Source: Kineococcus xinjiangensis (GTDB lineage Bacteria; Actinomycetota; Actinomycetes; Actinomycetales; Kineococcaceae). From it: 64,000 nucleotides of DNA. How positions within the stretch are numbered: position 1 is the first letter of the stretch; each line of letters begins with the position of its first letter. Shown piece after piece: positions 1 through 64,000 of the stretch. The translations under genes were made by a program, and so were the position numbers. The stretch is taken from contig NZ_PTJD01000003.1 in assembly GCF_002934625.1 (NCBI RefSeq), positions 186,001-250,000 of the forward strand, in the 5' to 3' direction. The notes under the pieces are model-generated. The model did no database searches and was not told the origin of the DNA. It worked only from the letters and a program-made list of their open reading frames with translations.

Positions 1-33
1 GCACCCGACCGCCGAGATGCCCCGGAGGACCCC

Positions 34-1341
34 GTGACCGACGTCCTGCCCGACGCCACGACCGCCCAGCTCACCGACGCCCCGCTCGCCCAGGTGGACC
101 CCGAGATCGCCGCGGTCCTCGACGCCGAGCTCGGCCGGCAGCGCGACACCCTCGAGATGATCGCGAGCGAGAACTTCGCCCCCCGCGCGGTCCTCGAGGC
201 GCAGGGCTCCGCCCTGACCAACAAGTACGCCGAGGGCTACCCCGGCAAGCGGTACTACGGCGGCTGCGAGCACGTCGACGTGGCCGAGCAGCTCGCCATC
301 GCCCGCGTGAAGGACCTCTTCGGCGCGCAGCACGCCAACGTCCAGCCGCACTCCGGCGCCACCGCCAACGCCGCGGCGATGCACGCGCTGATCCGCCACG
401 GCGACGGCATCCTCGGCCTGGAGCTCGCCCACGGCGGCCACCTCACCCACGGCATGAAGATCAACTTCTCGGGGCGCCTGTACGACGTCGCCGCCTACGG
501 CGTGGACCCGCAGACCTTCCGCGTCGACATGGACGTCGTGCGCGAGAAGGCCCTCGAGGCCCGCCCGAAGCTGATCATCGCCGGCTGGTCGGCCTACCCC
601 CGCCACCTCGACTTCGCCGCCTTCCGCGCCATCGCGGACGAGGTCGGCGCCCACTTCATGGTGGACATGGCCCACTTCGCGGGCCTCGTCGCCGCCGGCC
701 TGCACCCCAGCCCCGTGCCGCACGCCGACGTCGTGACCTCCACGGTCCACAAGACCCTCGCCGGTCCCCGCTCCGGCGTCATCCTCTGCCGCGAGGAGTT
801 CGCCAAGAAGATCGACTCCGCGGTCTTCCCCGGCCAGCAGGGTGGCCCGCTCATGCACGTCATCGCGGGCAAGGCCGTCGCGTTCAAGCTCGCCGCGGGG
901 GAGGAGTTCCGCGACCGCCAGCGCCGCACCCTCGAGGGCGCGCAGATCATCGCCGAGCGCCTCATGCAGAAGGACGCCGTCGACGCGGGCGTCTCCGTCC
1001 TCACCGGCGGCACCGACGTGCACCTCGTGCTCGTCGACCTGCGCAACTCCGCCCTCGACGGGCAGCAGGCGGAGGACCGCCTCCACGAGGTCGGCGTCAC
1101 CGTCAACCGCAACGCCGTCCCCTTCGACCCGCGCCCGCCGCGCGTCACCTCCGGCCTGCGCATCGGCACCCCGGCGCTCGCCACCCGCGGCTTCGGCGCG
1201 GAGGAGTTCACCGAGGTCGCCGACGTCATCGCCGCCGCCCTTCAGCCCGGCTTCGACGCCGACGCCCTGCGCGCCCGCGTCCGCAAGCTCACCGAGCAGT
1301 TCCCGCTCTACCCCTCCACCCCCGCCCAGGTGAGCGCGTGA
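34..1341 (+). CDS. glyA: Serine hydroxymethyltransferase
   Basis: This cytosolic PLP enzyme of 435 aa interconverts serine plus tetrahydrofolate with glycine plus 5,10-methylene-tetrahydrofolate. The PLP lysine lies at about residue 240 in [13 protein letters not shown], close to the family form THKTLRGPRGG. The N-terminal MIASENF and the [14 protein letters not shown] stretch are also typical. The length matches the family. The GTG start has a GGAGGA ribosome site at 24-29. The stop overlaps the folD start by four bases, so the two genes are translationally coupled. Any promoter or folate-responsive leader would lie left of the window. Confidence 0.97.
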
Positions 1342-2249
1342 CGGAGCCGGCCGTGCAGTCCACCACGGCGGTCGTCCTCGACGGCCGGGCCGCGGCCGCG
1401 GCCGTCAAGGACGACCTCACCGGGCGGGTCGCCGCCCTGCGCGAGCGGGGCGTCGTGCCCGGCCTCGGCACGGTCCTCGTCGGCGACGACCCCGGCAGCG
1501 CCAGCTACGTGCGCGGCAAGCACCGGGACTGCGCCGAGGTGGGGATCGCCTCGATCCAGGTCGAGCTGCCCGCCACCGCCACCCAGGCGGAGGTGGAGAG
1601 CGAGATCGCCCGGCTCAACGCCGACCCCGCCTGCACCGGGTTCATCGTCCAGCTGCCCCTGCCGAAGGGCATGGACGCCAACCGCGTCCTGGAGCTGGTC
1701 GACCCCGACAAGGACGCCGACGGCCTGCACCCGACCAACCTCGGGCGCCTGGTCCTGCGCGTCCGGGAGGACGTCACCTCGCCGCTGCCGTGCACCCCGC
1801 GCGGGGTGATCGACCTGCTGGGCCGCCACGACGTGCCGCTGGACGGTGCGGAGGTGGTCGTCGTGGGGCGGGGCGTGACCGTCGGCCGGCCCATCGGGCT
1901 GCTGCTGACCCGCGCCGGCGTCAACGCCACCGTGACCCTCTGCCACACCGGCACCCGCGACCTCGCCGCGCACCTGCGCCGCGCCGACGTGATCGTCGCC
2001 GCGGCGGGGGTGGCGGGCCTCGTGCGCCCCGAGCACGTCAAGCCCGGCGCCGCCGTGCTCGACGTCGGCGTCTCCCGGGTCCTCGACCCCGAGACGGGGA
2101 GGAGCAGGCTCGCCGGCGACGTCGACCCGGCCGTGGCGGAGGTCGCGGGCTGGCTCGCGCCCAACCCCGGCGGGGTCGGGCCGATGACGCGGGCGCTGCT
2201 GCTGACCAACGTGGTCGAGACCGCCGAACGCGCTGCCGGGCTGCGCTGA
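1338..2249 (+). CDS. folD: Bifunctional methylene-THF dehydrogenase/cyclohydrolase
   Basis: FolD (303 aa) oxidises 5,10-methylene-THF with NADP and then hydrolyses methenyl-THF to 10-formyl-THF, using the product of the glyA reaction just upstream. Visible family motifs are [15 protein letters not shown] (catalytic Tyr/Lys region), [14 protein letters not shown], the dinucleotide-binding [12 protein letters not shown] and the C-terminal [14 protein letters not shown]. The GTG start overlaps the glyA stop as GTGA at 1338-1341, which fixes the start and implies one operon. Confidence 0.96.
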
Positions 2250-2295
2250 CGGCCCTCGTGCGCACTGAAAGGGACCGGATCGCCCCGGCGTCTGC

Positions 2296-2301
2296 TTGGA
2301 T
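2296..2301 (+). promoter_or_regulatory. Possible leaderless -10 element (TTGGAT)
   Basis: TTGGAT ends exactly six bases before the GTG at 2308. The same spacing separates better -10 hexamers from start codons elsewhere in this window. I see no -35 consensus, and the match is weaker than TANNNT. Confidence 0.35.
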
Positions 2302-2307
2302 CCGCGT

Positions 2308-3867
2308 GTGATCGAACCGGGCGCTCTCCTCGACGGCCCGGCCACGGCGGCCCCCCTGAAGCGGGGGGCCGCCGTGGCCGTCGCCCCGCCCCTGCCCGTG
2401 CGGCTGCTGCGCCTCCTCGCGCCCACGCTGCTGGTGGCCCTGCTCGCCGCGTGCGCCGCGTGGGTCACCCGCGGCGCCCTCATCGACGACGCCTACATCA
2501 CCCTCACCTACGCCCGGAACCTGGCCGAGCACGGAACGTGGGGGCTGCTGTCCGACGTCCCCTCCGCCACCGCCACCTCCCCGCTGTGGGTGCTGGTGCT
2601 GGCGGGCCTGACGTCGCTGACCGCCGACCCGTTCACCGCCCTGGCCCTCGCGCACGTCGGGGTGAGCGCCGGCCTCGTCCCCGTCCTGAGCGCCCTCGCC
2701 CGGCGCACGCACCTGCCGGTGTGGACGGGCCCCGCCGCCGCGGCCGCGGTCGTCGTGCAGCCGCTGCTGCTCAGCGTCACCGGCATGGAGAGCGGCCTGC
2801 TCGTCCTGCTCCTGGCGGCGGCGACGCTGGCGGGCGCAGCGGGACGCCCGGTGCTGTTCGGGCTGCTCGCCGGGGCGGTCTTCCTGACCCGCATGGACGC
2901 CGGCCCGACGCTGGTGCTCCTGGCCCTGCTGAGCCCGCCGGTGCTGCGCCGCCTGCACCTGGCCGTGCTGCCCGCGCTGGCCGTGGCCCTGTCGTGGATG
3001 TCGTGGAGCTGGTACGCGCTCGGCACCGCGATCCCCGACACGTTCCTCATCAAGACCCAGCAGGGCAGCTTCGGGCCCTGGACGGTGGGGAACGGGTGGG
3101 GCTGGTACCGCGAGCTCTACGGCACGGTGGCGGTCGTCGCGTTCGCCCCGATGCTGCTCGCCGCCCTCGCCCTCGTCGTGCTGGTCGCGCTGCTGCGGCG
3201 CAGGTCCGGGCCGGGCGTGCCGCGCACCCTGCCGTGGCTGGCGCTGACCGCCGCGGGGGCGGGGCACTGGCTGACGCTGGTGGTCCTGGGCGTGCCGCCG
3301 TACCACTGGTACTTCGCCCCCGTCCTCGGGCTCGGCACCGTCGGCGCGGTCGCGGCCACCGCCGCCCTGGTGGCCCGCCGCGCCCGGCTGCGCGTGGTGG
3401 TGGCCGCCCTGCTGCTCGTGCAGATCGGCGCCTCCCTCGTGGTGGACGCGGCCCGGCACCAGCCCTGGCGGGTCATGCCGATCCAGACGAACTACGCCAC
3501 CTCCGCCCGCTACGAGGTCATGGGGGCAGACCTGGCCGCCGAGCTGCGGGGCCGGCGCGTGATGACGTTCGGGGAGATCGGCCACCTCGCCTACGTCTGC
3601 GACTGCGTCGTCGACGGCTTCGCCGACCCGGCCCGGGTGGTGCCCGGCATCCGGAAGGCCCTGGCCGACGCCGACGGGGCGGGGCGGTGGCTGCTGGAGC
3701 TGAACTACCGCCACCGCGACCTGGGTGCCGCGGAGGTCCCGGTGGCCGGCTCCCTGCGCCTGCTCAAGCCGCACGAGGTCCCCGCGGGGTCCTCGTTCTG
3801 GCACATGGACCTCTACCCGTGGCGCCGATACGTCGCCCTGGTCCTGGACCCGCCGGAACCGGCCTGA
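2308..3867 (+). CDS. Polytopic GT-C type glycosyltransferase-like membrane protein
   Basis: A protein of about 519 aa with some ten hydrophobic segments. Near the N-terminus it carries DDAYITLTYARNLAEHGTWG, the extracytoplasmic Asp-Asp loop seen in GT-C (ArnT/PMT/GT87-like) lipid-linked sugar transferases. The C-terminal third is a soluble extracytoplasmic domain rich in Trp, Tyr and Cys (YVCDCVVDGFAD). Sugar and acceptor cannot be read from sequence. A TTG at 2296 in frame could serve as start, but GTG 2308 is preferred because of the -10-like TTGGAT six bases ahead of it. It is co-directional with folD but probably has its own promoter. Confidence 0.7.
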   Translation: MIEPGALLDGPATAAPLKRGAAVAVAPPLPVRLLRLLAPTLLVALLAACAAWVTRGALIDDAYITLTYARNLAEHGTWGLLSDVPSATATSPLWVLVLAGLTSLTADPFTALALAHVGVSAGLVPVLSALARRTHLPVWTGPAAAAAVVVQPLLLSVTGMESGLLVLLLAAATLAGAAGRPVLFGLLAGAVFLTRMDAGPTLVLLALLSPPVLRRLHLAVLPALAVALSWMSWSWYALGTAIPDTFLIKTQQGSFGPWTVGNGWGWYRELYGTVAVVAFAPMLLAALALVVLVALLRRRSGPGVPRTLPWLALTAAGAGHWLTLVVLGVPPYHWYFAPVLGLGTVGAVAATAALVARRARLRVVVAALLLVQIGASLVVDAARHQPWRVMPIQTNYATSARYEVMGADLAAELRGRRVMTFGEIGHLAYVCDCVVDGFADPARVVPGIRKALADADGAGRWLLELNYRHRDLGAAEVPVAGSLRLLKPHEVPAGSSFWHMDLYPWRRYVALVLDPPEPA

Positions 3868-3896
3868 TCCCGGCCGTCCGCGCCGGGCGGCGCCGG

Positions 3897-3902
3897 TAGC
3901 CT
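3897..3902 (+). promoter_or_regulatory. Leaderless -10 element (TAGCCT) for xth
   Basis: TAGCCT lies eight bases before the GTG at 3911, and no Shine-Dalgarno sequence lies between. This is the layout of a leaderless actinobacterial transcript. Confidence 0.55.
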
Positions 3903-3910
3903 GGCGACCC

Positions 3911-4726
3911 GTGCCCACCCCCCTCACCGTCGCCACCGTGAACGTCAACGGCATCCGCGCCGCCGTGCGCCGGGGCATGTGCTCCTGGCTCGCCGAGCGC
4001 GACCCGGACGTGCTGTGCCTGCAGGAGGTCCGCGCGCCCGACGAGGTGCTCTGCGAGATCCTCACCGACGCCCTCGGCGACGGCTGGCACATCGCCCACT
4101 GCGAGCCCACCGACACCGGCACCAAGGGCAGGGCGGGGGTCGCGGTGGCCACCCGGCTGCCGGTGGGGGAGCAGCGGGCCTGCCTCGACCCCCGCTTCGA
4201 CGGCGCCGGCCGCTGGGTGGAGCTGGACGTCGACACCCCCGCGGGAACCGTGACCGTCGTGTCCGTCTACGTGCACACCGGCGAGGCGGACACCCCGAAG
4301 CAGGACGACAAGTACGCCTTCCTCAAGGCGATGACCGCGCGGATGGCGGAGCTGCGGGACGCGGGTCGGCCGGCGCTGGTGTGCGGGGACTTCAACATCG
4401 CGCACCGCAACGAGGACATCAGGAACTGGAAGGGCAACCTGAAGAAGGCCGGCTTCCTCCCCGAGGAGCGGGCCCACTACGACCACTGGTTCGACGAGCT
4501 CGGCTGGGTGGACGTGGTGCGTTCGCTGCACCCCGGCGTGGACGGGCCCTACTCGTGGTGGTCCTGGCGCGGGCAGGCGTTCGACAAGGACACCGGCTGG
4601 CGCATCGACCTGCAGCTGGCGACGCCGGAGCTGGCGGCCCTGGCCGGCGAGGCCGTCGTCGACCGCGCCGCGTCCTACGCCGAGCGCTTCAGCGACCACG
4701 CGCCGGTGGTCGTCGCCTACGGCTGA
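3911..4726 (+). CDS. xth: Exodeoxyribonuclease III family DNA repair nuclease
   Basis: The protein (271 aa) belongs to the EEP fold and is an AP endonuclease and 3'-5' exonuclease of base-excision repair. Motifs in order are TVNVNGIRAA (metal Asn), CLQEVRAPDE (metal Glu), GRAGVAVATR, the catalytic VCGDFNIAH, and the C-terminal FSDHAPVVV with the Asp-His pair. The frame stays open upstream of 3911, but homology begins at PLTVATVNVNG and the -10 TAGCCT fixes the GTG. It converges with the PPOX gene ten bases downstream. Confidence 0.92.
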   Translation: MPTPLTVATVNVNGIRAAVRRGMCSWLAERDPDVLCLQEVRAPDEVLCEILTDALGDGWHIAHCEPTDTGTKGRAGVAVATRLPVGEQRACLDPRFDGAGRWVELDVDTPAGTVTVVSVYVHTGEADTPKQDDKYAFLKAMTARMAELRDAGRPALVCGDFNIAHRNEDIRNWKGNLKKAGFLPEERAHYDHWFDELGWVDVVRSLHPGVDGPYSWWSWRGQAFDKDTGWRIDLQLATPELAALAGEAVVDRAASYAERFSDHAPVVVAYG

Positions 4727-4736
4727 CCCGCGCCCC

Positions 4737-5147
4737 TCACCCGCTGACGGTCGGGCCGACCCGCTCCGGCGTGATGCGCAGGATGCAGCGGTGCTCGCGG
4801 AGCATCGCCGCGCGGTAGTCGTCCCAGTCGGGGTGCTCCCCGGAGATGCGGCGGTAGTAGTCCACGAGGAGGTCCATCGCTTCCGGCAGCGAGACGACCT
4901 CCACGGGCCCCGAGACCTGCACCCACGGCCCGAAGAAGGCATCGGTGAACGCGCACACCGCCGCGGTCCCGGTGCGGCGGGCGTGCGCGACCTTCACCGC
5001 CGTCTCGCGGGTGCTGATGCAGACCCGCCCCTCGTCGTCCACGCCGACGGTCACGGGCGACAGGGCCGGGCCGCCGTCGCGGCGGGCGACGTGCAGGACG
5101 GCGCGGTGGTTCTCCGACAGGAAGCGGACTGCCTCGGCGATCTCCAT
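4737..5147 (-). CDS. PPOX-class (pyridoxamine 5'-phosphate oxidase-like) flavin/F420 protein
   Basis: A protein of 136 aa with the split-barrel fold. The N-terminal FLSENHRAVLHVARRDGGPA is followed by SPVTVGVDDEGRVCIS and the mid-protein KVAHARRTGTAAVCAFTD, the usual pattern of small actinobacterial PPOX or F420-dependent reductases. The substrate is unknown. The start is ATG 5147, because CAGGAT sits six bases upstream (5154-5159) and no family residues are seen before it. It follows the flavoprotein gene by 22 bases in the same direction, so the two may share a transcript. Confidence 0.85.
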   Translation of the reverse strand: MEIAEAVRFLSENHRAVLHVARRDGGPALSPVTVGVDDEGRVCISTRETAVKVAHARRTGTAAVCAFTDAFFGPWVQVSGPVEVVSLPEAMDLLVDYYRRISGEHPDWDDYRAAMLREHRCILRITPERVGPTVSG

Positions 5148-5153
5148 CGCCCC

Positions 5154-5159
5154 ATCCTG
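5154..5159 (-). promoter_or_regulatory. Leaderless -10 element (CAGGAT) for PPOX gene
   Basis: On the minus strand CAGGAT ends six bases before the ATG at 5147, the spacing repeated across this window. No -35 consensus was found. Confidence 0.45.
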
Positions 5160-5169
5160 TCCGCCTCGC

Positions 5170-6570
5170 TCAGCCGCCGGTAGTGCGCTCCAGCCGCCGC
5201 TCCCGCAGCTGCTCGATCGCCGGGTAGACGGCCTCCGACCAGGTGAGGAAGCCCCGGACGTGCTGCTCCAGCAGCTCCACGTCGAGGCGGGCGCGCACGG
5301 CCAGGGCCAGCTCCGCTCCCCACGAGTCCGCCTCCCGGCCCGCGCACGCCGCCCCCAGGACGACACCGGTGCGGGCGTCGACGACCACCTCCACCAGGCC
5401 CGGCACGTCATCGCCGCAGCCGATCTCGATGAGGTTGGCGCGCTTGAGGTCGGTGAGGGGGAACCGCGCGACGTCGACCTCGTGACCGGCCTCCTCCGCG
5501 TCCCGCTGCGTCATCCCCACGGCGAACACAGGCGGCGCGGTGTAGACGGCCCGGGGGACGGCGGAGTAGTCGGCCTCCCGGTCCCGGCCGGCGAGGCACT
5601 CCGAGACCACCCGCGCCTGCATGTTGGCGGAGTGCGTGTAGGTGGACACCCCGGTGACGTCACCGACCGCGTAGAGGCCCTCCACCGGCTCCCCTGCCGG
5701 GGACAGCACCCGGCAGCGGCTGTCGATGCGGACGGAGCCGTCCTCCCCGAGGGACCCGCCGGCCTCCTCGACCCCGAGGCCCCCGGTGCGGGGGCTGCGC
5801 CCGCCCGCGACGAGCACCCGGTCGGCGCGCACCTCGCTGCCGTCGTCGAGGTGCAGGACCACCCCGTCGCCGTTGCGCGTCGCGCGCTTGGCGGTGACGC
5901 CGGTGCGGACCTCGACGCCGCCGCCGCTCAGGGTGCGCTCCATGAAATCGCCGATCTCGCGGGACTCGCCGGGCAGGAGCTGCTCGCCCATCTCCACCAG
6001 GACGACCTGGGTGCCGAGGCCCTGGTAGGCCTGCGACAGCTCGCAGCCGACCGAGCCCCCGCCGAGCACGACCAGCCGCTCGGGCTGCTGCATCGCCGAC
6101 AGCGCGTCCTCGCTGGTCCAGGCGGGGACGTCGTCGAGGCCGTCGACGGGAGGCCGGGCGGAGACGCTGCCCGCGGCGAGGACGACGATCGCGGCGCGCA
6201 GTTCCTCCGTGCCGCCGTCGGCGCGCTCCACGAGGACCGTGCGCGGGGTCCCCGGGGCGAGCCGGCCGCGACCGCGGACCAGCTCGACGTCGTCCTCCGA
6301 CAGCCCCTCGGCCGCGCCGGAGTCGTCGCGGTGGGCCACGGACTCGTCGCGCATCCGCACGGCCTCGTCGAAGGGGATGCCGGCCTGCGCGGACAGCAGC
6401 ATCGACTTGGCGGGCACGCAGGACAGGTACGGGCAGAAGCCGCCGACGCGGGTGTCCTCGACGACCGCCACCCGGCGGCCCTGCCGGGCGAGTTCCTGGG
6501 CGGCCATCTTGCCCCCGGACCCCGTTCCGATGACCACCACGTCGAACGTCCGGCTGGAAGGCTGCGTCAT
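5170..6570 (-). CDS. FAD/NAD(P)-dependent disulfide oxidoreductase, lipoamide dehydrogenase-like
   Basis: A protein of 466 aa. The N-terminal FAD fold VVVIGTGSGGKMAA is followed by the redox pair C46/C51 in GGFCPYLSCVPAKS. A second nucleotide fold reads VVLGGGSVGCELSQ, and the FAD-binding GLYAVGDVTG follows. The C-terminal interface has FLTWSE where the class has HPTLSE: the Glu is kept but the catalytic His position is Phe. It is therefore probably not a true lipoamide dehydrogenase, and the substrate is unknown. The start is ATG 6570, just before the FAD motif. It is divergent from the ABC cluster. Confidence 0.85.
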   Translation of the reverse strand: MTQPSSRTFDVVVIGTGSGGKMAAQELARQGRRVAVVEDTRVGGFCPYLSCVPAKSMLLSAQAGIPFDEAVRMRDESVAHRDDSGAAEGLSEDDVELVRGRGRLAPGTPRTVLVERADGGTEELRAAIVVLAAGSVSARPPVDGLDDVPAWTSEDALSAMQQPERLVVLGGGSVGCELSQAYQGLGTQVVLVEMGEQLLPGESREIGDFMERTLSGGGVEVRTGVTAKRATRNGDGVVLHLDDGSEVRADRVLVAGGRSPRTGGLGVEEAGGSLGEDGSVRIDSRCRVLSPAGEPVEGLYAVGDVTGVSTYTHSANMQARVVSECLAGRDREADYSAVPRAVYTAPPVFAVGMTQRDAEEAGHEVDVARFPLTDLKRANLIEIGCGDDVPGLVEVVVDARTGVVLGAACAGREADSWGAELALAVRARLDVELLEQHVRGFLTWSEAVYPAIEQLRERRLERTTGG

Positions 6571-6642
6571 GGGGACGATGCTTCCCGAAGGTCGTAGGGA
6601 CGGCACGTCGATCGACGGACGCCCGCGTCTGGACGACGGTGG

Positions 6643-6648
6643 TTGGCT
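6643..6648 (+). promoter_or_regulatory. Possible leaderless -10 element (TTGGCT) for ABC cluster
   Basis: TTGGCT lies seven bases before GTG 6656, with no Shine-Dalgarno sequence between. Consensus quality is moderate and no -35 is visible. Confidence 0.35.
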
Positions 6649-6655
6649 GGCAGGC

Positions 6656-7690
6656 GTGACGCATCAGACCGCGAGCGCGGCGCCCCCGACGGCGCCGGTG
6701 CTCGAGTGCGAGCAGGTCGTCAGGAGCTTCGGTGCCGTGCGGGCGCTGGACGGGCTCAGCGTCCGGCTCACGTCCCCCGCGACCGGCCTCCTCGGCGCGA
6801 ACGGCGCGGGCAAGTCCACCCTCATGCGCGCGGCGCTCGGCCTCATCCCCGTCGACTCCGGCAGCCTGCGCGTCCTCGGCCTGGACGCGCGCCGGCAGCG
6901 GCGGGAGCTGCGCCGGCGCATCGGCTTCATGCCGGAGCACGCGTGCCTGCCGGTGGACATGTCGGCGCAGGACCTGTGCGTGCACCTGGCGCGGCTGCGC
7001 GGGCTCGGGCGGCGGGACGCGGTGCGCCGCGCGAGCGAGGTGCTGTTCGCGGTGGGGCTGGAGGAGGAGCGGCGCCGGCCGGTGGGCACGTACTCCCTGG
7101 GGATGCGGCAGCGCACGAAGCTGGCCCAGGCGCTGGTGCACGGCCCGGACCTGGTGCTGCTGGACGAGCCGACGTCGGGGCTGGACCCGGCGGGGCGGGC
7201 GGAGATGCTGAGCATCGTCCGGCACCTGTCCCGGGACCTGGGCGTGCACGTCGTGACCTCCTCGCACGTGCTCGACGACATCGAGCGCACCTGCGACGAG
7301 GTGGTGGTGGTGCACGCGGGCCGGCTGGCGGCGCAGCGCCCGGTGGTGCTGGCGCCGCGCCGGGGCGGCCCGGTGGCGCTGCGGGTGACGGGGGACCTCG
7401 CCGCGTTCGCCGCGGTCCTGGCGCAGCGGCTGGAGGCGGTGGGAGAGCGGGTGGTGCTCGCCCCGCGGGAGGACGGCGACATCGGCCTCGACCGTTCCAG
7501 CGACCGGGTGCTGGACCTGGTGCGGGACCTGGCCGCCGAGCGGCGCGTGGGGTTGCTGCGCCTGAGCAGCGAGGACGCGGGACTGGAGGAGACGGTGGTG
7601 GCGGCGATGGCGACCACCGCGGGGGCGGGGGTTCCGGCGCTGCCGGAGCCCGGGCGGCCCGGCGGGCAGGAGGCGGTGGTGCGGCGGTGA
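6656..7690 (+). CDS. ABC transporter ATP-binding protein (ABC-2 type)
   Basis: First gene of a four-gene exporter set, 344 aa. It has Walker A GANGAGKST, signature YSLGMRQRTKLAQAL, Walker B LVLLDEPTSGLDP and switch His in SSHVLDD. The roughly 110 residues after the ATPase domain resemble the C-terminal extension of exporter ATPases of the CcmA/DrrA kind. GTG 6656 was chosen because homology starts at VLECEQVVRSFG shortly after it. It ends in a GTGA overlap with the permease. The exported substrate is unknown. Confidence 0.9.
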   Translation: MTHQTASAAPPTAPVLECEQVVRSFGAVRALDGLSVRLTSPATGLLGANGAGKSTLMRAALGLIPVDSGSLRVLGLDARRQRRELRRRIGFMPEHACLPVDMSAQDLCVHLARLRGLGRRDAVRRASEVLFAVGLEEERRRPVGTYSLGMRQRTKLAQALVHGPDLVLLDEPTSGLDPAGRAEMLSIVRHLSRDLGVHVVTSSHVLDDIERTCDEVVVVHAGRLAAQRPVVLAPRRGGPVALRVTGDLAAFAAVLAQRLEAVGERVVLAPREDGDIGLDRSSDRVLDLVRDLAAERRVGLLRLSSEDAGLEETVVAAMATTAGAGVPALPEPGRPGGQEAVVRR

Positions 7691-8607
7691 GCGTGCCCGG
7701 AACGGGGAGCCCGGCGACGGGCGGGACGCGGGACGAGGTGGGCGGGCGGCAGTCGTCCCGCGCCGTCCTGCACGACATCCGCTACTCGCGGTTCTCGGGG
7801 CAGTTGCGCTCCCGGGCGTCGTCGGTGGCGGACCTGGTGCGCACCGACGTGATGCGCCCGCTGGGGCTGCGCCGCAGCGCCGGTGCGAAGGTGTGGCCGT
7901 TCCTGCTGCTGGCGGCGGCGTACCTGCCGGCGCTGGCGGTGGTGGCCGTGCCGCTGCTGGTGCCCGGCGTGCCGCTGGAACCGCTGGAGATGCTCAGCTA
8001 CAGCGCGCTGCTGGCCACCGACACGATGGTGCTGCTGGCGTTCGTCGCCACGACGGTGCCGTCGCTGCTGACGCGCGACCGCCGGGACCGGGTGCTGTCG
8101 CTGTACTTCGCGACGGCCCTGTCGCCGGGGGAGTACGTGCTCGGCAAGGCCCTGGCGGCGCTGTCGCTGGTGCTGATCATCGTGCTGGGGCCGCTGCTGG
8201 TGCTGTTCGGGGGCTCGGTCATCAGCGCGGACGCGCCGGGGGAGTGGCTCGCCGAGCACGCCGGGGACCTGCCCCGGCTGGTGGGTGCGGCGCTGGTGGT
8301 CGGCGGGTTCCACGCGGTGCTGGGGCTGCTGGTGGGTTCGCTGACGTCGCGCCGGGTGTTCGCGGTCGGCGGCTACCTGGCGGTGGTGCTGGTGGGGCCG
8401 GCGCTGGCGGTGCTGCTGGCGAACGTGCTGGGCGACGACGGCTGGCTGGGGCTGGACCCGGCGAGCGGGCCGATGCGCCTGGCGACCCGCGTGCTCGGGG
8501 ATCCGATGGAGGGCTCCGGGGCGCTGGCCTGGGGGATGTGGGGGGTCGTGGTGGGCGGTGGCTCGCTGGGCCTGTGGCTGCGGTACCGGGGAGGGCGGGA
8601 CTCGTGA
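7687..8607 (+). CDS. ABC-2 type transporter permease
   Basis: An integral membrane protein of 306 aa with about six hydrophobic helices after a cytoplasmic N-terminus of about 70 residues. The segment LTRDRRDRVLSLYFATALSP, followed by GEYVLGKALA, between helices 2 and 3 matches the coupling loop of ABC-2 permeases. The GTG overlaps the upstream ATPase stop and its own stop overlaps the next ATPase start, so all four genes are one translationally coupled unit. Confidence 0.82.
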   Translation: MSVPGTGSPATGGTRDEVGGRQSSRAVLHDIRYSRFSGQLRSRASSVADLVRTDVMRPLGLRRSAGAKVWPFLLLAAAYLPALAVVAVPLLVPGVPLEPLEMLSYSALLATDTMVLLAFVATTVPSLLTRDRRDRVLSLYFATALSPGEYVLGKALAALSLVLIIVLGPLLVLFGGSVISADAPGEWLAEHAGDLPRLVGAALVVGGFHAVLGLLVGSLTSRRVFAVGGYLAVVLVGPALAVLLANVLGDDGWLGLDPASGPMRLATRVLGDPMEGSGALAWGMWGVVVGGGSLGLWLRYRGGRDS

Positions 8608-9599
8608 GCGGTGCGACGGCGGTGCCCGGGCGGACGGCGCTGGACGCCGCGGTGGAGGTGCGCGCGGCGAGCAAGTGGTTCGGGGACACGGTCGCGCTCT
8701 CCGACGTGAGCTTCGCCCTGCGCCCCGGGGTGACGGGGCTGCTGGGGCACAACGGCGCCGGCAAGTCCACGGTGCTGTCGCTGCTGTCCGGGGCGGCGCG
8801 GCCGAGCCAGGGGGAGGTGCGGGTGCTGGGGGTGGACCCGCACTCGGACCTGGCGGTGCACCGGCGCCTGGGGGTGGTGCCGGACGGGGAGGGCACCTGG
8901 GCGTACCTGACGGCGCGGCAGAACGTGGCGCTGCTGGCGAAGCAGCGCGGGGTGGCGGATCCGCGGGCGGCCGCCGGCGCGGCGCTGGAGCGGGTGGGGC
9001 TCTCGCACGCGGCGGACCGCAGGGTGGGTGGCTTCTCCAAGGGCATGCGGCAGCGGGTGAAGCTCGCGCAGGCCCTGGCCCACGACCCGGAGGTGCTGCT
9101 GCTGGACGAGCCGCTGAACGGGCTGGACCCGGTGCAGCGGCGCGCCGACGTGGAGCTGGTGCGGGCGCTGGGCGCGGAGGGCCGCACGGTGCTGGTGTCC
9201 TCCCACGTGCTCGGCGAGGTCGAGCGGATGGCGGACGAGGTGCTGGTCGTGGTGAACGGCCGCCTCGTCGCGGAGGGGGAGCCGGCGGCGATCCGCGACC
9301 TCATGACGGACCGGCCGCGGACGCTGCGGCTGGCGGGGCGGGGGGTGGCGGCCCTGGCGGGAGTGCTGCTGGGGGAGGGGCTGGTGACGGCGGTGCGCCA
9401 CGACGTGGCGGCGGGGGTGCGCTCCGACGACGAGGAGGCGCTGGTGGTGGAGACCCCGGCGGCGATGGCGCTGGCGACGCGGCTGCCTGCGCTGGCGCGG
9501 GACTGCGCGGCGACGCTGCGGCGGGTCGAGGCCGTCGGCGACGACCTGGAGAGCGTGTTCGCGCACCTGACGGCGGCGGCGCGGGGGGTGGGACGGTGA
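8604..9599 (+). CDS. ABC transporter ATP-binding protein (second in cluster)
   Basis: The protein (331 aa) has Walker A GHNGAGKST, signature GFSKGMRQRVKLAQAL, Walker B VLLLDEPLNGLDP and the His switch VSSHVLGE. It is related to the ATPase at 6656 but clearly diverged, so this looks like an old duplication of an ATPase-permease pair rather than a recent copy. The start GTG 8604 overlaps the upstream stop. It presumably works with the permease at 9596. Confidence 0.9.
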   Translation: MSGATAVPGRTALDAAVEVRAASKWFGDTVALSDVSFALRPGVTGLLGHNGAGKSTVLSLLSGAARPSQGEVRVLGVDPHSDLAVHRRLGVVPDGEGTWAYLTARQNVALLAKQRGVADPRAAAGAALERVGLSHAADRRVGGFSKGMRQRVKLAQALAHDPEVLLLDEPLNGLDPVQRRADVELVRALGAEGRTVLVSSHVLGEVERMADEVLVVVNGRLVAEGEPAAIRDLMTDRPRTLRLAGRGVAALAGVLLGEGLVTAVRHDVAAGVRSDDEEALVVETPAAMALATRLPALARDCAATLRRVEAVGDDLESVFAHLTAAARGVGR

Positions 9600-10327
9600 G
9601 CCTGTTCGAGGCGGCCCTGCGGGGCGTGCTGCTGCGGGGGCGGACGGCGGCGTTCGCGCTGCTGCCGCTGGCGGTGGCGGCGGTGGTGCTGGCGGTGGTG
9701 TTCCTCACGAGCGTGCCGGGCCGCTACGGGGCGGTGGGGACGGTGACGGCGCAGCTGCTGGTGGGCCTGGTGGTCCCGGTGGTCGCGCTGGTGCTGGGCA
9801 CCGGCGCGTTCGGCGACGAGCGCGACGGCGGGACGCTGCCGCTGCTGCGGGGGGTGGCCCGGCCGCGCTGGCACCTGGTGGCGGCGAAGCTGTTCGCGGC
9901 GTGGCTGTCGACGTGGCTGGTGTGCCTGCCGGCGAGCGTGGCGTGCATCGTGTTCGCGGCCTCGGTGAACCAGCCCCTGGTGCCGGTGGTGGGCGGGGTG
10001 CTGCTGGCGACGGCGCTGGCGGCGGGTGCCTACTGCGGGCTGTTCGTGCTGCTGTCGCTGCTGACGCGGCGGGCACTGCTGGCGGGCCTGGCGTACGTGG
10101 TGCTGTGGGAGGGGTTCCTGGCGGGGCTGTCGCCGGGTCTGCGGGGGCTGTCGGTGGGCTCCTACGCGCGGCGGGTGGCGGAGCTGGCGCTGCCGGACGA
10201 CGTGCAGACGGGTGTGGTCTCCACCCTCTCGGCGCCGTGGGCGGTGGTGGTGCTGCTGGCGGTGGTGGCGGGGACGTGGGCGCTCAGCGGGGTGCGCCTG
10301 CACCGGATGGACGTCACGACGGGCTGA
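9596..10327 (+). CDS. ABC-2 type transporter permease (second in cluster)
   Basis: A membrane protein of 243 aa with about six helices. FGDERDGGTLPLLRGVARPR, followed by WHLVAAKLFAAW, is the typical ABC-2 loop (x-E-R-x-x-G-T-L). It starts with GTG overlapping the upstream ATPase stop and is the last gene before the hairpin at 10333-10380. Substrate unknown. Confidence 0.85.
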   Translation: MSLFEAALRGVLLRGRTAAFALLPLAVAAVVLAVVFLTSVPGRYGAVGTVTAQLLVGLVVPVVALVLGTGAFGDERDGGTLPLLRGVARPRWHLVAAKLFAAWLSTWLVCLPASVACIVFAASVNQPLVPVVGGVLLATALAAGAYCGLFVLLSLLTRRALLAGLAYVVLWEGFLAGLSPGLRGLSVGSYARRVAELALPDDVQTGVVSTLSAPWAVVVLLAVVAGTWALSGVRLHRMDVTTG

Positions 10328-10332
10328 GGCAC

Positions 10333-10380
10333 CGGCCCGCCCCGCAGCCGCCCACGACGAGCGGCTGCGGGCACGGGCCG
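10333..10380. terminator. Bidirectional hairpin terminator between ABC cluster and galK
   Basis: An 11-bp perfect GC stem, CCCGCAGCCGC (10341-10351) with GCGGCTGCGGG (10361-10371), has a nine-base loop. An outer CGGCCCG/CGGGCCG pair flanks it. There is no T tract. It lies between two convergent genes. Confidence 0.65.
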
Positions 10381-10384
10381 CTGC

Positions 10385-11641
10385 TCACAGGTCGCGCGCC
10401 GCTCCCGCCGAGGGCAGGGCGGGCAGGAACTGCGGGGCCCGCAGGCCCTGGGCCGCGAAGGCGATCCCGATCTCGGCCGCGACGGAGCGCACCGCGTCGA
10501 TCTCCACGAGGGCGATCGCGGAGCCGCCGAAGCCGCCGCCGGTCATCCGGGCCCCCAGCGCACCGGCGCTGCGGGCGGTGTCCACCACGAGGTCCAGCTC
10601 GACGGAGGAGACCTCGTAGTCGTGGCGCAGCGACTCGTGGGAGGCGTCGAGCAGGCCCGCGATCTCCCGTTCCCGGCCCTCGGCGAGGAGCGCGGCGGCG
10701 CGGCGGACCCGGTCGATCTCCGTGACGGCGTGGCGCACGCGGGCGCGGGTGACGTCGTCGGGCAGCTCCGCCAGGGCGGCGTCGAGGCCGGCGGGGTCGA
10801 CGGCGCGCATGTCGGGGACGCCGAGGGCGGCGCAGGCGGCCTCCAGGGAGGCGCGGCGCTGGCCGTACTCGCCGCCGGAGTGCGAGTGGGAGGCGCGGGT
10901 GTCCACGACGAGCAGGGCGAGCCCGGCGGCGGCGAGGTCGAGGGGGACGTGCCGGACGGTGCCGTCGCGGCAGTCCAGGAGGATGCCCGCCCCCTCGTGG
11001 CAGCGCAGCGACGCCGCCTGGTCCATGCCCCCGGTGGGGGCGCCGGCGACGTCGTTCTCGGCGCGCACGCACGCCTCGGCGAGCCGGGCGCGGACGGCGT
11101 CGGAGGCCCGCGGGTCGCGCAGGTCCACCCCGGCGAGGTCGGCCAGCGCCACCGCGACGGCGCACTCCAGCGCCGCGGAGGAGGACAGCCCGGAGCCCAG
11201 CGGCACGTGGCCGTCGACGAGGACGTCGAACCCGCCGCTCAGGACGTCGGCGCCGCTGAAGGGGGCGCCGTCGACCTGCGCCATGGCCCACGGGACCCCG
11301 GCGACGTAGGCGGCCCAGCCGTCGGGGCGGCCGGGGCCGACGTCGGCGAGGGAGCCGTCCCAGCCGCTCGCCTCCTGCGCGGAGCGCACCCGCACGGTGC
11401 CGTCGGTGCGCGGGGCGAGGGCGACGAAGGTGCGGTGCGGCAGGGCCAGCGGCAGGGCCAGCCCGCCGGTGTAGTCGACGTGCTCGCCGATGAGGTTCAC
11501 GCGCCCGGGCGCGGACCAGACCCCGGCCGGCTCGGCGCCGAAGGCCTCGCGGAACCGCTGCGCCGCGTCCGCCGCGGCGGACGGGCGCGCGGGCGCCTCG
11601 AGGAACTCCAGCCCGTGCCCGGTCGTCCCGGTGCTCGTCAC
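10385..11641 (-). CDS. galK: Galactokinase
   Basis: This 418-aa GHMP kinase phosphorylates galactose to galactose-1-phosphate in the Leloir pathway. It shows the galactokinase signature WSAPGRVNLIGEHVDYTGG near residue 42, the ATP loop PLGSGLSSSAALE and the C-terminal MTGGGFGGSAIAL. The GTG start lies one base after the galT stop. It is the last gene of the lacZ-deoR-galT-galK operon. Confidence 0.96.
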   Translation of the reverse strand: MTSTGTTGHGLEFLEAPARPSAAADAAQRFREAFGAEPAGVWSAPGRVNLIGEHVDYTGGLALPLALPHRTFVALAPRTDGTVRVRSAQEASGWDGSLADVGPGRPDGWAAYVAGVPWAMAQVDGAPFSGADVLSGGFDVLVDGHVPLGSGLSSSAALECAVAVALADLAGVDLRDPRASDAVRARLAEACVRAENDVAGAPTGGMDQAASLRCHEGAGILLDCRDGTVRHVPLDLAAAGLALLVVDTRASHSHSGGEYGQRRASLEAACAALGVPDMRAVDPAGLDAALAELPDDVTRARVRHAVTEIDRVRRAAALLAEGREREIAGLLDASHESLRHDYEVSSVELDLVVDTARSAGALGARMTGGGFGGSAIALVEIDAVRSVAAEIGIAFAAQGLRAPQFLPALPSAGAARDL

Positions 11642-11642
11642 G

Positions 11643-12827
11643 TCAGCCCACCTCTCGCAGCCGGGCGGCGACCCGCTCCGGCGTCGTGTCGTTGATCCAC
11701 GCGGCCATGGCCGATTCGACCCCCGCGAGGTACTTCAGCTTCCCCGGCGCGCGCAGCACCGAGAACACCTGCAGGTGCAGGCGCATCAGGTCCCGGTCCT
11801 GGTGGACCGGCGCCTGGTGCCACCCGGAGATGTAGGGCAGCGGGTCGTCGCCGGGGAAGTAGCGGTCCAGGCGGCCGAGGACGTCCAGGTAGATCTGCGC
11901 GAGGTCGGCCTTCTCCGCGTCGTCGAGGGCGGGCAGGTCGGGCACGTCGCGGTGGGGGGCGAGGTGGACCTCGACGGGCCAGCGGGAGGCGGCCGGGACG
12001 TAGGCCGTCCAGTGCTCGGAGGTGGCGACGATGCGGCTGCCCGCGCGCCGCTCCGCGTCGAGGACGTCGCGGAGCAGGTTGCGGCCCGTGGCGTCGCGGT
12101 GCTTGCGCGCCATCTCCAGCATGCGGGCGGCGCGCGGGGGGATGAACGGGAACGCGTAGATCTGCCCGTGGGGGTGGGGCAGCGTGACGCCGATCTCCTT
12201 GCCGCGGTTCTCGAAGATGAAGACGTGCTCGACGCCCTCGACGCGGGACAGCTCGCGGGTGCGGTCGACCCACGCCTCGATGACCGTGCGGGCGCGGTGC
12301 GGCGGCAGCGACCCGAAGGAGCCGGCGTGCTCGGGGGAGAAGCAGATGACCTCGGTGCGGCCGGCGGCGGGGCGCACGGGCCACAGCTCCTCGCCGTCGA
12401 CGAGTCCCGGCTCACCGCCGATGCGGGTGGAGAACGACGGGAAGCGGTTCTCGAAGACGACGACGTCGTAGTCGGGCTCGGCGATCTCCGTGGGGAACTT
12501 GCCCGGCACGGTGGGGGCGAGGGGGTCCTCGTCGGCGGGCGGCATGAACGTGCGGTCGTTGCGGTGGGAGGCCATCGCGATCCACTCGCCCGTCAGGGGG
12601 TCGTAGCGGACCTGCGCGCCGCCGCGGACGACGTCCTCCGCCGGGGGCAGCGGCCGGGTGTCCACGGCCTCGCGCGGGGTCGCGCCGGACAGGTACGGCT
12701 CGCTGTCGTCGTAGTAGACGATCTCCCGGCCGTCGGCCATCCGCCGCGACGTCTTGCGCACGGGGTGCGCGCCACCCAGCAGGGCGCCGTCGGCGGTCCG
12801 CGGCGGGTCGGTGGGCTGAGCGCTCAC
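11643..12827 (-). CDS. galT: Galactose-1-phosphate uridylyltransferase
   Basis: The enzyme (394 aa) exchanges galactose-1-phosphate with UDP-glucose. The active-site nucleophile motif HPHGQIYAFPF is present, as are SRMADGREIVYYD, FENRFPSFS and the C-terminal SGWHQAPVHQDRD. The start GTG 12827 overlaps the stop of the DeoR gene (bases 12824-12827), which supports this start over longer upstream frames. No galE is present in the operon, so the epimerase must be encoded elsewhere. Confidence 0.96.
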   Translation of the reverse strand: MSAQPTDPPRTADGALLGGAHPVRKTSRRMADGREIVYYDDSEPYLSGATPREAVDTRPLPPAEDVVRGGAQVRYDPLTGEWIAMASHRNDRTFMPPADEDPLAPTVPGKFPTEIAEPDYDVVVFENRFPSFSTRIGGEPGLVDGEELWPVRPAAGRTEVICFSPEHAGSFGSLPPHRARTVIEAWVDRTRELSRVEGVEHVFIFENRGKEIGVTLPHPHGQIYAFPFIPPRAARMLEMARKHRDATGRNLLRDVLDAERRAGSRIVATSEHWTAYVPAASRWPVEVHLAPHRDVPDLPALDDAEKADLAQIYLDVLGRLDRYFPGDDPLPYISGWHQAPVHQDRDLMRLHLQVFSVLRAPGKLKYLAGVESAMAAWINDTTPERVAARLREVG

Positions 12828-13693
12828 GGAAGGCTCTCCTCGTCCTCGGTGTGGGTGTCGGTGTCGGGTCCCGCGTCGGGGGCGTCGCCGGGGTGCCCGG
12901 TGTCGCCGGGGCGGGCGCCGGCCAGCAGGAGCCGGCCGGTGCGCTCCCGGGCGATCTCCCGGGCCTCGGGGGGCAGGGCGGTGTCGCTGACGAGGACGTC
13001 CACCTCGTCCAGCGCCGCGATGGTGCTCAGGCCGACGACGCCCCACTTGGTGTGGTCGGCGACCACGACGACGGAGCTGGCCGCGGCCATGAGGGCCCGG
13101 TCGGTCTCTCCCTCGACGAGGTTGGGGGTCGTCAGCCCCGCGTCGGGGTGCAGGCCGTGCACGCCGAGGAAGAGCCGGTCGACGTGCAGGGTCTGCAGGC
13201 TGCGCACGGCGACGGGGCCCACCAGCGCGTCGGAGGGAGTGCGGATGCCGCCGGTGAGGATGACGGTGCGGTCGTGGCGGGCGGGCTCGTGCAGCACCTC
13301 CGCCACCCGGGGGGAGTTCGTGACCACGGTGAGGCCGGGCACGTCGAGCAGCGCCCGCGCCACCTCCACCGTGGTGGTCCCCGCGGACAGCGCCACGGAC
13401 GAGCCCGGCCGCACCAGGGCGGCCGCCACGGCGCCGATGGCCCGCTTCTCCTCCGTCTGCAGGGCGGACTTCGCGACGTAGCCCGGTTCCTCGCTGCTGC
13501 GCCCCTCCGGTGCCGCGGCGCCGCCGTGGACGCGGGCGACGAGTCCGCGCCGGGACAGCTCGCCGATGTCGCGGCGGATCGTCATGTCGGAGACGCCGAG
13601 CTGCTCGACGAGGTCGGAGACGCGCACGGCCCCGTCGCGCCGCACGGCCTCGAGGATGAGCGCCTGCCGCTGCCGGGCCAGCGCGGCGCTCAC
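12824..13693 (-). CDS. DeoR-family transcriptional regulator in lac/gal operon
   Basis: A protein of 289 aa. The N-terminal winged HTH reads LILEAVRRDGAVRVSDLVEQ, continuing LGVSDMTIRRDIGELSRRG. The C-terminal sugar-phosphate sensor has the isomerase-like LSAGTTTVEVARAL and FLGVHGLHPDAGLT. DeoR proteins usually repress sugar operons and are released by a phosphosugar. Its position inside the operon, overlapping lacZ and galT by four bases each, suggests autoregulation through the operator at 15805-15831. The last 30 residues are a disordered Asp/Gly/Pro-rich tail. Confidence 0.9.
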   Translation of the reverse strand: MSAALARQRQALILEAVRRDGAVRVSDLVEQLGVSDMTIRRDIGELSRRGLVARVHGGAAAPEGRSSEEPGYVAKSALQTEEKRAIGAVAAALVRPGSSVALSAGTTTVEVARALLDVPGLTVVTNSPRVAEVLHEPARHDRTVILTGGIRTPSDALVGPVAVRSLQTLHVDRLFLGVHGLHPDAGLTTPNLVEGETDRALMAAASSVVVVADHTKWGVVGLSTIAALDEVDVLVSDTALPPEAREIARERTGRLLLAGARPGDTGHPGDAPDAGPDTDTHTEDEESLP

Positions 13694-15783
13694 TCCGGCT
13701 CCAGCCGGGCGGACGCCCGCTGCCCGCCCGGCTGGGCGGGGACTTCCCGCACCACCGCGCACCCGCGCGCCGGCAGCTCCAGCGCGCCCTCGGCGTCGCG
13801 GCGGCCGACGAGGTCGTGGCCGCGGGCCGGGACCCGCACGGCGGCGTCGGTGCGGTTGAGGAGGAACAGCCACGAGGCGCTGCCGTCGGCGGCGGCGCGG
13901 CGCACGGCGTCGACGCCGGCGGGTGCCCCGCTCACGACCGGCTGCACCCGGCCGGCGGCGAGGAGCCGGTCGAGGAGGCGGTCGTAGCCGTCGTCGTCGA
14001 GCGCGGTCCCCAGGTACCATGCGGCGCCCCCGGCGGTGCCGGTGTCGCGGCGGGTCAGGGCGGGGCTGCCGGCGGCGAGGCCCTCGGTGAAGGAGGCGAG
14101 GACCTCGGTGCCCGGCTCCGCGCGACCCAGCTCCGACCACACCGCGGCGCGGGTGCCGTCGTCGAGGGGGGTCGTGGTGCCCGGCGGCAGCGGGGCGAAC
14201 TCCTCCACGCGCACCCCGAGCAGGTCGCGGAAGGCGCCGGGGTAGCCGCCGAGGCGGACCCGCCCGTCGGGGTCGAGGACGCCGGAGAAGTAGGTGACGA
14301 GGACCTGGGTGCCGGCGGCGGCGGCCTGTGCGAGCGCGCGGGTGGTGGCGTCGTCGCTCAGGTGCAGCGTCGGCACGAGGACGACCCGGTAGCCGGCGAG
14401 GCGCTCGGCGAGGGCGTCGTGCTCGGCGCTGACGGTGAGGACGTCGGCGGTGACCTGCCGCTCCCGCAGCCGGCGGTGGAGGGCGAGGGCGACGTCGAGG
14501 TAGCGCAGCTCCTCGGTGTGGGCGGGGTTGCCGGGCTGCTCGACCGTCCACCAGCTCTCGTAGTCGAGCAGGATCGCGACGTCCGACTGCACGAGGGAGC
14601 CCTGGACCTCCGCGATGCGCTGGAGGATCCCGCCGAGCTCCACGACCTCCCGCCACACCCTGGTGTCGGTCCCGCCGTGGGGGAGCATCGCGGAGTGCCA
14701 CTTCTCGGCGCCGCCGGCCGAGGCGCGCCACTGGAAGAAGCAGGCCCCGTCGGAGCCGCGGGCGACGTGGGTGAGGGAGTCCAGCACCAGCTCACCGGGC
14801 AGCTTGGCGTAGTTGACCGGCTGCCAGTTCACGGCGGAGGTGGAGTGCTCCATGAGCAGCCAGGGCTGCCCGCCGGCGAGGCCGCGGGTCCAGTCCCCGG
14901 AGAACGCCAGCTCCGCGCGGGGGTCGGTGGTGGGGTTGGCCGGCCGGTGCAGGACGTAGTGGTCGTTGGAGACGACGTCCTGCTCGCGCGCCCAGCGCCC
15001 GTAGTCCATGTTCCGGGTGCCGCTGTGGACCATGAGGTTGGTGGTCACCGGCACGTCGGGGGTGATGCGGCGCAGGACGTCCTTCTCGGCGGTGTACTGG
15101 CCGAGCAGGGCGTCGGAGGAGAAGCGGTCGAAGTCCAGCGCCTGGGTGGGGTTGGGGAACGTCGTGGTGTGCGCGGGCGCCTGCACCTGCTCGAAGGAGG
15201 TGTAGCCCTGCGACCAGAAGCGGGTGCACCAGGCGTCGTTGAGGGCCTCGACGCTGCCGTAGCGGGCCCGCAGCCACTGCCGGAAGGCGGCGGTGGAGAC
15301 GGGGCAGTAGCAGCGGGAGTTGTGGCAGCCGAGCTCGTTGTTGACGTGCCACAGCCGCAGCGCGGGGTGCTCGCCGTAGCGCTCGGCCATCCGCTCCACG
15401 AGCAGCAGGGAGCGCTCGCGGTAGACGGGGGAGCTGGGGCAGTAGGTCTGGCGGCTGGCGAAGACGGCGCGCCGGCCGTCGGCGTCGACGGGGAGCACCT
15501 CGGGCCAGCGCTCGCTGAGCCAGGGCGGCGGGGAGGCGGTGGCGGTGGCGAGGCAGACGCCGATGCCGTCGCCGTGCAGCCCGTCGAGGACCCGGTCGAG
15601 CCAGCCGGCGTCGAAGCGGTCGGGCTCGGGCTCCAGCAGGGCCCAGGAGAAGACGCCGACGGTGGCCAGCGTCACGCCGGCCTCCCGCATCAGGCGGCGG
15701 TCCTGGGCCCACACCTCCTCGGGCCACTGCTCAGGGTTGTAGTCGCCCCCGAAGGCCAGGGCCGGGCCGTTCCAGTGCCTCAC
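13690..15783 (-). CDS. Beta-galactosidase, glycoside hydrolase family 42
   Basis: A protein of 697 aa. Near the N-terminus LAFGGDYNPEQWPEEVW is the GH42 entry motif. The acid/base Glu is in LWHVNNELGCHNSRCYC, which also carries the zinc Cys cluster of GH42. The nucleophile Glu is in WLLMEHSTSAVNWQ. GH42 A and B domains and a C-terminal beta domain are present. No signal peptide is seen, so it acts in the cytosol on imported beta-galactosides. GTG 15783 is chosen over in-frame GTGs at 15801 and 15822 because it lies six bases from the -10 CATCCT. It is the first gene of the operon; no transporter is in the operon. Confidence 0.94.
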   Translation of the reverse strand: MRHWNGPALAFGGDYNPEQWPEEVWAQDRRLMREAGVTLATVGVFSWALLEPEPDRFDAGWLDRVLDGLHGDGIGVCLATATASPPPWLSERWPEVLPVDADGRRAVFASRQTYCPSSPVYRERSLLLVERMAERYGEHPALRLWHVNNELGCHNSRCYCPVSTAAFRQWLRARYGSVEALNDAWCTRFWSQGYTSFEQVQAPAHTTTFPNPTQALDFDRFSSDALLGQYTAEKDVLRRITPDVPVTTNLMVHSGTRNMDYGRWAREQDVVSNDHYVLHRPANPTTDPRAELAFSGDWTRGLAGGQPWLLMEHSTSAVNWQPVNYAKLPGELVLDSLTHVARGSDGACFFQWRASAGGAEKWHSAMLPHGGTDTRVWREVVELGGILQRIAEVQGSLVQSDVAILLDYESWWTVEQPGNPAHTEELRYLDVALALHRRLRERQVTADVLTVSAEHDALAERLAGYRVVLVPTLHLSDDATTRALAQAAAAGTQVLVTYFSGVLDPDGRVRLGGYPGAFRDLLGVRVEEFAPLPPGTTTPLDDGTRAAVWSELGRAEPGTEVLASFTEGLAAGSPALTRRDTGTAGGAAWYLGTALDDDGYDRLLDRLLAAGRVQPVVSGAPAGVDAVRRAAADGSASWLFLLNRTDAAVRVPARGHDLVGRRDAEGALELPARGCAVVREVPAQPGGQRASARLEPE

Positions 15784-15789
15784 GGGTCG

Positions 15790-15819
15790 AGGATGCGGCA
15801 CGAACGGACATGAAGTCAA
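15790..15819 (-). promoter_or_regulatory. lac operon promoter (TTGACT - 18 bp - CATCCT), leaderless
   Basis: On the minus strand a -35 TTGACT (15814-15819) is followed by an 18-bp spacer and a -10 CATCCT (15790-15795), then six bases to GTG 15783. It is the best-formed housekeeping promoter in the window. The transcript would start at or near the start codon. Confidence 0.6.
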
Positions 15820-15831
15820 CACGATCGAACA
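15805..15831 (-). promoter_or_regulatory. Candidate DeoR operator, three TGTTCG-like direct repeats
   Basis: On the minus strand TGTTCG (15826-15831), TGTTGA (15816-15821) and TGTCCG (15805-15810) repeat at 10 and 11 bases, overlapping the -35. DeoR-family repressors often bind tandem TGTTCG-like half-sites, and the operon encodes such a regulator. The assignment is an inference. Confidence 0.45.
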
Positions 15832-15845
15832 CAGCGGTGTGCTGA

Positions 15846-17569
<1,724 letters not shown>

Positions 17570-17598
17570 GGCGGAGTCGGGACGAGGCTGCCCGAGGC

Positions 17599-17621
17599 GC
17601 GCCCCGCACCGTGCGGGGCGC
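17599..17621. terminator. GC hairpin after trpS-2H operon
   Basis: GCGCCCCGCA (17599-17608) pairs perfectly with TGCGGGGCGC (17612-17621) across a three-base loop. It has no T tract, as is usual in very GC-rich actinobacteria. Confidence 0.6.
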
Positions 17622-17644
17622 CCGGCAGTCGGGGAGGAACGGCG

Positions 17645-18748
17645 TTGACGGTGAAGGAGCGGGTCGCCGCGGTGGTCGCGGCGGTCAAGGGGTCGCACCC
17701 GATGCGGACCTACGACCGCTACACGTCCGTGCGCGGCAACGTGCTCGCCGGGGGGATCGCCTACTTCGCCTTCTTCTCCCTCTTCCCCGCCCTGGCGGTC
17801 GGCCTGAGCATCCTCGGCACCCTGCTGCGGGGGCGCGACGAACTCATCGAGCGCATCGTGGAGGGCGTCAACTCCTACGTCCCCGGCCTCCTGCACCCCG
17901 GCAGCGCCTCGGGGGTGGACCAGCCGGGCATCTACGTGCAGGACTGGCTCTCCAGCGACGTCCTGGGGGTCGTGGCCAGCGTGGGCGTGGTGACCCTGCT
18001 GGTCTCGGGGCTCGGGTGGATGGACGCGCTGCGCCAGAGCGTGCGGGCCGTCTTCGGCGACGAGGACGCCGGCGGCAACATCGTCGTGGTCAAGATCTAC
18101 GACCTCGGCGTGCTCATCGTCATCGGCCTCGGCGTCGTGGTCTCGGTGCTCTCGGTCGTCGCCAGCGTCGCTGCGACGGACTTCCTGCTCGCGCAGGTGG
18201 ACCTCGACCACTCCGCGGTCAGCTACGTGCTGCTGCGGGGGCTGGGCATCGTCGTGCCGCTGGTGGTGGACACCGCCATGTTCGTGGCCGTCTTCCGCCT
18301 CATGCCGGGGGCGGACGTGCCGCTGCGGGACCTGCTCTCCGGGGCCGTCGTCGGGGGCGTGGGCCTCGGCATCCTCAAGCAGGTCGGCACCCTCGTCGCC
18401 AGCCGCAGCGCCGAGAACCCCTTCCTCAAGGCCGCGGCGGGCATCGTGGTCATCCTCATCCTGATGAACCTCATCGGCCGGCTGGTGCTGTTCGCGGCGG
18501 CGTGGGCGGCCGAGCACGCGGAGGACCGGGGCACCCTGCACCCGCACGCGGCTGCAGAGGACGGCGCCGAGGCCGAGCCGGAGCGGGTCTTCGCCGGCGC
18601 GCACCGCACCCCGCGGCCGCGGCGCGGGCTGCTGGCCGACCCCGTCACCTACGCCGGGGCGCTGTTCCTCGGGGCGCTGGGCACGGGTGCCGCCCTGGCC
18701 GCGCGCAAGGCCACGGGCGCCCGGGTGCTGCTGCGCCGGCGACGCTGA
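17645..18748 (+). CDS. YihY/BrkB-family inner membrane protein
   Basis: A protein of 367 aa with about six helices. The family motif RGNVLAGGIAYFAFFSLFPA is near residue 31, followed by LVSGLGWMDALRQSVRAVFG and VFRLMPGADVPLRDLLSGA, then a charged cytosolic tail. The molecular function of the family is unsettled. The start is TTG 17645, because GGAGG at 17633-17637 is seven bases ahead of it; GTG 17651 would be too far. It is followed by the SCO4848-type gene, as in Streptomyces. Confidence 0.88.
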   Translation: MTVKERVAAVVAAVKGSHPMRTYDRYTSVRGNVLAGGIAYFAFFSLFPALAVGLSILGTLLRGRDELIERIVEGVNSYVPGLLHPGSASGVDQPGIYVQDWLSSDVLGVVASVGVVTLLVSGLGWMDALRQSVRAVFGDEDAGGNIVVVKIYDLGVLIVIGLGVVVSVLSVVASVAATDFLLAQVDLDHSAVSYVLLRGLGIVVPLVVDTAMFVAVFRLMPGADVPLRDLLSGAVVGGVGLGILKQVGTLVASRSAENPFLKAAAGIVVILILMNLIGRLVLFAAAWAAEHAEDRGTLHPHAAAEDGAEAEPERVFAGAHRTPRPRRGLLADPVTYAGALFLGALGTGAALAARKATGARVLLRRRR

Positions 18749-18797
18749 GCCCGGCCCCGACCGGATGGCTGCGGCGGGGGCACCGCGGGCGGTGGGG

Positions 18798-18803
18798 GAG
18801 GAT
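18798..18803 (+). promoter_or_regulatory. Possible leaderless -10 element (GAGGAT)
   Basis: GAGGAT is six bases before GTG 18810, with no ribosome site between. Confidence 0.35.
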
Positions 18804-18809
18804 GGCGGG

Positions 18810-19037
18810 GTGCTCCTGACCCGCCGCACCAGCGCCTTCCTCATCGCCGTCGGCCTGTGGACCTGGGCCATCTGGCCGAACTTCCTGCGCAACATCGCCG
18901 AGAACGAGAAGTCCTTCGTCGGCGGCGCGCCGCAGCCCTTCTTCTACGTGCACCTGGTCCTGGTGGTGGCCAGCCTGGCGATCGGCACGGCGATCGGGGT
19001 CCTGGGCGTCAAGGGCTGGCGCCGCGCCCCGCGCTGA
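18810..19037 (+). CDS. Small SCO4848-type membrane protein
   Basis: A protein of 75 aa with two hydrophobic helices (about residues 8-27 and 45-68). The stretch SAFLIAVGLWTWAIWPNFLR and the conserved FYVHLVLV resemble the actinobacterial SCO4848 family, whose members lie beside yihY-like and sdh genes as here. Function unknown. GTG 18810 is the only start that gives the family N-terminus. Confidence 0.72.
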   Translation: MLLTRRTSAFLIAVGLWTWAIWPNFLRNIAENEKSFVGGAPQPFFYVHLVLVVASLAIGTAIGVLGVKGWRRAPR

Positions 19038-19058
19038 CCGCTCCCGACCCCACCCCCC

Positions 19059-19104
19059 GGCCCGCCCCCCGGCACACCCCCGGCCCGCCCCCCGGCACAC
19101 CCCC
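19059..19104. repeat. Two tandem copies of a 23-bp C-rich unit
   Basis: Two exact copies at 19059-19081 and 19082-19104, beginning GGCCCGCCCCCCGGCACA. Non-coding, between convergent genes. Confidence 0.8.
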
Positions 19105-19105
19105 G

Positions 19106-19131
19106 CCCCCGGAAAGGGTCCTTTCCGGGGG
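19106..19131. terminator. Bidirectional hairpin terminator
   Basis: A perfect 12-bp stem, CCCCCGGAAAGG with CCTTTCCGGGGG, around two bases. It is placed between the small membrane protein gene (plus) and the dehydrogenase gene (minus). Confidence 0.75.
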
Positions 19132-19196
19132 AGTGCGCCCGGGGGAGTGCGCCCGGGGGAGTGCGCCCGGGGGAGTGCGCCCGGGGGAGTGCGCCC
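19127..19196. repeat. Five tandem copies of a 14-bp unit GGGGGAGTGCGCCC
   Basis: Five exact consecutive copies, with a sixth broken off at 19205. The array starts inside the right arm of the terminator hairpin. The unit contains GCGCCCGGGGG across each junction, so it can fold on itself. No gene is seen in 19038-19222 beyond these repeats. Confidence 0.9.
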
Positions 19197-19222
19197 GGGG
19201 GAGTGGCCGGATGGGCGAGGGG

Positions 19223-20485
19223 TCAGCGCGGGATCATCCCGTGGGGGTCGATCACGAACTTCTGCGGAGCCCCGGCGTCGAACTTCGCGTACGCGTCCGG
19301 TGCCTCGTCGAGGGAGATGGGCGTCGCGCCGACGGCCTTCGCGATCTGCACCTTGTCGTGCAGGATCGCCATCATCAGCTGGCGGTTGTACTTCATCACC
19401 GGGCACTGGCCGGTGGTGAAGGCCAGGGACTTCGCCCAGCCCGTGCCGAGGTCCAGGGACAGCGAGCCCTTCTTCGCGGCCTCGTCGACCCCGCCGGGGT
19501 CGCCGGTGACGTAGAGGCCGGGGATGCCGAGCGCGCCGCCCGCGGCGGTGAGCTGCATCAGCGAGTTCAGCACCGTGGCCGGCGCCTCCTGCTTCGCGCC
19601 CTCCCCGTGCCCGCGGGCCTCGAAGCCGACGGCGTCGACGCCGCAGTCGACCTCGGGGACGCCGAGGATCTGCTCGATCTGGTCGCGGGGGTCGCCCTTG
19701 GACACGTCCACCGTCTCGCAGCCGAAGCTGCGGGCGCGCTCCAGCCGCTCGGCGTTCAGGTCGCCGACGATGACGACGGCCGCGCCGAGCAGGTGCGCCC
19801 CTGCGGCCGCTGCGAGACCGACCGGCCCGGCTCCGGCGATGTAGACGGTCGAGCCGACCGTCACCCCGGCGGTGACGCAGCCGTGGAAGCCGGTGGGGAA
19901 GATGTCGGACAGCATCGTCAGGTCGAGGATCTTCTCCATCGCCTGGTCGCGGTCGGGGAACTTCAGTGCGTTGAAGTCGGCGTAGGGGACGAGGACGTAC
20001 TCCGCCTGCCCGCCCACCCAGCCGCCCATGTCGACGTAGCCGTACGCCGACCCCGGACGGTCGGGGTTGACGTTGAGGCAGATGCCGGTCTTGCGCTCCT
20101 TGCAGTTGCGGCAGCGCCCGCAGGCGATGTTGAAGGGGACGGAGACGAGGTCGCCGACCTCGAGGAACTCCACGTCGCGGCCCTTCTCGACCACCTCGCC
20201 GGTGATCTCGTGACCGAGCACGAGGTTCGGTGGTGCGGTGGTGCGCCCGCGCACCATGTGCTGGTCGGAGCCGCAGATGTTCGTCGCGACGAGCTTGAGG
20301 ATGACGCCGTGGTCGACGCGGCGGCCGACGTTGGCGGGGTTGACCCCGGGGCCGTCCTTGAGGACGAAGTCGGGGAAGTCGATGGTCTGGACCTCGACGC
20401 TGCCCGGGCCGGTGTAGGCGATCGCCCGGTTGCTGTTCGAGGTGCTCTTGCGTACCTGCAGGTCCTCCGAGGTGCTGGTGCTCAC
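19223..20485 (-). CDS. fdhA: Glutathione-independent formaldehyde dehydrogenase, zinc MDR family
   Basis: A protein of 420 aa. It has the catalytic zinc site NICGSDQHMVRGR and GHEITGEVVEKG. The structural zinc cysteines are in CGRCRNCKERKTGIC, and the NAD fold is VYIAGAGPVGLAAA. Residues such as DMGGWVGGQAEYV, and the length, match the Pseudomonas putida type formaldehyde dismutase/dehydrogenase, which detoxifies formaldehyde with bound NAD. The start GTG 20485 has GGAGGG nine bases upstream. It is a separate unit from sdh because the 20-bp hairpin at 20611-20667 lies between them. Confidence 0.88.
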   Translation of the reverse strand: MSTSTSEDLQVRKSTSNSNRAIAYTGPGSVEVQTIDFPDFVLKDGPGVNPANVGRRVDHGVILKLVATNICGSDQHMVRGRTTAPPNLVLGHEITGEVVEKGRDVEFLEVGDLVSVPFNIACGRCRNCKERKTGICLNVNPDRPGSAYGYVDMGGWVGGQAEYVLVPYADFNALKFPDRDQAMEKILDLTMLSDIFPTGFHGCVTAGVTVGSTVYIAGAGPVGLAAAAGAHLLGAAVVIVGDLNAERLERARSFGCETVDVSKGDPRDQIEQILGVPEVDCGVDAVGFEARGHGEGAKQEAPATVLNSLMQLTAAGGALGIPGLYVTGDPGGVDEAAKKGSLSLDLGTGWAKSLAFTTGQCPVMKYNRQLMMAILHDKVQIAKAVGATPISLDEAPDAYAKFDAGAPQKFVIDPHGMIPR

Positions 20486-20610
20486 GATGGCACTCCCTCC
20501 GTCGGGGCGGGCGCCGGCATCGTCGCCGGGCCTCGGCCCCACCCAACTCCTGCGATCGGCGGGGCGCAAGGGGAGGTTGAGGGGGGTATCACCCGTCGGT
20601 CCCCGCACGT

Positions 20611-20667
20611 CGGAGAGGGCCCCCTCCGTCGGCCGCGGGGCGCGCGGGACGGAGGGGGCCCTCTCCG
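20611..20667. terminator. 20-bp perfect stem terminator after sdhB
   Basis: The perfect arms 20611-20630 (ending CCCCCTCCGTC) and 20648-20667 (starting GACGGAGGGGG) enclose a 17-base GC loop. It lies directly downstream of sdhB on the minus strand. Confidence 0.8.
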
Positions 20668-20681
20668 GGGCGGTGCGGTGG

Positions 20682-21554
20682 TCAGAGCTTGCGCGCGATG
20701 AGCGCCTGCTTGACCTCGGCGATCGCCTTCGTGATCTGGATGCCGCGGGGGCAGGCCTCCGAGCAGTTGAAGATCGTGCGGCAGCGCCACACGCCCTCGC
20801 GGTCGTTGAGGATCTCCAGGCGCAGGTCGGAGCCCTGGTCGCGGCTGTCGAAGATGAACCGGTGCGCGTTGACGATCGCCGCCGGCCCGAAGTACTGCCC
20901 GTCGGTCCAGAAGACCGGGCAGGACGAGGTGCACGCCGCGCAGAGGATGCACTTGGTGGTGTCGTCGAAGCGCTCGCGGTCCGGCTGCGACTGCACCCGC
21001 TCCCGCGTCGGCTCCGCGCCCCTCGTGATGAGGAAGGGCATGACCTCGCGGTAGGCCGCGAAGAACGGCTCCATGTCGACGACGAGGTCCTTCTCGACGG
21101 GCAGGCCCTTGATGGGCTCCACCACGACGGGCTTGGAGATGTCGAGGTCCTTCAGCAGCGTCTTGCACGCCAGCCGGTTGCGGCCGTTGACGCGCATCGC
21201 GTCGGAGCCGCAGATGCCGTGGGCGCAGGACCGGCGGAAGGTCAGGGTGCCGTCGATCTCGGCCTTGATCTTGGACAGGGCGTCCAGCACGCGGTCCGTG
21301 CCGTACATCGTGACGGTGTAGTTCTCCCAGTGCGGCTCGGTGTCCAGCTCCGGGTTGTAGCGGCGCAGCCGCATCGTCACGTCGAAGGACGGGATGCCAC
21401 CGGCCCCGTCGGTGCCCTTCTCCTGCCGGGGCGACGCGCCGCCCTTCCCGGCGTGGTCGTAGTCGGACGAGGGTGCCGCGCCGGACGTGGCGATGCCCTC
21501 GCCGCCCTCCTCGCCCGTCGCCGAGCGGGTGCCTGGTTCCTTCTCGCCTGCCAT
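20682..21554 (-). CDS. sdhB: Succinate dehydrogenase iron-sulfur subunit
   Basis: A protein of 290 aa. The [2Fe-2S] cysteines are in RRSCAHGICGSDAM and RLAC. The C-terminal ferredoxin part has CILCAACTSSCP and CRTIFNCSEACPRGI for the 4Fe-4S and 3Fe-4S clusters. It passes electrons from SdhA to the membrane anchors. About 55 N-terminal residues before SFDVTMRLRRYNP form a disordered extension, which is longer than usual. The ATG shares its A with the sdhA stop (TGATG), so the two are coupled. Confidence 0.97.
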   Translation of the reverse strand: MAGEKEPGTRSATGEEGGEGIATSGAAPSSDYDHAGKGGASPRQEKGTDGAGGIPSFDVTMRLRRYNPELDTEPHWENYTVTMYGTDRVLDALSKIKAEIDGTLTFRRSCAHGICGSDAMRVNGRNRLACKTLLKDLDISKPVVVEPIKGLPVEKDLVVDMEPFFAAYREVMPFLITRGAEPTRERVQSQPDRERFDDTTKCILCAACTSSCPVFWTDGQYFGPAAIVNAHRFIFDSRDQGSDLRLEILNDREGVWRCRTIFNCSEACPRGIQITKAIAEVKQALIARKL

Positions 21555-23407
21555 CAGTACTTGCGCTCCATCGGCTTGTAGCGGGTCTGCACGACCGGCT
21601 TGAAGTCCAGGCGGTTCACGAGCCTGCCGTCGGCCGTGGTCTCGCGGTACACCATCGTGTGCCGCATGAAGTTCACGTCGTCGCGGTTGGGGTAGTCCTC
21701 GCGGAAGTGCCCGCCGCGGGACTCCCTGCGTTCCAGGGCCCCCAGGACGATGACCTCCGCGAGGTCGAGCAGGAAGCCCAGCTCCACCGTCTCCAGCAGG
21801 TCGGTGTTGAAGCGGCGGCCCTTGTCCTGCACCACCACGCGGGAGAACCGCTCCTTGAGGCGCTCGATGTCGCTCAGCGCCTGCTTCAGCGTCCCCTCGG
21901 TGCGGAACACCTGGGCGTTGGCGTCCATCGTGTCCTGCAGGGCACGGCGGATGGCGGCCGGACGCTCGCCGGTCGTGCGCGCGAGCATGCCCTCCAGCAT
22001 CGCCACCGTCTCGGCCTCCGCGCCCTCCGGCACCGCCACCCAGTCGGCGCGGTTGGCGTACTCGGCGGCCGCGATGCCCGCGCGCTTGCCGAAGACGTTG
22101 ATGTCGAGGAGGGAGTTGGTGCCCAGCCGGTTCGAGCCGTGCACCGAGACGCAGGCGACCTCCCCGGCGGCGTAGAGGCCCGGCACCACGGTGGTGTTGT
22201 CGCTGAGCACCTCGGAGTTGACGTTCGTGGGCACGCCGCCCATCGCGTAGTGCGCGGTGGGGTAGACGGGCACCGGCTCCGTGTACGGCTCGACGCCGAG
22301 GTAGGTGCGGGCGAACTCGGTGATGTCGGGGAGCTTGGCGTCGATGTGCGCCGGCTCCAGGTGCGTCAGGTCCAGCAGGACGTAGTCCTTGTTGGGGCCC
22401 GCGCCGCGCCCCTCGCGCACCTCGTTGGCCATCGAGCGGGCCACGATGTCGCGGGGTGCGAGGTCCTTGATGGTGGGCGCGTAGCGCTCCATGAACCGCT
22501 CGCCGTCGGCGTTGCGCAGGATGCCGCCCTCACCGCGGGCGGCCTCCGACAGCAGGATGCCGAGCCCGGCCAGGCCGGTGGGGTGGAACTGGAAGAACTC
22601 CATGTCCTCCAGCGGCAGCCCGCGGCGGTAGGCGATGGCCATCCCGTCGCCGGTGAGCGTGTGGGCGTTCGACGTCGTCTTGTAGACCTTGCCCGCGCCG
22701 CCCGTGGCGAAGACGACCGCCTTCGCCTGGAAGATGTGGATCTCTCCGGTGGAGAGCTCGTAGGCCACGACGCCCGCGACGCGCTTGCCCGCCGGGACGC
22801 CCGCCACGGGGCCCCCGGCCGGGCCGTGGTCCTGGGAGCCGCCCTCGGGCCGCTCGTCCATCCCCTCGATCTCCGCGCCCGTCCGCGCGTCCTTCGCGTC
22901 GAGCAGCAGCAGGTCCAGGACGTAGTACTCGTTGAAGAACTCCACCTCGTGCTTCACGCACTGCTGGTAGAGGGTCTGCAGGATCATGTGGCCGGTGCGG
23001 TCGGCCGCGAAGCAGGAGCGGCGCACGGCGGCCTCGCCGTGGTTGCGGGTGTGCCCGCCGAAGCGGCGCTGGTCGATGCGGCCCTCGGGGGTGCGGTTGA
23101 ACGGCAGCCCCATCTTCTCCAGGTCGAGGACCGCGTCGATGGCCTCCTTGCACATCACCTCCGCGGCGTCCTGGTCGACGAGGTAGTCGCCGCCCTTGAC
23201 CGTGTCGAAGGTGTGCCACTCCCAGTTGTCCTCCTCGACGTTGGCGAGGGCGGCGCACATGCCGCCCTGCGCGGCGCCGGTGTGGGAGCGCGTGGGGTAG
23301 AGCTTCGTCAGGACGGCGGTGCGCGCGCGCTGGCCCGACTCCAGGGCGGCGCGCATCCCCGCGCCGCCGGCACCGACGATGACGACGTCGAACTTGTGGG
23401 TCTGCAT
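21554..23407 (-). CDS. sdhA: Succinate dehydrogenase flavoprotein subunit
   Basis: The subunit (617 aa) oxidises succinate to fumarate in the TCA cycle and respiratory chain. It shows the N-terminal FAD fold FDVVIVGAGGAGMRAALES, the flavinylation His in TRSHTGAAQGG, the active-site FGGHTRNHGEAAVRR and the C-terminal SRGGHFREDYP. ATG 23407 gives the normal N-terminus; the frame is open further upstream, but without homology. Confidence 0.97.
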   Translation of the reverse strand: MQTHKFDVVIVGAGGAGMRAALESGQRARTAVLTKLYPTRSHTGAAQGGMCAALANVEEDNWEWHTFDTVKGGDYLVDQDAAEVMCKEAIDAVLDLEKMGLPFNRTPEGRIDQRRFGGHTRNHGEAAVRRSCFAADRTGHMILQTLYQQCVKHEVEFFNEYYVLDLLLLDAKDARTGAEIEGMDERPEGGSQDHGPAGGPVAGVPAGKRVAGVVAYELSTGEIHIFQAKAVVFATGGAGKVYKTTSNAHTLTGDGMAIAYRRGLPLEDMEFFQFHPTGLAGLGILLSEAARGEGGILRNADGERFMERYAPTIKDLAPRDIVARSMANEVREGRGAGPNKDYVLLDLTHLEPAHIDAKLPDITEFARTYLGVEPYTEPVPVYPTAHYAMGGVPTNVNSEVLSDNTTVVPGLYAAGEVACVSVHGSNRLGTNSLLDINVFGKRAGIAAAEYANRADWVAVPEGAEAETVAMLEGMLARTTGERPAAIRRALQDTMDANAQVFRTEGTLKQALSDIERLKERFSRVVVQDKGRRFNTDLLETVELGFLLDLAEVIVLGALERRESRGGHFREDYPNRDDVNFMRHTMVYRETTADGRLVNRLDFKPVVQTRYKPMERKY

Positions 23408-23430
23408 GGCTGCTGCCTCTCTGCGCCGGA

Positions 23431-23916
23431 TCAGCCGGCGCTGCCGGTGCGGCAGACCTCGAGCGTGGACGCAGGGTCCATGCAGGGGTCGAACGTGAAG
23501 ATGACGAGGGTGCCGAGCACCAGCACGACGAGGGTGGCGGTGTAGAGCGCCATCTTCAGCCAGAACCGGGTGGCGTCGCGCTCGGCGTAGTCGTTGATGA
23601 TGGTGCGGACGCCGTTCGTGCCGTGCAGCTGGGCCAGCCACAGCATGATGAGGTCCCAGGTCTGCCAGAACGGGCTGGACCACTTGCCCGCCACGAAGCT
23701 CCAGTCGACCTGGTTGATGCCCTCGCCGGCGACCATGTTGACCCAGAGGTGGCCGAAGACCATGACCAGCAGCAGGACGCCGGACATGCGCATGAAGAGC
23801 CAGCCGTGCAGCTCCCAGTTGCTGCGGGTGGGCTTGCCGCGGCGGTAGGGGGAGCGGGGCGACTCGAGGGCGGGGGCGTAGGCGCCGGTGCCCTGGGTGT
23901 CGGTCGAAGAGCTCAT
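23431..23916 (-). CDS. sdhD: Succinate dehydrogenase hydrophobic membrane anchor subunit
   Basis: A protein of 161 aa with three hydrophobic helices (about 42-64, 85-108 and 117-142). NWELHGWLFMRMSGVLLLVM, followed by VFGHLWVN, has the helix-1 His used for heme or quinone. The C-terminal tail is outside and carries two Cys (FDPCMDP, EVCRTG). It lies 23 bases before sdhA. Confidence 0.9.
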   Translation of the reverse strand: MSSSTDTQGTGAYAPALESPRSPYRRGKPTRSNWELHGWLFMRMSGVLLLVMVFGHLWVNMVAGEGINQVDWSFVAGKWSSPFWQTWDLIMLWLAQLHGTNGVRTIINDYAERDATRFWLKMALYTATLVVLVLGTLVIFTFDPCMDPASTLEVCRTGSAG

Positions 23917-23923
23917 GGGGACC

Positions 23924-24334
23924 TCAGTGGCCGAAGACGAAGGTGAGGTGGCGGATGGCGAACGGCACCATCATCAGCGTGAACAGCACCACGACGCCCC
24001 AGAAGAGCTTGCGCTGGTGCTGGGTGCCCTTGGACCAGAAGTCCACGAGGATGATGCGGATCCCGTTCAGGGCGTGGAAGACCACCGCCCCGACGAGGCC
24101 GAGCTCGCCGACGCCCATGACGGGGTTCTTGTACTGGCCGATGACGGCGTCGTAGGCCTCGGGCGAGATGCGCACCGTGGCGGTGTCGAGGACGTGCACG
24201 AAGAGGAAGAAGAAGATCGCCACACCGCTGATCCGGTGCGCGACCCATGACCACATCCCCTCCCGCCCCCGGTACAGGGTCCCGACGGGGCGCTTGGGCC
24301 CGTCCTTCGCGGTGGGTGTGAGGCTGGTGGCCAC
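23924..24334 (-). CDS. sdhC: Succinate dehydrogenase cytochrome b556 subunit
   Basis: A protein of 136 aa with three helices. The signature SWVAHRISGVAIFFFLFVHV and the heme-ligand region VVFHALNGIRIIL are clear. GTG 24334 is preferred to longer frames because GGAGGA lies seven bases upstream and the family N-terminus starts there. It is the first gene of sdhCDAB. Confidence 0.92.
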   Translation of the reverse strand: MATSLTPTAKDGPKRPVGTLYRGREGMWSWVAHRISGVAIFFFLFVHVLDTATVRISPEAYDAVIGQYKNPVMGVGELGLVGAVVFHALNGIRIILVDFWSKGTQHQRKLFWGVVVLFTLMMVPFAIRHLTFVFGH

Positions 24335-24374
24335 CGGCGTCCTCCTCGTCGTCCGTGGACGGCCGTCACAGGTC

Positions 24375-24402
24375 GGACCACCCGGGGCGGACCACCCGGG
24401 GC
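24375..24402. repeat. Two tandem copies of a 14-bp unit upstream of sdhC
   Basis: GGACCACCCGGGGC occurs twice without a gap, in the 205-bp divergent region between sdhC and manC. A minus-strand TACGAT at 24424-24429 could be the sdh -10, leaving a leader of about 85 bases that would include this repeat. Confidence 0.75.
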
Positions 24403-24526
24403 GGAACGGCGTCGTCCGAGCAACATCGTAGGCACCCGGTCGCTCACGGTCCGCTCGAGACGGCCGCGCCCGCGGCGTTTGTGACGAAGGACTCACGCCC
24501 CGCGGTCCCCCGGCCCCGCCCCCCGG

Positions 24527-24532
24527 TAGGTT
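24527..24532 (+). promoter_or_regulatory. Leaderless -10 element (TAGGTT) for manC
   Basis: TAGGTT ends seven bases before ATG 24540. No Shine-Dalgarno sequence is present. Confidence 0.5.
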
Positions 24533-24539
24533 CCTCACC

Positions 24540-25745
24540 ATGGCGAGCGACGAGACCCGGGCCTCCGGGGGACCGGAGGACCCCGGCGCCGGCCCGGGCG
24601 CGTTCGAGTGGGCCGAGCCGGACCTCGAGGACGGCACGATCGACCTGAGCGACTTCTACCCCGTGGTCCCCGCGGGCGGGGCGGGCACCCGGCTGTGGCC
24701 GCTCTCCCGCAGCCACCGGCCCAAGTTCCTCCTGGACCTCACCGGGCGCGGGCGCACGCTGCTGCAGTCCACCTGGGACCGCCTGGAGCCGCTGGCGGGG
24801 GCCTCCCGCACGCTCGTGGTCACCGGGCGCTCCCATGCCGAGGCCGTGGCCGCCCAGCTGCCCGACCTGCCCGCCGCCAACATCCTCGCCGAGCCCGGCC
24901 CGCGCGACTCCGCCGCCGCCATCGGGCTGGCCGCCGCGGTGCTGGTGCGCCGCGACCCCGAGGCCGTGGTGGGCTCCTTCGCCGCCGACCACGTCATCTC
25001 CGGCCGCGACGACTTCGAGTCCGCCGTGGAGGAGGCGGTCGTCACGGCCCGGCGCGGCTTCGTGGTGACCATCGGCATCGCCCCCTCCCACCCGGCGACC
25101 GGATTCGGCTACATCCGTCTCGGCAAGCGCCTGCGCCTGCAGGGTGCCCCCAGCGCCCGTCGGGCCCTGCAGTTCAAGGAGAAGCCGGACGCCCGCACCG
25201 CCTCCGCCTACCTCTCCACCGGCGACTACCGCTGGAACGGGGGCATGTTCGTCGCCCGCGCCGACGTGCTGCTGCACCTGCTCGCCGAGCACGTCCCGCA
25301 GCTGCACGCCGGTCTGGTGGAGATCGCGGCCGCCTGGGACACCCCCGAGCGCGACGCCGTCCTCGCCGACCGCTGGGCCACGCTGCCCTCGCTCGCCATC
25401 GACCACGCCGTGGCCGAGCCGGCCGCCGCGGTGGGCCGGGTCGCGGTCGTCCCGGCGACCTTCGGCTGGGACGACGTGGGGGACTTCTCCTCCCTCGCGG
25501 AGCTGCTGCCGGCCGACGTCGACCGCCCGCGGGTGCTCGGCGACCCGGACCTCGTCGTGACGGACGGCGTGGCCGGCGGCCTGGTCGTCCCCTCCTCCGG
25601 CCGCGTCGTCGCCCTGCTCGGCGTCGACGACCTCGTCGTGGTGGACACCCCGGACGCGCTCATGGTGACCACGCGGGCCCGGGCGCAGGAGGTCAAGCGC
25701 CTGGTCGAGCGCTGTCGCGAGGCCGACCGCGGGGACGTGCTCTAG
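24540..25745 (+). CDS. manC: Mannose-1-phosphate guanylyltransferase
   Basis: This 401-aa enzyme makes GDP-mannose from mannose-1-phosphate and GTP for glycan and cell-envelope synthesis. The nucleotide loop reads VVPAGGAGTRLWPLSR with RPKFLLDL; FKEKPD and YRWNGGMFVARADVLL match the family. It lacks the C-terminal isomerase domain of bifunctional enzymes. A 35-residue acidic N-terminal extension precedes the catalytic core. Its stop codon lies inside the -10-like TAGCGT of the next gene. Confidence 0.92.
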   Translation: MASDETRASGGPEDPGAGPGAFEWAEPDLEDGTIDLSDFYPVVPAGGAGTRLWPLSRSHRPKFLLDLTGRGRTLLQSTWDRLEPLAGASRTLVVTGRSHAEAVAAQLPDLPAANILAEPGPRDSAAAIGLAAAVLVRRDPEAVVGSFAADHVISGRDDFESAVEEAVVTARRGFVVTIGIAPSHPATGFGYIRLGKRLRLQGAPSARRALQFKEKPDARTASAYLSTGDYRWNGGMFVARADVLLHLLAEHVPQLHAGLVEIAAAWDTPERDAVLADRWATLPSLAIDHAVAEPAAAVGRVAVVPATFGWDDVGDFSSLAELLPADVDRPRVLGDPDLVVTDGVAGGLVVPSSGRVVALLGVDDLVVVDTPDALMVTTRARAQEVKRLVERCREADRGDVL

Positions 25746-25757
25746 CGTCGACCTACT

Positions 25758-26981
25758 GTGACCTCCCTCGCCGAGCTGCTGGCGCCCCACCTGCACGGGT
25801 CGGGCGGTGTGCTCGCGCTGCGCCGGGACCTGCACGCGCACCCCGAGCGCAGCCGCGCGGAGCACCGCACGACGGCCCTGCTCGCCGACCGCATGGCGGC
25901 GGCGGGCCTGCGCGTGCAGCGGCTGCCGGGCACGGGGCTGGTCGCGGACGTCGGCGACGGTGAGCCGCGCATCGGCCTGCGCGCCGACCTGGACGCCCTG
26001 CCCCTGCAGGAGACCACCGGGCTGCCCTACGCCTCGACCGTGCCGGGGATGGCGCACGCCTGCGGGCACGACATCCACACCGCCTGCGTCGCGGGGGCCG
26101 GCCTCGTGCTGGCCGACCTGCACCGCGCGGGCGGACTGCCCCGGGCCGTGCGGCTGATCTTCCAGCCGGCGGAGGAGGTCATGCCCGGGGGTGCGATCGA
26201 CGTGGTCGCGGCCGGGGCCGTCGACGGGCTCTCCGCCGTCTACGGCCTGCACTGCGACCCCAGCCTGGAGGTGGGGCGCGTCGGCCTCAAGGCGGGGCCG
26301 ATCACGTCCGCCTCCGACAACGTCCGGGTGCACCTGCGCGGCACGGGCGGGCACACCTCCCGCCCGCACCTCGCCGGCGACCTGGTCTTCGCCCTGGGGC
26401 AGGTGGTGACGCAGCTGCCGGCCGTCCTCACGCGCCGGGTCGACCCCCGCTCGGGCCTCAACCTCACCTGGGGCGCGGTCCGCGCCGGCGAGGCCCCCAA
26501 CGCGGTGCCCAGCGAGGGCTGGGTGGCCGGGACGCTGCGCTGCATGGAGAGCGACGCCTGGCTGCACGCGGGTGAGATCGTCGAGGACGTCGTGGCCGAC
26601 CTCGTGCGCCCCTACGCCGTGCAGGCGGAGGTGACGCTGGTGCGGGGGGTGCCCCCGGTCGACAACGACCCTGGGGCCACCGCGGTGCTCGACGCGGCGG
26701 CGCGCGCGGAGCTGGGGCCGGCGGGGGTCGAGATGACCCGGCAGTCGATGGGCGGGGAGGACTTCGCCTGGTACCTGCAGAAGCTGCCCGGCGCCATGGC
26801 CCGCCTCGGCACCCGCACCCCGGGCGGACCCACCTACGACCTGCACCGCGGCGACTACGCGCCCGACGAGGGGTGCATCGAGGTCGGCGCCCGCCTGCTG
26901 GTGGCCACTGCCGTGGCCCCCGGCGCCGCGCTGGACGGCCCGCCCTGGGGCCCCGACCCGCGCAGCGCGACCGCCCGCTGA
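25758..26981 (+). CDS. M20-family amidohydrolase/metallopeptidase
   Basis: A protein of 407 aa. Metal ligands are visible in MAHACGHDIHTA, FQPAEEVMPGG and the C-terminal GGEDFAWYLQ; RRDLHAHPERS marks the N-terminus. The closest named groups are N-acyl-amino-acid or hippurate-type hydrolases, but the substrate cannot be read from sequence. GTG 25758 is nine bases from a TAGCGT (25743-25748), which could be its own -10. Otherwise it is co-transcribed with manC at a 12-base gap. Confidence 0.88.
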   Translation: MTSLAELLAPHLHGSGGVLALRRDLHAHPERSRAEHRTTALLADRMAAAGLRVQRLPGTGLVADVGDGEPRIGLRADLDALPLQETTGLPYASTVPGMAHACGHDIHTACVAGAGLVLADLHRAGGLPRAVRLIFQPAEEVMPGGAIDVVAAGAVDGLSAVYGLHCDPSLEVGRVGLKAGPITSASDNVRVHLRGTGGHTSRPHLAGDLVFALGQVVTQLPAVLTRRVDPRSGLNLTWGAVRAGEAPNAVPSEGWVAGTLRCMESDAWLHAGEIVEDVVADLVRPYAVQAEVTLVRGVPPVDNDPGATAVLDAAARAELGPAGVEMTRQSMGGEDFAWYLQKLPGAMARLGTRTPGGPTYDLHRGDYAPDEGCIEVGARLLVATAVAPGAALDGPPWGPDPRSATAR

Positions 26982-27100
26982 GCCGCCCGCGCCCGCCGGG
27001 GGGTGCCCGCAGGTTGCGGCGCGGGGGTGATGTGCGTTGCAGCCAGGTAACGACTGGACAATCTCCTGTGGTCGGGCTCCTGAACGGGTGGACTTCCACC

Positions 27101-27106
27101 TACAGT
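27101..27106 (+). promoter_or_regulatory. Possible -10 element (TACAGT) for the nucleoside transporter operon
   Basis: TACAGT lies 45 bases before GTG 27152, in the 170-bp gap ahead of the BMP gene. No convincing -35 is seen. Unlike most genes here, this one has a real leader and a Shine-Dalgarno sequence. Confidence 0.35.
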
Positions 27107-27151
27107 GTCCCAGCCCGGGTGCCCACCCGGTCCGTCTGGAGGGTTCAACTC

Positions 27152-28249
27152 GTGACCAAGACTTTCGCGCGCGCCGCCGCCGTCGGCGCTGCCGCCCTGC
27201 TGCTGGCCTCCTGTGGGGAGCGCCCCGACGAGGGTGCCGGGGCGACCCCGGGTGCCACCGGCGGAGCCGCTGAGGAGAAGTTCAGCGCGTGCATGGTCCT
27301 CGACGTCGGCGGCGTGGACGACCGCTCGTTCAACCAGTCCTCCTGGGCCGGCCTGCAGGCCGCGCAGAAGGCGAACCCGGACATCGAGATCTCGCACGTG
27401 CCGTCGACGGACGACGCCGCCTACGTGCCCAACCTGCAGGCGCAGGTGAGCAAGGGCTGCAACACCGTCATCGCCGTCGGTGGCCTGATGACCGACGCCG
27501 TGGAGGAGGTCGCCACGGCCAACCCCGACCAGCAGTTCGCCCAGATCGACGCGGCGCCGGCCGCGGACAACGTCTACGGCATGCAGTTCAACACCGCCGA
27601 GGGCGGCTTCCTCGCCGGCTACCTCTCCGCCGGGATGACCAAGACCGGCAAGGTCGGCACCTGGGGCGGCCTGAACATCCCGCCCGTGACCGCCTACATG
27701 GACGGCTTCTGGGAGGGCGTGCAGCACCACAACAAGGAGAAGGGGACCGACGTCCAGGTCCTCGGCTGGGACGAGACCACCCAGCAGGGCTCCTTCTCCG
27801 AGGACTTCCTCGACCAGGCCAAGGGCCGCTCCATCACCGAGACCCTGATCTCCCAGGGTGCGGACATCGTCCTGCCGGTGGCGGGCCAGTCCGGCCTGGG
27901 CGCCGGCGCCGCCGCCGAGGCCGCCAAGGCCGAGGGCAAGGACGTCAAGCTCATCTGGGTCGACACCGACGGCTGCGAGAGCGCCGCGCAGTACTGCCCG
28001 TTCTTCCTCACCAGCGTCACGAAGAACCTCAGCGGCGCGGTGGAGGAGTACACCACGGCCGCCGCCGGCGGGGAGTTCCCCGAGGGCCAGTACCTGGGCA
28101 CCCTGGAGAACGAGGGCACCGGCATCGCGCCGTTCCACGAGTTCGACTCCCAGGTGCCGGCCGAGCTGAAGGCCGACCTCGACAAGGTCAAGGCCGGCAT
28201 CATCGACGGCTCCATCACCATCACCTCCCAGAGCCAGCCGAAGGAGTAG
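27152..28249 (+). CDS. BMP-family ABC transporter substrate-binding lipoprotein (nucleosides)
   Basis: A protein of 365 aa. The lipoprotein signal is a short basic start, a hydrophobic core and lipobox LLASC at residue 20, so the protein is membrane-anchored outside. The mature part starts with a Gly/Ala/Thr linker and continues with the PnrA/BMP fold: [32 protein letters not shown] and [16 protein letters not shown] proteins bind nucleosides, which fits the cdd and deoA genes downstream. GTG 27152 has GGAGGG (27138-27143) eight bases before it. Confidence 0.92.
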
Positions 28250-28256
28250 GGCTGGC

Positions 28257-29804
28257 GTGGAGCTCGAACTCAGAGGGATCACCAAGAGGTTCGGCTCCCT
28301 CACCGCCAACGACGGCATCGACCTCGTCGTGCGCCCCGGCGAGGTCCACGCCCTCCTCGGGGAGAACGGTGCGGGCAAGAGCACGCTGATGAACGTGCTC
28401 TACGGCCTGTACCAGCCCGACGAGGGTGAGATCGTCATCGACGGCCGCCCGGTCCGCTTCGGCGGGCCGGGCGACGCGATGGCCGCGGGCATCGGGATGG
28501 TCCACCAGCACTTCATGCTGGTGCCGACCTTCACCGCCGCGGAGAACGTCGTGCTCGGTGCGGAGCAGACCCGTGCGGGCGGGTTCCTCGACACCCGCCG
28601 CGCCCGCGAACTCGTCCGGGAGACGTCGGAGCGCTTCGGCCTGGCCGTGCCCCCCGACGCGCTCGTGGCCGACCTGGCCGTGGGCGTGCAGCAGCGCGTG
28701 GAGATCGTCAAGGCGCTCGTGCGCGATGCGAAGGTGCTCGTGCTCGACGAACCGACGGCGGTCCTCACCCCCAGCGAGACCGACGACCTCATGCGCGTCA
28801 TGCGGGAGCTCGCGGACGCCGGGACGTCGATCGTCTTCATCACCCACAAGCTGCGCGAGGTCCGGGCGGTCGCCGACCGCATCACCGTCATCCGCCGCGG
28901 CAAGGTCGTGGGGGAGGCGTCGCCGACGTCCTCCTCGGAGGAACTGGCGGCGCTCATGGTCGGCCGTCCCGTCCAGCTCGTCGTGGACAAGGCCCCGGCG
29001 ACGCCGGCGGAGCCCGTCCTCGAGGTGCAGGACCTGCGCGTCGTCGACGACGACGGCACGGTCCTGGTCGACGACGTCTCCTTCACCGTCCGCGGTGGCG
29101 AGGTGTTCGCGCTGGCGGGGGTCGACGGCAACGGCCAGTCCGAGCTGACCCGCTGCATCGTCGGGCTGCTGCGCCCGCAGACGGGCCGCATCCGCATCGA
29201 CGACACGGACGTGACGGGTGAGCCCGTCGACCGCGTCCTGGCGAGGGGTGTCGGCTACGTGCCCGAGGACCGCCTGCACGACGGCCTCGTCGGTTCCTTC
29301 AGCATCATCGAGAACCTCGTGCTGGACCTGGTGGGTTCCGCCCCCTACTCCAAGGGGTTCTCGCTGGACCGGGCGGCGCTGCGGCGCAACGCGGAGCAGC
29401 GCATCGAGGAGTTCGACATCCGGACCTCCTCGGCCGACGCCGCCGTCAGCACGCTCTCCGGCGGCAACCAGCAGAAGGTCGTCCTCGCCCGGGAGATGTC
29501 CCGCCCGCTGCGGCTGCTCGTCGTCGCGCAGCCCACCCGCGGCGTGGACGTCGGCTCCCAGGAGTTCGTCCACCAGCGCATCATCCGGGAGCGCGACGCC
29601 GGTGCCGCCGTCGTGCTCGTCTCCACGGAGCTCGACGAGGTCCGCGCCCTCGCCGACCGCATCGCGGTGATGTACCGCGGGCGGATCGCCGGCGAGGTGG
29701 GCCCCGACGCCCCCTCGGAGGAGATCGGCCTGCTGATGGCCGGCTCGCAGCCCACGGGCGGCACCCGCACCACCGCCCCCTCGACACCGGAGAGCACCGC
29801 GTGA
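28257..29804 (+). CDS. Nucleoside ABC transporter ATP-binding protein, two fused ATPase domains
   Basis: A protein of 515 aa. The first domain has Walker [10 protein letters not shown] and Walker [16 protein letters not shown]. The second has a degenerate P-loop GVDGNGQSE and signature [14 protein letters not shown], then [17 protein letters not shown]. This asymmetric pair is normal for the NupA/RbsA group. GTG 28257 lies seven bases after the lipoprotein stop. It energises the two permeases that follow. Confidence 0.94.
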
Positions 29805-30994
29805 CCACCGAACGCGCCACCACCGCCCGCAGGGGCCGGACGGGCGAGTGGCTGGTGACCCTGCTGGCGGTCGTCGGCGCCCTGCTCGTGGGTGCCGTGC
29901 TCATCGCCATCGGCGACGAGCGCACCCGCACCGCTGCCGGCTACTTCTTCAGCTACCCCCTGGACACCTTCACCGAGGCCGGCTGGGCGGTGGTCGAGGC
30001 CTACACCGCGCTGTTCCACGGGGCGGTGTTCAACCCCGCGCAGACCGGCTCGGTCTGGGCCGCGCTGCGCCCGCTGTCGGAGACCCTCGTCAACGCGACC
30101 CCGCTGGTCCTGGCGGGGCTGTCCGTCGCGCTTGCCTTCCGCACCGGGCTGTTCAACATCGGGGCCCAGGGGCAGATCATCCTCGGCGCGATCTGCGCGG
30201 CGTGGATCGGTTTCGCCCTCGACCTCCCCGTCGGCCTGCACCTGCTCCTCGCGCTGGTCGGCGGGATCCTCGGCGGTGCCCTGTGGGGCGGCCTGGTGGG
30301 CTGGCTGAAGGCCCGCACCGGCGCCCACGAGGTCATCACGACGATCATGCTGAACTACATCGCGCTGAACCTGCTGGGCTTCCTGCTCGGCGTGCCCGGG
30401 TTCCAGCGACCGCCGTACGGGCAGGCCATCTCGGAGACCGTGGACCCGACCGCGCGGCTGCCGCTGCTGCTCGGCGGGGGGCTGCGCCTGCACCTCGGCC
30501 TCCTCCTCGCCGCCCTCGCCGCGGCCGGCGCGTGGTGGCTGCTGACCCGCAGCACGCCGGGCTTCCGGTTGCGTGCGGTCGGGGCGAACCCCGACGCGGC
30601 GCGCACCGCGGGGATCAACGTCGGGCGGACCCAGGTGCTGGCGATGGCGCTGGCCGGTGGGCTCGCCGGGCTGGCCGGCAGCACCCAGGTGCTCGGCGTG
30701 ACCGGCAGCGTGACCGGCAGCGTCGCGGGCACCATCGGCTTCGACGCCATCACCGTGGCCCTGCTCGGACGCAACAGCCCGGCCGGGGTCGTGGGGGCGG
30801 CGCTGCTGTTCGGCGGGCTGCGCGCGGGCGCCGTCCAGATGCAGTCCGTCAGCGGCGTCCCCGTGGACCTCGTCGGCGTGCTGCAAGCGCTCATCGTCCT
30901 GTTCATCGCCGCACCCGCCCTGGTGCGCACCGTCTTCCGCGTCCGCACCGGGGCCGGGGCCGGTTCCCAGCTCGCCCTCGGAGGTGCCCGGTGA
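29801..30994 (+). CDS. Nucleoside ABC transporter permease 1
   Basis: A protein of 397 aa of the BPD-transp-2 (RbsC/NupB-like) family with about ten helices. [19 protein letters not shown] and [16 protein letters not shown] are the conserved family segments, as is [17 protein letters not shown]. It starts GTGA-overlapped with the ATPase stop. Confidence 0.92.
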
Positions 30995-32331
30995 GCGCTC
31001 GTCCAGCCGGTGCGGCCACCGAACCCGTCGGGCCCGCCGACGGGCCCGTGGTCCCGGAGATGGTCCCCAGCCACCAGCACGTCGACGCCCCGCCGCCGCC
31101 CGGGCGCCGCCTCGCCGGGGCGGGCGTCCTCGCCGTCGCCGGCCTGGCGTGCATCCTCGGCTGGGGCCTGGGTGCCGGGGAGCGCGCCGAGGCGGGTTTC
31201 CGCGTCGCGGGCGACACCGGCGCGTTCACCCTGCCCGTGCCGGGGACGCCCATCGCCCTCGGCGTGGCGGTCCTGCTCGTGGCGGCGTGGCAGGCCGTGC
31301 GCGGCTTCCCGCGCCGGTGGGCGCCGTTCGTGGTCGCGTTCGCGGCCGTGTGCTTCGTCGTGAGCTTCCTCTGCTGGGCGCAGAGCGGCGCGGCGGGCGC
31401 GGGTGTCGACATCACCCGGATCCTGCGGGCGAGCGTGTTCCTCGCCACCCCGCTCATCCTGGGTGCGCTGGCCGGTGTGCTCTGCGAGCGCAGCGGCGTC
31501 GTCAACGTCGCCATCGAGGGGCAGATGCTCCTCGGGGCCTTCGCCGGTGCGGTGGGTGCCTCGCTCGCCGCCAGCCTCGGTGTCGGCGTGGTCGCGGCGG
31601 TCGTCGCCGGTGCGCTGATGGGTGTGCTGCTGGCGCTGTTCGCGCTGAAGTACCGGGTGGACCAGGTCATCCTCGGCGTCGTCCTCAACGCCCTGGCCCT
31701 GGGGCTGACCGGCTGGGCGTACGAGGCGCTGCTGCAGCGCGACCCGCAGCGCTACAACTCCCCGAACGGCTTCCTGCAGCCCATCGCGATCCCGCTGCTG
31801 TCGGACATCCCGGTCCTCGGGCCGCTGCTGTTCAACCAGAACATCATCGTCTACCTGATGTTCGCGCTGATCGTCGTCGTCGACGTCGTGCTGTTCCGGA
31901 CCCGCTGGGGCCTGCGCACGCGCGCCGTGGGCGAGCACCCCAAGGCGGCGGCGACCGTCGGCATCCGCGTCCTGCGGGTGCGCTGGGTCAACGTCATCGC
32001 CGGCGGTGCGCTGGCGGGGCTGGCCGGGGCGTTCCTGTCGATCGGCACGATCGGCACGTTCACCGACAACATGTCCGCCGGGAAGGGGTTCATCGCCCTG
32101 GCGGCGGTCATCTTCGGCCGGTGGAGCCCGCGGGGCGCGACCGCGGCGGCGCTGCTGTTCGGCTTCGCCACCGCCCTGCAGCAGCTCGTCGGGACGCTGC
32201 AGACGCCGGTGCCCGTGCCCTCCAGCCTGCTGGCGATGCTGCCGTACCTGGTGACCGTCTTCGCGGTCGCCGGGCTCGTGGGCCGGGTCCGCCCGCCCGC
32301 CGCCAGCAACCAGCCCTACCCGGCCAGGTGA
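30991..32331 (+). CDS. Nucleoside ABC transporter permease 2
   Basis: A protein of 446 aa of the BPD-transp-2 family. It has an extra N-terminal part (about 130 residues with three helices) before the conserved LCERSGVVNVAIEGQMLLGA. Family motifs RVDQVILGVVLNALALGLTG, RAVGEHPKAAATVGI and FIALAAVIFGRW follow. It overlaps the upstream permease stop (30991-30994) and the cdd start (32328-32331), so transport and salvage genes are translationally linked. Confidence 0.92.
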   Translation: MSARPAGAATEPVGPADGPVVPEMVPSHQHVDAPPPPGRRLAGAGVLAVAGLACILGWGLGAGERAEAGFRVAGDTGAFTLPVPGTPIALGVAVLLVAAWQAVRGFPRRWAPFVVAFAAVCFVVSFLCWAQSGAAGAGVDITRILRASVFLATPLILGALAGVLCERSGVVNVAIEGQMLLGAFAGAVGASLAASLGVGVVAAVVAGALMGVLLALFALKYRVDQVILGVVLNALALGLTGWAYEALLQRDPQRYNSPNGFLQPIAIPLLSDIPVLGPLLFNQNIIVYLMFALIVVVDVVLFRTRWGLRTRAVGEHPKAAATVGIRVLRVRWVNVIAGGALAGLAGAFLSIGTIGTFTDNMSAGKGFIALAAVIFGRWSPRGATAAALLFGFATALQQLVGTLQTPVPVPSSLLAMLPYLVTVFAVAGLVGRVRPPAASNQPYPAR

Positions 32332-32954
32332 GCGTGGATCCCGGAAGCGTGGATCCCGGAAGCGTGGATCCCGGAAGCGTGGATCCCGGAAGCGTGGATC
32401 CCGGAAGCGTGGATCCCGGAAGCGTGGACGCGACGGACGGTGCGCAGGCGGCACCGGGCCCGCGGGTCGACTGGGAGGCGCTGCGGGCGGCGGCGCGGGA
32501 GGCCGCGGAGCGGGCCTACGTGCCCTACTCCCGCTTCCCCGTCGGCGCTGCGGCGCTCGTCGACGACGGCCGCGTCATCAGCGGCTGCAACGTCGAGAAC
32601 GCCTCCTACGGGCTGACGCTGTGCGCGGAGTGCACCCTCGTGGGGCAGTTGCGCATGAGCGGTGGCGGCCGACTGGTCGCCTTCGCCTGCGTGGACGGCG
32701 CCGGTGGGGTGCTCATGCCGTGCGGGCGCTGCCGGCAGTTGCTGTGGGAGTTCGGCGGGCCCTCGCTGCTGGTGGACTCCGCGCGCGGAGTGGTGGCGAT
32801 GACGGAGGTCCTGCCGGACGCCTTCGGGCCGGCGGACCTCGAGGACGAGGCGCGACGCGCGCCGGAGGACGACGGGGCGCGACGCGCACCCGGCAACGAC
32901 GAGACGCGCCGGGCCCCTGCGGGCCGGACCGGTGCGGGGGGAGTGCAGGAGTGA
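32328..32954 (+). CDS. cdd: Cytidine deaminase with repeat-encoded N-terminal extension
   Basis: The enzyme (208 aa from GTG 32328) deaminates cytidine and deoxycytidine. Zinc ligands and the proton-shuttle Glu are in LCAEC and PCGRCRQLL, and GCNVENASYGLT is the substrate loop. Homology begins only at RAAAREAAERAYVPYSRFPV. Before it lie six perfect VDPGS pentapeptides, each beginning with GTG and therefore a possible start. After the roughly 130-residue core there is a C-terminal tail with three RRAP-containing repeats. The first GTG overlaps the permease stop, which favours translation of the whole repeat. Ordinary Cdd is 125-140 aa. Confidence 0.88.
   Translation: MSVDPGSVDPGSVDPGSVDPGSVDPGSVDPGSVDATDGAQAAPGPRVDWEALRAAAREAAERAYVPYSRFPVGAAALVDDGRVISGCNVENASYGLTLCAECTLVGQLRMSGGGRLVAFACVDGAGGVLMPCGRCRQLLWEFGGPSLLVDSARGVVAMTEVLPDAFGPADLEDEARRAPEDDGARRAPGNDETRRAPAGRTGAGGVQE
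32334..32423 (+). repeat. Six exact tandem copies of a 15-bp unit GTGGATCCCGGAAGC
   Basis: The copies start at 32334, 32349, 32364, 32379, 32394 and 32409. The unit is a multiple of three and in frame with cdd, encoding Val-Asp-Pro-Gly-Ser. A seventh partial GTGGA follows at 32424. Perfect identity suggests recent expansion. Confidence 0.95.
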
Positions 32955-34234
32955 GCCAGCAGTTCGCGGCGGTCGACGTCATCCGCACCAAGCGGGACGG
33001 CGGCGCGCTGAGCGACGCCCAGATCGACTGGGTCATCGACGCCTACACGCGCGGGGAGGTCGCCGAGGAGCAGATGTCGGCGCTGGCGATGGCGATCCTG
33101 CTGCGGGGCATGACCCGCGCGGAGATCAGCCGCTGGACGCGGGCGATGATCGCCAGCGGTTCGCGGCTGGACTTCTCCGGGCTGCCCCGCCCCGCGGTCG
33201 ACAAGCACTCCACCGGTGGCGTCGGCGACAAGGTGACCCTGCCGCTGGCGCCGCTGGTGGCCGCCTGCGGCGCGGCCGTGCCGCAGCTGTCCGGCCGCGG
33301 CCTCGGCCACACCGGCGGGACGCTGGACAAGCTGGAGTCCGTCCCGGGCTGGCGCGCGGCGCTGAGCCTGGACGAGGTCGACGCCCAGCTGCGCGACGTC
33401 GGCGCCGTCATCTGCGCCGCCACCGCCGACCTGGCGCCGGCCGACCGCAAGCTGTACGCCCTGCGGGACGTCACGGGCACCGTGGAGGCCGTGCCGCTCA
33501 TCGCCAGCTCCATCATGAGCAAGAAGATCGCCGAGGGCACCCGGGCGCTCGTGCTCGACGTGAAGGTCGGCTCGGGGGCCTTCATGAAGGACCTCGACCT
33601 CGCGCGGGAGCTGGCGACGACGATGGTCGCGCTGGGCACCGACGCCGGGGTCGAGACCCGCGCCCTCATCACGGACATGTCGACCCCGCTGGGCCGCACC
33701 GCCGGCAACGCCCTGGAGGTGCGGGAGTCGGTGGAGGTCCTCGCCGGCGGTGGCCCCGCCGACCTCGTCGAGCTCACCGTGGTCCTCGCCCGGGAGATGC
33801 TCGACGCGGTGGGGATCCGCGACGTCGACCCCGCCGACGCCCTGCGCGACGGGCGGGCCATGGACGCGTGGCGGCGGATGATCGCCGCCCAGGGCGGGGA
33901 CCCGGACGCGGAGCTGCCCACCGCCAGGCACACCCACGTCGTCACCGCCGAGGCCGACGGGGTGCTCAGCACGGTCGACGCCCTCGCGGTGGGCGTGGCC
34001 GCCTGGCGCCTCGGTGCCGGCCGCGCGCGCCGGGAGGAGGCCGTGCAGGCGGGTGCGGGGGTGGAGCTGCACGCCGTGCGCGGTGAGCGGGTGCGCGCCG
34101 GTCAGCCGCTGCTGACCCTGCACACGGACACCCCGGAGCGCTTCGAGTGGGCGCTGCAGGCGCTCGAGGGCGGCATCGCCGTCGGCGGTGGGGCGGCGGC
34201 GGTCCCGCTGGTGCGGGAGCGCATCACCGCCTGA
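32951..34234 (+). CDS. deoA: Thymidine/pyrimidine-nucleoside phosphorylase
   Basis: The enzyme (427 aa) splits thymidine and deoxyuridine with phosphate to base plus deoxyribose-1-phosphate, taking the deoxyuridine made by Cdd. Visible are the signature SGRGLGHTGGTLDKLES, the phosphate loop DKHSTGGVGDKVTLPLAP and SKKIAEGTRALVLDVKVGSG. GTG 32951 overlaps the cdd stop. It is the last gene of the transporter-cdd-deoA operon. Confidence 0.95.
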   Translation: MSQQFAAVDVIRTKRDGGALSDAQIDWVIDAYTRGEVAEEQMSALAMAILLRGMTRAEISRWTRAMIASGSRLDFSGLPRPAVDKHSTGGVGDKVTLPLAPLVAACGAAVPQLSGRGLGHTGGTLDKLESVPGWRAALSLDEVDAQLRDVGAVICAATADLAPADRKLYALRDVTGTVEAVPLIASSIMSKKIAEGTRALVLDVKVGSGAFMKDLDLARELATTMVALGTDAGVETRALITDMSTPLGRTAGNALEVRESVEVLAGGGPADLVELTVVLAREMLDAVGIRDVDPADALRDGRAMDAWRRMIAAQGGDPDAELPTARHTHVVTAEADGVLSTVDALAVGVAAWRLGAGRARREEAVQAGAGVELHAVRGERVRAGQPLLTLHTDTPERFEWALQALEGGIAVGGGAAAVPLVRERITA

Positions 34235-34243
34235 GGACCGGTT

Positions 34244-34277
34244 GCGGGGCGGGCGTTTCGGGCGCGCCCGCCCCCGC
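34244..34277 (+). terminator. GC hairpin after deoA
   Basis: GCGGGGCGGGCG (34244-34255) pairs with CGCCCGCCCCCGC (34265-34277) with one bulged base and a nine-base loop that includes TTT. Confidence 0.45.
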
Positions 34278-34335
34278 GACTGAGCCGTGGAGGTGAATCC
34301 GTCGACTCGGGGTGCACTCCCGCTCACCGCGTGTC

Positions 34336-34341
34336 GAGACT
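34336..34341 (+). promoter_or_regulatory. Possible leaderless -10 element (GAGACT)
   Basis: GAGACT is six bases before ATG 34348. The hexamer is off consensus at position 1, but the spacing fits the window-wide pattern. Confidence 0.35.
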
Positions 34342-34347
34342 CATGGC

Positions 34348-35577
34348 ATGTTCACCAAGGCCGCCTCGTCCGGATCCCCCAAGCGGGGACTCGGCTTCGC
34401 CACGCGCATGATGCTCAGCCTCGGGCTGACGCTGGCGGCCGTCGGCGGGGTCCAGTACGGCCTCGTCGCCCACACCGTCACGCAGCGGGCCGACGAGCAG
34501 CTGGCCTCGGACCACTCCGCCGACGCGAAGGTCCTGCGCGAGCTGTACAACGCCCCCGGCGCGGGCCTCCTGGAGGCCGAGGAGGCCCTGGACAACCTCG
34601 CCGCGCGCCCCGGCGTGCACCGGGTGGCCCTGCTGGACGCGACCGGCCTCGTCCTCGCGGTCGGACGGCCCCGCCACGACGTGGGCGCCCACTCCGTCCA
34701 CGAGGGCGCCGAGGCCACCGCCTTCCGCGGTGCCCTCGACCCGCAGCGCATCGTCAAGCGCCGCGTCGACGACGCCACCGCTGCCCTGGTGCTCGCCGTC
34801 AGCCGGAGCGGCGAGCCCACCGTCCACGCCGACGGCCGCGACAAGGTCGTGCGCGTGCCCCTGCTGCTGCGCCAGGAGCACGGGGTCCTGGAGGTCGTCC
34901 GCTCCGGGGACGAGGTGCGCCAGCAGGTCGCGGACCTGCGCAGCGTCCTCCTGCTCACCCTGGCGCTCGGGCTCGCGCTGGCCATGCCGGCGTTCTACCT
35001 CCTGGGCGGCCGCCAGCTCAGCAACCGCCACGGGCAGGCCCTGCAGAGCTCCACCACCGACGCCCTCACCGGTCTGCGCAACCACCGCAGCTTCCACGAG
35101 ACCCTGCGCGAGGAGCTGGGCGCGGCCCAGCGCGGCGGGCGCCCGCTCACGCTCGTGCTGGTGGACCTCGACGGGTTCAAGCAGGTCAACGACACCTTCG
35201 GCCACCGCCGCGGCGACACGGTGCTGGCCTCCGTCGCCTTCGTCCTGCGCGAGCACGTCCCGCCGGGCTGCGCCTACCGCCTCGGTGGCGACGAGTTCGC
35301 CCTGCTGCTGCCGGGTGCGACCCTGGAGGAGGGGCTCGACGTGGCCGAGCGGGTCCGCGAGACCGTGGAGTTCTCGGTGGAGGGCGTCACCACCAGCATC
35401 GGCGTCGCCGGCCTCGACGCGAGCGCGCCGGACGCGGAGTCCCTCGTCGAGCACGCCGACGTCGCGATGTACGCGGCCAAGCGCAGCGGGCGCAACCAGG
35501 TCGTCAACGCCGCCGAGCTGCTCAGCGAGCCGGTGGAGTCCCTCAGCGCGGACGTGACCTCCGAGCGGGCCGGCTGA
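34348..35577 (+). CDS. Membrane-bound diguanylate cyclase (GGDEF domain)
   Basis: A protein of 409 aa. A helix at about 20-42, an extracytoplasmic sensor region of about 160 residues and a second helix at about 205-228 precede a GGDEF domain (DALTGLRNHRSF ... RLGGDEFALLLPG, GGDEF at about residues 313-317). The active-site motif is intact, so synthesis of cyclic di-GMP is expected. The RxxD inhibitory site normally found just before the GGDEF strand is absent. No HAMP domain is obvious. It sits between deoA and add, but no shared operon is evident because a hairpin precedes it. Confidence 0.88.
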   Translation: MFTKAASSGSPKRGLGFATRMMLSLGLTLAAVGGVQYGLVAHTVTQRADEQLASDHSADAKVLRELYNAPGAGLLEAEEALDNLAARPGVHRVALLDATGLVLAVGRPRHDVGAHSVHEGAEATAFRGALDPQRIVKRRVDDATAALVLAVSRSGEPTVHADGRDKVVRVPLLLRQEHGVLEVVRSGDEVRQQVADLRSVLLLTLALGLALAMPAFYLLGGRQLSNRHGQALQSSTTDALTGLRNHRSFHETLREELGAAQRGGRPLTLVLVDLDGFKQVNDTFGHRRGDTVLASVAFVLREHVPPGCAYRLGGDEFALLLPGATLEEGLDVAERVRETVEFSVEGVTTSIGVAGLDASAPDAESLVEHADVAMYAAKRSGRNQVVNAAELLSEPVESLSADVTSERAG

Positions 35578-35639
35578 CCCCGACCCGCTCGGCCCGGCCA
35601 GCCCGACCGACCGGCCCGACCGCTGCCGTGGTGCGGCCC

Positions 35640-35645
35640 TAGGCT
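35640..35645 (+). promoter_or_regulatory. Leaderless -10 element (TAGGCT) for add
   Basis: TAGGCT ends six bases before ATG 35652. It is one of the clearest examples in the window. Confidence 0.6.
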
Positions 35646-35651
35646 CGCACC

Positions 35652-36797
35652 ATGGCAGCTGACGTCCCCACCCCCACCGCGGACCTGCTCGACACGGTCC
35701 GCGCGCTCCCCAAGGTCTCCCTGCACGACCACCTCGACGGCGGCCTGCGCCCCGAGACGATCGTGGAGATCGCCTCGGCGAACGGTCACGCGCTGCCGAC
35801 GACGGATCCCGACGAGCTGCGCGAGTGGTTCCGCACCGCGGCCGACTCCGGGTCGCTGGAGCTGTACCTGGAGACCTTCGCCCACACCACCGCCGTGATG
35901 CAGGACGCCGAGTCCCTCGCCCGCGTCGCCACCGAGACCGTCCTGGACCTCGCCGCCGACGGCGTCGTCTACGGGGAGCTGCGCTACGCCCCCGAGCAGC
36001 ACCTCACGCAGGGCCTGAGCCTGGACGAGGTCGTCCTGGCGGTCGAGGAGGGTTTCCGCCGCGGTGAGCAGCTCGCCGCCGAGCAGGGCCGCACCATCCG
36101 GGTCGGCACCCTCGTGACCGCGATGCGCCACGCCGAGCGGGGCCTGGAGATCGCCGAACTGGCCCTGCGACACCGTGACGCCGGCGTGGTCGGCTTCGAC
36201 ATCGCCGGCGCCGAGGCCGGTTTCCCCCCCACGCGCCAGCTCGAGGCGTTCCGGATGCTGCACGAGGGGGAGTTCCCCGTCACCATCCACGCCGGTGAGG
36301 CCGCGGGCCTGGAGAGCATCCGCGAGGCGGTCGCCGTCTGCGGCACCCAGCGCATCGGCCACGGCGTCCGCATCGTCGACGACATCGAGGTCCTCGGCGG
36401 GACGGACGACGCCGGCCGCCCCCGGGTCCGCCTGGGGCGCACCGCGTCCTGGGTGCGCGACCGGCGCATCCCGCTGGAGCTGTGCCCCACGAGCAACGTC
36501 CAGACGGGGGCCGCGAGCAGCGTGGCCGAGCACCCGGTGACGCTGCTGAAGGACCTGCGCTTCCGGGTCACCGTGAACACCGACAACCGCCTCGTCTCGG
36601 GCACCTCGCTGAGCCGGGAGTTCGCGCTGCTCGTCGAGCAGGCCGGCTGGACGCTGGACGACGTGCGCTGGGCGACGACGAACGCCGCGCGCGCCGCCTT
36701 CCTGCCCTACGACGAGCGCATCCGCATCATCAGCTCGGTCGTCGAGCCCGGCTTCGCCGCCGCCCAGGGGCGCACCCCCCGCCACGCGGCGGGCTGA
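35652..36797 (+). CDS. add: Adenosine deaminase
   Basis: The enzyme (381 aa) deaminates adenosine and deoxyadenosine to inosine forms, which purine nucleoside phosphorylase (46130) can then split. Zinc and catalytic residues are in [29 protein letters not shown] and [21 protein letters not shown] is also typical. The length is slightly above the E. coli enzyme because of an insert around [19 protein letters not shown]. The ATG start is fixed by the adjacent -10. Confidence 0.94.
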
Positions 36798-36844
36798 GGC
36801 GCCGTTCCCCGCGCAGAGGGTTTCCTCCCGGTCGGCTGACGCCC

Positions 36845-36902
36845 GGGGAGGACCCCTTCCGTGGTCCCGATCCGCCTCCGGACCACGGAAGGGGTCCTCT
36901 CC
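36845..36902. terminator. Strong bidirectional hairpin after add
   Basis: A perfect 20-bp stem, 36848-36867 with 36880-36899, is extended outward by a wobble and two G-C pairs. The loop has 12 bases. It separates add from the convergent ALDH-like gene. Confidence 0.8.
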
Positions 36903-36920
36903 GGAGTCGGGCTGGGCACG

Positions 36921-37721
36921 CTACGAGCGGACGGTGCTGCTGCGGCGCAGCGGGAACAGCCAGCCCGGGTCCGGCGCGGAGCCCTCGGCCAGGCCCGGAA
37001 CCTCCCCGGCCAGCGGCGCCAGCACCACCCGGTCGTGCTCCGCCGCGGCGACCCGCAGGGCCCGCAGCGCGCCCTCCTCCAGGCCCGCACCACCGCGGGC
37101 GTCCACGGCGTCCACCCCGGGGGCGAGCCGGTCCAGCACGCCCAGCCGCCCCGCCCCGCTGCCCTGGGGGACCGTCACCAGCCCCACCGGGATGCCCGCC
37201 ACCACCGAGGCGTCCGCCAGCTGCAGCGCCGCGCCGGTGCCGCCGGGGCCCGGCACGAGGACGCACGCCCCGCCCGCCACCAGCACGGGAGCCAGCACCG
37301 ACACCGCACCGAGGAGGACGTGCGTGGTGGGGGCGAGGGTGAGCACCACCCCGGCGCTGCGCTCCACCACCCGCCCCCGCGAGGTCACCGGGGCGGGCAG
37401 CAGGTCGAGCTTGTCGGACCACCCGGCCCACCACACGAGCCGGTCCACCGCGGCCTCGACCTCACCCAGCGCCGCGGAGAGCGGCCGGCCGCTGCGGCGC
37501 AGCTCGCTCACGAAGGGGCCGCGGCGCCCCTCGACCTCCGCGGCCAGCGCCGCCAGCGCCCGTCCACGCGCCACCGGGGCCAGCCGCCACCACTCCTGCG
37601 CCGCCGCCGCGGCCGCGGCCAGCAGCTCCGCCGGCTCGCGGGGCGCCGTGCGCGCACCGCCGCCCAGCGGGGGACGGGAGGGGAGGGACCGCAGGACCCG
37701 GGCCCCGGCGCGCTCAGCCAC
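36921..37721 (-). CDS. Truncated aldehyde-dehydrogenase-like protein (N-terminal half only)
   Basis: A protein of 266 aa. Helical segments and WWAGWSDKLDLLPAPV resemble the N-terminal cofactor domain of ALDH proteins, followed by VLTLAPTTHVLLGAVSVLAP and AGIPVGLVTVPQGSG. The protein stops where the catalytic domain should start, so the LELGGK Glu and the GQxC Cys are missing. It starts at GTG 37721, overlapping the stop of the second ALDH-like gene by eight bases. Function unknown; catalysis is unlikely. Confidence 0.65.
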   Translation of the reverse strand: MAERAGARVLRSLPSRPPLGGGARTAPREPAELLAAAAAAAQEWWRLAPVARGRALAALAAEVEGRRGPFVSELRRSGRPLSAALGEVEAAVDRLVWWAGWSDKLDLLPAPVTSRGRVVERSAGVVLTLAPTTHVLLGAVSVLAPVLVAGGACVLVPGPGGTGAALQLADASVVAGIPVGLVTVPQGSGAGRLGVLDRLAPGVDAVDARGGAGLEEGALRALRVAAAEHDRVVLAPLAGEVPGLAEGSAPDPGWLFPLRRSSTVRS

Positions 37722-39081
37722 GGAAGGCCGCCATCTGCGCCAGGACGGCCACCGGGGCCCACGCGTCGTCCCCGCCGGGACCGGTGCGCACGCTGCGCAC
37801 GCCCGGCACGTCCGCCAGGTGCGCGACCTCGGCAGCCGGGGCGCCCCAGACCCGCACCTCGACGGCCCCGGCGGCGCCGTAGCGGGCGAGGTCGGCCGCG
37901 GCGGCAGCCGTCGACGGGGCGCTGCGCAGGGCCACCACCGGCCCCGGCGGCGGCAGGGCCGGGCGGCGCCCCGCCTGGCGCAGCACGCCGGGAGGGCACC
38001 ACCAGCCGCCCAGCGGCACCGTCCGCGGCACGCGCGCGCCCAGTGCGGCGACCGCATCCGCCGCCAGCTCCGGCGACGGGCACGGCCCGACGTCCGTGGC
38101 GCGGTCCAGCGGGTCCCCCAGGCGCAGGCCGTCGGCGGCCTCCTGCAGCGCCGGGGCGAGCTCGTCGAGGACCGCCTGCGGCGCCAGCACCAGCGTCCCG
38201 CCCGGCCGGCCGGCCGCCCCCTCGCGCAGGGCAGCGGTGAGCGCGGGCAGGACCTCGCCCAGGTCGGCGGCGGGCAGCACCACCTCCGCCGTGAGGGCGT
38301 CCGGGTCCGCGCTCAGCACCGCTCCCCGTTCCGCCATCGCCACCCGCAGCGCCCGCAGCTCCTCCGCCCGGCCACCGGCGCGGACGGCCCCCACCCCGCG
38401 CAGCAGGGCGGCGTCGGCCTCGGCGGCGGAGCCGGGCAGCACCGTCACCAGTCCGGCGGGCAGCCCGGCGCGCTCGGCGGCCTCGGCCAGGCGGTGCGCC
38501 AGGGGAGCGGCGGGCGGGCGCGGGCGCAGCAGGACCGCGTTGCCGCAGGCCAGGGCGGCGACGGCGGTGACCACCAGCGCCGCCGGCGACGTGCGCCAGC
38601 CGGCGAGGACGGCCACCAGACCCACGGCGGCACCCCCCAGCGGCGCCCAGTCGAGCTTGTCGGCCCACCCGGCGGCGGAGAAGGCGCGGTCGGGGAGCTG
38701 CTCGGCCTCCGCGAGGGCGAGGGCGGCCGGGCGCCCCCGCGTGAGGGCGTCGGTGGCGGCCAGCGGGCGCACCTCGGTGGCGAGGGCGTCGACGAGGGCG
38801 AGGAGGTGGCGGGCGCGGTCGGCGCTGCCGGCCCAGGCCCAGGCCTCGTCGCGGGCGCGGGCGGCGGCGTCCAGGCCCCGCTCGACGTCGGCCGGCAGCG
38901 CCTCGGCCACCTCCGCGAGGACCGAACCTGTGACGGGGTCGGGGAGCGGGGAGACCGGGCCGCCGGTGGCGGCGGGTCCGGGGACGACGACCGGGTACCG
39001 CGGCAGGAGGCCGGCTGCGGAGCGGAGGGCCCCGGCGGGGCGCACCTCCGTGCCGTCCGCGGTGGGTGGCAGCCCCGTCAC
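37714..39081 (-). CDS. Degenerate aldehyde-dehydrogenase-like protein lacking the catalytic Cys
   Basis: A protein of 455 aa with overall ALDH layout. AAGWADKLDWAPLGG and ALACGNAVLLRPRPPAAPLA stand for the Rossmann part, AERAGLPAGLVTVLPG is well conserved, and LRLGDPLDRATDVGPCPS is the ALDH GDP-GP segment. The catalytic Cys region reads AAGRPGGTLVLAPQAV with no Cys, and no LELGGK equivalent is visible. The start is GTG 39081. With the gene at 36921 it forms a two-gene unit divergent from the PHP gene. In other actinomycetes paired ALDH-like genes sit near deoC, as I recall; none is here. Confidence 0.7.
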   Translation of the reverse strand: MTGLPPTADGTEVRPAGALRSAAGLLPRYPVVVPGPAATGGPVSPLPDPVTGSVLAEVAEALPADVERGLDAAARARDEAWAWAGSADRARHLLALVDALATEVRPLAATDALTRGRPAALALAEAEQLPDRAFSAAGWADKLDWAPLGGAAVGLVAVLAGWRTSPAALVVTAVAALACGNAVLLRPRPPAAPLAHRLAEAAERAGLPAGLVTVLPGSAAEADAALLRGVGAVRAGGRAEELRALRVAMAERGAVLSADPDALTAEVVLPAADLGEVLPALTAALREGAAGRPGGTLVLAPQAVLDELAPALQEAADGLRLGDPLDRATDVGPCPSPELAADAVAALGARVPRTVPLGGWWCPPGVLRQAGRRPALPPPGPVVALRSAPSTAAAAADLARYGAAGAVEVRVWGAPAAEVAHLADVPGVRSVRTGPGGDDAWAPVAVLAQMAAFRG

Positions 39082-39151
39082 GCAGCGCAGTCTACGGTCG
39101 GGGAGGCCGCCCGGCGGGAGGACCGGCGCGGGAGGCGCGGCGGCCGGATGG

Positions 39152-39157
39152 CAGGGT
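39152..39157 (+). promoter_or_regulatory. Possible leaderless -10 element (CAGGGT)
   Basis: CAGGGT ends six bases before GTG 39164, in the 82-bp divergent region. Confidence 0.4.
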
Positions 39158-39163
39158 GGGGCC

Positions 39164-40723
39164 GTGCCCGCGCACCCCCACAGCCACCTGCCCGGTCCCG
39201 TCCAGGAGGCCCCCAGCGACGGCGACGACCGGCGCTTCTCCTGGTACGCGGGGGACCACCACATCCACACCACGTTCTCCCGCGACGCGATGTACACCAT
39301 CGACGACCAGGTCCGGCGCGGGCAGGAGTGCGGCCTGGACTGGATGGTCATCACCGACCACGGCGGCCCGGACCACCAGAAGCTCTCCGTTGCCCGGCAG
39401 GCCCCGGAGATCGCCGCGGCCCGCGAGCGGTACTCGCCGCTGGTGTTCCAGGGGCTGGAGTGGAACATCCCCGGCGCGGAGCACGCCACGGTCATCGTGC
39501 CCCCGCACGAGCGGACCGTGCCGTTCCTCGAGGAGTTCGAGCGGCGCTGGGACGGCGACATCCTCGCCGCCGCCTCCAACCCCGCGGGCCCGCGGCTCCT
39601 GCGGCACTCCACGGAGGGCGGGGAGCTTGCCCGCCGGCTCGGGCTGGAGGCACTGGCGTGGATGTGCGCCGAGCTGGAGCGCGGCACCGTCGACACCGCC
39701 CTCGTCCTCGGCAACCACCCCATGCGCACCGGCCGTCTGGACCCCTCGCGCATCCGGCAGTGGCGCGACGCCGCCCCGGGCGTCTTCGTCGGCTGGGAGG
39801 GCGCACCCGGCCACCAGGCCGCGGCCCTGCCCGAGCCGTACAGCCGGGCGCGTGGGCGCGGGCAGTACGACGAGTTCCCCGGGCCGCTGTCCTTCCCCGG
39901 CTACGACGTCGACCAGTACCGCACCTGGGGCGGTTTCGACGCGGCCACCGCCCGGGTCGGCGGGTTGTGGGACAGCCTGCTCGCCGAGGGACTGCCGTGG
40001 TGGATCACGGCGAACTCCGACAACCACTTCGACCACATGGACACCGTCGTCGTCGGCGAGCCGTCGCGGGCGTTCTACGAGGAGCACGGCCACCGCGGCG
40101 TGCCGGTGCAGACCGGCACCCCCCAGCACGGCTACGTCGACTTCGCCCCCGGCTTCTACAGCCGCACCTACGTCGGCGCGCAGAGCCGCGACCACCGCGC
40201 GGTGATGGCGGCGCTGCGCACCGGGCGGGTGTTCGTCACGCACGGCGGGCTGCTCGACGCGATCGAGGCGAGGGTGCGGCCCGGAACCGGCCCGGGGGCG
40301 TCCGGCCCGGGGGTCACCTTCGGGTCTCGCCTGCGCATCGACCGCGGCGACGACGTCCACGTGGAACTGCTGCTGGACCCGGCCTCCGTCCCGAACGGGG
40401 CGGGGGAGGTGCCGCGGGTGGCGCGCATCGACGTCATCGCCGGCACGGTCACCGGCCGGGTCGCGGACGCCGACGCGGACCTGTTCGAGGCACCGGGGAC
40501 CCGGGTCGTCGAGACGTTCGAGGTGCCCGCCCGCGCCCGCGGCCGGCAGCGGTTCGAGTTCGTGCTGCGCGGTGTCGCCGATCCGCTGTACCTGCGGTTC
40601 CGGGCGAGCGACGGCCGGCACTGCCGCGACGACGGGCACCCCCTGGTGGACGTCATCGGCGACAGCGACCCGTGGGACGACCTCTGGTGCTACACGAACC
40701 CGGTGTTCGTCGACGTCGGCTGA
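39164..40723 (+). CDS. PHP-domain metal-dependent phosphoesterase
   Basis: A protein of 519 aa. PHP metal-binding motifs are present: AGDHHIHTTFS near the N-terminus, WMVITDHGGPDH, a Glu in QGLEWNIPGAEHATVIV, LGNHPMRTG and the C-terminal TANSDNHFDHMD. The last 120 residues form a beta-rich accessory domain. No signal peptide is visible. PHP domains hydrolyse phosphate esters; the substrate is unknown. The same frame is open far upstream (antisense to the ALDH genes), but homology begins at FSWYAGDHHIH and GTG 39164 is preceded by CAGGGT. Confidence 0.82.
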   Translation: MPAHPHSHLPGPVQEAPSDGDDRRFSWYAGDHHIHTTFSRDAMYTIDDQVRRGQECGLDWMVITDHGGPDHQKLSVARQAPEIAAARERYSPLVFQGLEWNIPGAEHATVIVPPHERTVPFLEEFERRWDGDILAAASNPAGPRLLRHSTEGGELARRLGLEALAWMCAELERGTVDTALVLGNHPMRTGRLDPSRIRQWRDAAPGVFVGWEGAPGHQAAALPEPYSRARGRGQYDEFPGPLSFPGYDVDQYRTWGGFDAATARVGGLWDSLLAEGLPWWITANSDNHFDHMDTVVVGEPSRAFYEEHGHRGVPVQTGTPQHGYVDFAPGFYSRTYVGAQSRDHRAVMAALRTGRVFVTHGGLLDAIEARVRPGTGPGASGPGVTFGSRLRIDRGDDVHVELLLDPASVPNGAGEVPRVARIDVIAGTVTGRVADADADLFEAPGTRVVETFEVPARARGRQRFEFVLRGVADPLYLRFRASDGRHCRDDGHPLVDVIGDSDPWDDLWCYTNPVFVDVG

Positions 40724-40744
40724 CGGCCCGGGCTCGCTGCGGCG

Positions 40745-42220
40745 TCAGCCGACCCGGCGCCACTCGCCGCAGGACTCGGAGCTGAACAGGACGTCGGTGG
40801 GCAGGATCTCGACGGTGACGGGGCCGTCGGCGTAGTCGCCCTCGATCTCGGCGCCCCGGTCGTGGGTCGCGTCGCGGCCCCGCACCCAGCGGCACAGCTC
40901 CTCCGGTCGCTCGGCGGCGTACCGCCCGGGAGCGATGTCGACGCCCACGAGGTGGTCGCCCTCGCCGAACACGTCCTGCAGGTCCGGGGTGCGGTCCACG
41001 GGGACCCAGCCGCCGCAGCGGGTGCTGGAGAACCGCCGGTCGCTCGGCAGCAGTTCGACGATCGCCGGTCCCGCGCCGAAGGAGTTCGCGAGGAGCCCGT
41101 CGGATTCGCGCCCGAGCGCGCTGTCGCGCTCCCAGTAGCACTCCTCGCCGTCGATGCCGACGGCCCGGTAGACGCCGGGGAGGACGGTGTCGCCGACGAG
41201 GTGGTCCCCGTCGGGAACGGGCGGGCCCAGCGGGTCCGGCTGCCCGTCCTCCCGCGTCCACTCCCCGCACTCGTGCGAGGTGAACAGCACGTCCCCGGGC
41301 TTGATCTCCACGACTGCGTGGGCCAGTCCCGCCTCGATGTCGATGGTGTCGTCGCGGCCCTGGGCGGCACTGCTGCTGCGCTTCCAGAAGCAGTCGGCGG
41401 TGCTGCTGCCGGCGGTGTAGACGCCCGGGGCCACGTCGATGCCGACGAGGTGGTCGCCGTCGCCGATCGTCTCCCGCACCTGCGGGGTGGGGTCCACGGG
41501 CACCCAGCCGCCGCACCGGCTGGTGTTGAACCCGTAGTCGCCGGCCAGCACCTCCACGACCGCGGAACCGGGGCCCGCACCGTTGACGATGATCGCGTCG
41601 GCGTCGTCGCCGGGCCCGCTGGTGCGCTCCCAGTAGCAGTTCTCCCCGGCCGGGGTCAGGCTGCGGTAGAGGCCGGGCTGGACGCTCTCCCCGACGAGGT
41701 GGTCGCCGTCGGGGAGGGCGTCGGCGGGCAGGGCGGGGCCGCCGGGGAGCGGTACTCCTCCGCCGTCCTCCTCGACGTCCTCGTCCCGGTTCGCGGCGGA
41801 GGAGTCGCGCACGTCCTGTGCGACGAGGATCCAGAAGGCGGTCGACCCGACACTGGCGAGGAGGGCCAGCGAGCTCAGCACGATCGACAGGGCCATCAGC
41901 CCCGCCCGTGCCCTGCGCCGCAGCGCCACGACCGCCAGGACGACCCCGGCCGCGCCGAGGAGGAAGCCGAGCACGGGCGCCAGGCCCAGGACGAACGCGG
42001 TGCAGCTCACCACGAGCGCGGCGACCGCGATGCCGGGCAGCGGGGAGGAGGCGGGAGGGGTCTGGGGCGGACGGGTCGGGGCGTGGGCGCCGCTCCCGTA
42101 GGGCGTGGACCCGTGGGGCGTGAACTCGTGGGGCCCGGTTCCCGGGGGCGTCGGCCCGCCGGGCCCCTCCGGCCGCGGCGCGTAGGGGTCCTTGCGCAGG
42201 TCCAGCGGCTCGTCCCTCAT
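40745..42220 (-). CDS. Membrane protein with four extracellular Cys-containing repeats
   Basis: A protein of 491 aa. A Pro-rich cytosolic N-terminus (about 65 residues) leads to about three helices (70-150, DUF4190-like spacing), an acidic linker, then four repeats of 70-75 residues. Each runs DGDHLVG-x4-PG-x-Y, then a C-x-W motif, then a GD/SD turn and a final S-x-x-CG-x-W. Repeats 1 and 3 end CGGWVPVDxTP, and 2 and 4 end CGEW, so the array is A-B-A-B. The two Cys per repeat probably form a disulfide outside the cell. Function unknown; it may bind envelope material. ATG 42220 has a G-rich GGGGGGA site before it. Confidence 0.72.
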   Translation of the reverse strand: MRDEPLDLRKDPYAPRPEGPGGPTPPGTGPHEFTPHGSTPYGSGAHAPTRPPQTPPASSPLPGIAVAALVVSCTAFVLGLAPVLGFLLGAAGVVLAVVALRRRARAGLMALSIVLSSLALLASVGSTAFWILVAQDVRDSSAANRDEDVEEDGGGVPLPGGPALPADALPDGDHLVGESVQPGLYRSLTPAGENCYWERTSGPGDDADAIIVNGAGPGSAVVEVLAGDYGFNTSRCGGWVPVDPTPQVRETIGDGDHLVGIDVAPGVYTAGSSTADCFWKRSSSAAQGRDDTIDIEAGLAHAVVEIKPGDVLFTSHECGEWTREDGQPDPLGPPVPDGDHLVGDTVLPGVYRAVGIDGEECYWERDSALGRESDGLLANSFGAGPAIVELLPSDRRFSSTRCGGWVPVDRTPDLQDVFGEGDHLVGVDIAPGRYAAERPEELCRWVRGRDATHDRGAEIEGDYADGPVTVEILPTDVLFSSESCGEWRRVG

Positions 42221-42299
42221 GTCGTCCCCCCGCACCCCGACGCGGAACTCCCGCGCCTCGTCGTCGTCCTCGTCACCACGCCCGGGGGAAGCCCGGATC

Positions 42300-42330
42300 C
42301 CGTGCCTGCATCCGGGCGGTGCAGGCACGG
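42300..42330 (-). terminator. Hairpin after phosphosugar mutase gene
   Basis: CCGTGCCTGCA (42300-42310) pairs with TGCAGGCACGG (42320-42330), an 11-bp perfect stem with a nine-base loop, just downstream of the mutase stop on the minus strand. Confidence 0.65.
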
Positions 42331-42343
42331 CCGGCCCGCCGCC

Positions 42344-44095
42344 TCAGCCCAGGCCGGTGGCAGCGGCGATGTCGCGGCGCAGCGCCTGCAGTGCCTCCGC
42401 GGCCCTCGCGCGTGCGGCGGGGAGGTCCCCGTCGACGGGCACGACGACCTCGCAGTAGCACTTCAGCTTCGGCTCGGTGCCGCTCGGGCGCACGACCACG
42501 CGGGCCCCCGCGGCGGTGCGGAAGCGCAGCCCGTCGGTGGGGGGCAGCCCGTCCACTCCCTCGGCCAGGTCCTCGGTGCCGGTGACAGCCGCCCCCGCCA
42601 GTTCCGTCGGCGGGGTGCTGCGCAGGCGGGCCATCGCCTGCGGCACCAGCGACAGGTCGTCCACCCGCAGCGACACCTGCCCCGTGGCGTGCAGCCCGTG
42701 CCGCTCGGCGAGTTCGTCGAGGACGTCCGTGAGGCCCCTGCCGTCGCGGCGCAGCGCCTGCGCGGCGCGGGCGACGAGGACGGCGGTGCTGATGCCGTCC
42801 TTGTCGCGCACCACGTGCGGGGCGACGCAGTAGCCGATGGCCTCCTCGTAGCCGAAGGCGAGGCCGGGGACCCGGGCGATCCACTTGAAACCGGTCAGCG
42901 CCGGGCCGAACGGCAGACCGTGGTGGGCCGCGATCTGCTGCAGCAGCTGGGAGGAGACGACGGAGCAGGCGAGCACCGCGCCGGCGGGCAGGCCCTCCTC
43001 CGACAGCAGCCCCGGCCTGGCCATGCACTCCGCCAGCAGGCAGCCCAGCTCGTCACCCGTGAGCACCCGCCAGGAACCTGCCTCGGGAACCGCCACGCAG
43101 CAGCGGTCGGCGTCCGGGTCGACGGCGAGGAGGAGGTCGGCGTCGCGCTCGGCGGCCAGCGCCAGCGCCCGGTCCAGCGCACCGGGCTCCTCGGGGTTGG
43201 GGAAGGCCACCGTCGGGAAGTCCGGGTCCGGCTCGGCCTGCTCCGCGACCACGGCGACGTCGTCGAACCCGCTGCGGCGCAATGCCTCCAGGAGGACCTC
43301 GCCGCCGACCCCGTGCAGCGGGGTGGCGACCACGCGCAGCGCCGGTCCGTCGGTGGTGCCGCCCACCGCGCCGGTGACCGCGTCGAGGTAGCGCTGCAGC
43401 GCCTCCTCGCCGAGCGAGGTCCAGCCGCCGTCCGGGCGCGGCAGGTCGGCGAGGCGCCCGACCGCGTCGATGGCGGCGGCGATCCCGGCGTCCGCGGGCG
43501 GGACGATCTGCACGCCGCGGCCCTCCTCGCTCGCGGCGCGGCCCCCGAGGTAGACCTTGTAGCCGTTGTCCTGCGGCGGGTTGTGGCTCGCGGTCACCAT
43601 CACCCCGGCGTCGGCGTCCAGGTCGCGCACGCAGAACGCCAGCACGGGGGTGGGCAGCGGCCGGGGCAGCAGCAGCACCTCGCAGCCCGCGCCGGTGAGC
43701 ACCGAGGCGGAGTCGGCGGCGAAGTCGGCGGAGCCGTGGCGGGCGTCGTAACCGACGACCACGCGCGGGCGGGCGCCGTCGAGGGTGCGGACCAGCCAGG
43801 AGCCCAGCCCGGCGGCGGCGCGCTGCACCACGGCGCGGTTCATCCGGCGGGGGCCGGCCCCGAGGGCACCGCGCAGGCCGGCGGTGCCGAACTCCAGGAA
43901 GCCGGAGAAGCGGTCGGCGAGGTCGGCGAGGGCCGCGGGGTCGTCGTCCTCGGCGCGGGCGAGGACCGCGGCCAGTTCGTCGCGGGTGGCGGTGTCGGGG
44001 TCGTCGGCCATCCAGGCGCGCGCCCGCTGCAGCAGGGAGTCGAGCTGCCGCGCGCGCTCGCCGTCGAGGCGCGGGGTGGGGTCGTCGTGGGTCAC
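42344..44095 (-). CDS. Phospho-sugar mutase (phosphomanno/phosphogluco/phosphopentomutase type)
   Basis: A protein of 583 aa. The phosphoserine is in VMVTASHNPPQDNGYKVY, the Mg site in LAVDPDADRCCVA, the sugar loop in GYEEAIGYCV and the phosphate loop in VRPSGTEPKLKCY. The EFGTAGLRG entry motif and the length match the PGM2/phosphopentomutase branch rather than short PMM. Next to purine nucleoside phosphorylase, and in a cluster that makes ribose- and deoxyribose-1-phosphate, conversion to the 5-phosphates is a likely role (inference). The start is GTG 44095, six bases after TAGGGT. Confidence 0.88.
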   Translation of the reverse strand: MTHDDPTPRLDGERARQLDSLLQRARAWMADDPDTATRDELAAVLARAEDDDPAALADLADRFSGFLEFGTAGLRGALGAGPRRMNRAVVQRAAAGLGSWLVRTLDGARPRVVVGYDARHGSADFAADSASVLTGAGCEVLLLPRPLPTPVLAFCVRDLDADAGVMVTASHNPPQDNGYKVYLGGRAASEEGRGVQIVPPADAGIAAAIDAVGRLADLPRPDGGWTSLGEEALQRYLDAVTGAVGGTTDGPALRVVATPLHGVGGEVLLEALRRSGFDDVAVVAEQAEPDPDFPTVAFPNPEEPGALDRALALAAERDADLLLAVDPDADRCCVAVPEAGSWRVLTGDELGCLLAECMARPGLLSEEGLPAGAVLACSVVSSQLLQQIAAHHGLPFGPALTGFKWIARVPGLAFGYEEAIGYCVAPHVVRDKDGISTAVLVARAAQALRRDGRGLTDVLDELAERHGLHATGQVSLRVDDLSLVPQAMARLRSTPPTELAGAAVTGTEDLAEGVDGLPPTDGLRFRTAAGARVVVRPSGTEPKLKCYCEVVVPVDGDLPAARARAAEALQALRRDIAAATGLG

Positions 44096-44101
44096 CCGCA
44101 G

Positions 44102-44107
44102 ACCCTA
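44102..44107 (-). promoter_or_regulatory. Leaderless -10 element (TAGGGT) for phosphosugar mutase
   Basis: Minus-strand TAGGGT is six bases before GTG 44095. It is back to back with the divergent TACGGT at 44185. Confidence 0.6.
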
Positions 44108-44184
44108 GGGGGTCGGCCTCACCCGTCCGGCCCAGCGCGCGCAGCAGCGACGAAAAGCCGAGGCGGTGTGTCCGAGGTCACCCC

Positions 44185-44190
44185 TACGGT
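44185..44190 (+). promoter_or_regulatory. Leaderless -10 element (TACGGT) for DrrA-like gene
   Basis: TACGGT is six bases before ATG 44197, with no ribosome site between. Confidence 0.6.
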
Positions 44191-44196
44191 CGGGAC

Positions 44197-45249
44197 ATGG
44201 CGGAGACGGAGGCAGTGGTTGCACGAGGGTTGGTGAAGCGGTACGGGAAGGTCACGGCCCTGGCGGGCGTGGACCTGGTGGTGCCCCAGGGCACCGTGCT
44301 CTCCCTGCTCGGCCCGAACGGGGCCGGCAAGACGACGACCGTCCGGATCCTGACGACGCTGCTGGAGCCCGACGAGGGCAGCGCGACCGTCGCGGGCGTC
44401 GACGTGCTGCGCGAGCCGCGCCAGGTGCGGCGGCGCATCGGCCTGTCGGGCCAGTACGCGGCGGTCGACGAGCACCTGACGGGGTTCGAGAACCTGGACA
44501 TGGTGGGGCGGCTCTACCACCTGGGGCGCAGGCGCAGCCGTGAGCGCGCCCGGGAGCTGCTGGAGCTGTTCCGGCTGACCGAGGCCGGCGACCGGCCGGC
44601 GAAGACCTACTCCGGCGGCATGCGCCGTCGCCTGGACCTGGCGGGGGCCCTGGTGGCCGAGCCGCCGGTCCTCTTCCTCGACGAGCCGACGACGGGGCTG
44701 GACCCGCGCAGCCGCATGGACATGTGGGACCTGCTCTCGCAGATGGTCCGCGGCGGCACGACGCTGCTGCTGACGACGCAGTACCTGGAGGAGGCCGAGC
44801 GCCTCGCCGACGACATCGCGGTGATCGACCACGGCCGCGTCATCGCCCGCGGCACGGCCGACCAGCTCAAGGACCAGGTCGGCGGCGAGCGCATCGAGGT
44901 CGTCGTGACCGAGGACGCCGGCGTCGAGGCCGCCCGTGCCGCGCTGCAGGCGATCGCGGTGGGCGAGGTGGTCGTGGAGCGGCACTCCCGCCGGCTGGTC
45001 GCGCCGGTCTCCGGGGGCGCCGCGTGCCTCGTGGAGGCGCTGCGGCGGCTGGACTCCGCCGGGGTCGGCATCCTCGACGCCGGTCTGCGCCGGCCCACGA
45101 TGGACGACGTGTTCCTCAGCCTCACCGGACGTCCGGCGGAGGAGGACGTCGAGGGCGGGCAGGGCAGCCCCGGCGCGGTGCCGGGCGGTCCTCCCGCCCA
45201 GCGCAGGATCGACCTGGACCAGGACGCCTCGACCGGAATGCGGAGGTGA
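44197..45249 (+). CDS. DrrA-like ABC exporter ATP-binding protein
   Basis: A protein of 350 aa. Walker A is GPNGAGKTTT, the signature YSGGMRRRLDLAGAL, Walker B VLFLDEPTTGLDPRSR and the switch TTQYLEEAERLAD. The QYLEEAE form and the C-terminal extension with PTMDDVFLSLTG are characteristic of the daunorubicin-resistance (DrrA) exporter group. Real substrates of such pairs vary, so drug export is not implied. It pairs with the permease four bases downstream. Confidence 0.92.
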   Translation: MAETEAVVARGLVKRYGKVTALAGVDLVVPQGTVLSLLGPNGAGKTTTVRILTTLLEPDEGSATVAGVDVLREPRQVRRRIGLSGQYAAVDEHLTGFENLDMVGRLYHLGRRRSRERARELLELFRLTEAGDRPAKTYSGGMRRRLDLAGALVAEPPVLFLDEPTTGLDPRSRMDMWDLLSQMVRGGTTLLLTTQYLEEAERLADDIAVIDHGRVIARGTADQLKDQVGGERIEVVVTEDAGVEAARAALQAIAVGEVVVERHSRRLVAPVSGGAACLVEALRRLDSAGVGILDAGLRRPTMDDVFLSLTGRPAEEDVEGGQGSPGAVPGGPPAQRRIDLDQDASTGMRR

Positions 45250-45253
45250 CGCG

Positions 45254-46066
45254 GTGAACGCGGTGCTCGGCGCACTGGCGGACGGCTCGGTCGTCGCCAA
45301 GCGCAACCTCATCCACATCAAGCGGGTGCCCGACCTGCTCATCGGGACGCTGATCTCCCCGATCATGTTCATCCTGCTGTTCGCCTACGTCTTCGGCAGC
45401 GCGATCCCGGCGCCGGACGGGGTGAACTACCGCGAGTGGCTGGTCCCGGGCATCTTCGCCCAGACGGTGATCTTCGGCGGCACCATCACGGGCATGGGGC
45501 TGGCGACGGACATGCAGAAGGGCATCATCGACCGGTTCCGCTCGCTGCCCATGGCGCAGCCGGCCGTCCTCATCGGCCGCACGAGCAGCGACGTGGTCAC
45601 CAACATCCTGACGATCGCCATCATGGCGGCCACCGGCCTCGCCGTGGGGTGGCGGATCCGCACGTCGATCCCCGAGGCGGTCCTCGGCTTCGCCCTGCTC
45701 CTGCTGTTCGCCTACGCGGTCTCCTGGGCGATGGCCTACATCGGCCTGCTGGTGCGCACCCCCGAGGCCTTCCAGTCGCTGACGTTCCTCACCGTCTTCC
45801 CGGTGACGTTCATCGCCAACACGTTCGTGCCGATCGACAACTTCCCGACCGTGCTGAAGGTCGTGGCGGACTGGAACCCCGTGTCCTCGCTCGTCCTGGC
45901 CACGCGGGAGCTCTTCGGCAACGTCGGCCCGGCCGGCCTGGTGCGGGCGCCGGAGGCGTGGTCGCTGCAGCACCCCGTCGCGTACACCCTGATCTGGGTC
46001 GCGCTCATCCTGCTGGTGTTCGTGCCCGTCGCGAGCCGTCAGTACAAGCGGGCCACGTCCCGCTGA
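45254..46066 (+). CDS. DrrB-like ABC-2 exporter permease
   Basis: An ABC-2 permease of 270 aa with six helices. VAKRNLIHIKRVPDLLIGTL, followed by ISPIMFILLFAYVFG, is the family N-terminus, and MQKGIIDRFRSLPMAQPAVL is the conserved loop. PVTFIANTFVPIDNFPTVLK follows helix 5. GTG 45254 lies downstream of GGAGGTGA at 45242-45249. Confidence 0.92.
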   Translation: MNAVLGALADGSVVAKRNLIHIKRVPDLLIGTLISPIMFILLFAYVFGSAIPAPDGVNYREWLVPGIFAQTVIFGGTITGMGLATDMQKGIIDRFRSLPMAQPAVLIGRTSSDVVTNILTIAIMAATGLAVGWRIRTSIPEAVLGFALLLLFAYAVSWAMAYIGLLVRTPEAFQSLTFLTVFPVTFIANTFVPIDNFPTVLKVVADWNPVSSLVLATRELFGNVGPAGLVRAPEAWSLQHPVAYTLIWVALILLVFVPVASRQYKRATSR

Positions 46067-46075
46067 TCCGGTTGC

Positions 46076-46117
46076 GCAGCAGGGCTCGGCACGGTCCGTC
46101 GTGCCGGGCCCTGCTGC
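46076..46117. terminator. Bidirectional hairpin between DrrB-like gene and punA
   Basis: An 18-bp stem (46076-46093 with 46100-46117) containing one G-T pair, with a six-base loop, between two convergent stops. Confidence 0.8.
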
Positions 46118-46129
46118 GTTCGGGGCGGT

Positions 46130-47017
46130 TCAGAGCAGCGGCACGAGCTCCGCGAGGAGGCGCGCGCAGCGCGGTGCGGCCTCGCGGCCGGCCTCCAGCA
46201 CCTCCGTGTGCGACAGCGGCGTCTCCTGCACGCCCGCCGCGAGGTTGGTGACCAGCGACAGCCCCAGGACCTCCATGCCCGCGTGCCGGGCGGCGATCGC
46301 CTCGAGCGCGGTGGACATCCCGACGAGGGTGCCGCCCATGATCCCGGCCATCCGGACCTCGGCGGGGGTCTCGTAGTGCGGGCCGGGCATCTGCACGTAG
46401 ACGCCCTCGGTGAGACCGGGGTCCACCGTGCGGGCCAGCTCCCGCAGCCGGGAGGAGTAGAGGTCGGTCAGGTCCACGAAGGTCGCCCCCTCCAGCGGGG
46501 ACTGCCCGGTGAGGTTGATGTGGTCGGAGATGAGCACCGCCGAGCCGGGAGCGACGGCCGGGTCCAGCCCGCCGCAGCCGTTGGTCAGCACGACGGTGCG
46601 GCATCCGGCGGCCGCGGCGGCGCGCACCCCGTGGGCCACCGCGCGGACCCCGCGGCCCTCGTAGAGGTGGGTGCGGGCCCCCACCACGAGGGCGCGCAGC
46701 GGCTCGGCCCCCTCCCGGGGCACCGACAGCGAGCGCAGCGTCCCCACGTGCCCGGAGACCACCGGCTTGGAGAAACCGGGCACCTCCGAGGCGGGGACCT
46801 CCGCCACGACCTCGCCGATCCGGTCGGCGGCCGCGGCCCAGCCCGACCCCAGCACGAGGGCCACGTCGTGGGTGGCCACCCCCGTCAGCTCCGCCAGCCG
46901 GGCCGCGGCCTGCGCCGCGAGCTCCTGAGGGTCCGGGCCGGGGGCGGATCCGCTGGGGCGGTCCGCGCTCGCCGCGTCGGTGGGGGAGGGGGCGGTGTTC
47001 AGGGCGTCGTCGTCCAC
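46130..47017 (-). CDS. punA: Purine nucleoside phosphorylase (trimeric type)
   Basis: A protein of 295 aa. The phosphate loop LVLGSGWAAAADRIGE, GHVGTLRSL, the base-binding LTNGCGGLDP with ISDHINLTG, and the signature MPGPHYETPAEVRM are all present. It splits inosine and guanosine (and deoxy forms) to base plus sugar-1-phosphate, linking add with the phosphosugar mutase. GTG 47017 is preferred because TAGGGT (47025-47030) is seven bases upstream. GTG 47026 would overlap that hexamer but cannot be excluded; it adds three residues. Confidence 0.92.
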   Translation of the reverse strand: MDDDALNTAPSPTDAASADRPSGSAPGPDPQELAAQAAARLAELTGVATHDVALVLGSGWAAAADRIGEVVAEVPASEVPGFSKPVVSGHVGTLRSLSVPREGAEPLRALVVGARTHLYEGRGVRAVAHGVRAAAAAGCRTVVLTNGCGGLDPAVAPGSAVLISDHINLTGQSPLEGATFVDLTDLYSSRLRELARTVDPGLTEGVYVQMPGPHYETPAEVRMAGIMGGTLVGMSTALEAIAARHAGMEVLGLSLVTNLAAGVQETPLSHTEVLEAGREAAPRCARLLAELVPLL

Positions 47018-47024
47018 GGCCGAC

Positions 47025-47030
47025 ACCCTA
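47025..47030 (-). promoter_or_regulatory. Leaderless -10 element (TAGGGT) for punA
   Basis: Minus-strand TAGGGT ends seven bases before GTG 47017. Nothing else was recognised in 47031-47219. Confidence 0.5.
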
Positions 47031-47219
47031 GGTGCTGCCGAGGCGGGACGTGGCGAGCGTCCGGGGGCTGCGCGCCCGGGTGCATCGAGGACGTCGTCGC
47101 CGTCCTCCTCGGGCAGAGCAGCGTCGAGGGAGAGCTCACTCTCCGCAGCGGGGACCTCGCGAGAGCAGCCCTCACCCCCCGCGCCCTGACGGACGTCCGG
47201 CGTCGCGGGCGACGTGCTG

Positions 47220-47834
47220 CTAGCCGCCGGTGGGCATGTCGAAGACCTCCGGGCATGCGGCGCCGCCGACCTCGGAGGCGGGTCCGATGCTCGCGAACGC
47301 GTCCTGGACCATGGCTCGGTCGGCTTCGGAGGGCACGCCGTTGGAGGCGGCGAACAGTTCGCTGACGGTGGCCATGCCGAGGACGAACTCCTCGACCTCG
47401 GCGGGCATGCCTGGTGTCTCCGCCGCGTTGCGCAGCCCCGCGGCGGTGCGCAGGTGGTCGGCGGGGGCGATGGACCCGCCGTCCTCGTTGGCGTTGGGGA
47501 CGGCGATCAGTGCGGTGCACCAGGCGAGCCGGTCGCCCGCGGGCGGCGAGGCGACTGCGGTCGGGGTGATGTCGCCGCCCTCGGGGGCGGGCACGGGTGT
47601 CACGGGCTGGTCGCTGACCGGCGGTTCCGGTGCCACCCGGTCGGCGGGCGCTCCCCCGGGGGGCGGAGCCTGCGTGAGGGGATCGGTGGGGTTGCCGGGC
47701 GTAGCGGTGGCCGGCGGCGCCGGTGTGCCGGCGGTCGTGGTGCTGTCCAGCGGGGTGGTCGCGGCGTCGCCACCGCACGAGGTGAGGAGTGCGGCTGTGA
47801 CGGTGAGGGCGGCGAGCAGCGGCGCGGAGCGCAT
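47220..47834 (-). CDS. Hypothetical lipoprotein
   Basis: A protein of 204 aa. The signal MRSAPLLAALTVTAALLTSC ends in a lipobox with the lipidated Cys at residue 20. A Pro/Thr/Ala-rich linker of about 75 residues follows, then a mostly helical domain of about 100 residues starting near GDRLAWCTALIAVPN and ending AACPEVFDMPTGG. The two Cys of this domain may pair. I do not recognise the family. ATG 47834 has GGAAGG about eight bases upstream. It lies in the accessory block and is downstream of no obvious partner. Confidence 0.7.
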   Translation of the reverse strand: MRSAPLLAALTVTAALLTSCGGDAATTPLDSTTTAGTPAPPATATPGNPTDPLTQAPPPGGAPADRVAPEPPVSDQPVTPVPAPEGGDITPTAVASPPAGDRLAWCTALIAVPNANEDGGSIAPADHLRTAAGLRNAAETPGMPAEVEEFVLGMATVSELFAASNGVPSEADRAMVQDAFASIGPASEVGGAACPEVFDMPTGG

Positions 47835-48014
47835 CGGATGCCTTCCAGGCGAGCGGGTTGTGGTGGCCACCCTGGTCATCGGCACCGTGCGGGTCGGACC
47901 GGAGCGGCGTCGGGTGCGGCCCTCGTGCTGCGGGGCCGGGGGCGGCCCGCGACGGCCCGTGGGCCGCGGATCGAGGGGGCGCGCCGAGTCGGCCACCATC
48001 GCGGTCGTCCCGCG

Positions 48015-48489
48015 TCAGGGGCGGTGGATCGACGGCGGGTCCGGGAACCGCTGGCCAGCCGTGCGGACGGTCACGGGGAAGTCCCCGCCCTCCCACGTGA
48101 TCTCGTCACCGGTCCAGGGATCCTCCAGGTGCCCGTCGTCATGGGGTCACAGCCTCCGCAGGGCGTCTCCACCCGGAAGGTGCAGAACAGGCCGGGTGGC
48201 CCCGCCGCCCAGCACCACCTCGACGTCGGTCACCCGCCCCCGGACCCGCTCCTCGGGTTCGGTGTCGTGACCGGCCGCGACCGGCCACGACCGGCCGCAT
48301 CCGGCCGTCGTCCCCCACGACGCGGGCGCACTCGAGGTCGACGATCTGGTTGCGCTCGATGGAGGACCCGCAGCAGCACTGCTCCCAATCGCGCACCTCC
48401 GCGACGACGTCCACCGCACGAACCCAGGCCGCACGAACCCAGGCCGCGCCATCCCACGGCGCTTCGTCCTCGGTGCACCACAGGCGCAC
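48015..48489 (-). pseudogene. Disrupted gene: frameshift plus in-frame stop
   Basis: From GTG 48489 the frame reads well (VRLWCTEDEAPWDG, then VRDWEQCCCGSSIERNQIVD and LECARVVGDDGRM). Coding character then shifts by one base within about 48262-48300 to HDTEPEERVRGRVTDVEVVL. That frame meets a TGA at 48147-48149, but the same frame continues without a start codon as DDGHLEDPWTGDEITWEG to a stop at 48015. The DWExxCCG stretch faintly recalls DUF6578 proteins. A 15-bp tandem duplication lies near the N-terminus. Either a decayed gene or sequencing errors. Confidence 0.55.
48414..48443. repeat. Two tandem copies of a 15-bp unit inside the disrupted gene
   Basis: CCGCACGAACCCAGG occurs twice without a gap, giving AWVRAAWVRA in the frame of the disrupted gene. 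Confidence 0.85.
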
Positions 48490-48560
48490 GCCGATCGGGT
48501 GGTCCGGCCCGTCGTGCTGCCCGGCTGGCCACGATCTCCGCCTCGCGGGGCCCGCGATGG

Positions 48561-48997
48561 TCAGGGGGTGCGGATGTCGGCAGGGTCGGGGAACTCGGCG
48601 TGGGCCTGCTCACCCGTCGGTGCCAGCTCCAGGTACCTGAGCCGGTCGTCCTCGTCGACGAACAGCAGCACCAGCGCCTCGGGGGCGTCGCCCTCCACCA
48701 CCGGGTAGCCGTCCATCCCCGGTGTCCTGGGAGCGCTGGTGTGGGTCAGCTCGATGGACGGGCACGTGCCGCAGCCGCACGAACGCCCGGCCCGGACGGT
48801 GCTCAGTTGTGCGCGCCAGCGGGCCCGGTCGGCCTCTTCGACGACGCGCTGGTCAGGTCGAAGCTCGCTCCGCGGTCGATCAGCACGGTCAAGACCTCCC
48901 GCTCTCGGCGGGTCAGCTCCCGGGAGGTTCCGGCGGTCGTCGGGCTCGTCACCCGGGCAGCTGAGGGTTCCGGAGACTGATCCGGGTGCTCGCTCAC
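48561..48997 (-). pseudogene. Disrupted gene with single frameshift
   Basis: The N-terminal frame from GTG 48997 reads VSEHPDQSPEPSAARV, then LTRREREVLTVLIDRGASFD. Around 48840-48865 coding character moves to another frame, continuing DQRVVEEADRARWRAQLSTV, RSCGCGTCPSIELTHT and VLLFVDEDDRLRYLELAPTG to the stop at 48561. The CGCGTCPS motif with the flanking text looks like a genuine small actinobacterial protein family that I cannot name. GATGAT lies six bases before GTG 48997. Either a true frameshift mutation or an assembly error. Confidence 0.55.
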
Positions 48998-49039
48998 CAG
49001 CCCATCATCGCCCTCACGCAGCCGAGAGTTGCGAAGGAT

Positions 49040-49068
49040 GACGGGCACGCCGCACAGGCGTGCCCGTC
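49040..49068. terminator. 12-bp hairpin between disrupted genes
   Basis: GACGGGCACGCC pairs perfectly with GGCGTGCCCGTC around GCACA. On the minus strand it is 140 bases downstream of the MBL remnant. Nothing else is recognised in 49069-49209. Confidence 0.6.
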
Positions 49069-49209
49069 GCCGCGGAAGGCGCCCACCACTCGCTCATCCG
49101 GTCTGGGAGAACACCCTTGCGATCATGCGCCCGTCAGTGAGGGGGGACGTTCGACAGCCTCGGTGATCGCGCACCCGCAGCGTGGACGCCGAATCGTTCG
49201 GGCGGGCCG

Positions 49210-49834
49210 TCAGCGGTCGGGCTCGTCGGGGATGTCGCCGTCGACCCAGGAGATGTAGCGGTGCAGGGAACGGTCCACGACGGCTTCGGCGTCGGAGTCG
49301 ATGACGCCGAAGGCCCCGTAGAGGCGGTCGTAGGTGTAGGGGGCCAGGGCGTCGAGGATGCGCCGGATGGCGCGGGCAGGCAGCGGGATCAGGGCGGCGG
49401 ATCCAGGCCCGGTCGGCGGAGGCCACCAGAACCGAGACGCCGCCGAAGGCGTGGCTGTACGAGACGGACGCGCCGACCAGGTCGGGGTGGCTGGCGGAGA
49501 CGACGTCCACCCCACCGAGCCGCCGCAGTTCCTCCACGGTGTCGGTGTCGAGGTAGCCGGGCGGCTCCCACAGCAGGTTGCCACCCCGGGTGCGCAGCAG
49601 CAGCCCGCGCTGGCCGATGGCCAGTTCCGGCTCGGCGGTCAGGGCGTACAGGTCGGTCTCGAGCTGCTCGATGTCGATCCGCTGTCCTGCGGCGGCCAGC
49701 TCCGCGTGGGTGGTCCAGCGCTGCCCGGAGGCGGGGACGTGTGCCCGCTCGTCGCTGCAGATGGCGCAGACCGCCGGTGGCTGGGGAGTGTCGGGGTGCT
49801 CGATGCCGCAGGCGGCGCAGATCCAGATCGTCAT
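49210..49834 (-). pseudogene. MBL-fold metallohydrolase remnant with internal deletion
   Basis: The first part from ATG 49834 has the rubredoxin-like zinc knuckle WICAACGIEHPDTPQPPAVC, then LLLRTRGGNLLWEPPGYLDT and SASHPDLVGASVSYSHAFGG, typical of an actinobacterial MBL-fold family. After WIRRPDP the frame changes, and the text jumps directly to LIPLPARAIRRILDALAPYT and YDRLYGAFGVIDSDAEAVVD, the family C-terminus. Some 60-70 residues carrying the later metal ligands are missing. The junction CCTGATCCCGCTG fits both sides, suggesting deletion between short repeats. The gene is almost certainly inactive, although its promoter is intact. Confidence 0.72.
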
Positions 49835-49841
49835 GACGGGC

Positions 49842-49872
49842 ACCTTCGCTCCTCAACCTCGGTTGAGATCAA
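49842..49872 (-). promoter_or_regulatory. MerR-type promoter with 19-bp spacer and palindrome
   Basis: On the minus strand TTGATC (49867-49872) and GAAGGT (49842-49847) are separated by exactly 19 bases. The spacer holds most of the inverted repeat CTCAACC-GA-GGTTGAG (49852-49867). A 19-bp spacer with a central dyad is the hallmark of promoters activated by MerR/SoxR regulators. Seven bases then lead to ATG 49834. No merR gene is visible in the window. Confidence 0.6.
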
Positions 49873-50008
49873 GGCTGAGACGACTGCTCGCACACCAACG
49901 GAGGCGTGCATGCCGCGGTGGCTGTGGTCGCATTCAGCTGGCGTCACATGCGATCTCGCTCTCCTCGCGTCGACTGCGGAGGTTCCTCGCGGGCCGGGCG
50001 CTCGGGTC

Positions 50009-50014
50009 TACCCT
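50009..50014 (+). promoter_or_regulatory. Leaderless -10 element (TACCCT)
   Basis: TACCCT ends seven bases before ATG 50022. Confidence 0.45.
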
Positions 50015-50021
50015 CCGCTGC

Positions 50022-50702
50022 ATGCGCAAGATCGCCGGAGGGCTGGCTGCGGCGGCCCTCTTCGGGGCGGTGGCGGCCGTGGTCAAGGACCAGGGCGGTG
50101 GCCCCGACAGCGCCGACTACGTCGTGCGGGCGACGCTGGGCAACCTCAGCGCCCCGTGGTTGCTGCTGCCGTTCCTGGCGGGCAGCGCATGCCGCGGCCT
50201 GCGTGGTGGGGCGGTGACGGGGCTCGGGACCACCCTGGTCGCTCTGGTCGGCTTCTACACCGCCACGGGACTGATCATCGGCCTGGACGGGCGCAACGGC
50301 CTGAGCGCGGCGCCGCTGTGGATGCTGGCCAACCAGGTCCACTTCCAGGCCGGGCTGCTCACCGGCCCGCTGCTGGGGGCGCTCGGAGCCGCCTGGCAGC
50401 GGGGCAGCCGGCACCGCGGGCGGGGAACGACAGCCCAGGGGCAGGGGCGGGTGTGGTGGCTCGCGGCACTGCTGCTGGCCGGGGAGCCACTGGTGCTGCT
50501 CGCCCTCGGCTACGCCTCGCCGCTGTCGGAGGCATGGCGCCACGAGCTGCCGCCCCTGCTGGGACTGCCGCTGATGTGGGGTCTGACCCTGGACCGACCA
50601 GCGGGAACTCTGATCGTCTACGCCACGGAGCTGGCTGCGGGTCTGACGCTGCTGGCCGTGCTGGTCGACCGCGCCCGTCGAGCCGGCCCTCGGCTCGCGT
50701 GA
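50022..50702 (+). CDS. Integral membrane protein, possibly DUF6518-like
   Basis: A protein of 226 aa with about six to seven hydrophobic helices. The segment NLSAPWLLLPFLAGSACRGL, followed by GFYTATG, resembles the DUF6518 family as I remember it. A short basic loop (RGSRHRGRGT) lies in the middle. No catalytic motif is seen and the function is unknown. ATG 50022 starts the first helix and has TACCCT upstream. It is divergent from the MBL remnant. Confidence 0.6.
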   Translation: MRKIAGGLAAAALFGAVAAVVKDQGGGPDSADYVVRATLGNLSAPWLLLPFLAGSACRGLRGGAVTGLGTTLVALVGFYTATGLIIGLDGRNGLSAAPLWMLANQVHFQAGLLTGPLLGALGAAWQRGSRHRGRGTTAQGQGRVWWLAALLLAGEPLVLLALGYASPLSEAWRHELPPLLGLPLMWGLTLDRPAGTLIVYATELAAGLTLLAVLVDRARRAGPRLA

Positions 50703-50720
50703 CCACCTGCTGTCGTCGAG

Positions 50721-50736
50721 CCGTGCTCGAGCACGG
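50721..50736. terminator. 16-bp perfect palindrome between convergent genes
   Basis: CCGTGCTCGAGCACGG is self-complementary and lies 18 bases after the membrane protein stop, in the gap before a convergent gene. It is more likely a small bidirectional terminator than an operator. Confidence 0.45.
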
Positions 50737-50841
50737 ACCGCCCCGTCCTCGACCGGGGAGTGCGTCGTCGATCGGTCACGACCGCGCCCGCTCGGCGACG
50801 TCAGCGCAGGATCGTCAAGGGCCAGATGGCGCCGATGCCGC

Positions 50842-51252
50842 TCACTGCGCTGAGCGGGCCAGCCGTGCCTGGATGTCGGCGCTGGCCTCCACGTCGTGCG
50901 GTAGTGCGGCGAGTTCTTCCGGCGCGATGCGCACCCCTTGATTCCGGGCGGTGGCAGCCAGGTGGTCCCAGTGCATCGCAGCCGCATCCTCGGAGGAGCA
51001 CCCCTCGGGGGGCTCGTCGGGTCCGACCACCGTGCGTGCGTCGTGCGCCAGGTCCTCCAGCGATGTGCGGGACCAGAGGTCGCTCGGGCCGCTGGACGCC
51101 CAGCCGCGATCGTCGAGCAGCGTCACCCGCCGACCATCGACGAGCTCGAGCTCGAGCAGCGCATCGATGGACATCCGGCGCTCGGTGTTGGCCTCAGGTC
51201 CCGCCGTCGTGTCGAGGTCGATGGAGGTGACGAGTCGCCTGGCTTCCCGCAT
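50842..51252 (-). CDS. Conserved hypothetical protein
   Basis: A protein of 136 aa, acidic, soluble, with no signal or membrane segment. The text RRLVTSIDLDTTAGPEANTE, ELVDGRRVTLLDDRGWASSG and DLAHDARTVVGPDEPPEG reads like a real actinobacterial protein, but I cannot assign a family. ATG 51252 is chosen because GAAGCT lies six bases ahead and the coding text begins there. It sits in the accessory block with divergent and convergent single genes around it. Confidence 0.6.
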   Translation of the reverse strand: MREARRLVTSIDLDTTAGPEANTERRMSIDALLELELVDGRRVTLLDDRGWASSGPSDLWSRTSLEDLAHDARTVVGPDEPPEGCSSEDAAAMHWDHLAATARNQGVRIAPEELAALPHDVEASADIQARLARSAQ

Positions 51253-51332
51253 GGCTCCAGCTTCGCGCACGTCGGCCCTCAGCGGTGGACACCGACCGCC
51301 TCGCGCGCGACCGATCGTGATCCACTTCTCCG

Positions 51333-51731
51333 GTGAGTCGACCTCTTCCGCCTGGAGCGGAGGCCCGCTTGGCGCGGGAGCACAACGTCTGGCTGTGCAC
51401 CTTGCGGGCTGACGGCTCGGCGCACGTGACGCCGGTGTGGTTCGTCTACGACGGCGGGACGTGGTGGGTCGGGTGCGACGGGCACAGCGTGAAGGTGCGC
51501 AACGTGCTGGCCGATGCGCGGGTCTCGCTCGCACTGGAGGACGGCACCGCACCGGTCGTGGCCGAGGGCCTGACCCGCGTCCACCGCGACGCCTTCCCCG
51601 AGCGCATCGTCGCCGCGTTCGCCGGCAAGTACGGCGGCTGGGACGTCCGGCACCGACCCCGGCCGGACGCCGAGCGGGTCCTGCTGGAGATCCCGGTCAG
51701 CAGGTGGCTGCTCACCGGCGCGGCCCAGTAG
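51333..51731 (+). CDS. PPOX-class F420-/flavin-dependent oxidoreductase
   Basis: A protein of 132 aa of the split-barrel family. The text LAREHNVWLCTLRADGSAHV, then TPVWFVYDGGTWWVG and VKVRNVLADARVSLALEDGT, matches small actinobacterial PPOX enzymes that bind F420 or flavin; the substrate is unknown. It differs from the PPOX protein at 4737. GTG 51333 gives the family N-terminus. No clear ribosome site is present, which suggests leaderless initiation. Confidence 0.82.
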   Translation: MSRPLPPGAEARLAREHNVWLCTLRADGSAHVTPVWFVYDGGTWWVGCDGHSVKVRNVLADARVSLALEDGTAPVVAEGLTRVHRDAFPERIVAAFAGKYGGWDVRHRPRPDAERVLLEIPVSRWLLTGAAQ

Positions 51732-51756
51732 CCCCCCCACGCGTCCGCACGGCGGC

Positions 51757-52422
51757 GTGGGCGAGCACGTGGAGAGCCCATGGCCCGGGTGCTCGAGGGC
51801 CGTGGTGCAGGCTGCCGGGGTGGAGCAGCGCGACGTCTTCCTCGACATGGTCCTGCGCAACGACGTCGTGCGCGCCGTCCTGGAGCGGGCGCCCGGGCTG
51901 GAACTGCCGGACTGGTGGCTCACGGCCGGAGCCCTCTTCCAGACCGTGTGGAACGTGCAGGACGGCCGCGACCCGTGCACGGGCATCCGCGACTACGACC
52001 TCTTCTACTTCGACGGCTCCGACCTGTCCTGGGAGGCCGAGGACGCCGTCATCCGCCGGGCCGAGGTGGTCTTCGAGGACCTGGGCGCGACGATCGAGGT
52101 GCGCAACGAGGCCCGCGTGCACCTCTGGTACGAGGAGCACTTCGGGGTTCCTGCCGTCCCGTTCCGCAGCAGTCGGGACGCCATCGACCACTTCGCAGCC
52201 ACGACGTGCTGCCTCGGCCTCACGGTCGACCCCGACGGGCAGCTGCTCGTCCACGCCCCTCACGGCTACGACGACCTGTTCGCGCAGCGGTTGCGGCCCA
52301 ACCCGGTGCTCGCGCCACGGGAGGTCTACGAGCGCAAGGCCCTGCGGTGGCGGCGGGAATGGCCTCGGCTCGTGGTCGTGCCGTGGCCGGCGACCGGCCA
52401 GGAGCAGATTCCGCGACCCTGA
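51757..52422 (+). CDS. Nucleotidyltransferase family protein (NTP_transf_6/DUF925)
   Basis: A protein of 221 aa. The motif run DWWLTAGALFQTVWN, then GIRDYDLFYFDGSDLSWEAE and VRNEARVHLWYEEHFG, is characteristic of this family. The GA/S-x-x-D-x-D arrangement suggests a nucleotidyltransferase fold with metal Asp residues in DYDLFYFD. The biological substrate is unknown. About 27 residues before LDMVLRNDVVRAVLERAPG are not conserved, so the true start could be further downstream. It lies 25 bases after the PPOX gene. Confidence 0.8.
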   Translation: MGEHVESPWPGCSRAVVQAAGVEQRDVFLDMVLRNDVVRAVLERAPGLELPDWWLTAGALFQTVWNVQDGRDPCTGIRDYDLFYFDGSDLSWEAEDAVIRRAEVVFEDLGATIEVRNEARVHLWYEEHFGVPAVPFRSSRDAIDHFAATTCCLGLTVDPDGQLLVHAPHGYDDLFAQRLRPNPVLAPREVYERKALRWRREWPRLVVVPWPATGQEQIPRP

Positions 52423-52496
52423 CCAGCCGCGCCCGTCGGCGAAGGCACGCACCGCGGGCCGTGCGGAGGTCGGCGGCTGACCTGTCAGCGCCGCGC

Positions 52497-52502
52497 TAGC
52501 GT
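52497..52502 (+). promoter_or_regulatory. Leaderless -10 element (TAGCGT)
   Basis: TAGCGT lies eight bases before ATG 52511. Confidence 0.45.
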
Positions 52503-52510
52503 CGGGGCCC

Positions 52511-53074
52511 ATGATCGTGTGGATCAACGGCACCCATGGTGTGGGCAAGACGACCACCAGCGCTCTGGTGCAACGGTTGATCCCGGACTCGCGGGTGTTC
52601 GACGCCGAGAAGGTGGGCGAGACGCTCATGGACATCTCGCCCGGACTGCCGGCGACGGACAACTTCCAGCACTGGCCACCGTGGCGGCCGCTCGTCGTGG
52701 AGACCGCCCGCCGGGTGCTCGACTACACCGGCGGAACCCTCGTGGTGCCCATGACCGTCCTGGTCGAGGAGTACTGGCGCGAGATCAGCGCCGGCCTGGC
52801 CCGGCACGGCGTCCCCGTGCGGCACTTCGTCCTGCACGCCGACCAGGACACCCTCCGCGGTCGCATCGAGGGTGACGCCCTCCTCGGCCCGTCGCCGTTC
52901 CGCCGCGCCCACCTGGAGCCCTACGCCGAGGCGGCCCGCACCTGGTTGCACGACGAGGCCGAGGTCGTCGACACCACCCACCTGACACCCGCCCAGGCTG
53001 CCCAGCGGATCGCGGACGCCGTCGTGCGCGAACCGCGCCCATCGCGCACGAGGGCCGAGGTGTCGCGTCCCTGA
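52511..53074 (+). CDS. P-loop kinase-like protein related to TmrB
   Basis: A protein of 187 aa. The N-terminal MIVWINGTHGVGKTTTSALV carries Walker A and is very like the start of TmrB, the tunicamycin-resistance protein of Bacillus. FDAEKVGETLMDI and the lid-like RIEGDALLGPSPFRRAH follow. TmrB-type proteins are small ATP-binding resistance or kinase proteins. Resistance here is only a possibility; an unknown small-molecule kinase is equally likely. It converges with the ECF sigma gene. Confidence 0.72.
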   Translation: MIVWINGTHGVGKTTTSALVQRLIPDSRVFDAEKVGETLMDISPGLPATDNFQHWPPWRPLVVETARRVLDYTGGTLVVPMTVLVEEYWREISAGLARHGVPVRHFVLHADQDTLRGRIEGDALLGPSPFRRAHLEPYAEAARTWLHDEAEVVDTTHLTPAQAAQRIADAVVREPRPSRTRAEVSRP

Positions 53075-53101
53075 CCGCAGCGCCGTCCACGGGCTGCTCG
53101 C

Positions 53102-54367
53102 TCAGGCGTCCAGCTCGGCGCGGCGCCGGGCGAGGAAGCCGCGCTGGGTGTCGTTGCCGGCGGTGGCGATCGCCTCGTCGTAGGCCTGCCGGGCCCGTTC
53201 GCGGCGTCCGAGCCGGCGCAGCAGGTCGGCGCGGACCGCGTGCAGCGGGGGGTAGCCGGGCAGGTGGAGGCCCTCGACGACCGCCAGCGCCTCCGCCGGC
53301 CCCTCGACCTCCGCGAGGGCCACGGCCCGGTTGAGGGCGACGACCGGGGTGGGGGCGAGGGCCAGCAGCTGGTCGTACAGGGCCAGCACCTGGTGCCAGT
53401 CGGTCGCCGCGGCGGTGGCGGCGTCGCTGTGCACCGCGGCGATCGCGGCCTGCAGCTGGTACGGCCCGGGCCGGCCGCGGCGCAGGCAGCGCCGGACGAG
53501 GTCCTGTCCCTCGACGAGGAGACCGCGGTCCCAGCGGGAGCGGTCCTGCTCGGCCAGCACGACGAGACCGCCGTCCGGGCCGGTGCGGGCGGGGCGCCTG
53601 GACTCCGAGAGGAGGAGCAGCCCCAGCAGCCCGAGCACCTCCGGCTCGTCGGGCATGAGCTCGGCCAGCACCCGGGCCAGGCGCACCGCCTCCGCGCACA
53701 GGTCGGCGCGCACCAGGTCCTCCCCGGAGGTGGCCGAGTGCCCCTCGGTGTAGACGAGGTAGATGACTGCCAGCACCCCGCGCAGCCGTGCCGGCAAGTC
53801 CACCTCGTGCGGCACCCGGTAGGGGATGCCGGCGTCGCGGATCTTCTTCTTCGCCCGCACCAGGCGCTGGGCCATCGTCGCCTCCGGCACCAGGAAGGCC
53901 CGCGCGATCTCGGGGGTGCTCAGCCCGCCCAGCAGCCGCAGCGTGAGGGCGACCTGCGCCGGCGTGGCGAGCGCGGGGTGGCAGCAGGTGAACAGGAGGC
54001 GCAGGCGGTCGTCGCGCACGGCGCCCTCCTCGGCGGGCTCGTCGGGGGCGTGCAGCAGCACGGCCTGCGCGTGGCGCTGCTCACGGGTGGACTCGCGCCG
54101 GTGGCGGTCGACGGCGCGGTTGCGGGCGGTGGTGATGATCCAGCCGGCCGGGCTCGGCGGCAGGCCGGTGGCGGGCCAGCGCTGCACGGCGGCGGTGAAG
54201 GCGTCCTGGACCGCCTCCTCGGCGAGGTCGATGTCGCCGAGGAGGCGGACCAGGACGGAGACCGCGCGGCCGTACTGCTCGCGGAAGACGCGCTCGACGG
54301 CCTCCAGGCCGACGCCCTCCGGCCCGAGGCCCTCCGGAACCCGGTCCTGCGCGGTGGGGGCGCTCAT
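53102..54367 (-). CDS. ECF42-like sigma factor with C-terminal TPR-type extension
   Basis: A protein of 421 aa. Sigma region 2 spans about 25-100 ([36 protein letters not shown]) and region 4 about 120-180 ([20 protein letters not shown]). The C-terminal half, about 200-421, is helical with TPR-like repeats ([54 protein letters not shown]). This layout plus an adjacent YCII gene defines the ECF42 group, which has no anti-sigma factor. ATG 54367 shares one base with the YCII stop. Confidence 0.9.
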
Positions 54368-54708
54368 CAGCCGCGGAAGGGCCGGACCTCGATGGGCAGG
54401 GTGGTCGCCGCCGACGCCTTGCGGCCCCACTCCAGGGCGGCGTCGAGGTCGGGCGCGGTGATGATGCAGAGGCCGCCCAGGTGCTCCTTGGCCTCGATCC
54501 ACGGGCCGTCGGTGAGCACCACCTCGTCCCCGGCGGCGCGGACGACGGTGGCGCTCTCCGGCCCGTGCAGGCCGCCGGCGAAGACCCACGCCCCGGCCGC
54601 CCTCAGCTCCTCGTGGAAGGCCTGGACGTCCGCGCCGATGCGCGCCATGGCCTCCGGTGCCGGCGGCGCACCGACGGGCTGGACGACGCTGAGCAGGTAC
54701 TGGGTCAC
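54367..54708 (-). CDS. YCII/DGPF-domain protein, ECF42 partner
   Basis: A protein of 113 aa. The motif [20 protein letters not shown], then [12 protein letters not shown], is the DGPF signature of the YCII-related domain that always accompanies ECF42 sigma genes. Its role is unclear; a link to oxidative or drug stress has been proposed for the group. GTG 54708 has AGGAGG just upstream and gives the family start; longer frames add only Pro/Gly-rich residues. It is the first gene of the pair, coupled to the sigma gene. Confidence 0.88.
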
Positions 54709-54748
54709 GACTCCTCCTGGCGATCGGGCCGGCCCGCTGCCGGCGCTC

Positions 54749-54766
54749 ACCGTTCACACGAACGGT
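54749..54766. promoter_or_regulatory. Operator-like inverted repeat ACCGTTC-N4-GAACGGT
   Basis: Perfect 7-bp arms around ACAC lie 41 bases before the YCII start. On the minus strand it overlaps TACCGT (54762-54767), a good -10, so a bound protein would block transcription of the YCII-ECF42 pair. It could also be recognised by the sigma factor itself. Confidence 0.45.
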
Positions 54767-54941
54767 AGGAGCACGGATCGACACACCCTCGCGGGGGGTT
54801 CGCCAGGCGGGGGGAGGGAAGGTTCTCGCTGCGGCCACGGAGGCGCGACGACGAGCGTGCCGGTGGCGGCGGGGGCCTGGATGCGTGCGGGCGGCTGCGC
54901 GCCGGTGTCGTCACGGCGGCGGAGCGGGCGGAGCGTGTGCG

Positions 54942-54975
54942 GCGCCTGGTGGCAAGCCCCCCTGCCACCAGGCGC
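54942..54975. terminator. 13-bp hairpin in the GGCT-YCII gap
   Basis: GCGCCTGGTGGCA pairs perfectly with TGCCACCAGGCGC around eight bases. It is the only structure I see in the 443-bp gap 54709-55151 besides the operator-like repeat; no gene is supported there. Confidence 0.55.
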
Positions 54976-55151
54976 ACCGCAACGTCCCCCCTGCGAGCCG
55001 GTCTCGTGGCCTGGGCCCCCCGGACCCTGACCCCGTCCCCCCCGGACTCAGCGGTCACATCGGCGTCCCCCGCCCGGGCGTTACACCCCTGCCCGCACCG
55101 TCCGCCGCCTCGCCGCGGGCCACCGTCCGGCGGGCACAGCCGCAGCCGCGG

Positions 55152-55604
55152 TCAGTGGTCGTTGGAGCGGCAGGGCCGCCGGCGCAGGGCCTCGACGTAG
55201 TCCGACGGGGCGCCCCCCGCCTCGGCCGCGTCGGCGATCATGCCGAGGTAGCGGGCGGTGGGCAGGCCACCCTCGTAGTCGTCCAGCACGTAGATCCAGG
55301 CCAGCACGTCGCCGTCGAGGGTGTGCACCCGCACCCGCAGCTTGCGGAAGAGGCCGATGTCCAGGCCCTCCCACTCGTCGAGGCGGGCCTCGTCGGCGTC
55401 GGTGATGTCGTAGAGGGCGACGAACACCTGCTCCGCCTCGTCCTCCACGACCGTGGCGAGCGGGCCCTCCCATCCGCGGTCCTCGCCGCCGAAGGTGAGT
55501 CGCCACCCGGGCAACCACCCGCAGGCCCGCAGCGGCGAGTGCGGCGCGCGGCGGGCCATCTGCTCCGGGTGCAGGTTGCTGGCGTAGGCGGCGTAGACGG
55601 GCAC
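55152..55604 (-). CDS. Gamma-glutamylcyclotransferase-fold protein
   Basis: A protein of 150 aa. YAAYASNLHPEQMARRAPHS is the GGCT entry motif, followed by GWRLTFGGEDRGWEGPLATV and a Glu-rich core. GGCT enzymes form 5-oxoproline from gamma-glutamyl amines, but this actinobacterial branch has no proven substrate. It lies back to back with LpdA, an arrangement I recall from other actinomycetes. The GTG start is eight bases after TACGCT. Confidence 0.82.
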   Translation of the reverse strand: MPVYAAYASNLHPEQMARRAPHSPLRACGWLPGWRLTFGGEDRGWEGPLATVVEDEAEQVFVALYDITDADEARLDEWEGLDIGLFRKLRVRVHTLDGDVLAWIYVLDDYEGGLPTARYLGMIADAAEAGGAPSDYVEALRRRPCRSNDH

Positions 55605-55612
55605 GAGCCGGA

Positions 55613-55618
55613 AGCGTA
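55613..55618 (-). promoter_or_regulatory. Leaderless -10 element (TACGCT) for GGCT gene
   Basis: Minus-strand TACGCT lies eight bases before GTG 55604. Confidence 0.4.
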
Positions 55619-55696
55619 GGACAGCGGGGCGGGGAACGGGGCGCTTGTGTCCCGTGGGAGGCGTGTGGTGGACCTGCCCGTGTCGGCGAGTCCTGC

Positions 55697-55702
55697 CACG
55701 AT
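55697..55702 (+). promoter_or_regulatory. Leaderless -10 element (CACGAT) for lpdA
   Basis: CACGAT ends six bases before GTG 55709. Confidence 0.45.
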
Positions 55703-55708
55703 GGGTGC

Positions 55709-57136
55709 GTGAGCAGCAGCGGCCAGACCAAGCGCACCCGTGTCGGCATCCTCGGCGGCGGTCCCGGCGGCTACGAGGCCGCGCTCGTCGCCGCGCAGCT
55801 CGGCGCCGACGTCACCATCGTCGAGGACGAGGGCCTGGGCGGCTCCGCGGTCCTCACCGACGTCGTCCCCAGCAAGACGCTCATCGCCACGGCGGAGCTC
55901 ATGACGACCGTCGGCGGGGCCGCCGAGCTCGGGGTGCGCTTCCCCGGCGGGCGCGGCGGCAGCACCGACGCCGAGGGCAGCGTCACCGTGGACCTGGCCC
56001 GCGTCAACCAGCGCGTGAAGTCCCTGGCGTTCGCCCAGTCCATGGACATCCGCGCCCGCCTGGAGAAGGAGGGCGTGCGGGTCCTCAACGGCCGCGGCCG
56101 CCTCGACGGCCCGCAGGCGCTGGTCGTGACGTCGGGCGACGACGAGGGGGAGCGCGTCGAGGCCGAGCACCTTCTCCTCAGCGTCGGGACCAGCCCCCGC
56201 ACGCTGCCCGCCGCACAGCCGGACGGGGAGCGCATCCTCACCTGGAAGCAGCTCTACGACCTCGACGAGCTCCCCGAGAAGATGATCGTCGTCGGGTCCG
56301 GGGTCACCGGCGCCGAGTTCGCCGGTGCCTACCGCGCCCTCGGCTCCGACGTCGTGCTCGTCTCCAGCCGCGAGCGCGTCCTGCCCGGCGAGGACGCCGA
56401 CGCCGCCGAGGTCCTGGAGGACGTCTTCCGCCGCCGGGGCATGACCGTGATGTCGCGCTCCCGCGCCGAGTCCGCCGTCCGCCACGGCGACACCGTGACC
56501 GTGACGCTGTCCGACGGGCGCACCGTGGAGGGCTCGCACTGCCTCATCGCCGTCGGCGCGATCCCCAACACCGCCGGTCTGGGGCTGGAGGAGGCCGGGG
56601 TGGAGGTCGCGGAGTCCGGGCACGTGACCGTGGACCGCGTCTCGCGCACCTCCGCCCGAGGGGTGTACGCCGCCGGTGACTGCACCGGCGTGTTCCCGCT
56701 GGCCTCCGTGGCCGCCATGCAGGGGCGCATCGCCATGTGGCACGCCCTGGGTGACGCGGTGTCCCCGCTGGCACTGCGGTCGGTCTCGTCGAACATCTTC
56801 ACCTCCCCCGAGATCGCCACGGTGGGGTGGACGCAGGCCCAGATCGACTCCGGCGAGGCGCAGGGCGACATCGTGAAGCTGCCCCTGTCCACGAACGCGC
56901 GCGCGAAGATGTTGGGCATCCACGACGGCTTCGTGAAGCTGTTCTGCCGCAGCGGCTCCGGAACGGTGATCGGTGGGGTCATCGTCGCCCCCCGCGCCAG
57001 CGAGCTGATCTTCCCGCTCACGCTGGCGGTGGAGAAGCGGCTCAACGTCGACGACGTCGCGCACGCCTTCACCATCTACCCGTCGCTGTCCGGCTCCCTG
57101 GCCGAGGCCGCGCGGCAGCTGCACGTCATGAGCTGA
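55709..57136 (+). CDS. lpdA: NAD(P)H-quinone dehydrogenase, LpdA type
   Basis: A flavoprotein of 475 aa with the lipoamide dehydrogenase fold. The FAD loop is VGILGGGPGGYEAAL, the NAD loop MIVVGSGVTGAEFAG and the FAD tail GVYAAGDCTGVFPLAS. The redox-Cys segment reads GGSAVLTDVVPSK, so both cysteines are replaced, and the C-terminal HPTLSE is YPSLSG. This is the known state of mycobacterial LpdA (Rv3303c), which reduces quinones instead of disulfides. The 9-base gap to the TRIC gene suggests co-transcription. Confidence 0.9.
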   Translation: MSSSGQTKRTRVGILGGGPGGYEAALVAAQLGADVTIVEDEGLGGSAVLTDVVPSKTLIATAELMTTVGGAAELGVRFPGGRGGSTDAEGSVTVDLARVNQRVKSLAFAQSMDIRARLEKEGVRVLNGRGRLDGPQALVVTSGDDEGERVEAEHLLLSVGTSPRTLPAAQPDGERILTWKQLYDLDELPEKMIVVGSGVTGAEFAGAYRALGSDVVLVSSRERVLPGEDADAAEVLEDVFRRRGMTVMSRSRAESAVRHGDTVTVTLSDGRTVEGSHCLIAVGAIPNTAGLGLEEAGVEVAESGHVTVDRVSRTSARGVYAAGDCTGVFPLASVAAMQGRIAMWHALGDAVSPLALRSVSSNIFTSPEIATVGWTQAQIDSGEAQGDIVKLPLSTNARAKMLGIHDGFVKLFCRSGSGTVIGGVIVAPRASELIFPLTLAVEKRLNVDDVAHAFTIYPSLSGSLAEAARQLHVMS

Positions 57137-57145
57137 GGGCCGGGG

Positions 57146-57793
57146 GTGTCGCCGCAGGAGCTGCTCCTCGTCCTGGAACTGGCCGGCATCTTCGCCTTCG
57201 CCCTCGACGGTGCCCTCACCGCCATGCGGGCCGCCCACCTGGACCTGCTCGGCGTCATCGCGCTCGGCATGGTCACCGCCCTGGGCGGGGGGACGCTGCG
57301 CGACGTGCTGCTGGGCAACCTGCCCCCGGCGAACCTGCAGGACTGGCGGCTGCTGTTCACCGCCACCTGCGGGGCGCTCGTCGCCTTCTACGGCCACCGG
57401 CTGCTGAGCCGGCTGTCCCGGCCGATCCTGCTCTTCGACACGGCCGGGCTGTCGCTGTTCTGCGTCACCGGCGCCGGGGTCGCGCTCGCCTCGGGTGCCG
57501 GCCCCGGGCAGGCCGTCCTCCTCGGCGCGATCACCGCCGTCGGCGGCGGCACCCTGCGCGACGTGCTCGTCCGCCGGGTCCCCACCGTGCTCACCGCCAC
57601 CGGTGGCCTCTACGCGGTCCCGGCGCTGCTGGGCGCCGCCATCGCCGTGGCCGGCACCGAACTCGACCTGCCGGGCCTCCCCGTCGCGCTCGCGGGCGCC
57701 GGCGTGTGCGCGGCGGTGCGCCTGCTGGGGGTGCGCTACGACTGGCACGCCCCCCGCGCGCGGCTGCGGGCACCGGACGCCCTCGACGAGTGA
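57146..57793 (+). CDS. Trimeric intracellular cation channel family protein (UPF0126)
   Basis: A protein of 215 aa with seven helices made of two related halves. Each half carries the glycine motif: MVTALGGGTLRDVLLG and ITAVGGGTLRDVLVRR. The first helix has the AFALDGALTA signature. Bacterial TRIC homologues are potassium-permeable channels. GTG 57146 is chosen as the nearest start to the first helix. It is followed at once by a strong terminator. Confidence 0.9.
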   Translation: MSPQELLLVLELAGIFAFALDGALTAMRAAHLDLLGVIALGMVTALGGGTLRDVLLGNLPPANLQDWRLLFTATCGALVAFYGHRLLSRLSRPILLFDTAGLSLFCVTGAGVALASGAGPGQAVLLGAITAVGGGTLRDVLVRRVPTVLTATGGLYAVPALLGAAIAVAGTELDLPGLPVALAGAGVCAAVRLLGVRYDWHAPRARLRAPDALDE

Positions 57794-57827
57794 CGAAGGC
57801 CCCCGCACCGGGGTGCGGGGGCCTTCG
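57794..57827 (+). terminator. 16-bp hairpin terminator after TRIC gene
   Basis: CGAAGGCCCCCGCACC pairs perfectly with GGTGCGGGGGCCTTCG around two bases, immediately after the stop codon. Confidence 0.85.
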
Positions 57828-57857
57828 CCGGAGGCGCGGGGCTCACAGCTCGTTTCA

Positions 57858-58259
57858 CTATGACTTCGGGAGTTTCCGGTGGCAGATGAGGGCGCAGGCC
57901 AGCTGTAGGAGTCCGAGGTGGAGGTCGGCGCGGACTTCGTAGCGGGTGCGGAGGCGCTTGAACTGGTGCAGCCAGGCGAAGGTGCGCTCGACGACCCAGC
58001 GTCGGGCGCCGAGGCCGGATCCGTGGGCGCTGCCGCGGCGGGCGATGCGGGGCACGATGCGGCGGGCTCGAAGGGCGCGGCGGTAGACGTCGAAGTCGTA
58101 GCCGCGGTCGGCGTAGAGGTAGTCCGGGCGCAGTCGTGGCCGGCCGCGGATGCCGCGCACGGTCGGGAAGGCATCGACCAGGGGCAGCAGTTGGGTCACG
58201 TCGTGGCGGTTGCCGCCGGTCAACGTCACGACCAACGGAACGCCCTGAGCATCGGTCAT
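57858..58259 (-). CDS. IS5-family transposase, C-terminal part (OrfB)
   Basis: 133 aa from ATG 58259. It carries the second catalytic Asp in LYADRGYDFDVYRRAL and the Glu in WVVERTFAWLHQFKRLRTRY, with TLTGGNRHDVTQLLPLVDA before them. The frame continues upstream of the ATG as HTGPSPVDRSRKGSKHHL without a start, which is the expected fused sequence after a -1 shift from OrfA. It is normally made only as part of the fusion. Confidence 0.85.
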   Translation of the reverse strand: MTDAQGVPLVVTLTGGNRHDVTQLLPLVDAFPTVRGIRGRPRLRPDYLYADRGYDFDVYRRALRARRIVPRIARRGSAHGSGLGARRWVVERTFAWLHQFKRLRTRYEVRADLHLGLLQLACALICHRKLPKS

Positions 58260-58291
58260 GAGGTGATGCTTGGATCCCTTACGGGAGCGGT

Positions 58292-58687
58292 CTACCGGTG
58301 AAGGACCGGTGTGAGCCCCCCCTTGAGGGCCCGCACGTGCGAGCCGTCCACCATCGCAGTCTCCAGGTCCAGCTTTCCCGCCGCACGCAGCTCATCGAGC
58401 AGGACCTGGTGCAGGCGGGGCCACACGCCCGCCTCGGTCCAGTCCCGCAGCCGCCGCCAGCACGTCACCCCTGAGCAGCCGAACTGCTCAGTGGGAACCT
58501 GCGCCCAGGTGCAGCCGGTGATCAGCACGTGGACGATGCCGGCAAGGGCCGCGCGGTCATCGCGCGGCAGGCGTCCTGGGTAGCGGTGCCGGCGCGGCGG
58601 ACGCTCAGGCAGCAGCGGCTGCACCCGCTCCCACAACGCGTCCGGCACCAGCTCCGCAACCCGCTCGGGCACCGTCTCCTCGACCAT
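58292..58687 (-). CDS. IS5-family transposase, N-terminal part (OrfA)
   Basis: 131 aa from ATG 58687 (GTG 58711 also possible). It has the DUF4096-type N-terminus LVPDALWERVQPLLPERPPR and FGCSGVTCWRRLRDWTEAGV. The first catalytic Asp is in MVDGSHVRALKGG, directly before the slippery run. Without frameshifting it ends LTPVLHR. Confidence 0.85.
   Translation of the reverse strand: MVEETVPERVAELVPDALWERVQPLLPERPPRRHRYPGRLPRDDRAALAGIVHVLITGCTWAQVPTEQFGCSGVTCWRRLRDWTEAGVWPRLHQVLLDELRAAGKLDLETAMVDGSHVRALKGGLTPVLHR
58316..58322 (-). other. Probable programmed -1 frameshift site in the transposase
   Basis: On the minus strand AAGGGGGGG reads AAG GGG GGG in OrfA. A one-base slip backwards puts the ribosome in the OrfB frame, giving LKGGAHTGPSPVDRSRKGSK, the uninterrupted sequence of related IS5 transposases. 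Confidence 0.7.
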
Positions 58688-58741
58688 GCCACTAGGCTGC
58701 TCCCACCTCACCGACCCAGCAAGTCATAGTGAAACGAGCTG

Positions 58742-60583
58742 TCAGTCGGCGATCTCGCAGACCACCGCGTTGTTCGTGACCGTCGCACCCACCGAGGCGC
58801 TGAGGTTCTTCACCGTGCCCGCCTTGTGCGCCAGCAGCGGCTGCTCCATCTTCATCGCCTCCAGCACCACGACCAGGTCGCCGGCCTTCACCACGTCACC
58901 GTCGGCCACGGCCACCTTCACGATGGTGCCCTGCATGGGGGCGGTGAGGGCGTCGCCGCTGGTCGCCGGTGCGCTCGTCTTCCGGCGGGGACGGCGCACC
59001 GCCCGGGCGATGGAGGCGCCGGCCTCGCGGATCTGGTCCCCGGCCCCCGTGAGCGTCGCCGGCAGGGAAACCTCCAGCCGCTTCCCGCCGACCTCGACCA
59101 CCACGGTCTCCCACGCGGGGTGCGCGCCGGGGGTGTCGGGCCCGCCCTTCCACGGGCTGAGCCCGTTCTCGAAGTCCGTCTCGATCCAGCGGGTGTGCAC
59201 GGTGAACGGCACCTCGGCGGCCTCGGCGGGGTCCACGGCCGGGTCGAACGCCGGGTTGAACGCCGGGTTCGTCACGACCGCCCGGTGGAACGGCAGGACC
59301 GTCGGCATCCCGTCGACGCGGAACTCCGCCAGCGCCCGCCGCGCGCGCTGCAGGGCCTGCTGCCGGTCCGCGCCCGTCACGATCAGCTTGGCCAGGAGGG
59401 AGTCGAAGGCCCCGCTCACGACCGTGCCGCGCCGCACCCCGGCGTCGACGCGGACCCCGGGACCGGCGGGCAGCTGCCACTTGGTGATGCGGCCCGGAGC
59501 GGGCAGGAAGCCGTTGCCGGGGTCCTCGCCGTTGATGCGGAACTCGATGGAGTGCCCGCGCACCTGCGGGTCGTCGTAGCCGAGGGCCTCCCCGGTCGCG
59601 ATGCGGAACTGCTCCCGCACCAGGTCGATGCCGGCGACCTCCTCGGTGACGGGGTGCTCCACCTGCAGGCGGGTGTTCACCTCGAGGAAGTTCACGGAGC
59701 CGTCGGCGGCGACGAGGAACTCGCAGGTGCCCGCGCCGACGTAGCCGGCCTCCCGCAGGATCGCCTTGGAGGCGGAGTACAGCTGCTCCACCTGCGCCTC
59801 GGTGAGGAAGGGCGCGGGGGCCTCCTCGACGAGCTTCTGGTGGCGGCGCTGCAGCGTGCAGTCGCGGGTGGAGACGACGACCACGCCGCCGTGGACGTCG
59901 GCGAGGCACTGGGTCTCCACGTGCCGGGGGGAGTCCAGGTAGCGCTCCACGAAGCACTCCCCGCGCCCGAAGGCCGCGATGGCCTCGCGCACCGCGGACT
60001 CGTACAGCTCCGGGACCTCCTCGCGGGTGCGGGCGACCTTCAGGCCGCGACCGCCACCGCCGAAGGCCGCCTTGATGGCGATGGGCAGGCCGTGCTCGTC
60101 GGCGAAGGCGAGCACCTCGTCCGGGCCCGAGACCGGGTCGGACGTGCCGGCCACCATCGGGGCCCCTGCCCGCTGGGCGATGTGCCGGGCGGAGACCTTG
60201 TCGCCGAGGGCGTCGATCGCCTCCGGCGGCGGCCCGATCCAGGTCAGGCCGGCGGCGATCACCGCGCGGGCGAAGGTGGAGTTCTCCGAGAGGAAGCCGT
60301 AGCCCGGGTGGACGGCGTCCGCGCCGGCGCGGGCGGCGACGTCGAGGACCTTCGCCACGTCCAGGTAGGAGTCCGTGGCCGTCGCACCGCCCAGGGCGTA
60401 CGCCTCGTCGGCGGCGGTGACGTGCGGCGCGTCGCGGTCGGGGTCGGCGTACACCGCGACGGAGGCGATGCCCGCGTCGGTGCAGGCGCGCGCGACGCGC
60501 ACCGCGATCTCACCCCGGTTGGCGATGAGCACCTTGGAGACCGGACCGGTCACGGCCCGCTTCTGCGCGGTGGGGGCGGTCAT
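58742..60583 (-). CDS. accA: Acyl-CoA carboxylase alpha subunit (biotin carboxylase plus BCCP)
   Basis: A protein of 613 aa. The biotin carboxylase part has [27 protein letters not shown], the ATP-grasp loop [13 protein letters not shown] and [17 protein letters not shown]. The C-terminal biotinyl domain carries [13 protein letters not shown], with the biotinylated Lys. Actinobacteria use this fused subunit with separate beta subunits for acetyl- and propionyl-CoA carboxylation. ATG 60583 has GGAG six bases upstream; ATG 60619 is an alternative. A TATCCT at 60681-60686 (minus) may be its -10, giving a leader of about 90 bases. Confidence 0.95.
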
Positions 60584-60621
60584 GCGGTCTCCACTGTGGT
60601 GGTCACGAACGGTGCTCATCC

Positions 60622-60652
60622 TCGGCAGGCGGGTGGGATCGGCAGGCGGGTG
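60622..60652. repeat. Direct repeat of a 14-bp unit in the accA leader
   Basis: TCGGCAGGCGGGTG occurs at 60622-60635 and 60639-60652, a 17-base period, upstream of the accA start. Confidence 0.7.
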
Positions 60653-60707
60653 CGTCCTGGGGTCGTCGGGGGTCCGGGCGAGGATACTGCCGCGCGCAAC
60701 CCGGCGC

Positions 60708-61409
60708 TCACGCCGACGCGGCCCCGTCGGGTCCGTGCCCGAGACCGGGGACCGCTGCGCCGTCCTCGCCGGCCGCCGGATCGGCCTCCACCGACCACAG
60801 GCTCGGCCACGCGACCCCCGCCTCACCGAGCAGTTCCCGCAGCAGCGGCAGCGACACCCCGACCACCGCGTGGGGGTCGCCCTCGACCCCGCGGACGAAG
60901 GGACCGCCGAGGCCGTCGAGGGTGAACGCCCCCGCCACCCGCAGCGGCTCGCCGGTGGCGACGTAGGCGTCGACCTCCGCGTCGCTGAGGTCGGCGAAGT
61001 GCACCGTGACGGAGGCCACCGCGCCGAGCGTGGCGCCGCTGGAGCCCTCCTCCCGGGCGTCGACCACCCAGTGGCCGGTGTGCAGCACGCCGCTGCGCCC
61101 GCGCATCGCCCGCCACCGCCGCCGGGCCTCCTCCGCGTCGGCCGGCTTGCCGTGGACCTCCCCGTCGAGTTCCAGCACCGAGTCGCAGCCCAGCACGAGA
61201 CCGTCGGCGGGCAGGTCGTCGCGGGCGGCGACGTCCTCCGCCTTCGCCTTGGCGAGCACCAGCGCGACGTCCTCGGCGTCGCTCACGCCGTAGCGGGCGA
61301 CCACAGCCGGCTCGTCGACGGCGGAGACGACCACCGTGGGCTCCACGCCGGCGGAACGCAGGGTGGCCAGGCGGGCGGGGGAGGCGGAGGCGAGGACCAG
61401 GGACGGCAC
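60708..61409 (-). CDS. maf: Maf-family nucleotide pyrophosphatase
   Basis: A protein of 233 aa. The N-terminal [19 protein letters not shown] and the metal Asp/Glu segments [15 protein letters not shown] and [20 protein letters not shown] define Maf, which hydrolyses non-canonical nucleoside triphosphates. The C-terminal 30 residues are a Gly/Ala/Asp tail beyond the usual fold. GTG 61409 is six bases after CAGACT. It lies directly upstream of accA in the same direction, as in many actinomycetes. Confidence 0.92.
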
Positions 61410-61415
61410 GGGGGA

Positions 61416-61421
61416 AGTCTG
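61416..61421 (-). promoter_or_regulatory. Leaderless -10 element (CAGACT) for maf
   Basis: Minus-strand CAGACT is six bases before GTG 61409. Confidence 0.45.
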
Positions 61422-61481
61422 GCACCTCCCGCGTCCACCGACCGCGGCCCGGTGGCCCCCGCACGGACCCGGGGCGCCGGC

Positions 61482-63197
61482 TCAGCGCGGCAGCACCGCC
61501 GCGCGCAGCACGTCCAGCCCCACCGACCCCACGTCCAGGGCCCGGCGGTGGAAGGCGACCGCGTCGAACGCCGCTCCCTCCCGGGCGCGGGTCTCGTCGC
61601 GCAGCGCCGTCCACAGCCGCTCGCCGACCTTGTACGAGGGCGCCTGCCCCGGCCAGCCGAGGTAGCGGTGCAGCTCGTAGCGCAGCATCGCCTCCTCCAT
61701 CGTCGCCGTCGACCGCAGGTAGCCCCACGCCTTGTCGTAGTCCCACCTGCCGCCGCCGGCCTCCGGGGGCGCCTCGAAGCCGCAGTGCACGCCGATGTCG
61801 ACCACGACCCGCCCGGCGCGCAGCAGCTGCCCCTCGAGCATGCCCATGACCTCCCCGGGGCCGTGCAGGTGCCCGAGGTCGTGCATGAGGCGCTCCGCGT
61901 AGAGGGCCCAGCCCTCCCCGTGCCCGGACACCCAGCAGCCGTAGCGGCGCCACCGGTTCAGCACGTCGCTGCGCGCCGCCACCTGGCCCACCTGCAGGTG
62001 GTGGCCGGGGACGCCCTCGTGGTGGACCGTCGTCGCCTCCCGCCACGTCGTGAAGCGGGTGACGCCCTCGGGCACCGCCCACCACATCCGCCCCGGGCGG
62101 CTGAAGTCCTCGCTGGGGCCGGTGTAGTAGATGCCGCCGCTGGTGGTGGGGGCGATGCGGCACTCCAGCCGCCGGACCTGCTCGGGGATGTCGAAGTGCG
62201 TCCCCGCCAGCGCCTCCACCGTGGCGTCGGAGCGGGCCTGCATCCAGTCCCGGAACGCCTCCGCGCCCTCGATGCTCAGCGCAGGGTCGGCGTCGAGGGC
62301 GGCCACGGCCTCGGCGACGCCGCCCCCGGGCACGACCTCCGCCGCCACCTGCCGCATCTCCTCGCGGATGCGGGTGACCTCCTCCAGTCCCCAGGCGTAG
62401 GTCTCGGCGAGGTCGACCTGCGCACCCAGGAAGTAGCGCGACCAGAGCCGGTAGCGGTCGGCGCCGGCCGCGTCGGCCTCCGGCGCCCTCGGCAGCAGCT
62501 CCTCCTGCAGGGTGCGCGCGAGGTCCGCGTAGGCGCCGGCCGCGGCGCGTGCGCTGGTCCGCAGCCGCTCGCGCGTGGCGTCCGGCAGTGTGCCCGCCGT
62601 CGGGGCGGCGGCCGCCGCGAAGGCGTCGAAGAACCCACCGGGGCGGCCGTAGGCGGCTGCCTCCGCGGCGCAGTCCACCACCTGCCGGCGGGCGGCGACC
62701 CGGCCCGCCGCGGCGGCGGTGCGGAGGGACTCCACGTAGCCGGTCACGGCGGCGGGCACGTCCGCGAGGCGCCGGGCGACCTCCTCCCACTGCTCCGGGG
62801 TGTCGGTGGGCAGCAGGTCGAAGACCATGCGCAGTTCCTGCACGGGGCTGGCGATCACGTTCAGCGGGGCCAGCGTCTCGCCCGCCTCGTGCAGCTCCAG
62901 GTCCAGGCCGAGGCGCTCCCGCAGCGCCGCCACCGTCACGCGGTCCACGTCGTCCACCGGCTCGGCGTCGCGCAGCCGCGCCAGGGTGCACCGTGCGAGG
63001 TCCGCGAGCGCTTCCGCGCCGGCGGGGGAGCGGTCGCCCAGCCCGGGGGCCACCTCCGCGGCGCCGATGGACAGGGCGAACAGGGGCTCCAGCTCCAGCG
63101 CGGCCTCGAAGTGGGACTCGGCCAGGGCGTCGACGGCGGTGCGCGGGCGTGCGGGGCCCTCGGAAGTGGCGTGCTGGGAGGTCTGCTGCTGGCTCAC
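61482..63197 (-). CDS. DUF885-family metallopeptidase-like protein
   Basis: A helical protein of 571 aa. The family zinc motif is TVHHEGVPGHHLQVGQ, followed by YGCWVSGHGEGWALYAERLM and the C-terminal KAWGYLRSTATMEEAMLRYE. DUF885 proteins are gluzincin-like peptidases of uncertain substrate. No signal peptide is seen, so it is cytosolic. It starts at GTG 63197, six bases after a consensus-quality TAGGCT. Confidence 0.85.
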   Translation of the reverse strand: MSQQQTSQHATSEGPARPRTAVDALAESHFEAALELEPLFALSIGAAEVAPGLGDRSPAGAEALADLARCTLARLRDAEPVDDVDRVTVAALRERLGLDLELHEAGETLAPLNVIASPVQELRMVFDLLPTDTPEQWEEVARRLADVPAAVTGYVESLRTAAAAGRVAARRQVVDCAAEAAAYGRPGGFFDAFAAAAAPTAGTLPDATRERLRTSARAAAGAYADLARTLQEELLPRAPEADAAGADRYRLWSRYFLGAQVDLAETYAWGLEEVTRIREEMRQVAAEVVPGGGVAEAVAALDADPALSIEGAEAFRDWMQARSDATVEALAGTHFDIPEQVRRLECRIAPTTSGGIYYTGPSEDFSRPGRMWWAVPEGVTRFTTWREATTVHHEGVPGHHLQVGQVAARSDVLNRWRRYGCWVSGHGEGWALYAERLMHDLGHLHGPGEVMGMLEGQLLRAGRVVVDIGVHCGFEAPPEAGGGRWDYDKAWGYLRSTATMEEAMLRYELHRYLGWPGQAPSYKVGERLWTALRDETRAREGAAFDAVAFHRRALDVGSVGLDVLRAAVLPR

Positions 63198-63203
63198 CCG
63201 GCG

Positions 63204-63209
63204 AGCCTA
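63204..63209 (-). promoter_or_regulatory. Leaderless -10 element (TAGGCT) for DUF885 gene
   Basis: Minus-strand TAGGCT is six bases before GTG 63197, identical in layout to the add promoter. Confidence 0.6.
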
Positions 63210-63237
63210 GGGTCCTTCCCGCGGATCCGCGGCGCGC

Positions 63238-64000
63238 TCAGGAGCCGCTCGGCTCGTCCTCCCGCGAGGAGGTGGCGCGCAGGCTGCCGGCGTGGGCCTT
63301 CGCCGAGGGGTCGCGGCGCGACTTCGCCAGGCTCGCCACCGTGGTGATGGTGAGGATGACGCCGATGACGACGAGGGACACCGGCGTGGAGATCTGCGGG
63401 GCGGAGTGCCAGATCGTGTGGGCCCAGTGCAGGACGAGCTTGAGGCCGATGAACGCCAGCACGAGCGCCAGACCGGTCGAGAGGTAGACCAGCCGGTCCA
63501 GCAGGCCCTGCACGAGGAAGTACAGCGCCCGCAGGCCGAGCAGGGCGAAGGCGTTGGCGGCGAAGACGATGAACGCCTCCTGCGTCACCCCGAAGACCGC
63601 GGGGATGGAGTCCAGGGCGAACAGCAGGTCCGTGCCGCCGATGGCGATGAGCACGACGAACAGCGGGGTCACCACCCGCTTCCCGTCCAGCCGCACCGTC
63701 AGCTTCCCGCCGTGGTACTCCGAGGTGGTGGGCAGCACCCGCTTCGTGGCGCGCACGAGCGCGTTGTCCTCGACGTCAGGGTCCTCGTTGCGGTGCCGGA
63801 AGAGCTGCACGGCCGTCCAGATCAGCAGCAGCCCGAACACCAGGAACATGAAGGAGAACAGGTTCAGCAGGGCCGCGCCGACCGCGATGAACGCCGCCCG
63901 CATGATGAGGGCGAGGACGATCCCGAAGGTGAGCACCTTCTGCTGGTGCTCCGCGGGCACGGCGAACGTCGTCATGATGATGACGAAGACGAAGAGGTTG
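63238..64000 (-). CDS. TerC-family integral membrane protein (partial, runs off right edge)
   Basis: The last 254 residues are visible; the N-terminus lies beyond 64000. Several helices are present, with the conserved acidic segments FALDSIPAVFGVTQEAFIVF and LVYLSTGLALVLAFIGLKLV. TerC proteins are linked to tellurite resistance and metal (manganese) export. The ATG near 63975 is internal, because the frame continues to the window end as NLFVFVII. The C-terminus is a charged cytosolic tail. Confidence 0.92.
   Translation of the reverse strand, partial: NLFVFVIIMTTFAVPAEHQQKVLTFGIVLALIMRAAFIAVGAALLNLFSFMFLVFGLLLIWTAVQLFRHRNEDPDVEDNALVRATKRVLPTTSEYHGGKLTVRLDGKRVVTPLFVVLIAIGGTDLLFALDSIPAVFGVTQEAFIVFAANAFALLGLRALYFLVQGLLDRLVYLSTGLALVLAFIGLKLVLHWAHTIWHSAPQISTPVSLVVIGVILTITTVASLAKSRRDPSAKAHAGSLRATSSREDEPSGS

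Follow-up and report, generated by a model that had tools for sequence, protein, structure and literature searches.

A split ALDH16 that has probably become a pseudoenzyme in the nucleoside-salvage locus of Kineococcaceae

Genes at the locus

The window analyzed here, a 64-kb stretch (64,000 nucleotides) of a Kineococcus xinjiangensis contig, contains two overlapping reverse-strand genes whose products resemble aldehyde dehydrogenases (ALDHs). The upstream gene (37714..39081, GTG start) encodes P0001, a protein of 455 amino acids that matched Pfam family PF00171 above the cut-off (120 bits) over profile positions 13 to 315 of 461. The downstream gene (36921..37721, also with a GTG start) encodes P0002, of 266 amino acids, which matched the same profile above the cut-off (61 bits) over positions 33 to 195. 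The AlphaFold2 model of P0001 (mean pLDDT 78.9, pTM 0.81) had an ALDH fold, and bacterial ALDH16 was among its top fold matches in the PDB (6mvu ranked second; TM-score 0.80 by query for 6mvr/6mvu); because its alignment contained only distant intact relatives, the model is biased toward that fold and tells little about the pocket. The model of P0002 (pLDDT 74.6, pTM 0.74, first 27 residues low) matched one part of many ALDH structures.

The two reading frames overlap by 8 bases (37714..37721, reverse strand; GTGGCTGA), which span the GTG start of the downstream gene and the TGA stop of the upstream one. An overlap of the same length, with GTG at its start and TGA at its end, was present in all 10 family members read; recurring as it does with the losses described below, it is no chance event, and it strengthens the proposal of an earlier note on this DNA that the two proteins are probably made together. 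A TAGACT box (39089..39094, reverse strand) lies 7 to 8 bases 5' of the GTG start of the upstream gene. It was found at that distance in 10 of 10 family members with a complete gene and, by eye, in one more (G011), and looks like the -10 element of a leaderless transcript.

The gene order in the window was PNP, pmm, ALDH pair, add, deoA: a purine nucleoside phosphorylase-family gene (PNP_UDP_1; 46130..47026, reverse strand), a phosphoglucomutase/phosphomannomutase-family gene (pmm; 42344..44095, reverse strand), the pair, a conserved adenosine deaminase gene (add; 35652..36797, forward strand), and a thymidine phosphorylase gene (deoA; 32621..34234 as the ORF is listed, forward strand, its true start probably further in). 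A PHP-domain gene (39164..40723, forward strand) is divergent from the pair and occupies the side where deoC sits in relatives. Two reverse-strand ORFs flank pmm: one of 527 amino acids between the PHP gene and pmm (40745-42328), without a Pfam match, in whose translation visual inspection showed several repeats, around GDHLVG and CGGWVPVD, and one of 417 amino acids (44119-45372), without a Pfam or NCBIfam match and with one match of about 53% identity in a single family stretch (L046).

The enzyme encoded by deoC, deoxyribose-phosphate aldolase, releases acetaldehyde as one of its products. No deoC match was found at the window locus or in ten family stretches (L043-L052, of which L048-L050 are short). 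PF01791 had at least one match in each of the 12 family genomes; the only one in the host genome was a short DeoC of the TIGR00126 type, encoded elsewhere (L071, 222-2949) after a LacI-like ORF and before a HAD-phosphatase-like ORF (names by eye).

Descent from a split ALDH16

The best PDB match of both proteins was a bacterial ALDH16 (Loktanella LsALDH16; PDB 6mvr, 6mvs, 6mvu): in 6mvr/6mvu, P0001 corresponded to residues 44 to 421, within the first ALDH domain, and P0002 to residues 532 to 702, within the second, incomplete one. In a 54-row tree, the upstream proteins of the family, their intact counterparts, and the N-halves of ALDH16 formed one clade (95/86), and the family downstream proteins, intact downstream proteins, and ALDH16 C-halves formed another (100/100); these groupings are strong, with an artefact possible given the long branches and unusual composition flagged by the program. 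The pair shares with bacterial ALDH16 the combination of an ALDH domain and a cofactor-binding-type domain without a catalytic domain, after which the second module ends, and relatives of LsALDH16 share the deoC setting. Whereas LsALDH16 is one fused, active chain, the modules here are encoded by two overlapping genes, a split common to intact actinobacterial relatives, and the N-module is without catalytic residues. On these alignments and groupings, the pair represents orthologs of the two ALDH16 halves in split form, that is, an ALDH subunit and a short cofactor-binding-domain subunit.

Gene neighborhoods told a similar story. A search with P0003, an intact homolog of the downstream protein encoded by the order relative G015, matched 851 plasmid records; among five opened, three annotated alphaproteobacterial records carried a fused ALDH16 of 786-793 amino acids directly behind deoC, the other two being one in which the gene was absent from the record's list (L074) and a Nonomuraea record with no annotated genes shown there (L076). 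Of 24 loci searched, 20 had deoC upstream of the ALDH gene (17 of them within about 130 bases), and the remaining four held ordinary ALDHs with 36-40% identity. In Geodermatophilus-type loci, pmm was found upstream of the pair and add and deoA downstream, and L084 showed a PNP gene too; because PNP, pmm, pair, add, and deoA follow in the same order, the window locus is the same locus. The intact split deoC-ALDH-ALDH pairs of other actinobacteria (e.g., Geodermatophilus and Agrococcus; L077-L098) are direct orthologs with the same order of long gene before short and the same setting with pmm, add, and deoA. They differ in keeping FNQGxVCCAG, LELGGK, PWNF, E(I/V)FGPV, and deoC, all of which are lost in the host family.

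The earlier note had also stated that the downstream protein stops before any catalytic domain, and the profile positions given above, the alignment of relatives, and the model all agree; its reading of this as a loss does not hold. A partner was readable in 16 of 18 order relatives (the available stretches of the other two, L065 and L069, contained no partner); it is equally short, terminating just past the cofactor-binding-type region in a tail like ETKTVWHPKG, and the C-terminal half of fused ALDH16 is short as well. The short downstream protein is therefore ancestral, and the idea of a truncated gene copy was rejected. The AGWxDKLD sequence remarked upon in both proteins is present, but it is an ordinary motif, found in both partners of intact relatives too, and was set aside as a special feature.

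Loss of the active site and retention of the genes

In the alignment columns, Asn169, Glu268, Cys302, and Glu399 were kept in 18 of 18 order relatives, and all four were lost in 10 of 10 family members (residue numbers, here and for Lys192, Glu195, and Cys303, follow ALDH2-type numbering). The P0001 equivalents were Arg163 for Asn169, Arg292 for Cys302, Pro293 for Cys303, and Pro377 for Glu399. Across the 10 members, the replacements of Asn169, Lys192, and Cys302 by Arg and of Cys303 and Glu399 by Pro were invariant; Glu268 was replaced by Asp, Arg, or Gln and Glu195 by Pro or Ala, and the SPFGGYKESG stretch was missing. These results bear out what had been noticed in the upstream protein, namely, the absence of LELGGK and of the active-site Cys: the alignment with deoC-associated ALDHs placed AAGRPGG where relatives show GHVCCAG, and no Cys in the active site. 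P0001 thus has the PF00171 match and the ALDH fold and lacks the residue set of active NAD(P)-dependent ALDHs (Asn169, Glu268, Cys302, and Glu399), and none of the 10 family members has the catalytic Cys and Glu that the N-module of bacterial ALDH16 carries (PDB entry 6mvu is titled as C295A, an active-site mutant). With every catalytic residue gone, the sequence rules out that the pair oxidizes aldehydes by the known mechanism.

The upstream gene was completely read in 10 of the 12 family genomes (the host and nine others); it runs off the contig in G011, and the G003 contig, on which the neighboring PHP match starts at base 8, gives no view of the pair. The downstream gene was likewise read in 10 of 12, contig ends interrupting it in G008 and in G007, the latter having the pair spread over two contigs. 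At the order level, 22 of 79 genomes, including four of the family, were matched at E <= 1e-25; at the class level, 167 of 296 genomes were matched at E <= 1e-40, and the loci read were 29 of the best 30 rows, the own genome apart. Outside the family, NQGxVCCAG was found in 71 of 75 loci read (genome G015 counted twice), the other four being ordinary ALDHs. As far as seen, the active-site loss is family-wide and, among the loci read (29 of them at the class level), limited to the host's family, although losses may have occurred independently elsewhere; it is in this same family that deoC has left the locus. No hidden intact ALDH16 was found in the 12 family genomes, host included, where the best match to the intact N-subunit had 46% identity versus at least 70% for intact actinobacterial orthologs, and no relatives were found in viral contigs.

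The former catalytic positions now carry new invariant residues (W162-R163, R292-P293-G294-G295, and P377-P378-P379-G380) in a family of about 43% identity, as might be expected if the pair had acquired another active site on the ALDH scaffold and a chemistry other than that of an aldehyde dehydrogenase. By reading of the alignment, however, the invariant residues include no recognizable nucleophile, acid/base, or metal-site set, and fixation is common regardless, with 27 of 94 fully changed columns fixed. New chemistry is accordingly very improbable. Arginines now stand where Asn, Lys, and Cys once did, which suggests an anionic ligand, but the arginine-lined pocket does not stand out statistically: a new residue was fixed in 4 of 6 catalytic or cofactor columns, no significant excess over other changed columns (p = 0.06).

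Whether the pair is being kept or lost was judged from its substitutions. By codon position (first/second/third), four close pairs differed by 13/10/93, 31/22/118, 40/39/154, and 37/41/143 substitutions in the upstream gene and by 10/6/43, 12/14/60, 10/7/37, and 33/30/78 in the downstream gene. In these pairs, dN/dS was 0.09-0.20 for the upstream gene and 0.11-0.32 for the downstream gene, compared with 0.04-0.16 for neighbors; in more distant pairs it was about 0.5-1.0, with dS probably saturated. Mirror-tree analysis gave an upstream-downstream partial correlation of 0.76, which is not pair specific, as upstream-add gave 0.88. The pair evolves about 1.5 to 4 times faster than its neighbors (mean distances of 0.30 and 0.40 versus 0.13, 0.10, and 0.20), the stem branches in the 54-row tree were 1.78 (upstream family) and 1.09 (downstream family), and composition has shifted strongly: A+G+P+R made up 45-54% of the family upstream proteins versus 35% of one intact protein, and F+Y+M+I+N+K only 1-3% versus 19%.

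The fast evolution, the extreme compositional drift of the upstream proteins, and the lost deoC linkage would all suit a slowly decaying relic, one that lost its job when deoC departed, is still drifting, and has open frames simply because stop codons seldom arise in GC-rich genomes. We regard such a relic as unlikely, since the third-position bias was seen in all four close pairs for both genes, close-pair dN/dS was low, the GC content of the upstream gene by codon position still stood at 0.83-0.89/0.60-0.64/0.94-0.99, and overlap, start, and TAGACT box were kept in 10 of 10. Because frames, overlap, box, and third-position-biased substitutions are conserved, the pair appears not to be decaying and to be under purifying selection. 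The long stem and the composition shift fit strong relaxation followed by weaker constraint, and the fairest summary would be a burst of change at the loss of catalysis, then retention under moderate constraint. Of the earlier suggestion of a relic of the deoC-linked actinomycete pair, the descent is upheld by tree and loci, and both purifying selection and the intact frames in relatives contradict the word relic; the case that the note had named as refuting, a pair unique to this strain and decaying, was rejected by the same family-wide evidence, the pair being kept with the same losses across the family.

A putative heteromer and its possible role

Our preferred explanation, which we consider probable, is that a split ALDH16 turned pseudoenzyme in the host's family and that the pair is a putative heteromer with a binding or regulatory role. 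The sequences show orthologs of the two ALDH16 halves, which elsewhere sit beside deoC, the second half having no catalytic domain in intact relatives either; in the host family, the first half has lost all catalytic residues and deoC has left, with the two genes staying overlapped behind a conserved promoter-like box, under purifying selection, inside the nucleoside-salvage locus. In a review, the short domain of ALDH16 is described as letting two chains mimic an ALDH tetramer; the coupled pair therefore most likely continues to assemble into a heteromer of this type, the short subunit standing in for the usual partner of an ALDH dimer. Such a heteromer may be a binding or regulatory protein, not one that oxidizes acetaldehyde, and its arginine-lined former active site might hold a phosphorylated sugar, a nucleotide, or a cofactor. 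Of the functions remaining, such a role at the nucleoside-salvage locus would be the most economical.

ALDHs form dimers and tetramers, and the host genome contains 11 other strong PF00171 matches, so the upstream protein could in principle be a decoy subunit that hetero-oligomerizes with another cellular ALDH or DeoC and inhibits or scaffolds it. Pseudoenzymes that regulate active enzymes are known in principle, as noted in a review. This is nevertheless rather improbable, as the protein no longer has the C-terminal SPFGGYKESG region and the overlapping gene supplies a dedicated partner.

The binding or regulatory heteromer that we prefer has a possible parallel in human ALDH16A1, an animal protein and a single fused chain, likened here to the pair by its description. 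It is described as an ALDH16 member without the whole catalytic triad that is thought to act via protein-protein contacts, with a proposed link to HPRT1 and purine salvage (PMC10650815). Judged from sequence alone, the host-family pair is likewise an ALDH16 member without the catalytic triad; the two losses were presumably independent. We infer a bacterial ALDH16 pseudoenzyme, convergent with human ALDH16A1, that may serve a structural or regulatory role in its locus. A bolder version, tentative at best, is that a whole actinobacterial family turned an acetaldehyde dehydrogenase that served in breaking down deoxyribose into two noncatalytic proteins that together sense a ligand or act as a scaffold in nucleoside salvage. 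The pair would then be an independent bacterial counterpart of ALDH16A1, with three invariant arginines (163, 186, and 292) lining the former active site and binding an anionic metabolite there.

In the literature searched, subscription literature being outside its scope, no paper on a split or noncatalytic bacterial ALDH16 was found. The job of human ALDH16A1, an enzyme relative without an active site, is unclear, and the host-family pair looks like an independent bacterial case of such a loss. Sister families still carry its ancestral active form, with locus and nucleoside-salvage setting unchanged, and comparing the two offers a direct view of the surface that was kept once catalysis had gone. 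With only two genes involved, expression and deletion should be easy. At the class level, very small genomes of 1.2-1.4 Mb in one family (f44; e.g., G143, G202, and G230) retain an ALDH16-like upstream protein, and its three loci among the 29 read (L122, L128, and L138) contain the short partner.
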